DNA from: Cytobacillus firmus
Lineage (GTDB): Bacteria; Bacillota; Bacilli; Bacillales; Cytobacillaceae
DNA: 64,000 bases
NCBI RefSeq assembly: GCF_023657595.1
Contig: NZ_CP098323.1
Location: 4,736,001-4,800,000 of the forward strand
Direction: 5' to 3'
A program made the translations under genes and the position numbers. This document shows positions 1 to 64,000 of this stretch, piece by piece (the stretch's first letter is position 1; every line of letters starts with the position of its first letter). Under the pieces are notes generated by a model that did no database searches, had not been told where the DNA came from, and saw nothing but the letters and a program-made list of their open reading frames with translations.

Positions 1-144
1 TTTCTTGGCATCAGTCTTAAGCTCCTCACCAAGCTTCCCGCTGACATTTCCTTCTGTAAAAGGAATCACAAGCAGGGAGGGAACGATGAGTGTGACGGCA
101 AACAACAGTGCGGCTAGTACGATGAAAGGTTTGAATTTTGTCAT
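1..144 (-). CDS. spoIID: Stage II sporulation protein D, N-terminal part
   Basis: Only the first 48 codons are inside the window; the gene runs off the left edge. The visible protein begins MTKFKPFIVLAALLFAVTLI, a short basic stretch followed by a hydrophobic segment, which fits the single N-terminal membrane anchor of SpoIID. SpoIID is a lytic transglycosylase that works with SpoIIM and SpoIIP in peptidoglycan remodelling during engulfment of the forespore. The position directly downstream of murAA is the same as in Bacillus subtilis (ywmB-murAA-spoIID), and this synteny is the main support. A ribosome binding site (GGAGG) precedes the ATG. The catalytic region is not visible. Confidence 0.85.
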   Translation of the reverse strand, partial: MTKFKPFIVLAALLFAVTLIVPSLLVIPFTEGNVSGKLGEELKTDAKK

Positions 145-499
145 GTTTTAAGCCTCCATAGCAAATAAATAATTCGAACTCAATTCATGTTTATGGCTAT
201 GGACAAGCTAATATGACAATAGATTAATATTTGCTTCGGAAGTTGGGGGAAGGTGCAGAATAGGGGTAAATTTGCTGGTTTATTACTTAAAGATTTATTT
301 TTTCCTCTTTAAAGCAGTAGATTTCCAGCTATTTTTTAACAGTGAATCCCTATGTTTTTTCTTTTTGTGTGCGGATAGGGACAATTTATGTGCGGATAAG
401 TTTTTTTATGTGCGGTTAGACCTGATTTATGTGCAGATAAAATTATTTAAGTGCACAATCCAAATTGATTAAGCGCTCCAACGAAAAATAGCATAGCAA
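145..499. other. spoIID upstream region, no gene
   Basis: This 355-bp stretch lies between spoIID and the murAA terminator. It is AT-rich and should hold the spoIID promoter, which I could not place with confidence. It also contains the short periodic repeat described at 369-456. The reading frame across it is rich in Phe, Cys and Leu and looks like chance. Confidence 0.6.
369..456 (+). repeat. Five GTGCGG-type repeats spaced 20-21 bp
   Basis: The motif GTGCGGATA or a close variant begins at 369, 390, 410, 431 and 451, each preceded by a T/A-rich TTTAT-like stretch. The spacings are 21, 20, 21 and 20 bp, so the mean period is 20.5 bp, close to two helical turns. The copies are GTGCGGATA, GTGCGGATA, GTGCGGTTA, GTGCAGATA and GTGCACAAT, decaying to the right. 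The spacing is not a multiple of three, so this is not a coding repeat. Confidence 0.7.
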
Positions 500-549
500 A
501 AACCGCAGAATCGATTTGTCAGTCTTCTGACAGCTCGATTCTGCGGTTT
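500..549 (-). terminator. Intrinsic terminator after murAA
   Basis: AAACCGCAGAATCGA at 500-514 is perfectly complementary to 535-549, and an inner TGTCAG/CTGACA pair extends the stem. Read on the minus strand the stem is followed by TTTTTGCTAT, giving a Rho-independent terminator downstream of murAA. Confidence 0.85.
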
Positions 550-614
550 CAGTTTGAAATGCGCGCAAGGCGACTATTTTGACGACTCTTAAAGGCCGCC
601 TTGATTGGCATTAT

Positions 615-1925
615 TTAGGCGTTCATGTCAGAAACAAGGCCATTATTAACAGATGTTTCTTCCACTTCTGTCACACGTTCGATATCTGCTCCCAATCCGG
701 CAAGCTTTTCGTGGAAGTCCACGTATCCGCGGTCAAGATGCTTCAGCTCTGTTACGCGTGTTACGCCTTCTGCCACCAATCCAGTAAGGATCAAGGCTGC
801 AGCTGCACGAAGGTCTGTCGCAGCTACTTCTGCGCCCTGCAGATTGCTTGGTCCGTTCATGATCACAGAACGGCCTTCAATTTTAACATCGGCGTTCATG
901 CGGCGGAATTCCTCCACATGCATGAAACGGTTTTCGAATACAGTTTCCGTAATCACACTTGTACCCTGAGCGTGAAGCAAGAGGGCCATCATTTGTGATT
1001 GCATGTCTGTCGGGAATCCAGGATGAGGCATTGTTTTAATATCAACGGCCTTCAACTTGTCTGGACCCATAACACGGATGCCTTCAGCTTCTTCAATGAA
1101 GGTAACACCCATTTCTTCCATCTTGGCGATTAATGAAGCAGAATGCTCAAGTACAGCACCTTTTACAAGAACGTCTCCGCCTGTAATGGCAGCTGCTACC
1201 ATGAAAGTTCCTGCTTCAATGCGGTCAGGGATGATGTTGTGCTCTGCACCAAACAGTACGTCCACACCTTCAATGCGGATCGTGCCCGTTCCTGCTCCCT
1301 TAACCTTGGCTCCCATTTTATTAAGGAAGTTAGCCAGGTCCACAATTTCAGGTTCCTTTGCTACGTTTTCCAAAACCGTTGTGCCTTTAGCTAATGTTGC
1401 AGCCATCATAATGTTTTCCGTAGCACCAACGCTAGGGAAATCGAGATATATTTTTGCTCCGTGCAAGCGGCCTTCAGGTGCTTCCGCTTCAATAAAGCCA
1501 TTACCAACCTTTACTTTTGCACCCATCGCTTCAAAGCCTTTTAAATGCTGATCGATTGGGCGGGAACCGATTGCGCAGCCCCCTGGCAATGCCACACGGG
1601 CACGGCCATTTCTTGCTAATAAAGATCCCATGACTAAAACTGAAGCACGCATTTTGCGTACATATTCAAATGGTGCTTCTACCTTCAACTCTCGAGATGC
1701 ATTTACTGTTACTGTATTATTTTCAAACTCCACTTCGGCGTTTAAATAGCGTAATACTTCATTAATAGTATATACATCGGAGAGTGTTGGGACATCACGA
1801 ATTACGCTTTTGCCATCACTTGCTAACAGTGTTGCGGCGATAACCGGTAAAACAGCGTTTTTTGCTCCTTCAACTTTGACAGTACCGCTTAACCTATTTC
1901 CGCCGCGGACGATGATTTTATCCAA
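615..1925 (-). CDS. murAA: UDP-N-acetylglucosamine 1-carboxyvinyltransferase, MurA type 1
   Basis: The 436-residue protein transfers enolpyruvate from phosphoenolpyruvate to UDP-GlcNAc, the first committed step of peptidoglycan synthesis in the cytoplasm. The catalytic loop [15 protein letters not shown] carries Cys117, the residue attacked by fosfomycin, and Lys22 lies in the conserved EGAKNA segment. Length is normal for the family. The neighbours ywmB and spoIID identify it as the murAA paralogue rather than murAB, which is also in this window (53205-54491). The ATG follows a GGAGGGGAATACACTTTG leader with a good ribosome binding site. The last 60 or so bases code for an acidic tail ([16 protein letters not shown]). 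Confidence 0.95.
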
Positions 1926-1958
1926 AGTGTATTCCCCTCCGCGTCCAATTTCTCTATA

Positions 1959-2699
1959 TTAATATTCAATCGTTATGATGGGTGTGCCAATAACAATGTT
2001 TGTCTTGGCGCCCATTCCATTTGTCCGTAATCCAAGCTGCATGTTCATTTCATTGCCATTTGTCTCAATGAATTCACCAAAAAGCGGCGAATTTGCTGAT
2101 GCTGAAATAAATTGGTCTTCTTTTAATGCTTCTATTTCTGTCGCATTAAAAGCGTCCAGTAGCTGACTTGCAGTATCAGGCAAAGACTTATTAATCTTAT
2201 CATTGAATTCGCCTTGGATACAAGAGAAAATTGTGGCATTTCCTCGAAAAATGTCAGAAATCCTACTATTTAGTTCTGCAGCCAGTTTGCTCTGTTCTTG
2301 TTTCCACCCCTGACCTTTGGCCTCATAAATCACATACGTCTGAACTTGACCATTTGTGGGGGTTGATAAAATTTTTACTGCTTCTGACTGAGCATCTGTC
2401 TGCTTAATAATAGCTTTTGCTTCCCATGATTTTTCTGTTTTTTGAAAGCTCCATTCCCAATCAGGATATTGAGACTGCAGTTCATTAGTGAATGCTTTTA
2501 CTTCCTGAAGGTTTTGGTTTTCCATTTTTTCTCTCGCATGCAAAGTCCAATCTTTGATTAAAATATTCTCGCCCTGTAAAACCGAGGCCATCGTTAACAG
2601 GTCAAGCTCCCCTTTGGCTACAGTCGTCTTATTCCCAATGTTTATCATCATGAAACCAATAATGGCAATAATAGATAATGTAATGAATAATTTTTTCAT
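1959..2699 (-). CDS. ywmB: YwmB family secreted or membrane-anchored protein
   Basis: The preferred start is the ATG at 2699 because it is preceded by GGGGAGGAG at proper distance and begins a signal-type segment MKKLFITLSIIAIIGFMMIN. A longer frame to 2768 has no such support. The resulting protein has 246 residues, an N-terminal hydrophobic segment at about 5-22 and a soluble remainder. The family (YwmB, TATA-box-like fold) has no settled function. The gene sits just upstream of murAA, as in B. subtilis, which suggests a link to the cell envelope; that is inference. Confidence 0.8.
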   Translation of the reverse strand: MKKLFITLSIIAIIGFMMINIGNKTTVAKGELDLLTMASVLQGENILIKDWTLHAREKMENQNLQEVKAFTNELQSQYPDWEWSFQKTEKSWEAKAIIKQTDAQSEAVKILSTPTNGQVQTYVIYEAKGQGWKQEQSKLAAELNSRISDIFRGNATIFSCIQGEFNDKINKSLPDTASQLLDAFNATEIEALKEDQFISASANSPLFGEFIETNGNEMNMQLGLRTNGMGAKTNIVIGTPIITIEY

Positions 2700-2971
2700 C
2701 TGTAAACTCCTCCCCTTAGTACCATTGTTACCAAGGACAGAGTGAGCATACTTGGGAATTGTCGTCACTTTTTGACAAACTGAAAAGGCTGCAAAATCAC
2801 TGTTATTTCCGATGCTTTTTTTGCTTTTTTATGCATACTTTGAAAACCATTTCACAAGATAGTATGTATGCAGGAAAACAAGCAACAAAAAGATTTTACT
2901 CAATAATTGTCAAATTGAAAACATGTATGAAGACCTATATTTATAAAAAATATGGCTATCATATACATCAC

Positions 2972-3223
2972 TTAAAGAAAGGTGATGTTCTGCAGTATAA
3001 GCGGAAGCTGCTGGGACCATAAAAGATAGTCGAGAAAGAAGTTGCTGACGGAAGATCCAATTACAATTGAAAGCAGAACATACAATACACGTGCCTGAAA
3101 AACATGATTCGCCCGCAAAAGGGTTTCAAACCGCAATGCCTGAAGCGCCCACCAGGCCAGCGCAATAAACACCAAATGAGACATAATGCTGATGAGTGCC
3201 TGCTGCCCAAATCCTGATATCAT
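2972..3223 (-). CDS. ywzB: DUF1146 small membrane protein, YwzB-like
   Basis: This 83-residue protein has two predicted membrane segments (about 10-28 and 47-66) and a short tail. It resembles the DUF1146/YwzB family of small Bacillus membrane proteins, which are found next to ywmB or the atp and nuo genes. The ATG follows GGAGGGAAGAAG. Function is unknown. The gene lies between the complex I operon and ywmB, and the 270 bp between it and ywmB hold no convincing gene. Confidence 0.75.
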   Translation of the reverse strand: MISGFGQQALISIMSHLVFIALAWWALQALRFETLLRANHVFQARVLYVLLSIVIGSSVSNFFLDYLLWSQQLPLILQNITFL

Positions 3224-3528
3224 CTTCTTCCCTCCTTTAATTCATTGCCACTTCGCTTACCTGCTTTTTGCGCTACAATACCATTTGACGTTTATACTAT
3301 CAGGTAAGTTTCATGACTGGATATTTTTTGAAAATTAAGTTTCTTTCTTTTTCGCAGTTTATTAAGTCCATTATATCGAATTGTCGAATAAACCCGAAGT
3401 CTAAACCAAGGCAAACAAAAAAGAAGGGGAGATTTCCCCCTCCTATTTATACCCCTTTTGTCCCCTTTTTCGTAACAGCTTTTTAAAACCCCCATTTTAA
3501 AAAGCTTTTTACCTTAAAAATCCTGTCC
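3224..3528. other. Region between ywzB and the family A repeat, no gene
   Basis: Apart from the terminator at 3419-3441, this AT-rich stretch shows nothing recognisable. Open frames here are short, lysine-rich and without ribosome binding sites. Confidence 0.5.
3416..3441 (-). terminator. Probable terminator of the nuo operon
   Basis: GGGGA at 3426-3430 pairs with TCCCC at 3435-3439, and on the minus strand the stem is followed by TTCTTTTTTG. It lies about 310 bp downstream of nuoN, beyond the family A repeat. Confidence 0.55.
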
Positions 3529-3712
3529 GTTGATTTCCACTGCGGCCACTTGCTTTCTGCGGGGAGGAACGGCAGCCTCCCCGGCTTCGCCTGGGTGGTC
3601 TCCCGCTCCCTCTCCTCCCGCAGGACATTGAATATGCTTCCACGAATAAGCACCGCACGAAGAAGATGCGTTAGCATTTTTCGAGGATCAAGTGGCCTCC
3701 GTTCCAATCAAC
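3529..3712. repeat. Family A long-palindrome repeat, copy 1
   Basis: The 184-bp element folds on itself. The outer arm 3529-3552 (GTTGATTTCC...GGCCACTTG) pairs with 3689-3712 (CAAGTGGCC...CCAATCAAC), and an inner arm TGCGGGGAGG near 3558 pairs with the CTCCTCCCGCA segment near 3611-3622. A second copy is at 61061-61243. Differences between the copies in the outer arm are compensated on the other side, which supports a structured element rather than a passive repeat. It lies just downstream of nuoN. Confidence 0.8.
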
Positions 3713-3750
3713 TCAGTGGAAGAACTTATGTTTGTTTAGATTAAACACGC

Positions 3751-5271
3751 TTATTGAAAGAAATCAGTAAACTGATTGAAATTGCTCTGCAGGAAATCAA
3801 ATGCGATATTTGGTGCAATTCCGAACAAGATGGTGGCTGCCAGGCTGATACCGATAACAGCTGTTAAAGCCGCTGGAATCTTAACTTTTCCTGTATCAGC
3901 ATCAGCTGCAGGCCTGAAGAACATTTGCACCATGACACCGAAATAGTAGAAGTATGAAACGACTGTTGTGGCAATCATAATTGATACCAGTACATAATGA
4001 CCTTCATTCGGCACTAATGCACCCATAAAAATATTCAGTTTGCCAATAAACCCGGCTGTCCCCGGAATACCTGCAAGTGACAGCAGGAAGATAGCCATTG
4101 CGATGGCCAGGAACGGTGTGCGGCGGTAAAGCCCGGCAAATTGGCTGATATCTTCTGAACCCGATTTATGTGTCACATGCTGGATAATCGCGAAAGCGCC
4201 TAGGTTCATGAATAAGTAAGCACCGAGGTAAAACCAGAGCGTATCAAACATGAATAGTGACATGCTCGCAATCACAACCAGCAGGTAACCGGCCTGAGCG
4301 ATGCTGGAATAGGCAAACAAACGCTTGATATTCCGCTGCCTTAGCGCAATCAAGTTCCCAATAATCATCGTGGCTCCTGCCAGGAAGGCAATGTAATCCT
4401 GAAGAGCCAGGATCATCGGAAGCCCCTGTACATCACCGGATGGCGCATTCGCAAAAATTGAAAACAGAATGCGGATAACAATGATGAATCCGGCTGTTTT
4501 GGAAACTACGCTTAAAAAGGCTGTTACAGGTGTAGGTGCACCCTGGTACACATCCGGCGCCCACATATGGAATGGCGCTGTAGCCAATTTAAAAGAAAGT
4601 CCCACCACGATCATAAAGAATGCAAGGCCTAACAGGTAAATATGCTGTTCATTATAGATGGATGTCAAAAATCCGGACATTTCCTTTAAGTTCGTAGTTC
4701 CAGTTAAACCGTATACATAACTCATTCCGAACAAAGTGATCGCTGTGGCAATACTGCCGTTGATCACATATTTCATGGCCGATTCGTTTGAATGCAGACT
4801 TCTTTTTCTCATGCCTGCCAAAATGTAGGACGAAATGGAAAGAAGCTCAAGCCCTACAAACAGGGTGATTAAATCTCCGCTTGAAGACATGATCATTGTC
4901 CCAAGCAATGCAGCCATGAACAGATAGAAAAATTCCCCCCTGAATTCTTCCAATCCTTCATTCGGCTCATAGCCAATGGCAATCAGCAGTACCATCGCAG
5001 ATCCGATTAAGAGCAGCAGCTTAAAAGCTTTTGCAAAGGAATCAAGCCTGAACGTATCAAATAAAATGGATTCCGGACTATGCCCGATAAGGCCCAGTAA
5101 GGAAACAAGAGCCGCGAGTATTCCGGCAAAGCCGACCCAGCCAAGAATTTTTCGGCTTTGGGATTTCGGCATAAACAAATCCATTAATGAAAGAGCGGTC
5201 GCAACACCAAGGATGATGAACTCCGGCGTCATTATGCCCCATTCATAAGATAATAATGTTTCGAGATCCAT
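3751..5271 (-). CDS. nuoN: Complex I proton-pumping subunit NuoN
   Basis: The 506-residue protein is an antiporter-like membrane subunit of the complex I membrane arm, with about 14 hydrophobic segments. The typical core APFHMWAPDVYQGAPTPVTAF with the conserved Lys region and the FAYSSIAQAGY segment are visible. Members of this family carry protons across the membrane when the quinone-reducing arm changes shape. The ATG follows GGAGGGTGATGAAGG, 6 bp after the nuoM stop, so the two are translationally linked. It is the last gene of the operon nuoABCDHIJKLMN. Confidence 0.95.
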   Translation of the reverse strand: MDLETLLSYEWGIMTPEFIILGVATALSLMDLFMPKSQSRKILGWVGFAGILAALVSLLGLIGHSPESILFDTFRLDSFAKAFKLLLLIGSAMVLLIAIGYEPNEGLEEFRGEFFYLFMAALLGTMIMSSSGDLITLFVGLELLSISSYILAGMRKRSLHSNESAMKYVINGSIATAITLFGMSYVYGLTGTTNLKEMSGFLTSIYNEQHIYLLGLAFFMIVVGLSFKLATAPFHMWAPDVYQGAPTPVTAFLSVVSKTAGFIIVIRILFSIFANAPSGDVQGLPMILALQDYIAFLAGATMIIGNLIALRQRNIKRLFAYSSIAQAGYLLVVIASMSLFMFDTLWFYLGAYLFMNLGAFAIIQHVTHKSGSEDISQFAGLYRRTPFLAIAMAIFLLSLAGIPGTAGFIGKLNIFMGALVPNEGHYVLVSIMIATTVVSYFYYFGVMVQMFFRPAADADTGKVKIPAALTAVIGISLAATILFGIAPNIAFDFLQSNFNQFTDFFQ

Positions 5272-5277
5272 CCTTCA

Positions 5278-6795
5278 TCACCCTCCTATCCCAAGCATGA
5301 TCGTTTCAAGTGTTGAGGTCAGCGGTTCGCTCAGCACACTTGGATAAACACCAATCAGGACAATTAAGCCGACTAAGACCAGGACAGGCACGAACTCAAA
5401 CTTTTTCATATCCGTTATGCCGGCAAAGTCCCGATGCGCTTTGCCATATGTGATACCCAGTACCGCGCGAAGCAGGTAAACAGCTGTCATAATGATTCCG
5501 ATTGTACCGACTGCAGCGAGAATCGGCATTTCTTTAAACAGGCCAAGGAAGGCCATAAATTCACTCACAAACCCTGACATGCCAGGAAGGCCAAGGGAGG
5601 CCATGGCCCCAGCAAGAAGGAAGCCTGCCGTAATCGGCATCCCTTTTGCCAAACCACCGAGATTTTGAATATTGGAGGTTTGAAACCGTTCATAAAAGAC
5701 ACCCACAAGGAAGAATAATAGTGCTGCGATTAAACCGTGAGAAACCACCTGGAAAATCGCCCCCTGTATTCCTGCCTCATTTAATGCTCCTAATCCGATT
5801 AAAACGATTCCCATGTGGGAAATAGAAGAGTAGGCTAGCACCATTTTAAAATCGGTCTGAACAAACGCCAGGAACGCTCCATACAGTAAATTCACGACTC
5901 CAAGGACAGCCAGCCATACAGCAAGGCTTTGGAATTGCTCAGGAAATATTCCCATTCCGAAGCGGATTAAACCGAATGCCCCTATTTTCAAAAGCACTCC
6001 GGCATGCAGCATGACGATTGATGGCGGAGCTTGTACGTGGACCCGCACCATCCAGCTGTGCAGCGGGAAAATTGGGAGCTTCACACCAAATGCAATTAAA
6101 AGCGCAATCAGCATGCCCATTTTCATATTTTCAGAGATTGGCGCAACAAGCTGCGGATTATCCGCGTTCATTGCGGCCATCAAAGCATCAATATTGGCTG
6201 TGCCAGTACGGGCAAACAGTACCATAATGACAATCAGCAGAACAGCAGATCCAAGCCCGTTATAGATCAGGAAGCTGTATGCAGCATTTTCTTTTTCATA
6301 GTAACCCCATTTCCCAATCAGGAAGAAGGTCGGAATTAATGTGATTTCAAAGAAAATAAAGAAAAGAATCAGGTTTTCAGCGGCAAATACACCCAGCATG
6401 CCGACTTCAAGCAGCAAAAACAGCATGAAGTAGCCCTTCCATTCTTTTTTAATATGAATAGAAGCAATCGCTGCAAGTGTAGAAAGTACAGCTGTCAGGA
6501 CAATCATGATAAGTGAGAATCCATCCAGCCCCAATTCATAATCAATGGAAAAAAGATTTCCAAGCTGGCCGGAATCGCCAAACTGAATCCAGCTTACTTT
6601 TTCATTCAGCTGTTCCAGACCAGCACCTGCCCGGTATTGAAAATAGGCAATCAGCGCCAATATCAGCGCAGGAAGCGTGGCCAGGAAGCCAACTGTCTTG
6701 ATCAATGATTCCTGCGTTCTCGGCAGGAAAGATAACACTAAAATACCAAGCAGCGGGGAGAAAACTAAAATGGATAGAAAATAAGCTAAGTTCAT
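5278..6795 (-). CDS. nuoM: Complex I proton-pumping subunit NuoM
   Basis: This 505-residue polytopic membrane protein is the second antiporter-like subunit. Characteristic stretches are FGVKLPIFPLHSWMVRVHVQ and LAYSSISHMGIVLIG, with the conserved Lys in GVKLP and a Glu in the LLLEVGMLGVFAAENLILFF region. The start overlaps the 3' end of nuoL by 4 bp (ATGA type), which indicates translational coupling within the operon. Confidence 0.95.
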   Translation of the reverse strand: MNLAYFLSILVFSPLLGILVLSFLPRTQESLIKTVGFLATLPALILALIAYFQYRAGAGLEQLNEKVSWIQFGDSGQLGNLFSIDYELGLDGFSLIMIVLTAVLSTLAAIASIHIKKEWKGYFMLFLLLEVGMLGVFAAENLILFFIFFEITLIPTFFLIGKWGYYEKENAAYSFLIYNGLGSAVLLIVIMVLFARTGTANIDALMAAMNADNPQLVAPISENMKMGMLIALLIAFGVKLPIFPLHSWMVRVHVQAPPSIVMLHAGVLLKIGAFGLIRFGMGIFPEQFQSLAVWLAVLGVVNLLYGAFLAFVQTDFKMVLAYSSISHMGIVLIGLGALNEAGIQGAIFQVVSHGLIAALLFFLVGVFYERFQTSNIQNLGGLAKGMPITAGFLLAGAMASLGLPGMSGFVSEFMAFLGLFKEMPILAAVGTIGIIMTAVYLLRAVLGITYGKAHRDFAGITDMKKFEFVPVLVLVGLIVLIGVYPSVLSEPLTSTLETIMLGIGG

Positions 6796-8660
6796 TTTAA
6801 GTACCCCCCTGTAAACGCATAGATGACAACTAAAATAGCCAGGCCGACAAACGCCACTGTTCCATACGTCTGAATCTGGCCATTATGGAATTTAGAACCA
6901 AGTTTTCCGAGAGCAGATATGATTCCAGTTACACTCTTTACAAGGCCTTCAACCAGGAATACTTCCAGGAAGCGCAGGAATGAGCTGATGAATTTCGCCC
7001 CATTCACTACGGTCAGCGAATAGAATTCATCGATATAGTATTTATTGTACAGAACGTTGTATGAAAGCGGCATTCTGCTTGTCAGCCAATCGCGTGAAAG
7101 TGAGCGTTTGCCGTACATTAGCCAGGCAAGGAAAATTCCAAGCAGGGATACTGCAGTTGCAACAATCATAATCCAGGCAGGCCCTTCAATATGGCCATGG
7201 CCAAGGGCATGGTTATCTTCTACCAGCCAATCACCTAGAAATGTTCCAAACCATGGTGTATTCACATATCCAGCTACTATAGCCAGAACCCCAAGCACTA
7301 CCATTGGCAATGTCATAACACTTGGCGATTCATGAACATTTTTCATTTCACTTCTTGCTTCACCAGTGAAAACCATAAAGAACAGGCGGAACATATAAAA
7401 TGCCGTAAAGAATGCGGCAATTACCGCAAGCCAGAACAGCACCGTGTTCCCGTGTGCCCAGGCAGCGATTAATATTTCATCTTTACTGAAGAACCCTGAA
7501 AATAATGGCACACCGCTGATCGCCAGTGTTCCGATCAGGAACAGAGGGCCGGTTACGCGCAGCTTTTTCCACAGACCGCCCATATGTTCAATGTTCTGTG
7601 TATGAACGGCATGGATGACACTTCCTGCTGCAAGGAACAGCAAAGCCTTGAAAAAGGCGTGCGTCATTAAGTGGAACACGCCGGCTACATATCCGGCAGA
7701 ACCCAGTGCCAGCATCATATAGCCGAGCTGGCTGACGGTTGAATAAGCGAGTACCCGCTTTATATCCTTCTGAACCAGACCGATGCTTGCTGCAAAGATG
7801 GCTGTGAAGGCCCCAATGACAGCAACGGTCATCAGTGCTGTTTCGCTTGCTGCAAACAGCGGGAATAGCGCCGCCACTAAATACACACCTGCCGCTACCA
7901 TTGTCGCTGCATGGATTAATGCGGAGACTGGCGTCGGCCCTTCCATTGCGTCAGGAAGCCATGTGTGCAGCGGGAACTGGCCCGATTTTCCGACAGCCCC
8001 TACAAAAATAAGAATCGCTGTTAATGTAATCATTGTGCCTGAAATGGCACCCGCGTCAACTGCTGCAAAAATCTCATCATACTCAAAGCTGCCAGCCTGC
8101 CAGAATAATAGAATCATTCCGATCAAAAGGCCGACATCTCCAATACGCGTCATGATAAATGCCTTTTTGGCCGCAGCCTTTGCTTCCTCTTTGTAAAAAT
8201 AGAAACCGATCAGCAGGAAGGAACCAAGTCCGACAAGCTCCCAGAAGAAATACGTCTGAAGCAGATTAGGCGAGATGACAAGGCCCAGCATGGCAAATGT
8301 AAATAACCCTAAATAGGCATAGAAAACAGGAAAACGGTCATCCCCCTGCATATAGCCTTTCGAATACGTATGTACCAGGAAACTGACAAGTGAAACAATC
8401 ACCAGCATCAGTGCATTTAACTGATTAACTTCAAAACCCGCTGTTAACTGAACATCCCCTATAGTCAGCCAAACGCCTTCTGCTTTATAAGTTGGTGCCG
8501 AAAACCGGTCAAATAGCACCAATAAGGAATAGACAAGCGATGCCAGGGTAAACAGAATCCCAATATAAGCACTCGCTTCTTTTAGCCGTTTGCCGAATAA
8601 AATAAGGAACAAAAACGATAAAAGCGGGAAAAGCGGTATGATCCATGCATTCTCCATCAT
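6792..8660 (-). CDS. nuoL: Complex I proton-pumping subunit NuoL
   Basis: The protein is about 622 residues from the ATG at 8660, chosen because AAAGGGGATTGTGATA precedes it and because the homologous start MMENAWIIPLFPLLSF follows; an open frame continues upstream to 8747 without support. It is the largest antiporter-like subunit of the membrane arm, with the motifs HTWLPDAMEGPTPVSALIHAATMVAAGVYL in part and LAYSTVSQLGYMM, and a C-terminal lateral helix region. It is separated from nuoK by 147 bp containing a hairpin. Confidence 0.93.
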   Translation of the reverse strand: MMENAWIIPLFPLLSFLFLILFGKRLKEASAYIGILFTLASLVYSLLVLFDRFSAPTYKAEGVWLTIGDVQLTAGFEVNQLNALMLVIVSLVSFLVHTYSKGYMQGDDRFPVFYAYLGLFTFAMLGLVISPNLLQTYFFWELVGLGSFLLIGFYFYKEEAKAAAKKAFIMTRIGDVGLLIGMILLFWQAGSFEYDEIFAAVDAGAISGTMITLTAILIFVGAVGKSGQFPLHTWLPDAMEGPTPVSALIHAATMVAAGVYLVAALFPLFAASETALMTVAVIGAFTAIFAASIGLVQKDIKRVLAYSTVSQLGYMMLALGSAGYVAGVFHLMTHAFFKALLFLAAGSVIHAVHTQNIEHMGGLWKKLRVTGPLFLIGTLAISGVPLFSGFFSKDEILIAAWAHGNTVLFWLAVIAAFFTAFYMFRLFFMVFTGEARSEMKNVHESPSVMTLPMVVLGVLAIVAGYVNTPWFGTFLGDWLVEDNHALGHGHIEGPAWIMIVATAVSLLGIFLAWLMYGKRSLSRDWLTSRMPLSYNVLYNKYYIDEFYSLTVVNGAKFISSFLRFLEVFLVEGLVKSVTGIISALGKLGSKFHNGQIQTYGTVAFVGLAILVVIYAFTGGYLK

Positions 8661-8733
8661 TATCACAATCCCCTTTTTTGAACACACCCTAGAGCACGGC
8701 GTGCCAGATTGGGACCTTATGAACAGGTCCTTT

Positions 8734-8760
8734 AAGGCGGGAGCCACTTATGGCCGCCTT
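8734..8760. other. Intercistronic hairpin between nuoK and nuoL
   Basis: AAGGCGG at 8734-8740 pairs with CCGCCTT at 8754-8760, and a second small stem GGACCT/AGGTCC lies at 8712-8730. These fall in the only sizeable gap of the distal nuo genes apart from the repeat insertion. They could be a processing or attenuation site, or a decayed repeat; that is inference. Confidence 0.5.
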
Positions 8761-8807
8761 TTCAATTCTCTATTCTCAGCCAGCGCGGCTGCATTTTTAC
8801 AGTATAT

Positions 8808-9122
8808 TTAGTGCTTCATAGCATCCATTTCATCAATGTTAACGCTCTTTTTGTTACGGTAAAGTGAAATCAGAATTGCTATTCCTACTGCCACTTCTGC
8901 TGCGGCAACCGCAATAACAAATAGCGTAAAAATCTGTCCGGTAATGGACGGTGTGATGCCATATTTACTGAATGCCACAAGATTAATATTAACCGCATTC
9001 AGCATCAGTTCGATTGAGATCAGGACAATCACAGTATTGCGCTTAGTCAAAGCACCATACAGACCGATGCAAAAGAGGATTAAAGCCAATGCCAGGTAAG
9101 CTTGAACGGGAATTGTACTCAT
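8808..9122 (-). CDS. nuoK: Complex I subunit NuoK
   Basis: This is a 104-residue membrane protein with three hydrophobic segments. Conserved Glu residues lie in [17 protein letters not shown] and in the third helix ([13 protein letters not shown]), both part of the proton path. Length and sequence fit the family. The start overlaps the nuoJ stop by 4 bp. Confidence 0.95.
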
Positions 9123-9640
9123 TCCTTTTCTGCCTCCTTTTCATCGTCTTTTTTAGCCAAAACAACGGAACCAATCAAAGCGACCAATAATAGGACAGAT
9201 GTTACTTCAAACGGAATAATGAATTTTGAGTAAAGCTCAATTCCGATTTGCTCTGTATTATTGACATGAAGGTCATTCGGCGCTGACGGCAAATCAAGGT
9301 TATAAATTCCGATGTAGACCGCGAAAGCAAAGCCAAGAACCCCCACGAATACTAACAGCTTACGCCAGCGGCCGGTTTTAGGCTCGCTTGTGTCGTTATG
9401 GCGCGTCAGCATGATCCCGAACAGCATGATGATGGTAATCGCTCCAGAGTAAATCAAAATCTGGACCGCGGCCAGGAATTCAGCTGAAAGCAGCACGTAA
9501 ATTCCGGCGATGCTTACAAATGTAAATACAAGAGCGACAACCATATGCACAACTTTGGTAAGGTTCAATAAAAGCACGCCGCCGATGACCGCAACTAAAG
9601 CTAGAGACATAAACGCTAAAAACTCACCTGAAAACGTCAT
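9119..9640 (-). CDS. nuoJ: Complex I subunit NuoJ
   Basis: The 173-residue membrane protein has five hydrophobic segments; the conserved [21 protein letters not shown] segment in the third helix (given here only as a landmark region near residues 58-78) is the family signature. The tail is charged ([11 protein letters not shown]). It overlaps nuoI by 4 bp upstream and nuoK by 4 bp downstream. Confidence 0.94.
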
Positions 9641-10065
9641 GCTTTATTCACCTTCCGTATATTTTCATCATTTTCATCGAGCCATTCAAGGTTTTTAAAC
9701 AGCTCATCACGGCTATATTCCGCCAGTTCAAAATTATTGGTCATGATAATCGCTTCGGTTGGGCATACCTCTGTACACAAGTCGCAAAGGATGCAAATTT
9801 CGAAGTTGATATCATAGGTATCAATGATTTTCCCCTTTTTGGCAGGGTCCGGATGTTTTTTCCCTGTCAGCTCGATACAATCGGTAGGACAAATATTTGC
9901 ACACTGATTGCAGACAATGCATTTTTCAGGGTAAAACTTTTGAATTCCCCTGAACCGGTCCGGAAGCGGAAGCGGCTCATTCGGGTAATCATACGTTACC
10001 TTTTTGCGTGTCAGGTTTTTAAGGGTATACGATAATCCTTTCGCTAAACCAAGCATGTTTTTCAC
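9637..10065 (-). CDS. nuoI: Complex I iron-sulfur subunit NuoI
   Basis: This 142-residue protein carries two [4Fe-4S] clusters (N6a and N6b) that pass electrons to NuoB. Two ferredoxin motifs are visible: CIVCNQCANICP with Cys49, 52, 55 and 59, and CILCDLCTEVCP with Cys91, 94, 97 and 101. The start follows AAGGGGTG. The gene is separated from nuoH by 406 bp filled with two family B repeats. Confidence 0.95.
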   Translation of the reverse strand: MKNMLGLAKGLSYTLKNLTRKKVTYDYPNEPLPLPDRFRGIQKFYPEKCIVCNQCANICPTDCIELTGKKHPDPAKKGKIIDTYDINFEICILCDLCTEVCPTEAIIMTNNFELAEYSRDELFKNLEWLDENDENIRKVNKA

Positions 10066-10080
10066 CCCTTGTTAAGAAAT

Positions 10081-10198
10081 GCGGAAGCGCCTTGCCCACC
10101 CCCGACAAGCACAAGACGAGCCTCACGGAAAGGCGTTCTTTGCCTTTCTGGAGGATTGGCTTGTGACCTCGAGGGGGTAGGCGCTGTAGCTAGACAAC
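10081..10198 (+). repeat. Family B hairpin repeat inside the nuo operon, copy B1
   Basis: The element begins GCGGAAGCGCCTTG and ends GGCGCTGTAGCTAGACAAC. It can fold into a long hairpin: ACCCCCGA pairs with TCGAGGGGGT, and CAAGCACAAG with CTTGTG near the other end. Related copies are at 10206-10446, 16329-16534, 20596-20780 and 32816-33060. It sits between nuoI and nuoH. Confidence 0.8.
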
Positions 10199-10205
10199 TT
10201 TAGAA

Positions 10206-10446
10206 ATGCGTAAGGCGCCCGCTTATAAGGAACGCAGTCTAAAACCGCCACGTCCTGTGGCAACGTCTGCATGACCCGCATCCTCCCAAAAGCTGTCGCT
10301 TTCGGTCGTGCGATGTTTATGCTGACGAAGCCTTCCTTGTCCTGCGGGCCTCAAGCATAAGACGAGCCGGCTAAAAGGTTGTTTTTTAACCTTTTGGACG
10401 GATTGGCTTAGACCCGAGAGCCGATGGCGCCTGGAGCTGGACAATT
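10206..10446 (+). repeat. Family B hairpin repeat inside the nuo operon, copy B2
   Basis: This copy ends with GGCGCCTGGAGCTGGACAAT like its neighbour but has a longer interior. The interior module (CCTCCCAAAAGCTGTCGC, GGTCGTGCGATG, CCTTCCTTGTCCTG) also occurs in reverse orientation at 16329-16534 and at 55075-55145. An inner hairpin AAAAGGTTG/CAACCTTTT-like sequence is at 10372-10400. Confidence 0.75.
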
Positions 10447-10471
10447 CTCGAAGTTATGAGGCTGTTCCTCA

Positions 10472-11479
10472 TTAAAATATATTCAGCCATTCTTTCAGCA
10501 AAGCTGTTAAGAAAATATTCGCAAGTGCTACCGGCAGCAGGACCTTCCAGCCAAATTCCATGAGCTGGTCTGCACGGAGGCGCGGAAATGTAACACGGAA
10601 CCACACCAGGATAAAGATTACAGCCGTAAACTTTAGCGCAAACCAGACGGCACCCGGAATGAACTCCAGGAACGGCAGCGGCAGCCACCCGCCAAGGAAT
10701 AATACGGTTGTCAATGAAGCCATGGCAAAGAAGTATACATATTCCGCAAGCATGAAGAATGCCCAGCGGAAGCCGGAATATTCAACATGGAAACCGGCTA
10801 CCAGCTCTGATTCCGCTTCAGGCAAGTCAAATGGAACACGGTTTAGCTCCGCTGTGGAAGCAATCAGGAATACGATGAAAGCAATAGGCTGCCAAATAAT
10901 GAACCAGCCATTTTTTTGCGCTTCAACAATTTCATTCAGGTTTAGACTGCCTGTTAAAAGGATAATGCCTAATACAGACATTACGAGTGGAATTTCATAT
11001 GAAATCATCTGTGCAGCGGCACGCATTCCGCCAAGCAATGCATATTTATTATTGGAAGCCCATGCTCCGGTGACAATACCGACTGTTGTCAGCCCGGAAA
11101 TGGCGATGTAATACAGCAATCCAACTCCAATATCAGCAAACTGCAGTTTGTCTGTAAATGGAATTGTCGCCAGCACCATGAATGCCGGTGCAAATGCAAT
11201 AACCGGTGCAAGAATAAACAGCGGTCTGTCTGCAAGCTTAGGAATGGTATCTTCTTTTAAAAGAAGCTTTAATACGTCCGCAACAGTCTGCAGCAGCCCC
11301 CAGCGTCCGCCGACCTGATTCGGCCCGTGGCGCAGCTGCATAAATCCCATGACTTTACGCTCCGCCAGAATGGCGTAAGTAACAAATCCCAAAACGACTA
11401 GCAGTAAAACGGTGGCAAGCAAGAAGAAAATACCGAAATTCAGCAGACCTGCTTCGGAATGGAGAAGTTCTTCTACCAT
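10472..11479 (-). CDS. nuoH: Complex I subunit NuoH
   Basis: The 335-residue membrane protein forms the joint between the membrane arm and the quinone site. Landmarks are ERKVMGFMQLRHGPNQVG in the first cytoplasmic loop, and AELNRVPFDLPEAESELVAG, the quinone-chamber loop rich in acidic residues. Eight hydrophobic segments are expected. The start overlaps the nuoD stop by 1 bp. Its transcription must read through from nuoABCD. Confidence 0.95.
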   Translation of the reverse strand: MVEELLHSEAGLLNFGIFFLLATVLLLVVLGFVTYAILAERKVMGFMQLRHGPNQVGGRWGLLQTVADVLKLLLKEDTIPKLADRPLFILAPVIAFAPAFMVLATIPFTDKLQFADIGVGLLYYIAISGLTTVGIVTGAWASNNKYALLGGMRAAAQMISYEIPLVMSVLGIILLTGSLNLNEIVEAQKNGWFIIWQPIAFIVFLIASTAELNRVPFDLPEAESELVAGFHVEYSGFRWAFFMLAEYVYFFAMASLTTVLFLGGWLPLPFLEFIPGAVWFALKFTAVIFILVWFRVTFPRLRADQLMEFGWKVLLPVALANIFLTALLKEWLNIF

Positions 11480-12579
11480 TAACCGTCCACCTCCCCAAGG
11501 ACAATATCAATTGCCCCTAAAATAGCAATCAAGTTCGCAATGTTTTCGCCTTCAAGCAATTTCGGGAGAATCTGAAGATTATAGAATGAAGGCCTCCGGA
11601 ATTTCATCCGGTATGGTTCCTTCTTTCCATCACTGGCGATATAGCAGCCGATTTCTCCCCTTGGAGATTCGATTCTGACAAACGCTTCCCCTTTTGGCGC
11701 TTTGATGATTTTTGGCACTTTTGCCAGAATATCGCCTTCTGACGGGAATTGCTCCACCGCTTGTTCAAGGATTTTTAATGATTCTTCAATTTCCTGCATA
11801 CGCACATGATACCTGGCCCACGCATCCCCGCCGTCCTGAACCGCCACATCGAAATCAAAGCGGTCATAAATGGAGTATGGCTCATCTTTGCGGAGATCCC
11901 ATTTTACACCTGTGCAGCGCAGATTTGCACCGCTCAGCGAGTAGTTTAAAGCATCCTCTTTCGTATATTTTCCTACCCCTTTGACACGGTTCATGAAAAT
12001 TTCGTTTCCGGTTACCAGCTGGTGGTAGCCTTTGAGCTGTTCACGCATATATGGAACAAACTCTCTTACTTTATCAATCCAGCCCTCAGGAGCATCCCAT
12101 TTAACGCCGCCGACACGCATATAGTTAAACGTTAGGCGGCCTCCAGAGATCTCATTCAGCATATTGATGATCATTTCACGCTCTCTGAATGCATACAGGA
12201 ATGGGCTTGTTGCCCCAATATCCAGTAAATATGTACCCCACCATACGAGATGGCTGGCAATCCGGCCAAGCTCCATCGTAATGATCCTCAGATATTCTGC
12301 CCGTTCCGGAATTTTCAAATCCATCATCGTTTCCACCGCATGGACAAGGATATAATTATTCGTCATGGCGGCAAGATAGTCCATTCGGTCTGTATAAGGA
12401 ATAATTTGCGTATACTGCAGGTTTTCAGCCAATTTCTCCGTTCCGCGGTGCAGGTAGCCGATGACCGGTTGCGCTTCTTTGATGATCTCCCCGTCAATTT
12501 TCAGAACAAGGCGAAAAACACCGTGGGTACTTGGATGCTGAGGTCCAACATTCAATAGCATTTCTTCTGTTCGCAACAT
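11479..12579 (-). CDS. nuoD: Complex I subunit NuoD
   Basis: The 366-residue protein is the 49-kDa-type subunit, derived from the large subunit of NiFe hydrogenases, and helps form the quinone site. It begins MLRTEEMLLNVGPQHPSTHG, the hallmark N-terminus with the quinone-binding His pair. The hydrogenase metal ligands are lost, as usual in complex I. It is separate from nuoC here, not fused as in E. coli. Confidence 0.95.
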   Translation of the reverse strand: MLRTEEMLLNVGPQHPSTHGVFRLVLKIDGEIIKEAQPVIGYLHRGTEKLAENLQYTQIIPYTDRMDYLAAMTNNYILVHAVETMMDLKIPERAEYLRIITMELGRIASHLVWWGTYLLDIGATSPFLYAFREREMIINMLNEISGGRLTFNYMRVGGVKWDAPEGWIDKVREFVPYMREQLKGYHQLVTGNEIFMNRVKGVGKYTKEDALNYSLSGANLRCTGVKWDLRKDEPYSIYDRFDFDVAVQDGGDAWARYHVRMQEIEESLKILEQAVEQFPSEGDILAKVPKIIKAPKGEAFVRIESPRGEIGCYIASDGKKEPYRMKFRRPSFYNLQILPKLLEGENIANLIAILGAIDIVLGEVDG

Positions 12580-12582
12580 TGG

Positions 12583-13830
12583 TTACACCTCCACATCGTA
12601 CGGTTCATAGTCTTTTCGCAGCGGATGTCCGATCCAGTCTTCCCCCAGCATAATCCGGTATAAGTTAGGGTGTCCCTTGAATCGGATGCCCAGCAAATCA
12701 TATGTCTCACATTCCGGCCAATTGGCTCCTGCCCATAACGGCTGCAGTGAATCAATTACCGGCTCATCACGGTCAATTTTAACCTTCAGTGCAACAGATT
12801 GACGTTTTTTGTATGAGTATAAGTGAGCATACACTTCCATGTGGGTCTCAAAATCGGTGCCATGAAGCTCGGATAAATAATCAAAGCCAAGCTGTTCATT
12901 ATATTTCAGGAATTCTGCCAATTTAAAATATGATTCAGCTCTGGCAACCAAAGTCGGCACTTCCTTGGAGAGATTATTGATATAGTACTCTTCAAGAACA
13001 TCAGATCCCAGATTTTCTTCAATTACCTTTACATATTTATCAAGGTATGGCTGATTAACGGATGGAGCTTTTTCTGCAGCTGGTTCAGTGTCAGCCTTGC
13101 TTCCGGCAGCTTTCGCCTTCGCGGCTGCTGCGGCTGCGGCCTTTGCTTTCGCTGCTGCGATTGCCTTTGCCTTTTCATCATCTGCTGCTCCGTCTGCTTT
13201 GCCTGCTGCGGCTAATTTTGCTTTTGCTGCGGCGGCGGCTTTCGCCTTTGCTGCTGCAATCGCTTTTGCCTTTTCATCGTCCCCACCTGCTTGTTTTGCT
13301 TGAGCTGCTGCTTTCGCCTTTGCAGCTGCGGCGGCCTTGGCTTTTGCTGTTGCAATCGCTTTTGCCTTTTCGTCATCCCCGCCTGCTTGTTTTGCTTGAG
13401 CTGCTGCTTTCGCCTTTGCGGCGGCTGCAGCTTTGGCTTTAGCTGCTGCGGCGGCTTTTTGCTTCGCCAGATCCATGTCTTCTGCAGGTGTTTCTTCCTT
13501 TGTTTCTTCCTGCTCTTTCGCTTTCATTTTAGCCAAGGCCGCTGCCTTTGCCTTCGCGGCTGCGGCGGCTTTTTGCTTCGCCAGATCCATGTCTTCTGCA
13601 GGTGTCTCTTCCTTTGTTTCTCCCTGCTCTTTCGCTTTCATTTTAGCCAGGGCCGCTGCCTTTGCCTTCGCGGCTGCGGCGGCTTTTTGCTTCGCCAGAT
13701 CCATGTCTTCTGCAGGGGTTTCTTCCTTTGTTTCTCCCTGCTCTTTCGCTTTCATTTTAGCCAGGGCCGCTGCCTTCGCTTTTGCTGCAGCCTCTTTTTT
13801 CAGCTGTTCAAGATCTTTTTCTCCGCTCAT
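12583..13830 (-). CDS. nuoC: Complex I subunit NuoC with a long Ala/Lys-rich N-terminal extension
   Basis: The 415-residue protein is more than twice the usual NuoC length. The NuoC domain (30-kDa subunit) occupies roughly residues 255-415 and includes ANWPECETYDLLGIRFKGHP and the C-terminal GHPLRKDYEP. Residues 1-250 are a low-complexity Ala, Lys, Glu and Asp region: three copies of a 38-residue unit (AKAKAAALAKMKAKEQGETK, then EETPAEDMDLAKQK), then repeats ending QAGGDDEKAKAIA. It should form helices and stick out from the quinone-reducing arm at the cytoplasmic side. The start ATG follows GAAGGTGATCTAACCT. Long charged NuoC extensions are known in Bacillus cereus-group relatives; its role is unknown. 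Confidence 0.92.
   Translation of the reverse strand: MSGEKDLEQLKKEAAAKAKAAALAKMKAKEQGETKEETPAEDMDLAKQKAAAAAKAKAAALAKMKAKEQGETKEETPAEDMDLAKQKAAAAAKAKAAALAKMKAKEQEETKEETPAEDMDLAKQKAAAAAKAKAAAAAKAKAAAQAKQAGGDDEKAKAIATAKAKAAAAAKAKAAAQAKQAGGDDEKAKAIAAAKAKAAAAAKAKLAAAGKADGAADDEKAKAIAAAKAKAAAAAAAKAKAAGSKADTEPAAEKAPSVNQPYLDKYVKVIEENLGSDVLEEYYINNLSKEVPTLVARAESYFKLAEFLKYNEQLGFDYLSELHGTDFETHMEVYAHLYSYKKRQSVALKVKIDRDEPVIDSLQPLWAGANWPECETYDLLGIRFKGHPNLYRIMLGEDWIGHPLRKDYEPYDVEV
13461..13794 (-). repeat. 114-bp in-frame tandem repeat (three units) inside nuoC
   Basis: The word GCTTCGCCAGATCCATG starts at 13461, 13575 and 13689, exactly 114 bp apart, so each unit encodes 38 residues. The units differ by only a few bases. 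Shorter Ala/Lys repeats continue to the left to about 13100. The number of units is likely to vary by slippage or recombination. Confidence 0.9.
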
Positions 13831-13833
13831 AGG

Positions 13834-14346
13834 TTAGATCACCTTCTTCCCAGTCTTAGCCTCATAACGGATTTTCTCTTTTAACTTATTAATTCCATAA
13901 ATCAATGCTGCCGGGTTCGGCGGGCATCCTGGTATGTATACATCAACAGGGACAATCTGGTCGACCCCTTTAACTACTGAGTAAGATTTCACATATGGCC
14001 CACCCGCAGTTGCACAGGATCCCATCGCGATCACCCATTTTGGTTCAGGCATCTGATCATAAAGACGGCGGACAATAGGCGCCATTTTCTTTGTTACTGT
14101 ACCTGAAACAATCATGACATCAGACTGACGGGGAGATGTCCGGAAAAAAGATCCAAAACGGTCCAAATCGTAATGCGATGAACCTACACCCATCATTTCA
14201 ATGGCACAGCAAGCAAGCCCGAAGGTCATTGGCCACAATGAATTACTCCGCGCCCACGCTTTAATCTGTTCCAAGGTTGCCATAAACACATTGCGCTGCA
14301 GTTCTTCCATTTCTTCCGGTGTAATATTATCCAACTTTAAATCCAT
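13834..14346 (-). CDS. nuoB: Complex I iron-sulfur subunit NuoB
   Basis: The protein holds cluster N2, the last [4Fe-4S] cluster before quinone. Counting from the ATG at 14346 (170 residues), the ligands are the tandem Cys46-Cys47 in [12 protein letters not shown], Cys111 in GSCATAGG and Cys141 in PGCPPNP. This start is chosen because GAAGGTG lies 6 bp upstream; an earlier ATG at 14367 has none. The gene overlaps the 3' end of nuoA by 10 bp. Confidence 0.95.
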
Positions 14347-14711
14347 TTCAGCACCTTCTTTTTCCATGCATAAACAAGTCCAATTATTAGCATAAATACA
14401 AAAATCAGCATCTCAATCAATGCAAAAATACCAAGCTTCTCATATGCCACTGCCCACGGGTACAAAAATACTGTTTCCACATCAAAAATGACAAACATCA
14501 GGGCAAAAATATAATAGCGGACATTGAACTGCACCCTCGAATCATGGAATGGCTCAATCCCGCTCTCATATGTGGTATACTTCGTATCATATGGCTTATA
14601 GGGCCGCAAAAGCTTTCCCAAAAACAAAGCCACCACAGGCAGCAATACGCCCAGGCACAAAAACACGAAAACTATCAAATAGTTATTCTGGTATAAATTC
14701 CAAAGCTCCAT
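14337..14711 (-). CDS. nuoA: Complex I subunit NuoA, first gene of the operon
   Basis: The protein has about 124 residues and three membrane segments. The conserved loop [20 protein letters not shown] lies between the first and second segments. The ATG at 14711 is preferred because GGAGGGG is 6 bp upstream; two upstream ATGs fall on or before that site. No nuoE, nuoF or nuoG follow anywhere in the operon, so the complex lacks the NADH-oxidising module. Confidence 0.94.
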
Positions 14712-14767
14712 GCCCATCCCCTCCAATGCTGAAAATTTTCACAACATTTAAACATGTAACCGTAACC

Positions 14768-14796
14768 ATTATACACCCTACTCTCCCATGTGTCGA
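14768..14796 (-). promoter_or_regulatory. Likely sigma-A promoter of the nuo operon
   Basis: TCGACA and TATAAT are separated by 17 bp on the minus strand, with TATAAT at 14773-14768. This is about 57 bp upstream of the nuoA start. The -35 box has five of six consensus bases. Confidence 0.7.
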
Positions 14797-14799
14797 CAC

Positions 14800-15180
14800 A
14801 ACCTCAGACTATTATTGGAAATTCTCAATGGACTCATAATTGGATCTCCGGAAGAGAATTTACATAGCCACTTTTGACACATCTTCCTTAGATTATATGA
14901 GCTTGCCCCCTGTCAATATCCATTAAATTCTTCTTTATATTTATCTACCATTAAAAAACAACTTTTCTTCTTTGTCAGTGAGATATGTAACACACCAAGA
15001 GAATTTTTTCTTTCTTGCACACAGAGGAAAAACTTTCTATTTAAACCATCTTAAGGCTCTAATATATCAAATATGACTATATCTAAGGCTTTTCGTCCAT
15101 CCAGTATGAACATTATGATGTTTTACCATTTCTTCGTTATTTTCCTGAAATGTGCGTAATTTAATTATAACCTCTCTGTT
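14800..15180. other. Divergent intergenic region, no gene
   Basis: This AT-rich stretch separates the minus-strand nuo operon from the plus-strand LysM gene. I see no gene, clear repeat or RNA structure in it. Confidence 0.5.
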
Positions 15181-15182
15181 CT

Positions 15183-15212
15183 TTTACTCAGAATTTTCTG
15201 TGCTAGCATAAT
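15183..15212 (+). promoter_or_regulatory. Possible promoter of the LysM-3D gene
   Basis: TTACTC and CATAAT are 18 bp apart just upstream of the AGGAGGTTTAAC ribosome binding site. The match to sigma-A is modest. Confidence 0.35.
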
Positions 15213-15243
15213 AACTGTCAACTAAGTTTATAGGAGGTTTAAC

Positions 15244-15966
15244 ATGAAAAAGTATTTTTATTATCTGCTCGCGAGCTTAATCATCTGGAGCACAGCAGGT
15301 GTAAGCGCATATGCAGAAGAAGTAACTGTAAATAAAGGGGATACCCTATGGTCCATAGCACAAAAACACGAAGTGTCCGTTCAGGATATTAAACACTGGA
15401 ATGGCCTATCCGGGGATCTGATTCACCCAAATGACAAGCTTGATGTTTCACCTGAAGAAATATACATAGTAGAATCCGGTGATACTCTCTGGAATATTGC
15501 CAAAACATACAATATAAGTGTACATAACCTTAAGAAGTGGAATCAGCTGAAATCCGATTTTATAAAACCTGGATTAGAGCTAATCATCTATAAAAATGAA
15601 TCATTGAAAAAAGAAGCATCTAATCCTAAGACCGTCGTAAAAGCAGCAAACACCAATGAGCCTGCAGCAAAAGAAGGCAAAGTTCTGACTGTTACTGCAA
15701 CTGCCTATACAGCGAGCTGTGAAGGATGTATCGGCATTACAAAAACAGGAGTCAATCTTATCGATAACCCGGATGAAAAAGTAATTGCAGTTGATCCGGA
15801 CGTAATTCCTTTGGGTTCTAAAGTATTTGTAGAAGGATATGGCTATGCAACTGCCGAGGATATTGGCGGCGGAATTAATGGACATGAAATTGATGTGTTT
15901 ATTCCTGGAGAGCAGGATGCACTGCAGTGGGGAAGAAAAGATGTAAAGGTTACTATTCTAAATTAA
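15244..15966 (+). CDS. Secreted LysM-3D domain cell wall protein, YocH-like
   Basis: The 240-residue protein has a signal peptide (residues 1-24, ending VSAYAEE), two LysM domains (about 25-68 and 72-116, each with the GDTLW motif) that bind peptidoglycan, a linker, and a C-terminal 3D domain (about 145-240) containing ATAYTASCEGC and the Asp residues of AVDPDVIPLG, AEDIGGGI and EIDVF. 3D domains are lytic-transglycosylase-like folds (MltA-related), so it probably trims cell wall outside the cell. It resembles B. subtilis YocH and YabE-type proteins. AGGAGGTTTAAC precedes the ATG. It is monocistronic with its own terminator. No WalR box was evident. Confidence 0.9.
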   Translation: MKKYFYYLLASLIIWSTAGVSAYAEEVTVNKGDTLWSIAQKHEVSVQDIKHWNGLSGDLIHPNDKLDVSPEEIYIVESGDTLWNIAKTYNISVHNLKKWNQLKSDFIKPGLELIIYKNESLKKEASNPKTVVKAANTNEPAAKEGKVLTVTATAYTASCEGCIGITKTGVNLIDNPDEKVIAVDPDVIPLGSKVFVEGYGYATAEDIGGGINGHEIDVFIPGEQDALQWGRKDVKVTILN

Positions 15967-15967
15967 A

Positions 15968-16003
15968 CAAAAGAGGTCTCTCACTGCAGGGACCTCTTTT
16001 TTC
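15968..16003 (+). terminator. Terminator of the LysM-3D gene
   Basis: AAGAGGTC at 15971-15978 pairs with GACCTCTT at 15991-15998 and is followed by TTTT on the plus strand. Confidence 0.85.
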
Positions 16004-16028
16004 AATTGCTCTATACATTTATAGGCTG

Positions 16029-16256
16029 CTAATTGATCAAGTGTGTTTCAGATACCCGGCAAAAAGCTTTTAATAGATTTTGCATACACCTAATCCGGAT
16101 CGCTTCGTCAAATAAGAACACATTGAATATCTCCGCTTCAAGCATAAGGAATACTTTCATGGCAGCATCATCCTTATTGCTTATATGATTATTTGTAAAA
16201 TAGCTGATTAATTCTCTTTCATAATATTCTACCGTTCCAAATAATACAGTCGACAA
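16029..16256 (-). CDS. Small hypothetical protein
   Basis: About 75 residues are read from a TTG at 16256, which has AGGGGG 8 bp upstream; a GTG at 16265 is too close to that site. The protein starts STVLFGTVEYYERELISYF and looks amphipathic and acidic to neutral, with no recognised domain. It is transcribed toward the LysM-3D gene. The good ribosome binding site and ordinary composition favour a real gene, but no family was recognised. Confidence 0.5.
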   Translation of the reverse strand: MSTVLFGTVEYYERELISYFTNNHISNKDDAAMKVFLMLEAEIFNVFLFDEAIRIRCMQNLLKAFCRVSETHLIN

Positions 16257-16328
16257 GGATCTCACCCCCTGGTTTTCTAAACCTTGTCTATTATTAAAAC
16301 CAAATATTCAATTTTGTACGTCGATAAC

Positions 16329-16534
16329 TGTCTAGCTCCACAAGGAAAGCTTCGTCAGCATTAACATCGCACGAGCAAAAGCGACAGCTTTTGGGAGGAT
16401 GCGGGTCATACAGACGCTGCCACAGGACAAGGAAAGCTACGTCAGCGATACATCGCACGACCGAAAGCGGCAGCTTTTGGGAGGACGTGGCGATCTTAGT
16501 ATGTGTTCTTACGTGGGCAAGGCTTCCGCTTTTC
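16329..16534 (-). repeat. Family B hairpin repeat, copy B3
   Basis: It begins TGTCTAGCTCCA and ends GGCTTCCGCTTTT, the reverse orientation of the nuo copies. The interior holds two related ~90-bp modules, each with GACAAGGAAAGCT(T/A)CG or AAGGAAAGCTTCG, an ACATCGCACGA core and AGCTTTTGGGAGGA. The second module is shared with the hybrid element at 54956-55229. It fills most of the gap between two small genes. Confidence 0.8.
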
Positions 16535-16708
16535 TAAGCATGTTGCTACTATATGACTCTATTCTCTAGGTTTCAACAAAATCTGACACTTTTAACAAAA
16601 TAGTTAAGATGGCGATTCCTTTTTAATATAAATGAAATATAGCTGTTTCCTTTGAAATTTATTTTTGTGATAAAGTTATATTAAGAGCTTAGATTAGGAG
16701 AATTACTT

Positions 16709-16897
16709 ATGACTAAAAACAACTGCCCGGCTATTCAAAAATTCGATGAGCTCGTTACTAAAAGCAATGAGCTAAAAAGGGAGCTGGATGTCACTCCTTT
16801 TGAAGATAAACAAAAGTTCATGAGCCTTCTTAAAAAGCTCATAACCGTGCATAAGAATTTAGATCAATTAACCCTATATGACCAGACAAAGTATTAA
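16709..16897 (+). CDS. Small hypothetical protein with coiled-coil character
   Basis: The 62-residue protein is highly charged (MTKNNCPAIQKFDELVTKSN at the start) and mostly helical in appearance. It has GGAG upstream of the ATG and its own terminator, so it is likely expressed. No family was recognised; it resembles small Bacillus proteins of unknown role. Confidence 0.6.
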   Translation: MTKNNCPAIQKFDELVTKSNELKRELDVTPFEDKQKFMSLLKKLITVHKNLDQLTLYDQTKY

Positions 16898-16902
16898 AAT
16901 AG

Positions 16903-16934
16903 ATGAAGGACAGGCAAATGCCTGTCCTTTCTTC
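16903..16934 (+). terminator. Terminator of the small plus-strand gene
   Basis: AAGGACAGGC pairs with GCCTGTCCTT around an AAAT loop, followed by TCTTC. The T-run is short. Confidence 0.65.
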
Positions 16935-16980
16935 ATGTATCAGCATCAACCACTCACCCACCAACATATCAACCATCTAT

Positions 16981-17242
16981 AAAGTGAAACTTCAATCAGT
17001 GGGGGTTTTCCTTATCCCCCACTTATTGTTAGTCGCGTTCTAGTGTCGCTAAGATCTCCGCTAGCGCTTCGATCAATCGACACTACGAACCCGATTGGTT
17101 CAACTAAGCCTCTGCCTGCGCGTCGGCAAGTTTCACTGTATCTCACCAATCGGGCCTTTACGGGCAGTTTGACCCCCACTTATCCTCCTTTGATTCCTCT
17201 GAGTCTTGAAGTGGGGGTCTTACTGCCCGTTAGACTGCGATA
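16981..17242 (+). repeat. Family C multi-hairpin element, copy 1
   Basis: The ~262-bp element starts AAAGTGAAACTTCAATCAG and ends CCCGTTAGACTGCGATA. It contains four potential hairpins: AGTGGGGG/CCCCCACT near the left end, TAGTGTCG/CGACACTA (17041-17085), CCCGATTGGT/ACCAATCGGG (17090-17154), and GGGCAGTTTGACCCCCACTT with AAGTGGGGGTC...CTGCCC at the right end. The first-end decamer AGTGAAACTT (16983-16992) is complementary to 17128-17137 in the loop of the third hairpin. About 145 bp of the core is identical to copy 2 at 51815-52071. No coding sequence was found. Confidence 0.8.
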
Positions 17243-17253
17243 AAATTCACCTA

Positions 17254-17288
17254 AAAAAACAGGCTGCCCTCTTTGTGGCAGCCTGTTT
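17254..17288 (-). terminator. Terminator of ftsZ
   Basis: AAACAGGCTGCC at 17257-17268 pairs with GGCAGCCTGTTT at 17277-17288, and the minus strand continues TTTTAGG. It lies 6 bp past the ftsZ stop. Confidence 0.9.
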
Positions 17289-17294
17289 CTATCA

Positions 17295-18461
17295 TTAGCG
17301 TCTTCTGCGGTTTCTAAGGAACGCCGGTGTATCAAGTGACTCTTCCTGCGGGTCAGCCTGCACACGATAGTTATCCTGCACCGGTTCCCGATATTCCCGG
17401 GGCTCTCTGACCGGCCGGCGATTGCTTGGTTCTTCTGCATAATGATATGTATGTTCATATTCTTTTTCTACAGATGGTCTTGTACTCGGTTTCGCCCTTA
17501 ACTCCTCTTGTTCATTGAAGCCGGTAGCGATAACCGTAACAAGAATTTCTTCCTTTAAGGAATCATTAATGACTGAACCAAAAATCATATTCACTTCTTC
17601 ATCTGAAGCAGAAGCAACAATATCTGCAGCCTCCTGCACTTCATATAAGCTGATATTTGCTCCGCCTGTAATGTTCATGATAACGCCGCGGGCTCCGTTA
17701 ATGGACGTTTCAAGCAGCGGGCTTGAAATGGCTTTACGGGCTGCTTCTGCCGCACGGTCCTCCCCAGTGGCAATTCCAATCCCCATCAGTGCTGTTCCTT
17801 TATGGGACATTACTGTTTTGACATCGGCAAAATCAAGATTGATTAAACCCGGAACGGCAATCAGGTCTGAAATGCCTTGAACGCCCTGGCGAAGAACATT
17901 ATCCGCTTCCATAAACGCTTCAAGCATAGGTGTTTTCTTATCAATAATCTCCAATAAGCGATCATTTGGAATAATAATTAGCGTATCCACAGCTTTTTTC
18001 ATGGCTTCGATGCCTGCATCAGCATTGGCTGCACGCTTGCGTCCTTCAAATTTGAAAGGGCGGGTTACGACACCAATGGTCAGTGCACCCACTTCACGTG
18101 CAATGCGTGCAATAGCAGGAGCAGCACCTGTTCCGGTTCCGCCGCCCATTCCGGCAGTAACGAATACCATGTCAGCACCCTTCAGTACTTCACGAAGCTG
18201 GCTTTCACTTTCCTCAGCTGCTTTTCTGCCCACTTCAGGATTAGCCCCAGCACCCAGGCCCCTTGTTAAGGCTGCACCGATTTGCATGGTTACTTCTGCC
18301 TTTGATTGATTTAGAGCTTGTCCATCTGTATTGACAGCGATAAACTCTACTCCCTCAACTCCATGTTCGATCATCCGATTTACAGCGTTATTCCCCCCGC
18401 CGCCGACTCCGATGACTTTGATCGTAGCGTATTGGTCTATATTTGTATCAAACTCCAGCAT
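17295..18461 (-). CDS. ftsZ: Cell division protein FtsZ
   Basis: The 388-residue protein is a complete FtsZ, the tubulin-like GTPase that forms the division ring. The GTP signature GGGTGTG is at about 106-112, the T7 catalytic loop [11 protein letters not shown] follows the activation domain, and the C-terminal tail ends [14 protein letters not shown], the conserved peptide that binds FtsA, SepF and ZapA. A disordered linker rich in Arg, Glu and Pro spans about 318-372. AAAGGAGGAGCCGCA precedes the ATG. It stands alone downstream of atpC, not next to ftsA as in the usual division cluster. Whether a second copy exists elsewhere cannot be seen here. Confidence 0.95.
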
Positions 18462-18504
18462 TGCGGCTCCTCCTTTTATTCAAATAGACTTGCATGATAG
18501 CTTT

Positions 18505-18540
18505 AAAAAAGAGAGTAACCTTAAAGGTTTACTCTCTTCT
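18505..18540 (-). terminator. Hairpin with T-run in the ftsZ leader
   Basis: AAGAGAGTAACC (18509-18520) pairs with GGTTTACTCTCTT (18526-18538), and on the minus strand the stem is followed by TTTTTTAAAG. It lies about 48 bp upstream of the ftsZ start and after the first atp terminator. It could be a second terminator of the atp operon or an attenuator in an ftsZ leader. Confidence 0.7.
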
Positions 18541-18629
18541 ATTGTAAAGGCCTATATAAAAGAATTCGAGTGATTTATCTCTTTTTTGGGGAAATTTTCT
18601 TAAAATTTGGGTGGTAAATATTTCTGAAA

Positions 18630-18663
18630 CAAAAACACCCCCCAGCTAGGCCAGGAGGTGTTG
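18630..18663 (-). terminator. Terminator of the atp operon
   Basis: AACACC at 18634 pairs with GGTGTT ending at 18662, with a partly paired inner stem; the minus strand continues TTTTTGTTTC. It lies just after atpC. Confidence 0.75.
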
Positions 18664-18673
18664 TGAATTGTTA

Positions 18674-19084
<411 letters not shown>

Positions 19085-19103
19085 TTACCCTCCTGGTCCA
19101 GAA

Positions 19104-20546
<1,443 letters not shown>

Positions 20547-20595
20547 TCACGTAATGGGAGAGTACAGGCAGCACCCGTTCTCCGCATTTCGTTTG

Positions 20596-20780
20596 TGTCT
20601 AGCTCCAGCGCCTAGCCCCTCGAGGTCATAAGCCAATCCCTTCCGGAAGGAAAGAACACCTTCCAAAAGGGCTCGTCTTATGCTTGTCGGACTTGCACAG
20701 GATGTGCTGACGTCAACGTTCGCCACAGGACGTGGCGGTATTTAGTTGACGATCATCTGAATAGGCGCTTCCGCTTTTCG
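20596..20780 (-). repeat. Family B hairpin repeat inside the atp operon, copy B4
   Basis: It begins TGTCTAGCTCCAGCGCC and ends GGCGCTTCCGCTTTTCG, so the two ends carry the inverted GGCGC/GCGCC pair. The interior includes CCCTCGAGGTCATAAGCC and GGCTCGTCTTATGCTTGTC (complementary over AGCCAA/CATAAGCC-type segments) and a smaller hairpin GCCACAGGACGTGGC. It lies 3 bp from the atpG stop. Transcripts of atpD and atpC must cross it. Confidence 0.8.
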
Positions 20781-20783
20781 TTT

Positions 20784-21647
<864 letters not shown>

Positions 21648-21724
21648 TCACCACCCTTATACAAGTTTGTCAGAACCGAATGCGAGCGGAAGGGGGAGAT
21701 TCACTCCCCGCCCCTACTGCTCTA

Positions 21725-23248
<1,524 letters not shown>

Positions 23249-23257
23249 CTACGAATC

Positions 23258-24357
<1,100 letters not shown>

Positions 24358-24403
24358 TCATATGCATGATTCCGAATTAGTTTACGGTAAAAAAACATAA
24401 AGG

Positions 24404-24437
24404 AATGGCGAAGGTTCATGGAATGATCTTCGCCATT
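24404..24437. other. Hairpin between atpE and atpF
   Basis: AATGGCGAAG at 24404-24413 pairs perfectly with CTTCGCCATT at 24428-24437. It lies 25 bp after the atpE stop. It may shield the 3' end of an atpE-containing mRNA segment, which would suit the high c-ring copy number; that is inference. On the plus strand it is followed by TTTG. Confidence 0.65.
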
Positions 24438-24461
24438 TTTGAACGATTGGTACAGTATTAA

Positions 24462-24713
<252 letters not shown>

Positions 24714-24749
24714 TTAAAATGTTTTGTCCATAAAATGAACAGGTATATA

Positions 24750-25469
<720 letters not shown>

Positions 25470-25484
25470 TCACCTCTCTTCCCG

Positions 25485-25859
25485 CTATTTACGTAAATGA
25501 AAAGATTGAAGAAAATAATCTATCATAATGACAATATAGGATGTCATTAATCCAAATACCACACTGATCAGATGCATCTTTTCAGGATATTCCAGAGCGA
25601 TCATGACAGCAAATACTGCTGTAGCCATCCTGGATACCGTTCCAAGTGAACGCACCTTCTCGCCTCTCTCGACCGCCTCTCCAAATTGCAGCGCCTTCCG
25701 TGAAATAAGCCACAAATTGAACAGACTTAAGCTTGTACCAAAGATCAAGCCAAGAAAAATAGATTGATAAGGTGTAAAACCCCAGCCGAGAACATATACA
25801 GACAACAAAAGGAATATGTAATTTCGCTGTCTCTGAAAAGTTGCTTTGATTTCCGGCAT
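25485..25859 (-). CDS. atpI: ATP synthase subunit I (assembly factor)
   Basis: The 124-residue membrane protein has four hydrophobic segments and belongs to the AtpI family that assists c-ring assembly or magnesium handling. The ATG at 25859 is chosen because GGAG lies 10 bp upstream; the ATG at 25868 is immediately next to this site. Confidence 0.85.
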   Translation of the reverse strand: MPEIKATFQRQRNYIFLLLSVYVLGWGFTPYQSIFLGLIFGTSLSLFNLWLISRKALQFGEAVERGEKVRSLGTVSRMATAVFAVMIALEYPEKMHLISVVFGLMTSYIVIMIDYFLQSFHLRK

Positions 25860-25864
25860 GATGT

Positions 25865-26086
25865 TCATTCTCCTGTGAAAAAATGTTGGATTAGGCGAAG
25901 CATGGCGTAAATCCCGGCGCCCAGCCCAATGAACAAGCCGATTAAAAGGAATAAAGGCTCAGTTCCTGCCTTGGTGTCGAGCCATCTTCCAGCAAAAATG
26001 CCAATGAGCGTGGAACCTACTAACTGGGAAAGAATGGCGGACATTAAGGCCATCGCCTTAAATGGGTTGCGGTCTTTTTGACGCAT
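25865..26086 (-). CDS. atpZ: AtpZ-like F0F1 accessory membrane protein
   Basis: The 73-residue protein has two membrane segments with GSTLIGIFAGRWLDTKAGTEP between them, the pattern of the AtpZ family that co-occurs with AtpI and is linked to magnesium uptake and ATP synthase assembly. The start at 26086 (MRQKDRNPFKAMALMSAILS) has GGGAGG about 10 bp upstream; the longer frame to 26203 has no support. It is the first gene of the operon. Confidence 0.8.
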   Translation of the reverse strand: MRQKDRNPFKAMALMSAILSQLVGSTLIGIFAGRWLDTKAGTEPLFLLIGLFIGLGAGIYAMLRLIQHFFTGE

Positions 26087-26218
26087 AAAAACGCATCCTC
26101 CCTTAAAGAGAATGGTAAGAGGGTTTGAGGCCGTAAATAAACATATAAACATCATGCAGAAGTGGGAAATATGTCTGCAAAAACATTTTGAAAACCCTAT
26201 CATCTTTTACCCTTTGTA

Positions 26219-26247
26219 AGCATACAATAGGGCTTTGTCAATGTCAA
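26219..26247 (-). promoter_or_regulatory. Probable sigma-A promoter of the atp operon
   Basis: TTGACA and TATGCT are 17 bp apart on the minus strand. A second TTGACA overlaps the spacer. The leader to atpZ would be about 125 nt. Confidence 0.75.
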
Positions 26248-26333
26248 TGCGTTTGGAGTGAAAAAGTTCACAAACAAAAAGGTAAAAATATGGTATGTTC
26301 ACATATTTATCACATTTAATTTTCGGATTTCTA

Positions 26334-26364
26334 TTGAAAAAGGAGCGAGACTCTGCATCGCCCC
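26334..26364 (-). terminator. Terminator of the subtilase gene
   Basis: GGAGCGA (26342-26348) pairs with TCGCCCC (26358-26364) with one mismatch; the minus strand continues TTTTTC. Confidence 0.65.
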
Positions 26365-26380
26365 TGAAAACGCTTTATTT

Positions 26381-28648
26381 CTACTTACTTGTACTCTCTT
26401 CTGATTCTGCTGAAGGCTCCGGGTCCCCCAGCTGGCCATCCGGTCTCACAAATAGATAAGTTTCGATCCAGTCTTCCCTTCCGGCCTTTTTGGCAAACAC
26501 TTTTGCCAGGTACAGCCCAGGACCGGGCAGCTTTTCAGCAGGGATTTCCTGCAGCAGCTGCCCCTTGCCGGTATTTCTTTTCCAATCCAGAAATCCCATG
26601 AACCGGAGACTTTCCGAATCAAACATCGCAATTCCGAATTCTTCCGCCCCGCCAGGCAGATACACCTCATAGCGATACGTGCCGGGCTTATCTCCTTTGC
26701 CGATTCCGAATCCCATCACCCTTGGGTAATCAGGCTCTTCAAGCACATAGAGGTATGGAATATGAATACTCTCTGCACCTGCTTTCAATAGAAGGTACCC
26801 GTCATGGATCTTTTTCTGTAAAAGGGTCGGATCAGCTGACATTTTTATTTCGACCTTTTTCTTTTCACCCGGGTTCAATTGAAAAGTCATAGGCATTTCC
26901 CAATTGATGCCCTGCTCCTTATAGGGTACGGAAAAGGAATAAGACTGCGTTTTTTCACTTATATTTTCAACCGTTATGAAACTGCTGTGGTCATGCAGCC
27001 TGTCTGCGATCTGAAATTTCCCGAATTGCATGGATGCCGGGAAGACAAGCGTTTCTGCTGTCAGCGCCTGATCAAGCTGTATCCTGCCGGCCCCCTGCTC
27101 ATAAGTTCTATATGTTTGTCCATCCGCGTTCTTAATAAGTTTAGCAGTATTCATAAGTGCCGCCTTGATTTGTTCCGGCCCCCAGTCGGGGTGAGCCTGT
27201 TTGAGGATCGCACAAGCACCTGCTACATGCGGTGCGGCCATGCTTGTTCCCTGAAGCGGCAGGTAGCCGCCGGGAATGGTGCTATTTATGGCGACTCCCG
27301 GTGCCACGACATCCGGTTTAATTTCCCAAGTGGATGTAACAGGTCCGCGTGAGCTAAAGTCAGCCAGTATGTCCCTTTCTTCTATTATATATGTCCGGGC
27401 AAGGAGCCTTCCTTCCTTCATGAGCTTCTTGAGCTCCTCTCCTTCTTCCTTTGAAAGCGCCGCTGCCGGAATGGGAACCTCGCTGTCCAAATTTCCGAAG
27501 AACCTGCCTTTTGTATTGTTATAGATAATGATACCCTCTGCTCCTGCTTCCATGGCTTGGACAGCTTTATCTGTAAACGTCAATTCCCCTCTTTCTATTA
27601 GTACTATTTTTCCTTCCGCATTCTTCAATTGATCCGGATGTCCCAGTCCTCCATCAATCATTTCATAGGAGCGGTCAAATTCCCATTCCTTTGAACCCTG
27701 CAGCAGATCAAGGCGGATTTCACGTCCGTTTATGCTTAAAAATGGCACCTTTATTGTTGGTGTAGAGGCTCCGACAGAAATAGCCTTCGACGCTGTTCCC
27801 GGAGAACCGACCGTCCAAATATTCGGTCCCGAATTGCCTGATGAAGTGACAGCCGTTATTCCCTTTTCAACTGCTTTATTCAGGGCCATGCTTATCGGAA
27901 GGTCAGGCCCGTTTACGTTATTTCCCAATGAAAGGTTTAACACATCCACTTTATCCTTTATGGCCTGTTCGATGGCCGCAATCACCTGTTCTGTTGTTCC
28001 GCTTCCGCCTGGTCCAAGAGCCCTGTAGGCGATGATGGTTGCTTCAGGTGCGACCCCTTGGATCCTGCCATTTGCCGCAATGATGCCCGCGACATGAGTG
28101 CCGTGCAGTGTGCCTTGTCCCCCGGAAGCCTTTGTTTCCATCGGATCTCTATCATTATCCACCAAATCGCGACCGCCGCCATAGCTTCGCCGCAGGTCAG
28201 GATGATTATAATCAATGCCGGTGTCGATCACGCCTACTTTCACACCCTTGCCTGTAAGGCGCTGATTATTTTCATCATAATAGCCTCTGGCATTCAGGCC
28301 GCCAATCAGCTTAATATTGTCATTGGAATGAACATGATAGGTATTAACCGGTGAAACAGCAGAGACTGACTCTATTCTTTTCAGGCTTAGCAGTGCTGAT
28401 GGCTTTCCTTTTACTGAAAAGCCGTTTAATGCCTGATTGAATGTATGCCTGATTTGCAGATCAGGATTTTGTTCTATCATTTGTTTTATTTCCTGTTCAT
28501 TTTTTGGATCCTTCAGTACTACAATGGCCACTTTTTCTATATCAGGTGACTCTTCCGGTATAGGCGGGTGTGAAAGTGTCCGTGCTGAAACGGGAGTTTG
28601 ACTCCAAAACAAGGATAAGACTGTTATGGACAGTAAGAATATTTTCAT
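26381..28648 (-). CDS. Secreted subtilisin-like serine protease with PA domain, Vpr-like
   Basis: The 755-residue protein has a signal peptide (1-22, ending TPVSA), an inhibitor I9-type propeptide (about 38-105), and a subtilase domain with Asp142 (VIDTGID), His182 (HGTHVAG) and Ser469 (GTSMAAPH). A PA domain is inserted at about 335-430. The C-terminal 220 residues look like beta-sandwich repeats. The layout matches B. subtilis Vpr (about 806 residues), an extracellular minor protease. The ATG at 28648 is preferred to an upstream GTG because GGTGG lies at proper distance. It is monocistronic with its own terminator. Confidence 0.92.
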   Translation of the reverse strand: MKIFLLSITVLSLFWSQTPVSARTLSHPPIPEESPDIEKVAIVVLKDPKNEQEIKQMIEQNPDLQIRHTFNQALNGFSVKGKPSALLSLKRIESVSAVSPVNTYHVHSNDNIKLIGGLNARGYYDENNQRLTGKGVKVGVIDTGIDYNHPDLRRSYGGGRDLVDNDRDPMETKASGGQGTLHGTHVAGIIAANGRIQGVAPEATIIAYRALGPGGSGTTEQVIAAIEQAIKDKVDVLNLSLGNNVNGPDLPISMALNKAVEKGITAVTSSGNSGPNIWTVGSPGTASKAISVGASTPTIKVPFLSINGREIRLDLLQGSKEWEFDRSYEMIDGGLGHPDQLKNAEGKIVLIERGELTFTDKAVQAMEAGAEGIIIYNNTKGRFFGNLDSEVPIPAAALSKEEGEELKKLMKEGRLLARTYIIEERDILADFSSRGPVTSTWEIKPDVVAPGVAINSTIPGGYLPLQGTSMAAPHVAGACAILKQAHPDWGPEQIKAALMNTAKLIKNADGQTYRTYEQGAGRIQLDQALTAETLVFPASMQFGKFQIADRLHDHSSFITVENISEKTQSYSFSVPYKEQGINWEMPMTFQLNPGEKKKVEIKMSADPTLLQKKIHDGYLLLKAGAESIHIPYLYVLEEPDYPRVMGFGIGKGDKPGTYRYEVYLPGGAEEFGIAMFDSESLRFMGFLDWKRNTGKGQLLQEIPAEKLPGPGLYLAKVFAKKAGREDWIETYLFVRPDGQLGDPEPSAESEESTSK

Positions 28649-28725
28649 TAGAAAACCCACCCTCTTTTTGTTTTAGGGTGGGCTGAATAGATGCCTTGTA
28701 TGCGTAAATCTATATAATATTACGG

Positions 28726-30015
28726 CTAGTTCAAGGATTCATAAACAATATTGGCTACTTCTTTGGAAAGAGCGCCTGTGCTCCGGTATGATCCGCTTGG
28801 TAAAGGGCCATTGTTTTGTTTATTTGTCAGCAGGATAATCTGAAGGTTTTCCTCTGGATCGATAATAACCTGTGTTCCAGTAAAACCAGTATGGCCAAAA
28901 GCTTTGTCAGAATAGTGATCTCCCATATACCAGCTTTTATCCAGCTCCCAGCCATATCCCTGGCCAAAGCGCTGAGGAGAGGTAAAGGTATCAATCACTT
29001 CTTGATCATACATTTTTGTTTTCCCATATGTTCCGCCATTTAACATGGTCTGGCCCAATACAGCAAGGTCCCTTGCTGTCGAAAATAAACCGGCATGGCC
29101 TGCAACCCCTTTATTTCCATAAAAGCTATTCCCGTCATTAACTTCTCCGACTAAGGTGTAATTTCTCCAGTATTTGAACATGTCCGGGCTTTCTTCAACA
29201 TAGTACCCGAAATTAGGGTCATCAATCATTTTATACTCATAAGGATTTCCCCATGAGGTAGCTGCAATCTTTTTCTTGAAATGGTCCGGTGGAGTAAACA
29301 TCGTATCATGCATTTTTAAGGGCTTATAAATATTTTCTTCTAAGTACTTATCCAATTTCTGTCCACTGATCTCTTCAATCAAAAAACCCAGCATCATAAA
29401 GCTAAAATCGCTATATCTTCTGTCTGTGCCAGTCGGGTATTCAAGGGGCAACTTGTTTATATAATTCAGTACCTCTTCCGAATTATCAGCGTAAAGGTAT
29501 GTCGGCTTCCAGGGAGTTAAACCAGAGGTGTGTGTCAGCAGGTCAGCTACTGTAATATCCTGTTTCCCATGCTGGGCAAACTCAGGAATAAAATCAGATA
29601 CCCTGTCATTTACTGAGAGTTTCCCATCATTGACAAGTTTCATAATGCCCTGGGTTGCTCCCATTACCTTCGTAACGGAAGCAAGGTCGAACATTGTTTT
29701 CTTTTTCATTTTTCTGGGGTTCTCGAGTAATTCCCCCATATCATACTTTTGTGCATATCCGTACGCTTCCTCTTTGACAATCTTTCCATCCTTGGCTACA
29801 AGAACTACTGCACCAGGTGTAACACCATCCGCAATAGCCTCCGTAACGGCTTTATCAATACCCTTCAATTTCTCCGGATCAAAGCCCGCCTTTTGCGGAT
29901 GGGCTTGACTTAATTTTTGTCCGGACCGTTCCTTGGCATTCACGAAATTTCCAGAAAAAGCTGCAGAACTTAAAACTAATGTGAATACGATTAACAATAA
30001 CCTTAACCTTTTCAA
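28726..30015 (-). CDS. Secreted serine hydrolase of the beta-lactamase/penicillin-binding family
   Basis: About 429 residues are read from a TTG at 30015 that follows AAAGGAGATGAAGA and opens a signal peptide KRLRLLLIVFTLVLSSAAFS. The catalytic Ser113 and Lys116 are in SVTK, a Tyr is in RRYSDFSF, and HTG is near the C-terminus (FGHTGFTG), the three motifs of class C beta-lactamase-like folds. Such proteins include D-Ala carboxypeptidases, esterases and B. subtilis YbbE (amlB); which one applies is not decided. It has its own promoter. Confidence 0.85.
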   Translation of the reverse strand: MKRLRLLLIVFTLVLSSAAFSGNFVNAKERSGQKLSQAHPQKAGFDPEKLKGIDKAVTEAIADGVTPGAVVLVAKDGKIVKEEAYGYAQKYDMGELLENPRKMKKKTMFDLASVTKVMGATQGIMKLVNDGKLSVNDRVSDFIPEFAQHGKQDITVADLLTHTSGLTPWKPTYLYADNSEEVLNYINKLPLEYPTGTDRRYSDFSFMMLGFLIEEISGQKLDKYLEENIYKPLKMHDTMFTPPDHFKKKIAATSWGNPYEYKMIDDPNFGYYVEESPDMFKYWRNYTLVGEVNDGNSFYGNKGVAGHAGLFSTARDLAVLGQTMLNGGTYGKTKMYDQEVIDTFTSPQRFGQGYGWELDKSWYMGDHYSDKAFGHTGFTGTQVIIDPEENLQIILLTNKQNNGPLPSGSYRSTGALSKEVANIVYESLN

Positions 30016-30067
30016 ATCTTCATCTCCTTTTAAAAAACTGACCAATATACAATATTCTGTATAATTA

Positions 30068-30096
30068 ATTCTATCTATCTTCCAATTGATTATCAA
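30068..30096 (-). promoter_or_regulatory. Probable sigma-A promoter of the serine hydrolase gene
   Basis: TTGATA and TAGAAT are 17 bp apart on the minus strand, about 50 bp before the ribosome binding site. Confidence 0.7.
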
Positions 30097-30137
30097 TATA
30101 GTTTTTAGTATTTTCAGAAAATAGTACTTTAAGATTA

Positions 30138-30168
30138 TAAAAAAAGCCATCAAATGAATGATGGCTTT
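30138..30168 (-). terminator. Terminator after the small membrane protein gene
   Basis: AAGCCATCA (30144-30152) pairs with TGATGGCTT (30159-30167); the minus strand continues TTTTTTATAAT. Confidence 0.85.
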
Positions 30169-30181
30169 CTCCCTTTATGTA

Positions 30182-30421
30182 TTAAAACAGCTGATTCGGT
30201 TCCAGTTTTCCTTTTTGAATTAAATGGTCCCGCTTTTTATCTCTCCACATATCCGCTATAGTCGCGGCTATCAGTAATACTGTAAGCAGAATTCCTTTTC
30301 CTTCTGCCAGCTTAAATACCAGGGCGATAAAACCTTCAGACATGAAGGTTCCCATTAATGAACCCACAAGCATGATGATCCAGACAATCAATGCTCCTTC
30401 TAAAACGGCTAATGCTCTCAT
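30182..30421 (-). CDS. Small membrane protein of unknown function
   Basis: The 79-residue protein has two predicted membrane segments (about 9-30 and 42-60) and a positively charged tail. The ATG has GGGAGG 8 bp upstream. No family was recognised. It lies 88 bp downstream of the MerR-type gene and ends at a strong terminator, so the two may be co-transcribed. Confidence 0.65.
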   Translation of the reverse strand: MRALAVLEGALIVWIIMLVGSLMGTFMSEGFIALVFKLAEGKGILLTVLLIAATIADMWRDKKRDHLIQKGKLEPNQLF

Positions 30422-30509
30422 TTATTCGACCTCCCGGGTATATAAAATCATTATGCCAATACCCCGCAGACAGCAGTCTAAACGTTAATCTTGCAATTTG
30501 GGCATTCCT

Positions 30510-31106
30510 TCACTTTCCAAATATCTTCTGCCAGATGCTTTTGCTTTTTTCAGCCTCTAATGCGCCGGCTACTTCTTCTACAGACTTTTGTGTCGCCATC
30601 AGTTTTTCATAGAGGGAAGTAACTTTTTCGCTCTCTTTTTCATAGCCTTGTGCATGGGCATTTCTTAAATCTTCAATTGTGAGTTTTAACTCGTGCACCT
30701 CATGTATCAGCTGTTTGTTTTGTTCCCTGATTTTATTCTGGGTAAGACGGGATTGCTCGTTTTGCTGCACAAGGAAGCTGACAAGCTTTTTCATATCTGT
30801 CAGTTCGGAATTCACATTCATCAGCGAGGTGGAGCTGCTTTCTTCCTCATCCTCCACAGTAATGATAACCGGAATTCCTGCATCCTCAAGCTTTGCTGTA
30901 ACTTCCTCTTTTTTAAGCCCATCTGAATATAATTTCCGGATAAATTTAAGCTTTTCGATTTCGGAAGCCTGGATTTTATAGCGATTATGTTCCTTCCGAT
31001 AATTTATGTATTCTGCATGCTCCTGCAAATAACGCTTTAAGCTATTCTCAGGTATGTCCGGAAGTGCCTCTTTAAGCTCCTTCATTGTCAAATACTGATT
31101 TGCCAA
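30510..31106 (-). CDS. MerR-type helix-turn-helix protein with coiled coil, RacA/DUF3967-like
   Basis: The 198-residue protein starts at a TTG (31106). The first ~75 residues form a MerR-like winged helix (LTMKELKEALPDIPENSLKR, then a recognition region NRYKIQASEIEKL). Residues about 95-180 are a charged coiled coil, and the tail SIWQKIFGK is a possible membrane-contacting amphipathic end. This plan is like RacA, which tethers the chromosome origin during sporulation, and like DUF3967 proteins. Direct homology to RacA is not certain; a DNA-binding regulator is the alternative. Confidence 0.7.
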   Translation of the reverse strand: MANQYLTMKELKEALPDIPENSLKRYLQEHAEYINYRKEHNRYKIQASEIEKLKFIRKLYSDGLKKEEVTAKLEDAGIPVIITVEDEEESSSTSLMNVNSELTDMKKLVSFLVQQNEQSRLTQNKIREQNKQLIHEVHELKLTIEDLRNAHAQGYEKESEKVTSLYEKLMATQKSVEEVAGALEAEKSKSIWQKIFGK

Positions 31107-31549
31107 CGTCCTTCAGCACCTTTCTTGGTATCTTGCCGATCACCCAGCTCCTGCCGGGCATTACCCATGACTAACCACCTAACCGCCAACAAAACCACCA
31201 TGGTCATTTTCTGCGATTAACGATGTCATTACTGCCGCCATTTCTTTAACCATGAGTACGTCATTTGATCACTCTAAACTCTTTGGAAACGTGGATATAT
31301 CAACATTTTGGAAACAACCATCCAACCATCAACCTGTTAACCGCTTACTATTTCTGTTCGTACCTGTTTTCTGTTTCTTCTATACTCTATCATAACTTTT
31401 CCAGCTTTACGGGGAAAGAGACTTTTAACATAAAAATAAAATAGATTTCTCTGTTCAATTTCAACCATCCAACCACCAACATATCAACCATGTTGTTTTT
31501 CAGGTAATGAGGCCCGCTTCTCCCCTCCCCTTTTTGAAAATAGAACAGA
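31107..31549. other. Gene-free region with short CAACCATC-type repeats
   Basis: No gene is seen. The stretch contains scattered CAACCATC/CCAACCAC words, and ACCAACATATCAACCAT at 31475-31491 is identical to 16960-16976 just before the family C element. It should also carry the promoter of the MerR-type gene. Confidence 0.5.
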
Positions 31550-31583
31550 AAAATGCACCTCGACTTAAGAGAGGTGCATTTCT
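31549..31583 (-). terminator. Terminator after the mnaA remnant
   Basis: AAATGCACCTC at 31551-31561 pairs with GAGGTGCATTT at 31572-31582; the minus strand continues TTCTG. It is probably the end of the upp-mnaA transcript. Confidence 0.75.
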
Positions 31584-31584
31584 A

Positions 31585-31983
31585 TTAGTTTTGCGGTTTA
31601 TATTCTTCCGGCCGATCATTCGTCTGTTTAAAATGGTAGCGGATAGCATCGCAAATTCTCCTGGAAGCATTTCCGTCTCCATATGGGTTTACAGCTTTAG
31701 CCATTTTTTCATAAGCTGCCCCATCAGTCAGAAGTTCCATTGCCAGTTCGTAAATTGGCTGTTCCTCAATGCCGGCAAGCTTAAGGGTACCTGCTTCAAT
31801 TCCTTCAGGCCTTTCCGTTGTATCACGCTATACCTGATCAAGCATTTCGCGATGCTGTGCCGTCACAGTCAAAATCGATTCAAAATGCTCAGGATGTTTT
31901 TGAAGTTCAAGAACAAGAGGGGCCATTTTAATGGCTTCCGGCCTTGTCCCGAAAATTGTCATTACTCTTATTGAGGAAAACAT
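31585..31983 (-). pseudogene. mnaA: UDP-N-acetylglucosamine 2-epimerase remnant with a large internal deletion
   Basis: The first 51 codons give the N-terminus of WecB/MnaA ([20 protein letters not shown] ... QHREMLDQV), preceded by a good GGGGAAGGTG ribosome binding site. Codon 52 is TAG (31830-31828), and the same frame then gives the family's C-terminus (RDTTERPEGIEAGTLKLAG ... NPYGDGNASRRI) to a TAA. About 240 central residues of a normal ~375-residue enzyme are missing, including the catalytic and UDP-binding core. The enzyme makes UDP-ManNAc for wall polymers. The place next to upp is seen in other Bacillus genomes. A working copy elsewhere is likely but not visible. Confidence 0.9.
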
Positions 31984-32067
31984 TTAAAGCACCTTCCCCT
32001 TACATAAAAGATAAATACCTCTTATCTTTCTATGATTAAAAAAGGGATAAGGTGCTTCAAAAAGGAA

Positions 32068-32697
32068 TTATTTTGTTCCGAATAAACGGTCGCCTGCATC
32101 GCCCAATCCAGGGACGATATAGCCTTTTTCGTTCAATTTTTCGTCTAATGCTGCGATATAGATGTCAACGTCAGGGTGAGCTTCCTTCACAGCTTCTACG
32201 CCTTCAGGAGCTGCAATCAGGCACATGAATTTAATGTTTTTGCCTCCGCGCTTTTTAAGAGAATGGATGGCTTCAACCGCAGAGCCGCCCGTTGCAAGCA
32301 TAGGGTCAACTACGATGAAATCTCTTTCTTCCACATCACTTGGAAGCTTCACATAGTATTCAACCGGCTGCAGGGTTTCCGGGTCACGGTACAAACCGAT
32401 ATGGCCCACTTTTGCAGCTGGAATCAGCTTCAGGATGCCGTCAACCATTCCAATTCCTGCACGCAGAATTGGAATGATCCCTATCTTTTTACCTGCAAGC
32501 ACATTGGACTTCATCGTGCTGACTGGTGTATCAATTGTGATTTCTTCTAAAGGCATATCGCGGGTAATTTCGAATGCCATCAGTGTTGCTACTTCATCGA
32601 CAAGCTCGCGGAATTCCTTTGTTCCCGTGCTTTTTTCACGAATGTATGTAAGTTTATGCTGAATTAATGGATGATCAAAAACGTAAACCTTTGCCAT
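32068..32697 (-). CDS. upp: Uracil phosphoribosyltransferase
   Basis: The 209-residue enzyme makes UMP from uracil and PRPP in pyrimidine salvage. The PRPP-binding loop [14 protein letters not shown] and the C-terminal uracil-binding [17 protein letters not shown] are present. An AAAGGAGAG ribosome binding site precedes the ATG. In Bacillus it lies between glyA and the atp operon, as here except for the inserted genes. Confidence 0.97.
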
Positions 32698-32815
32698 GAG
32701 TATCTCTCCTTTTCATTATGCAGATTAGTCGAACCACACTTCGTCTAATTTTACAGAAAAACAATTCCATCGGCAACTATGATTCGTATTTGTAAAATAA
32801 AAGTCATTATATAAG

Positions 32816-33060
32816 AAAAGCGGAAGCGCCTTGGTCACCCCCGACAAGCACAAGACGAGCCTCCGGAAAGGCGTTCTTTGCCTTTTGGGGGATTGCCCGA
32901 AATGTGGAGGCGACTGCCCAGGGACGACAGGCATAAGACGGTTCCTTTAAGAAGGCGTTTTTCCTTCTGGAAGGAAACGGCTTATGACCCCGAGTCCCTA
33001 GGAGCCGCAACTAGACAAGCTTGTGACCTCGAGGGGGTAGGCGCTGGAGCTAGACAGTTC
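32816..33060 (+). repeat. Family B composite repeat between upp and glyA, copy B5
   Basis: The outer parts (AAAAGCGGAAGCGCCTTG at the left; CTCGAGGGGGTAGGCGCTGG at the right) match the short copy at 10081-10198. Between about 32890 and 33018 another related unit is inserted, ending in its own CAACTAGACAAGC. The composite suggests insertion of one unit into another, or tandem duplication followed by decay. Confidence 0.75.
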
Positions 33061-33093
33061 TTGAAGTTGAAAAATTTTCTTGTATAACCACAC

Positions 33094-33122
33094 AAAAACC
33101 GGCCTCAAGCTGAGACCGGCTG
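33094..33122 (-). terminator. Terminator of glyA
   Basis: ACCGGCCTC pairs with GAGACCGGC at 33098-33121 around an AAGCT loop; the minus strand continues TTTTTGTG. Confidence 0.85.
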
Positions 33123-33127
33123 ATTGA

Positions 33128-34369
33128 TTAATGTTCTGGATATAAAGTGAAGCTGCCTGTTAGGGCTTCTACGCGCTGAGCTGCTTCTTGAAGCTTCCCT
33201 TCATCTTCGTGATTTTTAAGTGTGAAGGCAATGATGGATGCAATTTCCTTCATTTCTTTTTCGCCAAATCCGCGGGATGTAACAGCCGCTGTACCGATGC
33301 GGATGCCGCTTGTGACAAATGGGCTTTCCGGATCGAAAGGAATCGTGTTTTTGTTGACTGTAATGCCGACCTCATCAAGGACTTTCTCTGCTACTTTCCC
33401 TGTTAGGCCAAGGGAGCGGAGATCAACCAGTAGCAAATGGTTGTCTGTACCCTGTGATACAAGATCAATTCCTTCAGCCTGCAATGCTTCAGCCAGCTTT
33501 TTGGCATTCGAAATGATATTGCCTGCATAGGTTTTGAAATCATCCTGAAGTGCTTCGCCGAAGGCAACCGCTTTTGCCGCAATGACGTGCATTAAAGGAC
33601 CGCCCTGGATTCCAGGGAAAATGGATTTATCAATTTTCTTCGCATATTCTTCTTTGCAGAGAATCATGCCGCCGCGCGGTCCGCGCAATGTCTTATGAGT
33701 AGTAGTTGTAACAAAGTCTGCGAACGGAACCGGATTCTGATGAAGCCCAGCAGCTACAAGGCCTGCAATGTGAGCCATATCTACCATCAGCATGGCACCG
33801 ACTTCATCGGCAATTTCACGGAAACGCTTGAAGTCAATTTCACGCGGATAGGCACTTGCACCCGCTACAATTAATTTCGGCTTAGACGTGCGGGCTTTTT
33901 CAAGGACATCTTCGTAATCAATGCGGTGTGTTTCTTTATCCACGCCATATTCGACGAAATTGTACTGCACGCCGCTGAAGTTAACAGGGCTGCCGTGCGT
34001 TAAATGTCCGCCATGTGAGAGATTCATACCGAGAACAGTATCTCCCTGCTCTAAAACAGTGAAGTATACGGCCATGTTTGCCTGTGCACCTGAATGCGGC
34101 TGTACATTCACATGCTCTGCACCGAAAATTTCTTTCGCACGGTCACGGGCTAAATCTTCGACTACATCCACATGCTCACATCCGCCATAATAGCGGCGGC
34201 CTGGATAGCCTTCTGCATACTTGTTTGTTAAAACAGAACCCTGTGCTTCCATTACCGCTTCACTGACAAAGTTTTCAGAAGCGATTAATTCAATCTTTGT
34301 TCTCTGGCGTCCTAATTCTTCTTGTATCGACTTGAAAACCTGCTCATCCTGCTGTGCTAAATGCTTCAT
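33128..34369 (-). CDS. glyA: Serine hydroxymethyltransferase
   Basis: The 413-residue PLP enzyme converts serine and tetrahydrofolate to glycine and methylene-tetrahydrofolate. The PLP lysine is in [14 protein letters not shown]. The start at 34369 ([12 protein letters not shown]) is preferred because GGGAGG lies 6 bp upstream. Gene order ywlG-glyA-upp is as in B. subtilis, apart from the inserted sigma genes. Confidence 0.96.
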
Positions 34370-34490
34370 AAGAATCCTCCCTTTTCTCCAACACACTTTT
34401 AATAAAGGAAAGCCTTCTAGAGCTCTCCATTTTTATGTATCGATCTTTTTGTGAAAATTCTTTTCTATTTTAGCATGTTTTACGGAAAAG

Positions 34491-34538
34491 CGACAGGTAC
34501 CTATACCAGTTTTGCAGATTGGTATGGGTACCTGTCAC
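34491..34538. repeat. GACAGGTACC palindrome, copy 1
   Basis: GACAGGTACC-TATACCA pairs with TGGTATG-GGTACCTGTC around a ~11-nt loop. A close copy is at 36148-36196, so these palindromes flank the sigma/anti-sigma pair. It can act as a terminator-like hairpin after the anti-sigma gene. Confidence 0.75.
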
Positions 34539-34545
34539 CATCCTT

Positions 34546-35541
34546 TTAATCCCAGTTCCAATAATCCTTCTCCCCAAGGTATGGAGCACGGATTTGTTTT
34601 TCTTTTTTAAGCTTTAATAGTTCTTTTACCGGGCCGGTAACCACTGCTCCATAGACAATGAATCCATTTTTCTTCAGGTATTGATGACGTTCTTTCAGTT
34701 GGTCAAGACCGAGGAAGTTCTCATAATAGCTTTGAGATTCATTTTTTAAGAGACCCTCCATCTGTTTCAGCATCACCTTTTTATTTTCATCCATAAATTC
34801 CTCATTAAGGGCTAATTTCGATTCAGACATATAATCATCGCCTGCTTTCCTTCCTCCGGCCAAACCATAAATGGAAGTTAATTCAATTGAGTTTCCTCCG
34901 TTGCCGTAACCCGTCTTAAATTCTTTCAGTTCTCCTGTATAGAGCGGCATCCAAAGGACTTCCAGGTCATATGGCTTTAAAAGCTCCAGCAGTTCTTCCG
35001 GCTTCATGAATGACTGGGTGGAAAATGCCAGTTCCGCCACTGTCCCCTCGTGTATTTTTTCAAGAGAAGTCCAGACCGCAGGTTCCCCTTCAGCTGCCAG
35101 CCTTTTTCCGCTATTCGGATTTTCAGGCAGGGAAAAACGGTAAATGCTTTCATTTTGCGGCTGAAATTCCTGAATACTCAAGGTGGAATATGAATTTAAT
35201 AGCCTTTTCTCAACCTTCACCTCTCCAATTGTCTGATACTCCCGGCCAATTTTCCGTGCGATCGGATAGGATATTTTCTGTGTCAGAAATGGCGTTACTT
35301 CTTTATTCATCATGCCTCCGAAATCCTCATGCATGTTTGGGTGCTTCCAATCCAGTGCCACCTTACTGTAAAAAGCATGCTTTCTTTCACTATTGGCAGC
35401 GTCTGACAGTATATTTACGGCCATCATATATGCCCAGAAGAGAAACAAGCAGGCAGCGAGCACTTTAACCACTCTGAATGTTAAGGTAAACCGGTATTTA
35501 GCCATGATTTTCTTTTCGCGGTCTTTGTTCCAGTCAGTCAT
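34546..35541 (-). CDS. Membrane anti-sigma factor of an ECF pair
   Basis: Read from the ATG at 35541 (GGAGGG 6 bp upstream), the protein has 331 residues: a short cytoplasmic N-terminus (TDWNKDREKKIMAKYRFTL), one membrane segment (about 28-48, VVKVLAACLFLFWAYMMAV) and a large outside domain. It fits the sigma-factor-regulator N- and C-terminal domain pattern. It should hold the ECF sigma factor at the membrane. The ATG overlaps the expected TGA of the sigma gene (ATGACTGA), the usual coupled arrangement. In the sequence as given, a frame shift makes the two genes one continuous frame. Confidence 0.8.
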   Translation of the reverse strand: MTDWNKDREKKIMAKYRFTLTFRVVKVLAACLFLFWAYMMAVNILSDAANSERKHAFYSKVALDWKHPNMHEDFGGMMNKEVTPFLTQKISYPIARKIGREYQTIGEVKVEKRLLNSYSTLSIQEFQPQNESIYRFSLPENPNSGKRLAAEGEPAVWTSLEKIHEGTVAELAFSTQSFMKPEELLELLKPYDLEVLWMPLYTGELKEFKTGYGNGGNSIELTSIYGLAGGRKAGDDYMSESKLALNEEFMDENKKVMLKQMEGLLKNESQSYYENFLGLDQLKERHQYLKKNGFIVYGAVVTGPVKELLKLKKEKQIRAPYLGEKDYWNWD

Positions 35542-36066
35542 GTTCTTCCCTCCATTGTTCATCGGCAAGCTGAGCAAGCTTTTTCCGGGCCCGATCAGTG
35601 TCACCTTTACTTGATTTTCTGATAGATCCAATGTTTCCCGGATCTCACTATAGCTAAAAGACTCAAATTCTCTTAAATATAAAATAGAACGATATTGTTC
35701 CGGCAGACAGCTCATTAGGTCTGCGACTTTTTCATTCGATTCTTTCTTTAGTGCTGAATCCTCAGGCATTCCGTAAGGGCTGGTCATTTCTCCCTTTGAA
35801 AATAAATAGCCGGCAAAAGGAATCTTATTTCTCCTTTGCCGTTTCCGCCATTCATCCAAATAAGCATTCCTTGCTACCTTAAAAAGCCATGCCCTTACAT
35901 CTTCCTGTTTGTAGAATGAGAGAGAAACCGTTGCCTTAATAAATGTTTCCTGCGTTAGATCTTCAGCTGTTTCTTTAGAGCCTGACATCTTATATAAATA
36001 GTAATACAGCGGTCTGGCATAATGACGATATAAATCATCCAGCCGATCCCGCCTGCTCTCCTTCAA
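35534..36066 (-). pseudogene. ECF sigma factor gene with a single-base frameshift near its 3' end
   Basis: Residues 1-160 are a normal ECF sigma factor: region 2 (YRHYARPLYYYLYKMSGSKE, DLTQETFIKA) and region 4 (LPEQYRSILYLREFESFSYS, then EIRETLDLSENQVKVTL). At 35594-35595 the frame shifts. In the neighbouring frame the usual ending is seen: RARKKLAQLADEQWREEHD then TGA at 35534. One base appears lost from the codon before CGG. The start is a TTG at 36066 after GGGGGGAGAAGCCG. Loss of the recognition-helix end may disable the protein; a sequencing error is also possible. Confidence 0.8.
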
Positions 36067-36104
36067 CGGCTTCTCCCCCCTTTCTCACTAAAAGCTGCAC
36101 TATA

Positions 36105-36132
36105 TACACGTTCTTCCTTCTTGAATGTTACA
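36105..36132 (-). promoter_or_regulatory. Likely autoregulated ECF promoter of the sigma gene
   Basis: TGTAAC and CGTGTA are separated by 16 bp on the minus strand, close to the ECF pattern TGAAAC-N16-CGTCTA. It lies about 40 bp upstream of the TTG start. Confidence 0.55.
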
Positions 36133-36147
36133 CGTTATATAAAAAAA

Positions 36148-36196
36148 GTGACAGGCACCTATACCAGTTTGCTTAAGTGGTATAGGTGCCTGTCAC
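36148..36196. repeat. GTGACAGGCACC palindrome, copy 2
   Basis: GTGACAGGCACCTATACCA (36148-36166) is a perfect inverted repeat of 36178-36196. A half site GGTGCCTGTCACC recurs at 44214-44226 over the prmC stop codon. Confidence 0.85.
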
Positions 36197-36620
36197 CCAA
36201 ATGGCATGATGGGTTCGGACTCAGGATCAGCGATTTCTGCTTTCTCTGTCCGAAGTTGACCTGACTTCAGACTCTAAATCCTCGATTTCTACTTTTTGTG
36301 TCCGAAGGTGACCTGACTTCGGACTCTGAATCCTCAATTTCTACTTTCTGTGTCCGAAGGTGACCTGACTTCGGACTCTGAATCCTCGATTTCTACTTTC
36401 TGTGTCCGAAGGTGACCTGACTTCGGACTCTGAATCCTCAATTTCTACTTTCTGTGTCCGAAGGTGACCTGACTTCGGACTCTGAATCCTCAATTTCTAC
36501 TTTCTGTGTCCGAAGGTGACCTGACTTCGGACTCTGAATCCTCAATTTCTACTTTCTGTGTCCGAAGGTGACCTGACTTCGGACTCTGAATCCATAATTT
36601 ATGGTTTTTCAGTCCGAACA
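36197..36620. repeat. Family D 52-bp hairpin array, array 1
   Basis: TCCGAA starts at 36249, 36301, 36353, 36405, 36457, 36509, 36561 and 36613, exactly 52 bp apart; a partial unit precedes. Each unit has GTCCGAAG and CTTCGGAC arms around a short loop (25 bp in all) followed by ~27 bp of GAATCCTC(A/G)ATTTCTACTTTCT spacer. As 52 is not a multiple of three, it is not protein-coding. It fills the gap between the sigma gene and ywlG. Confidence 0.95.
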
Positions 36621-36659
36621 GGCGTCCAGTGGCGGAAACTAATCAAGGATCCAATCGGG

Positions 36660-36692
36660 AGAATAAAGCCCCAATCACCAGGTGATTGGGGC
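36660..36692 (-). terminator. Terminator of the ywlG transcript
   Basis: GCCCCAATCACC at 36668 pairs with GGTGATTGGGGC ending at 36692; the minus strand continues TTTATTC. Confidence 0.85.
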
Positions 36693-36709
36693 AGCAAAAT
36701 ATTATTAAA

Positions 36710-37276
36710 TCATCTGCAAGATTCGTTATCAGAGTTCCGTTCATAAATCGCCCGGGCCCCGCCGATGAGTTTCGGCCTGGTTTTAGCCATGGTGACGTTG
36801 GCCTCGCCGACTGATTTTTGGGAGGTCCTGATTGGAACTGCCACATGCTTCAGATGCATTCCGATCAGTGTGTCGCCGATATCGATACCGGCATCAGCCT
36901 TGATAAACTCGGCCATGACGGGATCTTTGAAGTGTTCATAGGCGTATGTCGCCATCGCGCCGCCGGCCGCACGGTGAGGGATGACGGCCACTTCATCCAG
37001 ATTTCTTGCCTCGGCTACATCCCGCTCCACGACTAATGCCCTGTTCAAATGCTCGCAGCATTGAAAAGCCAGTTCAGCCCCGGTGTCCTGGCGGAGCTTG
37101 TCCAGACGCTCAAAAATCAATTCAGCCACTTGTTCCGTTCCGGCTGTGCCTATTCTTTTCCCGGCGACTTCACTCGTGCTGCAGCCGACTACAAGAAGAT
37201 GCTTCTCACTTAAAGGAACTTGTTCGCTGAATTCACGTATGATTGTATCAAGTTCTGTTTTCCATTGTTCAATCAA
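36710..37276 (-). CDS. ywlG: TIGR01440/DUF436 family protein YwlG
   Basis: The 188-residue protein belongs to a conserved Firmicutes family of unknown function. Conserved parts visible are [28 protein letters not shown] and the [14 protein letters not shown] region. It lies 23 bp downstream of rpiB, and this ywlE-rpiB-ywlG-glyA neighbourhood is typical of Bacillus. Cytoplasmic; no membrane segment. Confidence 0.92.
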
Positions 37277-37299
37277 AAAAGCTCCCCCCTTCGAAAGAT

Positions 37300-37740
37300 T
37301 TACTTCGTTTCGTAAGCAGTAATCTTTCCAACACGGTTTTCATGGCGGCCGCCTTCAAAATCTGTTGAAAGCCATACTTTTGCGATTTCACGGGCCAGGC
37401 CGGGGCCAATTACTCGTTCACCCATCGCAAGGATATTGCTGTCATTATGTTCACGGGTTGCTTTTGCACTGAATACATCATGCACCAGCGCACAGCGGAT
37501 TCCCTTTACTTTGTTGGCAGAGATGCTCATTCCGATTCCGGTTCCACAGATCAGAATGCCCTTATCGAATTCGCCGCCTGCAACCTTTTCGGCAACTGGC
37601 AATGCATAATCCGGATAATCTACTGAAGTTTCGCACTCACAGCCGAAATCTTCATATTCAATGCCCATTTCATCCATTAAGCTTTTTATTTCTTCGCGGA
37701 GATTAAGTCCGCCATGATCTGATGCGATTGCAATTTTCAT
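37300..37740 (-). CDS. rpiB: Ribose-5-phosphate isomerase B / sugar phosphate isomerase
   Basis: The 146-residue RpiB/LacAB enzyme interconverts ribose 5-phosphate and ribulose 5-phosphate. The N-terminal IASDHGG, the catalytic Cys in [20 protein letters not shown] and the His in VHD and REHND are present. GGAGGG precedes the ATG. Confidence 0.95.
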
Positions 37741-37814
37741 AATGAAACCCTCCAGTTTGAAGCCGCTTTATTTTGACATTATGCTCTTATTTTGACACAA
37801 AACCTTGAAAATAT

Positions 37815-37846
37815 AAAGAAAGGGAGCCGCATTTTGGGCTCCCTTA
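37815..37846 (-). terminator. Terminator of the chemoreceptor gene
   Basis: AGGGAGCC at 37821-37828 pairs with GGCTCCCT at 37837-37844, overlapping the stop codon; the minus strand continues TTCTTTATATTT. Confidence 0.8.
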
Positions 37847-39139
37847 TAATTTAAATTTCGTTATGGTGCTATTTAGTTTTTCTGCCTGTTCTTTTAGCTC
37901 GATGGCGAGCTTTTCCACATTGCCGATGACAGCAGTCTGGTGTTGAGTGGCAGCTGAAACCTCCTGTGCGCCTGCTGATGTTTCTTCCGCAATGGCTGCT
38001 ACTTCCTGAGATTGGGTGGATGTATGCTGGATGCCTTCCATCTGGGAATCCACCAGTCCTGAAATGGCAGACACTGAAGCAGCCATTTCATTGACCACTT
38101 TCGCCATTTCCTCAATCACTTCATTTGTTTTCGTGCCTTTTTTCACTTCATTATTAGCAGTCTCCACCTGATAAGAGATTTGCGTGACAACATTGCGGAC
38201 CTCTTCCTGTATGTTCTGTATCAGCTCCGAGATGCCCTGGACCGCTTTAGCACTCTCATCTGCAAGCTTCCGCACTTCTTCAGCGACTACGGCAAATCCT
38301 TTGCCATGGTCACCCGCTCGGGCTGCTTCAATGGAAGCATTTAAAGCAAGAAGATTCGTCTGGGCTGCAATGTCACCGACCAGCTGTATAATCTGCTCTA
38401 CCTTTACGGCATTTTGCTCAAGACGCTTTACTGTCTGAAGTGATTCCTCATTATCCTGGGCCAGTTTTTCTATGCCGGAAATAAGTGAATGGATCACCTT
38501 CTTTGATTCCATCAGGTCCTGAACCATTTCACCGGAAACATTTTGTGATGCTTTTGCTGTTTCTTGGACTTCCTGGGCAATGCGCAGGACATCTTCCATG
38601 GATTCAGCTGTTGACTGAATGGACACGGCAGAACTATCTGCTCCCTGGGAAATCTCGCTGATGGTTCTGGCAATCGAGTCTGCCTGCTCTGCAGCTGCTG
38701 AGGACTCGGAAGACATCGCGATGACTTTTTCATTCGTTTCTTTGAAGTTCTCGTCAATTTTTTGAACCATATCCCTTAAATTGAAAAGCATATGATTGAA
38801 TGCAATGCCTAATGAACGGATCTCATCATCTGACTTGGAAAGCTCTGCATCCTGGCCTATATCGCCATTGGCGGCCATGAGGGCCGTTTTTTCAAGCTTC
38901 TGCAATGGTTTGATAATAAAGCCTGCAGCAAAAAAGGCTAGAACACCTGACCAGAAAATCCCCATTGCTAAGGTTAAAAAAGTAAAAACAGCCTCTCCGA
39001 ATGGAAGCATCTCTTCAATTCTTGGAAATAAAAAGTAAAGAAATACAGCACTTGTTGTGTATGTAATGATGGCCAGCGATGTGATGAATAATACGAGCTT
39101 TTTCCTAAGGCCGAATTTATAGCCCTTTTTCTCCCCCAT
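37844..39139 (-). CDS. Methyl-accepting chemotaxis protein without an extracellular sensor domain
   Basis: The 431-residue protein starts at 39139 (AGGGGG 8 bp upstream). Two closely spaced membrane segments (about 15-37 and 50-75) leave only ~12 residues outside, followed by a HAMP domain (about 75-130) and a long signalling coiled coil with the hairpin tip [20 protein letters not shown] and [10 protein letters not shown]. With so short an outer loop, it must sense something in the membrane or cytoplasm. It begins 16 bp after the ywlE stop and is likely co-transcribed. Confidence 0.9.
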
Positions 39140-39155
39140 TATGTTGTCCCCCTGA

Positions 39156-39596
39156 TTAATCTTCTCTCTTGACGCGATCCAAGATTTGTTCAATCGCTTC
39201 ATTCAGATCTTTAAATGTACTTCTATATATCTCAACCGGCCCCCCATATGGATCAATAATATCTCCCGCAGCTCCGGCAAACTCTTTTAATGTGAAGGTT
39301 TTGCCCTCGGCACCAGGAAACATGGACAGAATCGTATTTTTGTGGCCGGCAGTCATCGTTAAAATATAGGTCGCCCAGTCTATTAAATCTTCACTCATAC
39401 TGGATGATTGATGCTGAAGCGAAATTCCGTTCTCCTCCAGCACACTTTTCGTATTCGCGGACGCCTCACTGCCATCTGCCGCAAATACGCCAGCCGACTT
39501 CACTTCCACACCGGGAATCAATCTGCTTTTTAAAATGGCTTCTGCCATTGGGCTTCTGCACGTATTTCCCGTACAAACAAATAATACATTTGCCAT
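39156..39596 (-). CDS. ywlE: Protein-arginine phosphatase YwlE
   Basis: The 146-residue low-molecular-weight phosphatase fold has the P-loop CTGNTCRSP, with the nucleophile Cys8, Arg14 and Thr12, the Thr that gives YwlE-type enzymes their arginine-phosphate specificity. The general acid Asp is in DIIDPYGG. It reverses McsB arginine phosphorylation in the ClpC stress pathway. Confidence 0.93.
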
Positions 39597-39705
39597 AGAA
39601 ACTCTCCCTCCCTTTATATCGGTTTAAACTCAATAAACTTTATCCAAACTTTTCTTACATTATAAGACAATTTTCCTATAACACCTATAGTCCCCATACA
39701 AAAAA

Positions 39706-39732
39706 AGAAAAAGGGCAGCCGGCACCCTTTTC
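39706..39732 (-). terminator. Terminator of mntP
   Basis: AAAGGGCAGCC pairs with GGCACCCTTT at 39710-39730 around a minimal loop; the minus strand continues TTCTTTTTTTG. Confidence 0.7.
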
Positions 39733-39763
39733 ATTTTTCACAAAATATTAACATTTAAACAAT

Positions 39764-40315
39764 TTATAAAAATAAGAGCTTTACCCCAAAAGCGAGGAGG
39801 ATGGCACCACCGAGAGCTTCGCTGTAGGAGCCGATCCAGCTTTGGACTTTTCTGCCGGTGAGGAGGCCTGCCCATGTTAGAATAGTGGCACCGGCTCCAA
39901 AGAAGACGAGTACCAGGAAGGTTTTAGCTCCGTATATTCCAAGGCTTAGGCCGACTGAAAAACTATCAAGGCTGACGCTCAATGCAAAAATCAGCAGCCC
40001 TATGCCCACTGGCGTAATTAAGCTGTCCTCTTCATCCCTGAAGCTTGACCAAATCATCTGCACGCCTAATAAAAGGAGCAGCCCCCCGCCAACATATCCG
40101 GCAATGGCTCCAAATGTATTTGAAAGGAATCTGCCTGCTATCATTCCCAATAAAGGCATCCAGACATGGAAAAGTCCAATGGTGATGCCGATTTTAGCTA
40201 TTTGTCTGAGGCGGAGTTTGTACATCCCCATGCCAAGACCTACTGAAAAGGCATCCATTCCCAATGCGAATGCCATTAAAGCCAGTGTTAAAATTTCGCC
40301 AATCATTGCAGACAT
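39764..40315 (-). CDS. mntP: Manganese efflux pump MntP
   Basis: The 183-residue membrane protein has six hydrophobic segments made of two repeats, each with the acidic motif [12 protein letters not shown] or [13 protein letters not shown]. These Asp residues are needed for manganese export. The gene is ywlD in B. subtilis. I did not recognise a yybP-ykoY riboswitch upstream. Confidence 0.92.
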
Positions 40316-40393
40316 TTTTCCGCCCCCTTGGACTTGCTAATTCAGCATATGCACGTCCAGGCGGATTTAGAATGCTATTGCCTTTTTACAAAA

Positions 40394-40426
40394 CAAAAAA
40401 CCGCTTCATGACGAAACGGTTTCTTT
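40394..40426 (-). terminator. Terminator of ywlC
   Basis: AAACCG at 40398-40403 pairs with CGGTTT at 40417-40422; the minus strand continues TTTGTTTTG. Confidence 0.75.
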
Positions 40427-40428
40427 GT

Positions 40429-41472
40429 TTATCTGCTAATGATCCTGTGTCCAGCTGCCTTCATCAGGCGGTTCATGATGGCATGCCCGACGCCTTCACC
40501 CGGAAACATCTCACAGAAAATAATATCAGCATCAGTTGTATTGAAATATCTTAACGCTTCATAGAGAGCGCTTGCCACGGTTTCAAGCTTTTCTCGCTGC
40601 CCGCAGGCATACACATAATCAGCATGATAGAATTCCCGGTTTTCCTCTGTCGTCAGAACGCCAACTGAAAGACCTTCCTGCTTCTTATCCTCAACAAAGT
40701 GCTGGATATCCTCTCTTGTTCCTTCTACTAAATAAAGAGGTGCATCCGGCGCATAATGACGGTACTTCATGCCCGGAGATTTCGGCGCCTGGCTTTCATC
40801 CGTTAATGCAGGGTCAACACTGACCTCTCCTACAACCTCTTCCAGCTGTTCTCTTGTAATGCCGCCCGGCCTTAGGATAACCGGCACTTCTCCCGTACAA
40901 TCCACAACGGTTGATTCCACACCAACACCAGTCGGACCTCCATCCACTAATCCGGCAATTCTTCCATTCAGGTCTTCCCAGACATGGTCAGCCGTTGTCG
41001 GACTTGGCCTTCCGGACCGGTTCGCACTTGGTGCCGCAATGGGAAGTCCTGTTTTCTTCAGCAGCGCAAGGGCCACCGGATGATCCGGCATTCTTACAGC
41101 CACTGTGGATAAACCCGCTGTTGCATACTGGGAAAGAACGCCCTCCTTATGAGTAAAAATGAGCGTAAGCGGTCCCGGCCAAAATTGTTCCATCAGCGTC
41201 TGCGCCTTTTGCGGAATTTCCGTTATAAAAGCGTTCAGCTGAGCTTTATCAGCAATGTGGATAATCAGTGGATTATCACTCGGACGTCCTTTTGCCTCGA
41301 ATATTTTACTGACCGCTTCATCACTTTTCGCATTCCCGCCTAATCCATATACGGTTTCTGTTGGAAAAGCGACCACTTCATTATTTTTCAGCAGATCGGC
41401 AGCCTGTGAACACTGTGAATAACTATCTTCTTTATCCACACTGTTATCCACCGGCCATCTTTTTGTAATCAT
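40429..41472 (-). CDS. ywlC: Threonylcarbamoyl-AMP synthase, Sua5 type
   Basis: The 347-residue enzyme makes threonylcarbamoyl-AMP for the t6A modification of tRNAs. The YrdC domain (about 22-205) has FPTETVYGLGGNA, KGRPSDNPLIIHI and APSANRSGRPSPT; a C-terminal Sua5 domain (about 235-347) follows SPGMKYRHYAP. The ATG follows GGTGGATAACA; the ribosome binding site overlaps a near-consensus DnaA box. In B. subtilis, ywlC is one of the chromosomal DnaA-bound genes. Confidence 0.95.
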   Translation of the reverse strand: MITKRWPVDNSVDKEDSYSQCSQAADLLKNNEVVAFPTETVYGLGGNAKSDEAVSKIFEAKGRPSDNPLIIHIADKAQLNAFITEIPQKAQTLMEQFWPGPLTLIFTHKEGVLSQYATAGLSTVAVRMPDHPVALALLKKTGLPIAAPSANRSGRPSPTTADHVWEDLNGRIAGLVDGGPTGVGVESTVVDCTGEVPVILRPGGITREQLEEVVGEVSVDPALTDESQAPKSPGMKYRHYAPDAPLYLVEGTREDIQHFVEDKKQEGLSVGVLTTEENREFYHADYVYACGQREKLETVASALYEALRYFNTTDADIIFCEMFPGEGVGHAIMNRLMKAAGHRIISR

Positions 41473-41686
41473 TGTTATCCACCTTCATAAAAAATGTTTT
41501 TTTACTGTCAAAATTCCTATGTTTTCGACATTTTTTTTGAACATTCCTTTGGAAAGTATAGTAGAAGAAGCTGGATAACTCAAGTCTTATCCACAAATTG
41601 TGTATAAATAAGACGGATTTGTGTATAACTTTGGCAAGATACCCACAATTCACATGGATAATTTCAAAAAGAAAGAGTTATCCACA
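41414..41686. promoter_or_regulatory. DnaA-box cluster at the ywlC/ywlB junction
   Basis: Six exact TTATNCACA boxes are present: TGTGAATAA 41414-41422 (minus), TTATCCACA 41432-41440, TTATCCACA 41587-41595, TGTGTATAA 41599-41607 (minus), TGTGTATAA 41620-41628 (minus) and TTATCCACA 41678-41686. Two one-mismatch boxes TTATCCACC start at 41444 and 41475. They cover the 5' end of ywlC, the intergenic region and the 3' end of ywlB. B. subtilis has DnaA-binding clusters outside oriC, including one at ywlC, so a conserved DnaA titration or control site is likely. Confidence 0.85.
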
Positions 41687-42096
41687 GTCAGGATGTGTTT
41701 AACATGCTCTGACTTGAATAATACTTCCGGCAAGTGTGCTGTTTCTTCCTCTTTAAAACCAAGCAGGCTGAAAAAGGCCAGCGAATTTCGTTTATTCGAT
41801 GCGAGATACAATGCCTCCATGCCCCGATCCCTGGCCAGCATTAATATTTGCTCAAACAAAATAAATAAATCTTTTTCAGTTGCTGTGGATGTCATCACAA
41901 GCGATCTCAAAAGACCGACCTTTCCATGGGGTTCAATTCCCAGGGTAGCCTTAATATCCCCGGAATCATTCTCCATAATTAAAAAGTATTCAATTGCTTC
42001 CTTTATCCCGTCCGTACTTAAGTTTGCCGATTCCAGAAATGATGCCAGATTCTCCACATCTGAAGCGTGAGCACATCTCACTACACCTGTTTCCAT
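41650..42096 (-). CDS. ywlB: GNAT-like acetyltransferase YwlB
   Basis: The 148-residue protein starts at 42096 (GGGGTGAAGAA upstream) and fits a GNAT fold, with an A-motif-like region GKVGLLRSLVMTSTATEKDL and a terminal LASNKRNSLAFFSLLGF segment. Substrate unknown. The gene order ywlC-ywlB is as in B. subtilis. The last codons contain a DnaA box. Confidence 0.8.
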   Translation of the reverse strand: METGVVRCAHASDVENLASFLESANLSTDGIKEAIEYFLIMENDSGDIKATLGIEPHGKVGLLRSLVMTSTATEKDLFILFEQILMLARDRGMEALYLASNKRNSLAFFSLLGFKEEETAHLPEVLFKSEHVKHILTVDNSFFLKLSM

Positions 42097-42207
42097 TTCT
42101 TCACCCCATTTTTTTATTGTCACTCTATGAATATGAAAAAATAGAAAAAGTAGAACTAGATTTTCGGAAAAGCAGAAGCACCTTGACGAAACACTATGAT
42201 TTAAACA

Positions 42208-42246
42208 TAAAACACGGCAGCTGTCTGATGCGGCTGCCGTGTTTAT
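42208..42246. terminator. Bidirectional terminator
   Basis: AAACACGGCAGC at 42210-42221 pairs with GCTGCCGTGTTT at 42233-42244. It serves the KGG gene on the minus strand. Just before it, CGGAAAAGCAGAAGCACCTTG (in pieces) looks like a decayed family B end. Confidence 0.8.
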
Positions 42247-42279
42247 ATTACTATCATATGCTTTTTTTCTGCGGCAGGT

Positions 42280-42660
42280 TTAGTCGTTCGAGTTGCCGCC
42301 TTTTCGGCCGATTTCTTCATAGAAATCGCGGTCATGATTTTCACTAGTTGCTTCTCCGCCTTTACGTCCAATTTCCTGATAGAATTCCTTGTCATGATTT
42401 TCGGCTGTTGCTTCTCCGCCTTTTTGGCCAATCTCCTGATAGAAATCACTATCATGATTTTCCGCTGTCGCTTCTCCGCCTTTTTTGCCTATTTCCTGGT
42501 AGAAGTCCTTGTCATGGTTTTCAGCTGTTGCTTCTCCGCCTTTGGAGCCGATTTCCTGATAGAATTCCTTATCATGGTTGCGGCTTGTTGCTTCTCCGCC
42601 CATGCGTCCCCGTTCCTCACGAGACATTTTATCGTTGTTATTATTGTTGTTTTTAGCCAT
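42280..42660 (-). CDS. KGG-repeat general stress protein, GsiB-like
   Basis: The 126-residue very hydrophilic protein has a poly-Asn start and then six copies of a 20-residue repeat of the form KGGEATAENHDKDFYQEIGK. This is the KGG pattern of GsiB and plant group-1 LEA proteins, linked to desiccation and glucose starvation. AAAGGAGATGAAAGATT precedes the ATG. A sigma-B promoter upstream agrees with the role. Confidence 0.92.
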   Translation of the reverse strand: MAKNNNNNNDKMSREERGRMGGEATSRNHDKEFYQEIGSKGGEATAENHDKDFYQEIGKKGGEATAENHDSDFYQEIGQKGGEATAENHDKEFYQEIGRKGGEATSENHDRDFYEEIGRKGGNSND

Positions 42661-42708
42661 AATCTTTCATCTCCTTTTTTGTTTGTGTTTGTTGTTACAC
42701 TCCTTTAA

Positions 42709-42733
42709 ATATCCGTTTTTGGGAGAATCAAAC
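42709..42733 (-). promoter_or_regulatory. Sigma-B promoter of the KGG gene
   Basis: GTTTGA and GGATAT are 13 bp apart on the minus strand, one mismatch each from the sigma-B pattern GTTTAA-N12-14-GGGTAT. It is 49 bp upstream of the ATG, as expected for a GsiB-like gene. Confidence 0.75.
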
Positions 42734-42802
42734 GCCTGAAAGGAAGATGTTATATGCTTGTCTTAATTGTAATTTGATTTCCAATTTTTAAAATGATTCT
42801 AA

Positions 42803-43400
42803 AAAGAGATGGGTTTGGGGTTCGGACTCTTCTGGTGCTTTTTCTCGCTTATGTTTGTAAAGTTGGCTCGGGTTCAGACTCTGGGGTCACTTTTCCTGCT
42901 CCTTCTGTCTGAAGTTAGGCCGGGTTCGGACTCTACGAGCGCTTTTTCTCGCTTCTTTGTCTGAAGTTAGACCGGGTTCAGACTCTACGGTTGCTTTTTC
43001 CCCCTTCTGTGTCTGAAGTTGACCCAGATTCGGACTCTACGAGCGCTTTCTCCCCCTTTTGTGTCTGAAGTTGACCCAGGTTCGGACTCTACCAGCGCTT
43101 TCTCCCCCTTTTGTGTCTGAAGTTGACCCAGGTTCGGACTCTACCAGCGCTTTCTCCCCCTTTTGTGTCTGAAGTTGACCCAGGTTCGGACTCTACCAGC
43201 GCTTTCTCCCCCTTTTGTGTCTGAAGTTGACCCAGGTTCGGACTCTACCAGCGCTTTCTCCCCCTTTTGTGTCTGAAGTTGACCCAGGTTCGGACTCAAA
43301 TTCCAGGTTTCCCGCCTGCTCTGTCTGAAGTTGAGCCGGGTTCGGACTCGATTCCACTTTTCCCGCTCCCGCTGTCCGAAGCTGACTGTGGACCCGCCAC
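42803..43400. repeat. Family D 52-bp hairpin array, array 2
   Basis: GTCTGAAG (or GTCCGAAG) starts at 42907, 42959, 43011, 43063, 43115, 43167, 43219, 43271, 43323 and 43374, nine steps of 52, 52, 52, 52, 52, 52, 52, 52 and 51 bp, and two decayed units precede. The second arm is TTCGGACTC; in the unit at 42959 it is TTCAGAC, restoring full pairing with GTCTGAA. Spacers in the middle are nearly identical (TACCAGCGCTTTCTCCCCCT), and diverge toward both ends. It lies between spoIIR and the KGG gene. Confidence 0.95.
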
Positions 43401-43402
43401 AA

Positions 43403-43433
43403 AAAAGAAAAACCCTGCTCTGCAGCAGGGCTT
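43403..43433 (-). terminator. Terminator of spoIIR
   Basis: CCCTGCT at 43413 pairs with AGCAGGG ending at 43430; the minus strand continues TTTTTCTTTTTTG. Confidence 0.85.
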
Positions 43434-44109
43434 AACCAAAGATTTTTTCCCATATTTCTACTAAAAAGAATTTTACTTCTACTGGTTCTTCATCTTCCTC
43501 CGTGTAAACAGGAGGGGTTTCTTTTTCGGAGTCTGTATCAGCCGCGATTTCTTCTGCTTGTACTACTCCCTTCTTTTCTCCTTCTTCAAATCCTTCGCTT
43601 ACCGCTACACCGTTTGAGAAGTCAAGGAAGCATAGAGGAGGGAATAGCACGCACCACCAGTTGGCGCCTTTTCCTTCACCAAGAGTGATAAGGATCGCTT
43701 CATACTCGCCTGCAGGATATAAGAATTGTCCGTATAATTTCGTCGGGAAACTGACTTTTCCAAAGTCGGCATTTACACTTTGGTTCGATCCTTCTTCAGC
43801 TGCTACTTGTTCGGCAATCTTCTGAATCTCAGGCAATCTGGACTGGATCAGTTCGCGGGCATCTTCGATAGAAGTCAGCTCTGCCACCCACTCTGTAATT
43901 TCTGCATTTACTGCGTCCCTTACTTTTCTTTTAACCGCCTGGTCCTCTTCATTATCGCTATTGGCCAGAATGCGCAGCCTGATAGCCTCATTTGGTATGA
44001 CCATTGGTTCATCTGCTGTCACTTCTGTTTGCGGTATATATAAACTTAATATAGTTCCTAAGGATAAAATCAGTACATATAATTTCACAATCGTTTTTGT
44101 GTTCATCAT
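43432..44109 (-). CDS. spoIIR: Stage II sporulation protein R
   Basis: The 225-residue protein is the forespore signal that activates the protease SpoIIGA to process pro-sigma-E in the mother cell. It has a signal segment (about 6-24) and a conserved domain with IPNEAIRLRILANSDNEEDQ and NWWCVLFPPLCFLD. The C-terminal 60 residues are acidic and variable. The start is taken at 44109 with GGTGG upstream; ATG 44106 is equally possible. Gene order spoIIR-prmC-prfA is as in B. subtilis. Confidence 0.93.
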   Translation of the reverse strand: MMNTKTIVKLYVLILSLGTILSLYIPQTEVTADEPMVIPNEAIRLRILANSDNEEDQAVKRKVRDAVNAEITEWVAELTSIEDARELIQSRLPEIQKIAEQVAAEEGSNQSVNADFGKVSFPTKLYGQFLYPAGEYEAILITLGEGKGANWWCVLFPPLCFLDFSNGVAVSEGFEEGEKKGVVQAEEIAADTDSEKETPPVYTEEDEEPVEVKFFLVEIWEKIFG

Positions 44110-44197
44110 TTCCGCCACCATCCCTTCACTATCCACAGTGTGGACAGGATGGCAGATTCTTAAACTATTAAAATTAATATTTTTCTAGTTTCTATTA

Positions 44198-44206
44198 TTC
44201 GACAAA
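44198..44206 (-). promoter_or_regulatory. Possible Spo0A box upstream of spoIIR
   Basis: TTTGTCGAA on the minus strand matches the 0A-box consensus TTTGTCRAA. It is about 90 bp before spoIIR. One such match is expected by chance in a window of this size. Confidence 0.3.
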
Positions 44207-44222
44207 ATTCGGGTGGTGCCTG

Positions 44223-45092
44223 TCACCCAATTTCCGCAAAAACCATCCGGTCTTTGCCGTTTATATCGTAGATGGTTTCGATATTGGCCTGTGGAAAAGT
44301 CTTTTGCAGTAGTGCAGAAACTGCTGCACTTTGGCCGGCTCCTACCTCGAAGCCGATGAGGGCACGGTCTTTGATGACAGCTGGCAGCTCTGCCATAAAG
44401 CGCTTGTATAGATCCAGTCCCTCTTCCCCTGCAAAAAGGGCACGATGCGGCTCGTGCTTGGTGACTACATCTGACATCCACTCGATATCCTTTTCCGGTA
44501 TATACGGAGGGTTTGATAGAATGATATCAAATTTCTTTCCTTTTGAGATGAGGGGCTGGAGAAGGTCTCCCTGGAAAAATTTGATTTCTGCGCCATTCTG
44601 TTCTGCATTTTTTTGAGCAAGCTCAAGAGTCGGCCCATAGATATCTGTGGCCGTGACAGTTAATTCCGGTTTCTCGAGCTTCATCGTAACAGCAATCGCT
44701 CCGCTTCCGGTGCCGATGTCCGCCATCTCAAGCCCAGTTGCGGTGCCAAACAGCTTGTTTATCTTCTGCAGAGCGTTATAAACCAGTTCTTCTGTTTCCG
44801 GCCTTGGGATAAGCACATCTTCATTCACCTGGAAGGTGCGCCCGTAGAATTCCTCAGAGCCGATGATATACTGCACAGGCTGGCCCGCTGCATGTGCCTG
44901 CACAGCTCTCTGGAATTCAGCGAGGACCTCCGGATGCAATTCTTCGCGCAGATTAGCCAGAAAGCTGGCCCTGCTCATTTTCATAAAATGCTGCAATAGC
45001 AGCTCACCGGCATTCTCATCACGATTTGACTTCCTAAAAAAAGAAGAAGCCCAATTGAGGGCTTCATATACTTTCATCGCTGAATTACTCAT
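44223..45092 (-). CDS. prmC: Release factor glutamine methyltransferase PrmC
   Basis: The 289-residue enzyme methylates the Gln of the GGQ motif in release factors, including the PrfA encoded next to it. The methyltransferase motifs [12 protein letters not shown] and NPPYIP are present. The start ATG at 45092 overlaps the prfA stop (ATGAGTAA), so translation is coupled. The stop codon TGA is part of a GGTGACAGGCACC palindromic half site. Confidence 0.93.
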
Positions 45093-46158
45093 TGGATGCA
45101 CTGTCCAGCTTGGCAGATTGCTCTTCCACGATCAGCGCATCAATAACCTCATCAAGCTTTCCTTGAAGGATCTGATCAAGCTTTTGGATCGTTAAGCCGA
45201 TGCGGTGATCGGTTACACGGTTTTGCGGGAAGTTGTACGTACGGATACGCTCAGAGCGGTCTCCGGTACCAACTGCTGATTTACGCTGCTGGTCATATTC
45301 AGCCTGTGCTTCCTGCTGGAACTTATCATAAACACGAGCACGAAGAACCTTCATCGCTTTTTCTTTATTTTTAATCTGTGACTTTTCATCCTGGCAGGAT
45401 ACAACCGTACCTGTCGGCAAGTGAGTCAAACGAACAGCCGACATTGTCGTGTTAACACTCTGTCCGCCCGGTCCGCTTGAAGCAAATGTATCCACACGGA
45501 TATCTTTCTCATGAATGTCGATTTCCACTTCTTCTGCTTCCGGAAGAACCGCAACCGTTGCCGTAGAAGTGTGGATGCGCCCGCCAGATTCAGTCTCCGG
45601 TACACGCTGAACACGGTGTGCGCCATTTTCAAACTTAAGCTTGGAATATGCGCCATTTCCGTTGATCATGAAGATGATTTCCTTATAGCCGCCTACACCC
45701 GTAGAGCTGGCTTCAATGACATCGATCTTCCAGCCCTGCGTCTCAGCAAAGCGGCTGTACATGCGATATAGGTCACCTGCAAACAAGGCAGCTTCATCAC
45801 CGCCCGCAGCACCGCGGATTTCCATAATAACGTTTTTATCATCATTCGGGTCTTTTGGAATGAGGAGGATTTTCAGACGCGCTTCCAAGTCCTCTTTTCT
45901 ATCTTCAAGCTCAGCCAGCTCTTCTTTTACCATTTCGCGCATTTCTGCATCCAGCTTCTCTTCAAGCATGGCACGCGCATCCTGATACTGCTCTTTCACT
46001 TCTTTATATTCGCGGTATGTGTCAACAGTTTCCTGAATACCGGACTGTTCTTTTGAATATTCCCGAAGCTTTTTTGGATCATTGACAATTTCCGGATCGC
46101 TCAAAAGCTCATTTAATCTTTCATAACGGTCCTCGACAGATTGAAGACGATCAAACAC
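45085..46158 (-). CDS. prfA: Peptide chain release factor 1
   Basis: The 357-residue protein ends translation at UAA and UAG. The GGQ loop is in [20 protein letters not shown]. The start is taken as the GTG at 46158: GAGGTG lies 7 bp upstream, while the ATG two codons earlier is only 1 bp from it, and the resulting [13 protein letters not shown] matches the family. Partner prmC follows. Confidence 0.95.
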
Positions 46159-46328
46159 AGCCATTCACCTCAATTTTTTATCCAATAACCGCGGGGGATT
46201 TCCCGGCGGGGTATAGTTAATTTTATTTTAAAGCCGTAACAGCTTAACATTCTAATTATAGTATAGCTGATAGTTACAGTCAAAACGATTCATGGCTTTC
46301 TTTTCTCCAGGAATTTTCAGAAAAATCA

Positions 46329-46357
46329 TTGCGGGATATTGCGATATCCGATATATT
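46329..46357 (+). promoter_or_regulatory. Promoter with palindromic operator of the GntR gene
   Basis: TTGCGG and TATATT are 17 bp apart. The spacer holds GGATATTGCGATATCC (46334-46349), a perfect hexamer palindrome GGATAT/ATATCC around TGCG. The predicted start point at about 46363-46364 falls on the ATG, so the mRNA may be leaderless. The palindrome is a good candidate for autoregulation by the GntR protein. Confidence 0.6.
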
Positions 46358-46363
46358 GGTTTT

Positions 46364-47017
46364 ATGAAAAATAAAAACATTACACCTATCAAACGTTTGT
46401 CCCTTAGAGATGAAGTTTACGAAACACTCAAGAAAAATATTATCCAGCTTGATTTTGAACCGGGTTCGCGCCTTCATGACAAAGAGCTTGCAGAAGACTT
46501 TGGGATCAGCCGCACTCCTGTCCGGGAAGCCTTAAAGAGGCTTGAGGATGAAGGGCTCGTTGTATCAACGCCCGGTTCCTCTACTCGTGTCACACCTCTA
46601 AATGAAGATGGTGCCAGCCACGCCTTTCCGGTGGCAGCTTCCCTGCATGCTTTAGGTGCCAGACTTGGCGTTCCCCGCTTAATGCCAAGTGATTTTGCAA
46701 GGCTTGAGGCAGCCAATAAAAATCTGGAGGCAGCCATGAAAAAACAGGATATTCTTGGTGCAGTAAAAGCAGATGAAGCCTTCCACGAGGTTTATCTTTC
46801 TGCTGCAGATAATCCCGAAATTATCTCAGCATTAAAGAGGATTATGCCCAAAATTCAGCGTCTGGAAATTGCTCAATTCGGATCTTTGAATGGGCTGAAA
46901 TCTGTTGAGCAGCATAAAAAAATTATGGAAGCCAGCAGGAAAGGCCAGGAACAGCTGGCATCCAGGCTGGTGGAGGAAAATTGGCTGAGTCTTGGCGGGC
47001 TATTAACAGGGAAATGA
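46364..47017 (+). CDS. GntR-family transcriptional regulator, FadR/FCD type
   Basis: The 217-residue protein starts at the ATG at 46364 (MKNKNITPIKRLSLRDEVYE); no ribosome binding site is seen. The winged helix (about 10-72) has SRLHDKELAEDFGISRTPVR followed by EALKRLEDEGLV. The C-terminal helical domain (about 80-215) resembles FCD ligand domains (DEAFHEVYLSAADNPEI). It probably controls the transporter gene that starts 11 bp after its stop. This plus-strand pair interrupts the tdk-prfA order seen in B. subtilis. Confidence 0.88.
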   Translation: MKNKNITPIKRLSLRDEVYETLKKNIIQLDFEPGSRLHDKELAEDFGISRTPVREALKRLEDEGLVVSTPGSSTRVTPLNEDGASHAFPVAASLHALGARLGVPRLMPSDFARLEAANKNLEAAMKKQDILGAVKADEAFHEVYLSAADNPEIISALKRIMPKIQRLEIAQFGSLNGLKSVEQHKKIMEASRKGQEQLASRLVEENWLSLGGLLTGK

Positions 47018-47027
47018 GGTGACTCCT

Positions 47028-47990
47028 ATGAAGGCTATTCTTTTAGGCGTTTGCTCCGCTTTCTTCTTTGCCTTCACTTTTGTATTGAACCGGGCAATGG
47101 AAATGGATGGCGGGAGCTGGCTATGGAGTGCATCGCTCCGCTATTTTTTTATGATTCCACTGTTGGTTGCCATTGTGGCATTCAGGAGAAATTTGCGGCC
47201 ATTATTTATTGAAATGAAAAAGGCCCCAGGGCCGTGGCTGCTATGGAGCTTTGTAGGCTTTGGCTTATTTTACGCACCTTTATGTTTTGCGGCAGCCTAT
47301 GGACCCGGCTGGCTGATTGCCGGAACCTGGCAGATTACGATTATCTCCGGTTCCCTGCTTGCACCGTTTTTTTTCGTTGCGTTTCAAACCGGAAATGGAA
47401 CGGTGAAAGTAAGAGGGAAAATTCCTTTTCGCGGAATGATGATGAGCGTGGTTATTCTTCTTGGAGTTGCGGTTATGCAGGTGGAGCACGCATCCTCCAT
47501 TTCTTTGCGGGATACGCTGCTTGTCATCATTCCTTTGATTATTGCATCCTTTGCCTACCCGTTAGGCAACCGTAAAATGATGGATGTGTGTGAGAATCGG
47601 CTTGACGCCTACCAGCGTGTGCTCGGTATGACAATTGCCAGTCTTCCATTTTGGTTCCTGCTTTCATTTGCCGCCCTTGCAACAAGCGGAGTGCCCAGTT
47701 TCAGCCAGGTCACTCAATCCGGTTTAGTCGCTCTCTTTTCCGGAGTTTTTGCTACAGTATTATTCTTTGCAGCAACAGACCTAGTCCGGGGCAATATGCA
47801 AAAGCTGGGAGCTGTGGAAGCAACCCAATCTCTCGAGGTTCTTTTCGCTGTACTCGGTGAAGTGGCGCTGCTGTCAAGCCCGCTGCCATCTGGAATTTCT
47901 TTAACAGGGATGGCCCTTGTCATTGCTGGTATGGCGCTGCACAGTTTTGTGTCCTCGAACAACGCTATTTTAAAAAGAAAAGCTGCGTAA
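47028..47990 (+). CDS. EmrE-type multidrug/metabolite efflux transporter
   Basis: The 320-residue protein has about ten membrane segments and resembles the Firmicutes multidrug-resistance efflux family related to the DMT superfamily. It begins MKAILLGVCSAFFFAFTFVL. GAGGTG lies 6 bp before the ATG; the GTG at 47019 lies on that site. Substrate unknown. Together with the GntR gene it forms a self-contained regulated export unit. Confidence 0.85.
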   Translation: MKAILLGVCSAFFFAFTFVLNRAMEMDGGSWLWSASLRYFFMIPLLVAIVAFRRNLRPLFIEMKKAPGPWLLWSFVGFGLFYAPLCFAAAYGPGWLIAGTWQITIISGSLLAPFFFVAFQTGNGTVKVRGKIPFRGMMMSVVILLGVAVMQVEHASSISLRDTLLVIIPLIIASFAYPLGNRKMMDVCENRLDAYQRVLGMTIASLPFWFLLSFAALATSGVPSFSQVTQSGLVALFSGVFATVLFFAATDLVRGNMQKLGAVEATQSLEVLFAVLGEVALLSSPLPSGISLTGMALVIAGMALHSFVSSNNAILKRKAA

Positions 47991-48021
47991 AAAAATGCCC
48001 TGGTAAGCAGGGCATTTTACG
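47991..48021. terminator. Bidirectional terminator between the transporter and lipoprotein genes
   Basis: AAAATGCCCTG pairs with CAGGGCATTTT at 47994-48019, with T-runs on both strands; the genes converge here. Confidence 0.9.
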
Positions 48022-48457
48022 TGCGGTCTTCCTGAACCTTCACTTCAATATGATAACGGGGCAGAGCCTTGATCAGCATTTTGTGCAGTTGGGCTTGAGA
48101 ATCTATTTTTTCCTGATGGGTCATATTGCCTCGTCGATAAGCTGTCACCCACATATCTTCTCCATTAACCCAGACAGCTCCAGGACGGAATCCTTCATGA
48201 GCAGCAATCACCTTGCGGGCCTGGTCTATATCATCCTGGTTATCCAGGCGTTTGCCGTCAAAATTGATAAAGTTCGGGTTCTGGTCACCGCTCATCGTCC
48301 GGTCCATTGTATCATTGTCCTCCGTGCGGTCCAGGTCATTATTGATAAATGAAACACCATCCCGGCTCTCATGGTCATACTCACTCTCAGTTGCCTTATT
48401 GTTGGCACAGCCAGCCATAAATACGAGCATCAAAAGGAAAATACTCAGTTTCTTCAT
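48017..48457 (-). CDS. YhcN/YlaJ family sporulation lipoprotein
   Basis: The 146-residue protein has a lipoprotein signal peptide with the lipobox FMAGC (Cys17), an acidic Asn/Asp-rich linker, and a C-terminal domain (about 70-146) with the YhcN/YlaJ pattern (VWVNGEDMWVTAYRR, then a Met/Lys-rich helix). Such lipoproteins are found in spores. The ATG follows GGAGGTGTAAGAA. Confidence 0.8.
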   Translation of the reverse strand: MKKLSIFLLMLVFMAGCANNKATESEYDHESRDGVSFINNDLDRTEDNDTMDRTMSGDQNPNFINFDGKRLDNQDDIDQARKVIAAHEGFRPGAVWVNGEDMWVTAYRRGNMTHQEKIDSQAQLHKMLIKALPRYHIEVKVQEDRT

Positions 48458-48584
48458 TTCTTACACCTCCTTTTTATAGCATGTCCGCTAGAGGGAGGAT
48501 TGTGCGGTCCAAAATAAGGCAGAGCTGGGGTGTGAAGGCATTGATTTTTGATTTGGCTGAAGACATGGCGACCATTTGTCTTAG

Positions 48585-48890
48585 TTTTGTATCTGGAAGT
48601 TGATCCAGATTCGGACTCTGACTCCTTGATTTTTGCTCTTTGTATCTGAAGTTAACCCAGGTTCGGACTCTGACTCCCGGATTTTTGCTCTTTGTGTCTG
48701 AAGTTAACCCAGGTTCGGACTCTGACTCCCGGATTTTCGCTTTTTGTGTCTGAAGTTGATCCTGGTTCGGACTCAAATTCCGGGATTTTCGGTTTTTTGT
48801 GTCTGAAGTTAACTCAAGTTCAAACTCAGTCTCCCGGATTTTACTTTTTGTGTCTGAAGATGACCCAAGTTCGGACTCACTCACGGATTT
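48585..48890. repeat. Family D 52-bp hairpin array, array 3
   Basis: (A/G)TCTGAAG-type words start at 48644, 48696, 48748, 48801 and 48852, with a partly changed copy at 48591. Steps are 53, 52, 52, 53 and 51 bp. The second arm is TTCGGACTC and the spacer TGACTCCCGGATTTTTGCTC. The same orientation and period as arrays 1 and 2 are kept. It lies between the lipoprotein gene and tdk. Confidence 0.93.
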
Positions 48891-49005
48891 TTCGCGGATC
48901 TTCTGCTTTTCGGCTTCATGAACTCTTCATGGCAACCAATTCTACTCGGCAAAATAAAAAAACTGCCCGGAACATGCCAGGGCAGAGAGATCGTTAAGTA
49001 TGAAT

Positions 49006-49626
49006 TTATGATAAAAACTCGGTTGTCTTCTGTTTTTCTAGAACATTGGGTGATTTGGGAACTTCATGGTGATGGCGGCAGCGCGGTTCATAGGCTTCTG
49101 AGGCGCCAACTAAAATAACCGGATCATCATATGAAGCTGGATTTCCATTGATCAGGCGCTGTGTGCGGCTTGCAGGTGATCCGCAGACGGCACAGACAGC
49201 TTGAAGCTTTGTTACCAATTCTGCTATCGCCATGATGGCAGGCATTTGGCCAAACGGCTCCCCGCGGAAGTCCTGGTCAAGTCCGGCAGCAATGACACGA
49301 TGCCCGCTGTCAGCCAGGTGCTGAATGACTTTGACAATTTCATCATCAAAAAATTGCACTTCATCAATAGCAATCAAATCAGTTTCAGGTGTAATGTATT
49401 TAAAAATATCGGTAGACTGGGTCAGGGGTTTAGCTATGACCGAAGTTCCATTATGTGAAACGACAGCTTCATCACTATATCGGTTATCAATCTGCGGTTT
49501 AAATACAGCGATTTGCTGTTTGGCGAACTGAGCTCTGCGCACACGGCGAATCAGTTCTTCTGATTTGCCGGAGAACATGCTGCCGCAAATGACTTCCACC
49601 CATCCGTGATGATTCATAACGTACAT
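49006..49626 (-). CDS. tdk: Thymidine kinase
   Basis: The 206-residue enzyme phosphorylates thymidine in salvage. The P-loop [14 protein letters not shown], the DEVQFFDD box and zinc Cys pairs ([13 protein letters not shown]) are present. An AAGGAGAGG ribosome binding site precedes the ATG. It is followed upstream by rpmE, as in B. subtilis. Confidence 0.95.
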
Positions 49627-49779
49627 GAACGGCCTCTCCTTCCTCGTTCTAACTAATAGAATGGCTTGTTTTGACTAATTTATGAAGAAAAGGGTCGAGC
49701 TGTTAATCTTACTTGCACTCGCGCTTTTAAAAAGCAATAAGGTCCCTAAAGCAATTCTTCATAACGGCTTATTTTGCAA

Positions 49780-49816
49780 TAAAAAACAGGCAAGAAAGTT
49801 AACTTGCCTGTTTTTG
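49780..49816 (-). terminator. Terminator of rpmE
   Basis: AAACAGGCAAG at 49784 pairs with CTTGCCTGTTT ending at 49813; T-runs occur on both strands. Confidence 0.9.
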
Positions 49817-49823
49817 TTGTTTA

Positions 49824-50036
49824 TTATTTTTGTTCTGACTTAATGCCGTATTTCTTATTGAAACGGTCAACACGTCCGCCGGCTTCAGCGAATTTCTGAC
49901 GTCCAGTGTAGAATGGATGGCACTCAGAGCAAGTTTCAACGCGGATCTCTTCTTGAACAGAACCGGTTTCGAACTCGTTACCGCAAGCACATTTCACCAT
50001 TGCTTTTTTATAGTTAGGATGAATTCCTGATTTCAT
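49824..50036 (-). CDS. rpmE: Ribosomal protein L31, zinc-binding type
   Basis: The 70-residue protein is the C+ form of L31, with zinc Cys in KCACGNEF and [10 protein letters not shown]. The start is the ATG at 50036 ([12 protein letters not shown]), 9 bp after GGAAGGAG; the ATG at 50045 directly touches that site. Zinc-rich growth uses this form, and a zinc-free form is expected elsewhere. Confidence 0.95.
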
Positions 50037-50202
50037 TCTTTTCATCTCCTTCCGCCCTGAATCATTCGAAACAGAGTTATATATTACGGGCAATCATGAA
50101 TTGCCGTAAACTTCAAAAACACACTGTCATCATTATAACAAGTCCATACATTTTTTGCAATAAGTGAATTCCGCATCCTGTAATTTCCAGATGGGATTTT
50201 AA

Positions 50203-51468
50203 TTACGAACGCTTAGCCTTCATTTCTTCAGCAAGGTTAGCGAAAAATTCTTCGTTTGATTTTGTCTGTCTTAGCTTGCGAAGCAGTTTTTCGGCGAAAT
50301 CCGGTGAATCTGACATGGACTTGCGGATTGCCCACAGCTTGTCCAGGTGATCCTTCTGAATAAGAAGTTCCTCTTTTCGCGTGCCGGAGCGGCGGATGTC
50401 GATGGCCGGGAAGATTCTTCTTTCAGCCAGTGAACGGTCAAGGTGCAGCTCCATATTGCCTGTCCCTTTGAATTCTTCATAGATGACATCATCCATCCGT
50501 GAACCCGTGTCAACGAGTGCAGTTGCCAGAATCGTTAAACTTCCGCCCTCTTCAATGTTTCGGGCTGCACCGAAGAATCGCTTTGGACGGTGGAATGCCG
50601 CCGGGTCAATACCGCCGGACAGGGTTCTGCCGCTTGGAGGAATAACCAGGTTATAAGCTCTTGCCAGTCTTGTAATGCTGTCCATCAGAATCACAACATC
50701 ACGCTTATGCTCAACAAGGCGCATAGCACGTTCAAGAACGAGCTCGGCCACTTTAATGTGGTTTTCCGGCACTTCATCAAATGTGGAGCTGACTACATCG
50801 CCTGCAACTGAACGCTCGATGTCTGTTACCTCTTCCGGGCGCTCGTCAATCAATAGCACGATCAATTCCGCTTCCGGGTGGTTGGTTGTAATGCTATTGG
50901 CTATTTCCTTTAATAGCATGGTCTTACCTGCTTTTGGAGGCGCGACGATCAGACCGCGCTGACCGAATCCAACCGGTGCAAGCAGGTCCATAATTCTTGT
51001 AGACAGCTGTCTTGTACCTGTCTCCAATTTCATATGGCGGTTTGGATAAAGTGGTGTCAGACCAGGAAAGTGAACGCGCTCTTTTGCTGATTCGGGATCA
51101 TCGCCATTCACGGCTTCAACCTGCAGCAGGCCGAAATAACGCTCATTTTCTTTTGGAGGACGGACTTTACCTGAAACCTTATCTCCGTTTCTCAAATCGA
51201 AACGGCGGATCTGGGAAGCGGAAATATAAATATCCTCTGAGCTTGGTGAATAGTTAATTGGACGAAGGAAGCCGAATCCTTCAGACTGAATGATCTCCAG
51301 GACACCTTCCATGAAGAAGTAGCCCTCCTGTTCTGCTCTTGCTTTCAGGATGGCAAAAATTAATTCTTTTTTCGATAACTTGCTGTAATAAGAAACTTTA
51401 TATTCACGGGCAAGTTCATAAAGCTCTTTAAGCTTCATATTTTCTAAACTTGAAATGTTTAAACCCAT
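50203..51468 (-). CDS. rho: Transcription termination factor Rho
   Basis: The 421-residue RNA helicase has the N-terminal helical domain ([19 protein letters not shown]), the cold-shock RNA-binding domain ([20 protein letters not shown]), the Walker A loop APPKAGKT, and the RecA-type ATPase core. It lacks the long insertion of high-GC Gram-positives. The start is the only usable ATG in frame; its ribosome binding site is weak (GTGGTG), which may reflect post-transcriptional control. Confidence 0.96.
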
Positions 51469-51755
51469 TTTTACACCACACTTTTGAAATTTTCAATTAT
51501 TTCCTCCATATGCAGCTGTTCAAATTATTGGACTTTATATGAAAGGAAAGGGAAAGATACTTTGAGGCACTGAAAATAGCTGAAGATTCTATCATTATGT
51601 TCTTAATTAAAGGTTTCGAGGAATGGAACGGTTTGCTGTCCGTTTTCGGTTAAAATTTTGAGGTATCCTATTCCATGAAAAACAATCTCTATTTTACCCC
51701 TTAATATGAAAATTAATCAATAACAAAATTTGATATGGAAAATATAGCAGGAAGG
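51469..51755. other. rho upstream region, no gene
   Basis: The stretch is AT-rich and should hold the rho promoter and a leader. No recognisable RNA element or gene was found. Confidence 0.5.
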
Positions 51756-51804
51756 AAATGAAAATGAGCAGGCTGGCGCAATGCAGCCAGCACTCATTTT
51801 CTAT
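51756..51804 (-). terminator. Hairpin terminator upstream of family C copy 2
   Basis: AAAATGAG...GCTGGC pairs with GCCAGC...CTCATTTT at 51761-51800; the minus strand continues CATTTCC. It probably ends the glpX transcript, which would then include the family C element. Confidence 0.65.
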
Positions 51805-51814
51805 CTGTTTATTT

Positions 51815-52071
51815 AAAGTGAAACTTCAATCAGTGGGAGTGCTTTTCCCCCACTGATTGTTAGTCGCGTTCTAGTGTCGCTAAGATCTCCGCTAGCGCTT
51901 CGATCAATCGACACTACGAACCCGATTGGTTCAACTAAGCCTCTGCCTGCGCGTCGGCAAGTTTCACTGTATCTCACCAATCGGGCCTTTACGGGCAGTT
52001 TGACCTCACTTATCCTCCTTTGATTCCTCTGAGTCTTGAAGGGGGGTCTTACTGCCCGTTAGACTGCGATA
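51815..52071 (+). repeat. Family C multi-hairpin element, copy 2
   Basis: The 257-bp copy starts AAAGTGAAACTTCAATCAG and ends GACTGCGATA. From GTTAGTCGCG to GGGCAGTTTGAC it is identical to copy 1. Differences are limited to the terminal hairpins. It lies 4 bp from the glpX stop codon. Confidence 0.85.
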
Positions 52072-52074
52072 TAT

Positions 52075-53037
52075 TTATTTAATAACAAGATTAGGCTTTT
52101 TCTTCAAACTATGGCGCCCTTCGACAAAGCGGACCGTTCCTGATTTGGCACGCATAACAATTGAATGGGTTGAACCATATGAGCCTTTAAACTGTACGCC
52201 TTTCAAAAGCTCACCATCTGTTACGCCTGTTGCAGCAAAAATTGCGTCATCGCCTTTTACCAGGTCTTCCATAAGAAGGACTTTATTAATATCAAGGCCC
52301 ATCTTCAAGCAGCGCTCAGCCTCTGCGTCATTTTGCGGAAGAAGTTTCCCCTGAATTTCCCCGCCAAGGCACTTTAGGGCAACAGCTGCCAGCACGCCTT
52401 CTGGTGCTCCGCCTGATCCGAACAGAATATCGACACCCGTTTCATCAAAGGCAGTATTAATGGCTCCAGCCACGTCGCCATCGTTGATTAATTTAATTCT
52501 GGCACCTGCTTCGCGAAGCTGGCTGATGATGTGTTCATGGCGCTCACGGTTAAGCACTGTCGCCACAACATCCTGGATATCCTTGTTTTTGGCTTTTGCC
52601 ACCGCTTTCAAATTATCCAAAACAGAAGCGTTAATATCAATTTGTCCAACCGCTTCAGGACCGACTGCAATTTTGTCCATGTACATATCTGGAGCATGCA
52701 GAAGATTTCCATGGTCAGCTACCGCAAGAACAGCTAATGCATTCCAGCCGCCGGATGCTACGATGTTAGTGCCTTCAAGCGGATCAACAGCGACATCTAC
52801 ACGCGGACCATAGCCTGTCCCAAGCTTTTCCCCGATATAAAGCATTGGTGCTTCATCCATTTCGCCTTCCCCGATAACGACTGTCCCCTTCATTGGCACT
52901 GTATCGAATACATCTCTCATTGCAGAAGTAGCGGCATCATCCGCTTCATCCTTTAATCCGCGGCCCATCCAGCGTGCTGATGCTAAAGCGGCACCTTCCG
53001 TTACGCGAACTAATTCCATTGACAAACTTCTTTCCAT
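52075..53037 (-). CDS. glpX: Fructose-1,6-bisphosphatase class II
   Basis: The 320-residue enzyme makes fructose 6-phosphate in gluconeogenesis. The metal-binding VDPLEGTN and [11 protein letters not shown] segments and the GGAPEGV motif are present. The start at 53037 ([14 protein letters not shown]) has GGGGAGG upstream; a longer frame to 53106 is not supported. Neighbours murAB, tal and fbaA are usual for Bacillus. Confidence 0.95.
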
Positions 53038-53204
53038 CGATTTTTCCTCCCCGGATTCTAAGGCTGGCAGCATGGCAAATGCGGACCGGATTCTTACCCC
53101 CGGCACCGCAATAGCCCGCCTTAATTTATATTTGTCTGCTGATTTTACTTTGATTTTCCCTCAAGTATTAATCAGTCAGCTGTCAATATTCAAAGGTGTT
53201 CTAT

Positions 53205-54491
53205 TTACGCGTTCTTCATTTGTTCCATTTCTTCCTTGCTCATTTCTTCGCGCCAAATTGTGGCACCAAGTCCATTCAGCTTTTCAACCAGGTGGCTGTA
53301 GCCTCTGTCAATATGCTCTAAGCCTGTGACTTCGGTAACTCCCTCCGCCATCAAGCCGGCAATTACCAATGCTGCGCCTGCGCGCAGATCACTCGCCTTA
53401 ACTTTAGCACCCTGAAGCTGAACAGGCCCATTGATGATCGCAGAGCGCCCTTCCACTTTAATATTGGCATTCATTCTGCGCAGCTCATCAATATGCTTAA
53501 AACGGGCACTATAAATAGTATCAGTGACCATGCTTGTCCCTTCTGCTCCCGTTAACAGAGAAGTCAGCGGCTGCTGCAGGTCTGTAGGGAAGCCTGGATA
53601 GACAAGTGTTTTAATGTCCACAGCTTTCATTTTCTCAGCTGGCCCGACAAATACCTGGTCATCGTTCGTTTCAATCTGAACGCCCATTTCGCGCAGTTTT
53701 GCAATTAAGGACTCAAGATGATGAGGGATGACATTGTCAATCAGCACGCCTTCTCCGGCCGCTGCACCAACAATCATATACGTTCCCGCTTCAATCCTGT
53801 CCGGGATGATCGTATGCTGGCAGCCATGCAGATGATCCACGCCATCAATGCGGATTACATCAGTGCCGGCACCCTTGATTTTCGCGCCCATATTGGTCAA
53901 AAGCGTAGCAACATCAATGATCTCAGGCTCTTTTGCGGCATTTTCGATAATGGTTCTGCCTTTTGCCCTGACAGCGGCAAGCATGATATTGATGGTTGCT
54001 CCCACACTGACAACATCGAGATAAATACGGGCTCCGCGCAGTTCATCGGCACGAAGGTAAATGGCTCCCTGTTCATTGGTCACACGCGCGCCAAGTGCTT
54101 CAAACCCTTTTATATGCTGATCGATTGGTCTTGGCCCGAGGTGGCATCCTCCTGGAAGTCCAATAACCGCTTTTTTAAATCGGCCGAGCATCGCTCCCAT
54201 TAAATAATAGGAAGCACGCAGTTTTTTTACTTTTCCGTTCGGCAAAGGCATGGAAATCATGGAAGAGGGATCAACTGTCATATCATTTTCAGAGAATTCG
54301 ACAGTGCCCCCTATTTCTTCAAGCAAATCTTTTAGAATTTGTACATCCGAAATATCCGGCAAACCTTCAATTGTTACAGGCGATTCCGCTAAAATGGTAG
54401 CTGGAATCAATGCGACGGCACTATTCTTCGCCCCGCTGATCCGGACAGTGCCTTTTAAAGGATATCCACCTGCAATCATTAGCTTTTCCAT
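53205..54491 (-). CDS. murAB: UDP-N-acetylglucosamine 1-carboxyvinyltransferase, MurA type 2
   Basis: The 428-residue second MurA paralogue has the active Cys116 in [15 protein letters not shown] and Lys22 in [10 protein letters not shown]. Low-GC Gram-positive bacteria typically carry both; murAB lies between fbaA-tal and glpX-rho, as here. The C-terminal tail [12 protein letters not shown] is short and charged. Confidence 0.95.
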
Positions 54492-54955
54492 TTGTAACTC
54501 CCTTCTAAGCCGTTGTTAAACACATATGCTGGAATTTGACTTCAATATTTAAAAAATTGATAGCCCTTACAGCAAAAGCTACACACTACTTTTCTAACCA
54601 ACTTTGGCAGGAAATAGCCATAGCTTCTATAAGAAACCCAATAGGCTTGTCTTTTTTTAATATCGGAAAAATATAGTCTTTGGGAAAATATGCACTTACA
54701 TATTATCATGTATCTGCATTTTGCAACATTGCAAGTTGCAAAAGGAACAATTTTCCATATGTTTTTTACAGAATCCGACATTATCTTTATCTTATAGTTT
54801 ACACGAAAAATCAAATCTCATGTATTGTATTCAAAAAAAGTTAAAATTAAGAAAGAAGCACTAAAAAACAGGGGTACAAGTAATGGGGCTGGCTTTGATC
54901 CGATTCAGCACCGAAACAAAGCCAGTTTCCTAGAGTTATTTTTCCGAAGAAAGCT
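54492..54955. other. Region between murAB and the hybrid element, no clear gene
   Basis: This is an AT-rich stretch. A hairpin CTGGCTTTG/CAAAGCCAG lies at 54891-54930. A 90-codon frame at 54542-54814 is Lys, Cys and Tyr-rich, has no ribosome binding site and is unlikely to be real. Confidence 0.5.
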
Positions 54956-55229
54956 TATCTCAGTCTAACGGGCAGTAAGCCCCCCCACTTCAAGACTCAA
55001 AGAAATCAATGGAGGATAAGGGGGGTCAAACTGCCCGTAAAGGCCCGAAAAGAAGAACAAAGACTAATAACGCCACATCCTCCCAAAAGCTGCCGCTTTC
55101 GGTCGTGCGATGTATCGCTGCCGTAGCTTTCCTTGTCCTGTGGCAACGTCTTTGTGACCCACTTCCTGTGGGCCTCAACTAACAATCAGCAGGGAGAAAA
55201 GCACTCCCAACTGATTGAAGTTTCACTTT
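54956..55229 (-). repeat. Family C hybrid element carrying a family B core, copy 3
   Basis: Both ends match family C in reverse orientation: TATCTCAGTCTAACGGGCAG at the left and GATTGAAGTTTCACTTT at the right, with the terminal hairpins kept. The centre is not family C; from about 55065 to 55170 it is the family B module (CCTCCCAAAAGCTGCCGC, GGTCGTGCGATG, CTTTCCTTGTCCTG) seen at 16329-16534. The right end abuts the tal stop codon. Confidence 0.85.
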
Positions 55230-55872
55230 ATCCTCTTGAGTTCCAGTCTGCGAGGAACGCTTCGATTCCCTTATCTGTCAGAGGGTGGTTGAATAATTGC
55301 TGGATGACTTTATAAGGAATTGTCGCGATATGAGCTCCTCTTAATGCTGCATCCGTCACATGCTGAGGATGTCTGATGGAAGCCGCAATGATTTCTGTAT
55401 CAATGTCATGAATCGCGAAGATCTCTGCAATTGTGGAGATTAGATCAAGACCGTTGTGGCCAATATCGTCCAAGCGTCCAAGGAATGGGGAAACGTATGT
55501 AGCACCTGCTCTTGCAGCAAGCAGCGCCTGGTTTGCACTGAAGATCAGCGTTACATTTGTTTTAATGCCTTCTTTTGAAAAGGCGCTTACGGCTTTCAAA
55601 CCATCCGGTGTCATTGGCACCTTGATTGTGATGTTCGGTGCAATCGCTGCAAGCTCTCTTCCTTCTTTAATCATGCCTTCAGCATCAAGAGCGATAACCT
55701 CAGCGCTAACTGAGCCTGGCACCAATTCCGTGATCTCACGAAGACGGTCAGGGAAGGATACATTCTTTTCCTTTGCCACCAATGATGGGTTGGTTGTTAC
55801 TCCGGCAACTACCCCAAGGGCATATGCTTCTTTAATTTCGTCCATGTTCGCTGTATCGATGAAAAACTTCAT
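55228..55872 (-). CDS. tal: Small transaldolase / fructose-6-phosphate aldolase family protein
   Basis: The 214-residue TalC-type enzyme (YwjH) starts at 55872 ([14 protein letters not shown]) after AAGGTGGG. The Schiff-base Lys is in [14 protein letters not shown]. It links glycolysis and the pentose phosphate pathway. Its TAA stop includes the first base of the adjoining repeat element. Confidence 0.94.
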
Positions 55873-55969
55873 ATAAAATCCCACCTTATAAAATATTCTG
55901 ATATCTATGTATTATTAAATAAAGCTGCGATTCTGTAAAGCCTTACATGCATATTCGCCTCAATAAATA

Positions 55970-56003
55970 AGGCAAACCGCTCCTAATTCCAGAAGCGGTT
56001 TCT
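55970..56003 (-). terminator. Terminator of fbaA
   Basis: AAACCGCT pairs with AGCGGTTT at 55975-56001. On the minus strand the stem is followed by TGCC, so the T-run is weak. Confidence 0.6.
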
Positions 56004-56018
56004 CGTGCAGTTATTTTA

Positions 56019-56876
56019 TTATGCTTTGTTTGAAGAACCAAATTCGCGCATTTTGCCGATTACTGTTTCTTTAATCGCTTCGCGTGCCGGTCCTAAGTAT
56101 TTGCGCGGATCGTATACTTCTGTATCTGCTGCCAATACTTCACGAACACGTTTCGCGGAAGCAATTTGGTTTTCAGTGTTTACATTGATTTTAGCAGTTC
56201 CTAAAGAAACGGATTTTTGAATATCCTTTGTCGGGATTCCAGTACCGCCATGAAGAACCAGAGGAACACCTGTAAGGTTTCCGATCTCTTCCATTTCAGC
56301 AAAGCCAAGGTTAGGCTCACCTTTGTATGGTCCATGAACAGAACCCAGTGCCGGAGCTAGGCAGTCGATGCCTGTGCGCTTAACCAGCTCTTCACATTCT
56401 TTTGCATCAGCATAAATAACGCCATCAGCAATAACATCGTCTTCCTGTCCGCCGACAGTTCCTAACTCTGCTTCTACTGAAACGCCTTTTGAATGTGCAT
56501 ATTCAACTACTTTTGAAGTAGTCTCCACGTTTTGTTCGAATGGATCATGGGAAGCATCGATCATAACAGATGTGAATCCGGCATCGATTGCTTCTTTACA
56601 TTTATCAAAACTTGAACCGTGGTCTAAGTGGATAGCCACAGGAACGGTAATTTTATAATCTTCAAGCAGTCCTTCAACCATTTTTACAACCGTTTTAAAA
56701 CCGCCCATGTAGCGTGCAGCACCTTCGGAAACACCAAGGATAACCGGTGATTTTTCTTCTTCTGCCGCCTGCAGGATCGCTTGAGTGAACTCAAGGTTGT
56801 TTAAGTTAAATTGACCTACTGCATAGCCTTCTGATTTTGCTTTATTAAGCATTTCAGTCATAGAAACTAAAGGCAT
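56019..56876 (-). CDS. fbaA: Class II fructose-1,6-bisphosphate aldolase
   Basis: The 285-residue zinc enzyme splits fructose 1,6-bisphosphate into two triose phosphates. Zinc ligands lie in [11 protein letters not shown], and the active-site Asp and Gly-rich segment VLHGGTGIP is present. GGAGGAAG precedes the ATG. Confidence 0.97.
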
Positions 56877-57133
56877 TTTTCTTCCTCCTTATTGATAATC
56901 GTTTAAGTTCAACAGACTAAATACTGTTAAAGTTTTCCCCTTAACACTAACGAATATGTACCCTTAAAATAGTCCGCTAAACTGAGACGACCCTTTGGAA
57001 TTCATCTGTTATCATACCAAAAAGGACTTAGAAAAGCCATTATTCCAGCGCGTTTTTATGAAATGTCATAAAGCAAACGCTATCATTTTTATCGTGTTGG
57101 AATTTCAGGTTAAAAACGGATATTTTTGGCTTA

Positions 57134-57505
57134 TTACGAGTTAGGGACAAGCAAATATTTTTTTACTGCCGCCCTGATATCATCGATATCGAATGGCTTC
57201 GCAAAGTGAGTAAGAGCACCCAGATCCTTTGCTTCCTGAATCATATCGAGTTCACCGTAAGCCGTCATGATAATAACGCGGATATCTTTATCCACTACTC
57301 TCATTCTTTTCAAAATTTCAATCCCGTCCATTCCCGGTATTTTCATATCAAGAAGAACAAGATCAGGCGAATGTTTGGAAACAATGTCGAGAGCCTGGAC
57401 TCCATTGGCAGCCTGGTATGTGTCGTACCCTTCCTTCTGCAGTACCTCATTAAGTAAAATACGGATTCCGAACTGATCATCTACGATTAAAATTTTCCCT
57501 TTCAT
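57134..57505 (-). CDS. spo0F: Sporulation phosphorelay response regulator Spo0F
   Basis: The 123-residue single-domain response regulator carries the phosphoryl group from KinA-type kinases to Spo0B. Asp9-Asp10, the phosphorylated Asp53 (LLDMKIPG), Thr81 (MTAYGEL) and Lys103 (HFAKPFD) are in place, and no output domain follows. The start is 57505 with AGAGGTGGCTTG upstream. The ywjG gene is divergent, as in B. subtilis. Confidence 0.96.
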
Positions 57506-57600
57506 CAAGCCACCTCTTTCTGTCGTATTAAAAGCACTTAGGTTTAAAACCATACTGAATTATGACTGCAGGTCACTTAACTATACATTCTCCTACAGCT

Positions 57601-57629
57601 AATTTCTCTGTGAAAGATGATTATTCCTT
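57601..57629 (-). promoter_or_regulatory. Possible sigma-H promoter of spo0F
   Basis: On the minus strand AGGAATA is followed after 12 bp by AGAGAAAT, close to the sigma-H pattern RNAGGAWWW-N11-12-RNNGAAT with one mismatch in the -10. spo0F is sigma-H-dependent in B. subtilis. Confidence 0.4.
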
Positions 57630-57673
57630 CTTATTTTAGCAATTACCTTTGATTATTTTACCTTTCCTTCCCT

Positions 57674-57685
57674 ATTCTCTATAAT
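57674..57685 (+). promoter_or_regulatory. -10 region of the ywjG promoter
   Basis: TATAAT lies at about 57680-57685, with a weak -35 (TTTACC) 17 bp upstream, 35 bp before the TTG start. Confidence 0.5.
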
Positions 57686-57719
57686 AGAACCGCAGGAAAA
57701 GATGAAGGAGTGAACGGAT

Positions 57720-58241
57720 TTGCTGAAGATGTTTTCTACCCAGCTGACAGGCTTATTTAAAAGACTTCAGGAAAAAGAAGAGTTTTCCATAGAGGACAGC
57801 GCCCGCCTTTTGGCCCAGGCTGCTGCCGGTGATGGGAAAATATATATTTATGGAACTAAGGAAATGGCTGCAATCGGCTATGAAGCCGTGCAAAGCCAAG
57901 AGCCGCTTAGAGTTGCAGCGATTTTGGAGAAAGATTCCGAAGTCTCTGAAACAGACCGGGTCATCATCTTTTCAAGATATTCGGATGACGAAGATGCAGC
58001 CGCTCTGGCAAAATCTTTATCCGAAAAAGGGGTCCCTTTTGTGTCAGTAAGCACTTTAAGAACTGAAAATGGCGGCAGCCTGGCTGATTTTGCTGATGTT
58101 CATATAGATTTAAAGCTTGCGAAAGGCCTTCTGCCTGATGAAGAGGGCAATCGCTTCGGCTATCCGGCCTCCATGGCTGCTTTGTTTGTGTATTATGGAA
58201 TTAAGTTTACAATTGATGAGATTTTGGCGGAGTTTGAATAG
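57720..58241 (+). CDS. ywjG: DUF2529 family protein YwjG
   Basis: The 173-residue protein starts at a TTG (57720) with GAAGGAG about 8 bp upstream. The fold looks like a sugar-isomerase (SIS-like) domain with GDGKIYIYGTKEM and a VIIFSRYSDDEDAA segment, but the role is unknown. The gene lies between spo0F (divergent) and pyrG (convergent), as in B. subtilis. Confidence 0.88.
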   Translation: MLKMFSTQLTGLFKRLQEKEEFSIEDSARLLAQAAAGDGKIYIYGTKEMAAIGYEAVQSQEPLRVAAILEKDSEVSETDRVIIFSRYSDDEDAAALAKSLSEKGVPFVSVSTLRTENGGSLADFADVHIDLKLAKGLLPDEEGNRFGYPASMAALFVYYGIKFTIDEILAEFE

Positions 58242-58326
58242 ATTTTGCGGGTTTCACCGTGCCTCGGCTGCGCATAGGCATTCACTAGTTATGCACAAAT
58301 ACAGCCGGTTTGCGTGCGCATGGACA

Positions 58327-58364
58327 AACAAAAGATCCCTCCGAATCCGGAGGGATCTTTCATA
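58327..58364. terminator. Bidirectional terminator between ywjG and pyrG
   Basis: AAAGATCCCTCCG is a perfect inverted repeat of CGGAGGGATCTTT at 58331-58360, serving both converging genes. Confidence 0.9.
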
Positions 58365-58366
58365 CA

Positions 58367-60171
<1,805 letters not shown>

Positions 60172-60205
60172 ATTAGCGTCTAAACGAATCGTCCTTTTTT
60201 AAGGA

Positions 60206-60245
60206 GCCCAAAAAGTATTCTACAAGCCCTGAAACGAAAAGTCAA
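60206..60245 (-). promoter_or_regulatory. pyrG promoter with GGGC start site
   Basis: TTGACT and TAGAAT are 17 bp apart on the minus strand and GGGCTCC begins 8 bp downstream (first G at 60209). A 5'-GGGC start allows repeated G addition when CTP is scarce, the known antitermination trigger of pyrG. The -35 box lies 3 bp from the rpoE stop. Confidence 0.85.
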
Positions 60246-60247
60246 GG

Positions 60248-60829
60248 TTATAAATCTTCTTCGTCTTCGTCAGCGTCGAGGTCATCTTCCTCAAGCTCTT
60301 CGTCATCATCGCCAAGGTCGAATTCTTCATCTTTTTCTACGATATCTTCATCGTCTTCGAAATCATCATCATCTTCAAGATCATCGTCATCGTCCAGAAG
60401 ATCATCATCATCGTCTTCAGTCAGGTCATCATCATCGAATCCGTCGATATCATCGTAGTCGATATCCTCTTCATCCAGTTCATCATAATCTTCAAGATCG
60501 AGATCGTCGTCGCCCTTTTTCTTCGCCTTTTTCTTCTTAGGCTTGATTACCGTTACGACTTCTTCTTCATATTGGTCAACCGGATACCATGAACGAAGAC
60601 CCCAGCGGTTATCGCCCAATCCGATGAAATGGCCATCTATATTTAAATCTGTATAGAACTGTGCAATTTTTCCCTTGACTTGTTCCTCTGAAAGGTTCAT
60701 AAGTTTAGCTACTTCATTCATGATGTCATTAAAGGCCATTGGTTCTTTTTTGCTTGTCAGAAGTTCATAAGCCACTTCGATTAATGACATTTCCTGCAAT
60801 TCTTCTTTTGAGAACTGTTCCAAACTCAA
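60248..60829 (-). CDS. rpoE: RNA polymerase delta subunit
   Basis: The protein has a folded N-terminal HARE-HTH-like domain (about 1-85, with IAQFYTDLNIDGHFIGLGDN and WGLRSWYP), a Lys-rich stretch (KPKKKKAKKKG) and a very acidic Asp/Glu tail of about 85 residues. It raises RNA polymerase recycling and start-site selectivity in Gram-positive bacteria. The start is taken as the TTG at 60829, 9 bp after AAGGAA; the GTG at 60838 touches that site. Confidence 0.93.
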   Translation of the reverse strand: MSLEQFSKEELQEMSLIEVAYELLTSKKEPMAFNDIMNEVAKLMNLSEEQVKGKIAQFYTDLNIDGHFIGLGDNRWGLRSWYPVDQYEEEVVTVIKPKKKKAKKKGDDDLDLEDYDELDEEDIDYDDIDGFDDDDLTEDDDDDLLDDDDDLEDDDDFEDDEDIVEKDEEFDLGDDDEELEEDDLDADEDEEDL

Positions 60830-60839
60830 TATCAGCACT

Positions 60840-61060
60840 TCCTTTCCCTATGTAAACGCTCATAAACGCGCAAATAATAAACCATATAAGTTGAATTTCC
60901 GCAGGGCCCTGCAAATGCATGCGGACAGCCTGCAAGAAGGCATATTCTTCATTATAAACAAATTTTTACGGTTTATGCCAGTTATATCTGTTGTTCTGAG
61001 TATTTTTATGCGATTTATTCTTGATTTTAAATTATCTTAATAGGGCTTTGAATGATGTCC
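60840..61060. other. rpoE upstream region, no gene
   Basis: The AT-rich stretch should hold the rpoE promoter. I see no other structure before the family A repeat. Confidence 0.5.
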
Positions 61061-61243
61061 GTTAATTTCCGCTGCGGGCACTTGCTTTCCGCGGGGAGGA
61101 ACGGGAGCCTCCTCGGCTTCGCCTGCGGGGTCTCCCGCTCCCTCTCCTCCCGCAGGACATTGAATAGGCTTCCTCGGATAAACACCGCACGAAGAAAATG
61201 CGTTAGCATTTTCGAGGATCAAGTGCCCTCCGCTCCAATTAAC
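61061..61243. repeat. Family A long-palindrome repeat, copy 2
   Basis: The outer arm 61061-61084 (GTTAATTTCC...GGGCACTTG) pairs with 61220-61243 (CAAGTGCCC...CCAATTAAC); the inner arm GCGGGGAGG pairs with CCTCCCGC. Compared with copy 1, GGCCACTTG/CAAGTGGCC has become GGGCACTTG/CAAGTGCCC and GTTGATT/AATCAAC has become GTTAATT/AATTAAC, both keeping the pairing. Confidence 0.85.
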
Positions 61244-61310
61244 TCAGCAGAAAAACTCTCATTGTATTCGCAAGACAATTAACTTTTTTAAGATTATCCG
61301 TTAAAAGAAG

Positions 61311-61487
61311 CTAATCTGCCCTCCGCTTTCTCCTGCCCCTCAGCGGCCGGTCCCATTTTTTATAGGCGAGCCAGGTGAAGTAGATGGAGAGCAGGAAGAA
61401 TGCTATCGCTCCCAGCTGTTTTCCATATAAAAAGTAAACACCTGCAGCAGCGGCAAGTATGGCTGCGTAGAGCAAGATTTTTTTCAT
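61311..61487 (-). CDS. Small two-segment membrane protein
   Basis: This 58-residue frame starts MKKILLYAAILAAAAGVYFL and has two hydrophobic segments (about 3-19 and 25-42) and a basic tail (RGRRKRRAD). GGGATG lies about 7 bp upstream of the ATG. Its length, composition and place between icmF and rpoE favour a real gene of unknown role; the hydrophobic pattern is not what random DNA usually gives. Confidence 0.65.
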   Translation of the reverse strand: MKKILLYAAILAAAAGVYFLYGKQLGAIAFFLLSIYFTWLAYKKWDRPLRGRRKRRAD

Positions 61488-61587
61488 ATTTTCACATCCC
61501 AGGTTTCCCGAAGTACATTGCTATGTATTGATTCCATTATATAGGATATGGATGTATTTTATATTAATTCTATATTAAAATATAGTG

Positions 61588-61624
61588 CAGAAAACAAGGG
61601 CCTGCAGCTGCAGGCCCTGTTTTT
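61588..61624 (-). terminator. Terminator of icmF
   Basis: A nearly perfect palindrome with AAGGGCCTGCAG and CTGCAGGCCCTT-like arms lies at 61593-61622, directly after the icmF stop; the minus strand continues TTTTCTGC. Confidence 0.85.
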
Positions 61625-64000
61625 ACATATTCCGCCGGTACTGCCCGCCCACTTCGTATAATGCACGGGTAATCTGGCCGAGGCTTGCCACTTTGACGGT
61701 TTCCATCAGCTCGGCGAAAATGTTGCCGCCGCTGACTGCTGCTTTTTTCAATTGGTTCAGTGCCTCTTCCGATTTGTCTTTGTTGCGCTCCTGGAAGCTG
61801 CGCAGATTGCGGATTTGTGTTTCTTTTTCTTCCTTCGTTGCCCTTGCAAGCTCCATATTGTTCATTTCGTCCTCTGATGGAGGATTTGGGTTCAAGTAAG
61901 TGTTAACTCCGATGATCGGAAGCTCGCCGGTATGCTTTTTCATTTCATAGTACATGGACTCATCCTGGATTTTTCCGCGCTGGTATTGAGTTTCCATGGC
62001 ACCAAGAACGCCGCCGCGGTCATTGATGCGTTCAAACTCTCTCAGCACCTGCTCTTCCACAAGATCTGTCAGCTCATCCACGATAAAGGCGCCCTGAAGC
62101 GGGTTTTCATTTTTCGATAAGCCATGCTCTTTTGTAATGATCATCTGGATGGCCATTGCCCGGCGGACAGACTCTTCCGTAGGTGTCGTGATGGCTTCAT
62201 CATACGCATTGGTATGAAGCGAGTTGCAGTTATCCTGAAGCGCCATTAACGCCTGCAGCGTTGTGCGGATATCGTTAAAATCTATCTCCTGTGCATGCAG
62301 GGAACGTCCTGAAGTCTGGATATGGTACTTCAGCTTCTGGCTTCTCTCGTTCGCACCATATTTATCTCTCATAACCGTTGCCCAGATGCGGCGCGCCACA
62401 CGGCCGAGCACGGTATACTCCGGATCCAGTCCATTCGAGAAGAAGAATGAAAGGTTTGGTGCAAAATCATTGATGTTCATGCCTCTGCTCAAATAGTACT
62501 CCACATACGTAAAACCGTTTGCCAGTGTAAAGGCAAGCTGTGAAATCGGGTTAGCGCCCGCTTCGGCGATATGGTAGCCGGAAATGGATACAGAGTAGTA
62601 ATTGCGGACCTTGTGGTCAATGAAATACTGCTGAATATCGCCCATCATTCTCAATGCGAACTCCGTCGAGAAGATGCAAGTATTTTGGCCCTGATCCTCT
62701 TTTAAAATATCAGCCTGAACCGTTCCGCGGACTGTCTGCAGCGTTTGCGCCCTGACTTCGGTGAACTCTTCAGGTGTCAGCACACGGCCAAGCTCCTGCT
62801 CTTTTGCCTCAATCTGCTGTTCGATCGCTGTGTTCATGAACATCGCCAAAATAATCGGCGCCGGCCCATTGATCGTCATTGATACAGATGTAGATGGATG
62901 GCACAGGTCAAAACCGGCATACAGCTTCTTCATATCGTCCAGTGTACAGATGCTGACTCCGCTCTCCCCGACTTTTCCGTAAATGTCCGGACGGTAGTCA
63001 GGATCCTCCCCGTATAGGGTGACCGAATCAAATGCTGTGCTCAAGCGCTTTGCGGCATCGTCTTTGGACAGATAATGGAAGCGGCGGTTTGTCCGTTCCG
63101 GTGTCCCTTCTCCGGCAAACTGTCTCTTCGGATCTTCACCCTCGCGCTTGAACGGGAATACACCTGCTGTATACGGGAAAGAACCCGGCACGTTTTCTCT
63201 GTATACCCAGCGGATGATTTCTCCGTAATCTTTGTACTTAGGCAGTGCCACTTTTGGAATGGACAGCCCGGATAAGCTCTTTGTTTTTAAAACCGTCACG
63301 ATTTCTTTATCACGGATTTTTGTTACAAATTGCTCGCCAGAGTATTTTTCCTTCAGATCTTCCCAGCCTGCCAGAATGTTCTTTGTTTCAGCCGTCAGCT
63401 TTTCTTCTGCTGCTGATTTAATGGCTTCAAGCGAAGCAATGACTTCTTCGTTTCCTTCTTGTTCTTTTACAGCAAGAATTGCCCCCTCAAGCTGGAACAG
63501 TTTTCGGGCAAGATCCGCCTGCTCTTCGGCTTTCTTATGGTAGCTGCGGACTGCTTCAGATACTTCGCGGAGATAATAGCGCTGTTCATTCGGGATAATG
63601 ACATTCTGCTTTTCAACTTTTGCATTTTTCGTAAAACTTGTCTTCCAGTCTGTACCTGCTTTTTCATTAATCGTTTCCACCAGTGCCGCAAACACCGCGT
63701 TTGTGCCCGGGTCATTGAACTGGCTCGCAATGGTTCCGTAGACAGGCATGTCTTCAAGCTCTTTTTCAAAAAGCATCCGGCTGCGCTGGTACTGCTTTTG
63801 CACCTGGCGCATCGCATCCTCTGAGCCTTTGCGTTCAAATTTATTAATGACGATCAAATCGGCATAATCGATCATATCAATTTTTTCAAGCTGGGAAGGC
63901 GCACCGAATTCACTTGTCATAATATACATCGAAGCATCACAAATTTCCGTAATGCCGGCATCTCCCTGCCCGATTCCGCTTGTTTCCACAATAATCAAAT
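61623..64000 (-). CDS. icmF: Fused isobutyryl-CoA mutase, C-terminal part
   Basis: About 792 residues are visible; the 5' part lies beyond the right edge, so no start can be given. IcmF joins a B12-binding domain, a G-protein chaperone domain and a mutase domain that interconverts isobutyryl-CoA and n-butyryl-CoA. Here the rest of the G domain is seen first ([16 protein letters not shown] and the guanine loop VINKFERKG), then the linker and mutase domain ([52 protein letters not shown]). The B12-binding domain is cut off. Confidence 0.93.

Follow-up and report, generated by a model that had tools for sequence, protein, structure and literature searches.

The repeats described here have their closest described counterparts in the non-autonomous IS200/IS605 elements, also termed PATEs, and in bcr1 of Bacillus cereus. 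According to PMC6006769, IS200/IS605 transposition follows a guide/target layout, which the arrangement of the repeats analysed here (family C) matches. According to the respective papers, bcr1 is restricted to B. cereus sensu lato, carries a TTTAT motif and occurs in tens of copies (PMC6542083), is 147–167 bp long (PMC2267715) and is grouped with MITEs having terminal inverted repeats (PMC3733652); for B. cereus bcr copies of all 18 families, 84/165 and 62/155 lie in mRNAs (PMC3446304).

The stretch analysed (the window) comprises 64,000 nucleotides of Cytobacillus firmus DNA, positions 4,736,001–4,800,000 of one 4.98-Mb contig. Like IS200/IS605 elements, family C has subterminal hairpins at both ends and a short one-sided target; it also has a conserved tetranucleotide 5′ of each hairpin foot, a candidate guide, and shows an apparent bias towards the lagging-strand template (26/32 copies, a figure confounded by gene direction). 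Unlike them, it has no cognate tnpA or autonomous parent that we could find, it strongly prefers sites behind terminator-like hairpins, and its units nest mutually. With bcr1 (group A repeats of the B. cereus group), compared here by description only, it shares TTTAT at the ends, a length of about 150–170 bp and multicopy occurrence; unlike bcr1, grouped with MITEs having terminal inverted repeats, family C is spread beyond B. cereus sensu lato, and a search of plasmid records with its consensus gave no match in the B. cereus group.

Results

Family C is a multicopy element with two covarying end hairpins

The first-pass annotation had pointed to two copies of a structured repeat, and both were found, at 16981–17242 and 51815–52071. 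The element is a genuine repeat with at least 40 loci in the C. firmus genome (40 of 107 candidates scored), of which 39 have readable ends; orientation was set by the conserved ends, and flank counts are given for n = 39 of 40, L029 with its damaged 3′ end being set aside. By size, the loci fall into 28 of 255–264 bp, nine of 385–388 bp, one of 197 bp and one of 144 bp, plus L029, and the mean identity of the copies is 97%.

For the two copies annotated first, the element sense is the minus strand of the window. With the ends redrawn, copy 1 (an outer unit plus a nested inverted unit) occupies 16979–17239 and is preceded on its 5′ side by the host target pentamer TTTAT (17240–17244); hairpin 1, at the 5′ end, spans 17160–17230 with its foot CTAA at 17230–17233, hairpin 2, at the 3′ end, spans 16993–17028 with its foot CTAA at 17029–17032, and the 3′ terminus AAGTTTCACTTTAT lies at 16979–16992, all on the minus strand. 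Copy 2, the composite element under study (51814–52068, minus strand), sits right behind the stop of an ORF, which we take by eye to be glpX (class II fructose-bisphosphatase), and ahead of a terminator-like hairpin. A third copy (54959–55231, plus strand) carries a Bacillaceae-1 hairpin in place of the core. The core had been described as identical between the first two copies; near identity was borne out and full identity was not, since 17011–17174 and 51842–52005 agree at 99% over 164 nt, and the end hairpins diverge more than this stretch, as had been noted. Both strands fold far more stably than their dinucleotide shuffles (z −7.9 for the minus and −6.6 for the plus strand).

The basic element is about 155 bp long (133–159 bp across 47 aligned loci). 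Its layout is TTTAT / CGCAGTCTAA – hairpin 1 – GGCCCGATTGGTTCAACTAAC (linker) – hairpin 2 – GAAGTTTCACTTTAT, with the element starting at CGCAG directly after the TTTAT target. A subterminal hairpin lies at each end, and terminal inverted repeats are absent, in agreement with the first-pass annotation. Both ends, the linker and a TAA-type foot before each hairpin are conserved; within the feet AA is invariant, and hairpin 1 also has feet other than YTAA (e.g. GCAA in L183). Two copies, L192 and L244, have no recognisable 5′ end. The alignment of basic elements (A1) holds 47 of 53 loci, with L012 (in which the inner unit was caught) and L170, L179, L180, L191 and L245 (short or misparsed) left out. 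Its loci come, among the matches listed, from a pattern search that fixes part of the linker and the 3′ end, so that the invariance of letters in the hairpin 2 foot, the linker and the 3′ end is partly selected. Hairpins 1 and 2 covary in this alignment, with both-sided changes at 8 of 23 pairs (62 cells; 0/500 shuffles).

The core is a nested inverted element, and the proposed pseudoknot lacks support

The end decamer AGTGAAACTT is present at 16983–16992 and 51817–51826, and AAGTTTCACT, complementary to it, at 17128–17137 and 51959–51968; the pair had been proposed to form a long-range pseudoknot in RNA. A covariance model built from basic elements only gave a second match on the other strand, and in both window copies this match coincides exactly with the core: at 17031–17140 (plus strand, 41 bits, model positions 1–154 with internal deletions) and at 51862–51971 (plus strand, 41 bits, E 3.2e-7). 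Hairpin 1 by itself gives a weaker antisense match of 29.5 bits, so palindromy supplies part of such scores; the core match stands apart from palindromy by its unpaired linker and 3′ end letters. This match to a whole inverted unit, inserted 3′ of TTAGT in the outer linker, identifies the long form, as judged from its letters, as an outer C element with an inverted inner C element. The complementarity of the decamers is explained by the outer and inner 3′ ends facing each other in opposite orientation.

We examined the pairs in 15 core-bearing sequences (alignment A2, 15 of 22; L029, L063, L314 and L316–L319, truncated or with inserts, were left out). For the pseudoknot, 95.3% of cells are paired and none of the 10 pairs shows a both-sided change; five of these pairs are invariant, which makes this an absence of support rather than a disproof. 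In the same sequences both-sided changes were seen in hairpin 2 (3/11 pairs), the inner hairpin 1 (2/11) and its tip (1/4), and none occurred among the 9 pairs of the fold's long stem or the 7 pairs of the inner 3′ hairpin, where 66.7% of cells are paired. The suggestion of a mobile structured RNA thus did not gain support, the core being an inverted second element and the pseudoknot pairs lacking covariation.

A structured RNA that owes its spread to its function, whether the core with its pseudoknot or a TnpB guide RNA, nevertheless has one further observation on its side. Among 28 own-genome copies the core carries 0.0086 substitutions per site (29/3386) vs. 0.0272 in hairpin 1 (67/2462) and 0.0214 in hairpin 2 (32/1496), i.e. 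it evolves about 3 times slower than the former and about 2.5 times slower than the latter; in 9 diverged sequences it is 84% identical vs. 68% and 79%, respectively. This slow change weighs somewhat in favour of a core function, as does, for the RNA reading, the both-sided change at two of 11 nested-hairpin pairs. The basic family, however, has no core, and the pseudoknot pairs tell against it as described. As to the guide RNA variant, TnpB scored above cut-off in only 5/36 genomes of the genus, and its nine fetched loci are without C ends. We therefore consider a spreading functional RNA highly improbable. The single TnpB of the C. firmus genome (L031, 355–1839), which we take to be IS1341-like, has its own, different flanking hairpins and is followed, after some 590 bp, by a basic C copy (2425–2579). 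With other end hairpins at this sole TnpB and TnpB rare in the genus, an omega RNA was rejected as the identity of family C.

Empty sites and a one-sided target

Comparison with relatives revealed sites without the element for copy 2 and for L024, which demonstrates mobility. The joined flanks of copy 2 have a nearly full-length match at ≥80% identity in 19/36 genus genomes, with a 20th at 72%; the empty site is contiguous in the 10 readable of 19 rows, the exact joint falling in an AT-rich stretch where it is not placeable to the base. The joined flanks of L024 match over the full length (1–320) in 16/36 genus genomes, and the best empty site, L111, is exactly the left plus the right flank of L024, with a 2-bp ambiguity remaining. 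The reading left out 9/19 rows for the first site and 5/14 for the second.

The pentamer to the left of the element is TTTAT in 34/39 own copies and in 93/125 copies of the other fetched loci (array-internal copies excluded). The constraint is on the left flank only, the 3′ flank being nearly without information. The TA that had been noted at both sides is present, but as part of the TTTAT-like pentamer. Where the left pentamer is not TTTAT (n = 33), the right end is TTTAT in 25 cases, the same as the left in one and something else in seven; because a change on the left is not mirrored on the right, a 5-bp duplication did not take place. The short left-only target characteristic of IS200/IS605 is thus found here, with a 2-bp AT ambiguity.

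That ambiguity is what a conventional MITE, mobilised by a DDE transposase that leaves a 2-bp AT/TA duplication, would build on: a 2-bp AT duplication is compatible with most copies, AT stands at both their ends, and the best empty site leaves the same two base pairs undecided. Such an element would be expected to look different in other respects, given that family C has no terminal inverted repeats, conserves the target on one side only and shows no joint variation of the flanking pentamers; moreover, L156, L173, L191 and L214 look like a left flank not ending in AT with TTTAT at the right end, although later mutation is possible there. A DDE-type MITE is in our view very unlikely.

The TTTAT at the 3′ end of the element regenerates the target. 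Ornithinibacillus gellani and Lysinibacillus parviboronicapiens carry head-to-tail arrays, in which most joints are TTTAT; L249 consists of seven recognisable units. Separately, at several convergent gene pairs (e.g. L013, L016, L018, L022, L025) the target TTTAT was seen to overlap the stop of the facing raw ORF, a codon that the element's own 3′ TTTAT probably restores.

Insertion behind terminator-like hairpins

In 22/39 copies the 5′ junction is preceded, at a distance of at most 13 nt, by the end of a terminator-like hairpin, called by a scripted stem rule in which a T-tract was not required. The same rule picked out 77 of 590 intergenic TTTAT sites, i.e. sites not within a raw ORF of ≥80 aa (Fisher p 1.4e-9 vs. 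copies), and 134 of 1500 sampled TTTAT sites (Fisher p 3.7e-13 vs. copies), and at the opposite side of the element such a hairpin was found in only 3/39 copies. Part of this preference may be selection for harmless places. Neither the target next to terminators nor how widely the family is distributed had been noted in the first-pass annotation.

Group IIC introns likewise insert just 3′ of intrinsic terminators, as stated in PMC4424553, and insertion of an RNA behind terminators in their manner, with a reverse transcriptase acting in trans, would suit the stable RNA fold predicted to be possible for the element. Unlike these introns, family C has no intron RNA match: there was no group II intron among the Rfam matches of the window, and the best Rfam family in the element had E 0.59. 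Further, RVT_1 was absent from the C. firmus genome, the only genome searched with it, and by the same stem rule the 5′ side lacks a terminator-like hairpin in 17/39 copies, copy 2 (51814–52068) among them. The RNA-based route, considered because of the terminators, was dropped as no reverse transcriptase was found in the C. firmus genome, and its probability appears to us minimal.

To orient the copies relative to replication, we placed the origin at base 1 of the contig, where dnaA lies as read by eye from the translation; the turn in GC skew falls between 2.25 and 2.5 Mb. With the eight copies at 2.2–2.6 Mb left out, the RNA-sense strand of 26/32 copies is co-directional with replication (equivalent to the lagging-strand template), 14/18 of those with a terminator-like hairpin and 12/14 of those without. 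Since genes mostly run in the direction of replication, this bias is confounded.

Family C is widespread, and no autonomous copy was found among the Y1/TnpB loci fetched

The covariance-model search suggested in the first-pass annotation was run, and the basic-element model matched 92/299 order-level genomes (E ≤ 1e-6; up to 10 candidates scored per genome, stricter filters), covering 52/117 genera of this sample; within the genus, family C is present in 31/36 genomes. No C copy turned up in phages or viral contigs with the queries used, and four 14–16 nt pieces of the conserved ends had no match in the literature searched. A truncated C copy was also seen in a record labelled as Klebsiella grimontii plasmid pNY3A (CP079755.1; L325, 3973–4063), where the surroundings look Gram-positive by eye and the assembly is possibly mixed.

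Searches of the C. firmus genome with Y1_Tnp and with a Bacillales RAYT profile found no match, the positive control for the latter (G025) being detected. Thirteen of 15 genomes were empty for the RAYT profile; of the other two, G025 is the positive control and G014 has a fragment. REP/REPIN sequences with RAYT transposases, described in PMC6006769 as extragenic high-copy palindromes whose 5′ foot bears a tetranucleotide, resemble family C in these respects; unlike these, C has a foot of the NTAA type and not GT[AG]G, two different hairpins per unit and no RAYT in the C. firmus genome.

Y1 was found in 23/36 genus genomes, among them 3/5 C-free ones, and was absent from 11/31 C-bearing ones; of 20 C-bearing genomes of other groups, 17 had Y1 and three, including the array-bearing O. 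gellani, did not. No autonomous C with tnpA/tnpB was present among 69 fetched Y1/TnpB loci (60 Y1, 9 TnpB; up to 1.5 kb on each side; up to 30 loci per search), which show only scattered near-matches or C copies next to or around an IS200. Thus, of the original reading as non-autonomous IS200/IS605 units, the anatomy and the mobility seen at empty sites stand, whereas a partner tnpA/tnpB copy with the same ends was not recovered. The tnpA genes of Natronobacillus azotifigens (L268, 1220–2070; L279, 1330–2110) were considered as parents and rejected: an IS200 tnpA sits within C copies, in either orientation, is read as nested in them and is therefore not the C parent. In Sporosarcina limicola (L284) a tnpA remnant adjoins a truncated C copy, and the listed stretches of L192 and L244 contain no transposase-like ORF by eye. 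The mean copy identity of 97% and the fact that the two insertion sites checked are both common to neighbour species imply that movement in the C. firmus genome may be somewhat old, so that loss of the enzyme is possible.

The same 11/31 genomes without a Y1 match fit a different process, in which a bcr1-type hairpin repeat is moved at TTTAT by something akin to site-specific recombination, with no Y1 involved. The comparable size (147–167 bp for bcr1), the TTTAT motif and the tens of copies would agree with this. On the other hand, no B. cereus-group plasmid was among the eight of 72,556 plasmid records that matched the C consensus at E ≤ 10, and the hairpin feet and one-sided target point to Y1 chemistry. 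We regard the bcr1-type process as doubtful, though with an appreciable chance of being right.

Other hairpin units as cargo

In the third window copy, a Bacillaceae-1 module (RF01690; 55048–55172, plus strand, 60.1 bits, gathering 35) sits in the linker, likewise in a copy in L307. PMC2864571 lists Bacillaceae-1 as a table row. All three gathering-level matches to this family (typed sRNA) in the window, at 20694–20761, 10223–10296 and 55048–55172, are inside repeat units, by eye two in a TCTAGCT...GCTTCCGC family and one in family C. Bacillaceae-1 therefore looks like mobile hairpin cargo.

The 387-bp forms contain an extra 124-bp unit (family A) between CCTTTAC and GGGCAG, which by eye resembles a separate repeat family at 32.9–33.0 kb of the window. 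We also observed a second hairpin repeat family, AAGCGGAAGCGCC...GGAGCTAGACA, at about 10063–10455, 16320–16530, 20590–20780 and 32810–33060 of the window; its members seem mutually nested and similar to the 124-bp unit that the 387-bp C forms contain. In addition, a 52-bp tandem repeat of the TCTGAAGTTGACCCAGGTTCGGACTC type forms three separate arrays in the window (36212–36608, 42767–43390 and 48578–48900).

Discussion

With its ends, target and nesting known, an unexplained structured repeat becomes, as family C, one defined mobile family, and raises the question of what moves it in genomes where no Y1 enzyme is found. On balance, we lean towards its being a non-autonomous mobile DNA element, mobilised as single-stranded DNA much as IS200/IS605 elements are. 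On this model, a trans-acting enzyme of the Y1 (HUH) type would bind both hairpins, and the TAA-type tetranucleotides at the hairpin feet would choose the cleavage sites, namely the TTTAT ahead of hairpin 1 and the terminal TTTAT after hairpin 2. The strand between these sites would be excised and pasted into the lagging-strand template 3′ of another TTTAT, with a preference for the T-tract behind an intrinsic terminator. If only the ends matter, composites loaded with an inverted C unit, a Bacillaceae-1 hairpin or the 124-bp family-A unit would move on as one block, and it is through such block movement that the 263- and 387-bp forms would have become numerous.

More tentatively, and with a good deal of doubt, we propose that in hosts without a recognisable Y1 transposase (here without a reverse transcriptase either) C moves by IS200/IS605-like single-strand insertion behind terminators through an unrecognised or host-borne enzyme, capturing hairpin units, Bacillaceae-1 included, as cargo.

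These findings have several consequences. A convincing-looking RNA pseudoknot can come merely from nested inverted copies, and an Rfam RNA family such as Bacillaceae-1 can travel as the cargo of mobile hairpins. A terminator-adjacent target would make C elements a natural probe of the single-stranded DNA behind transcription units.
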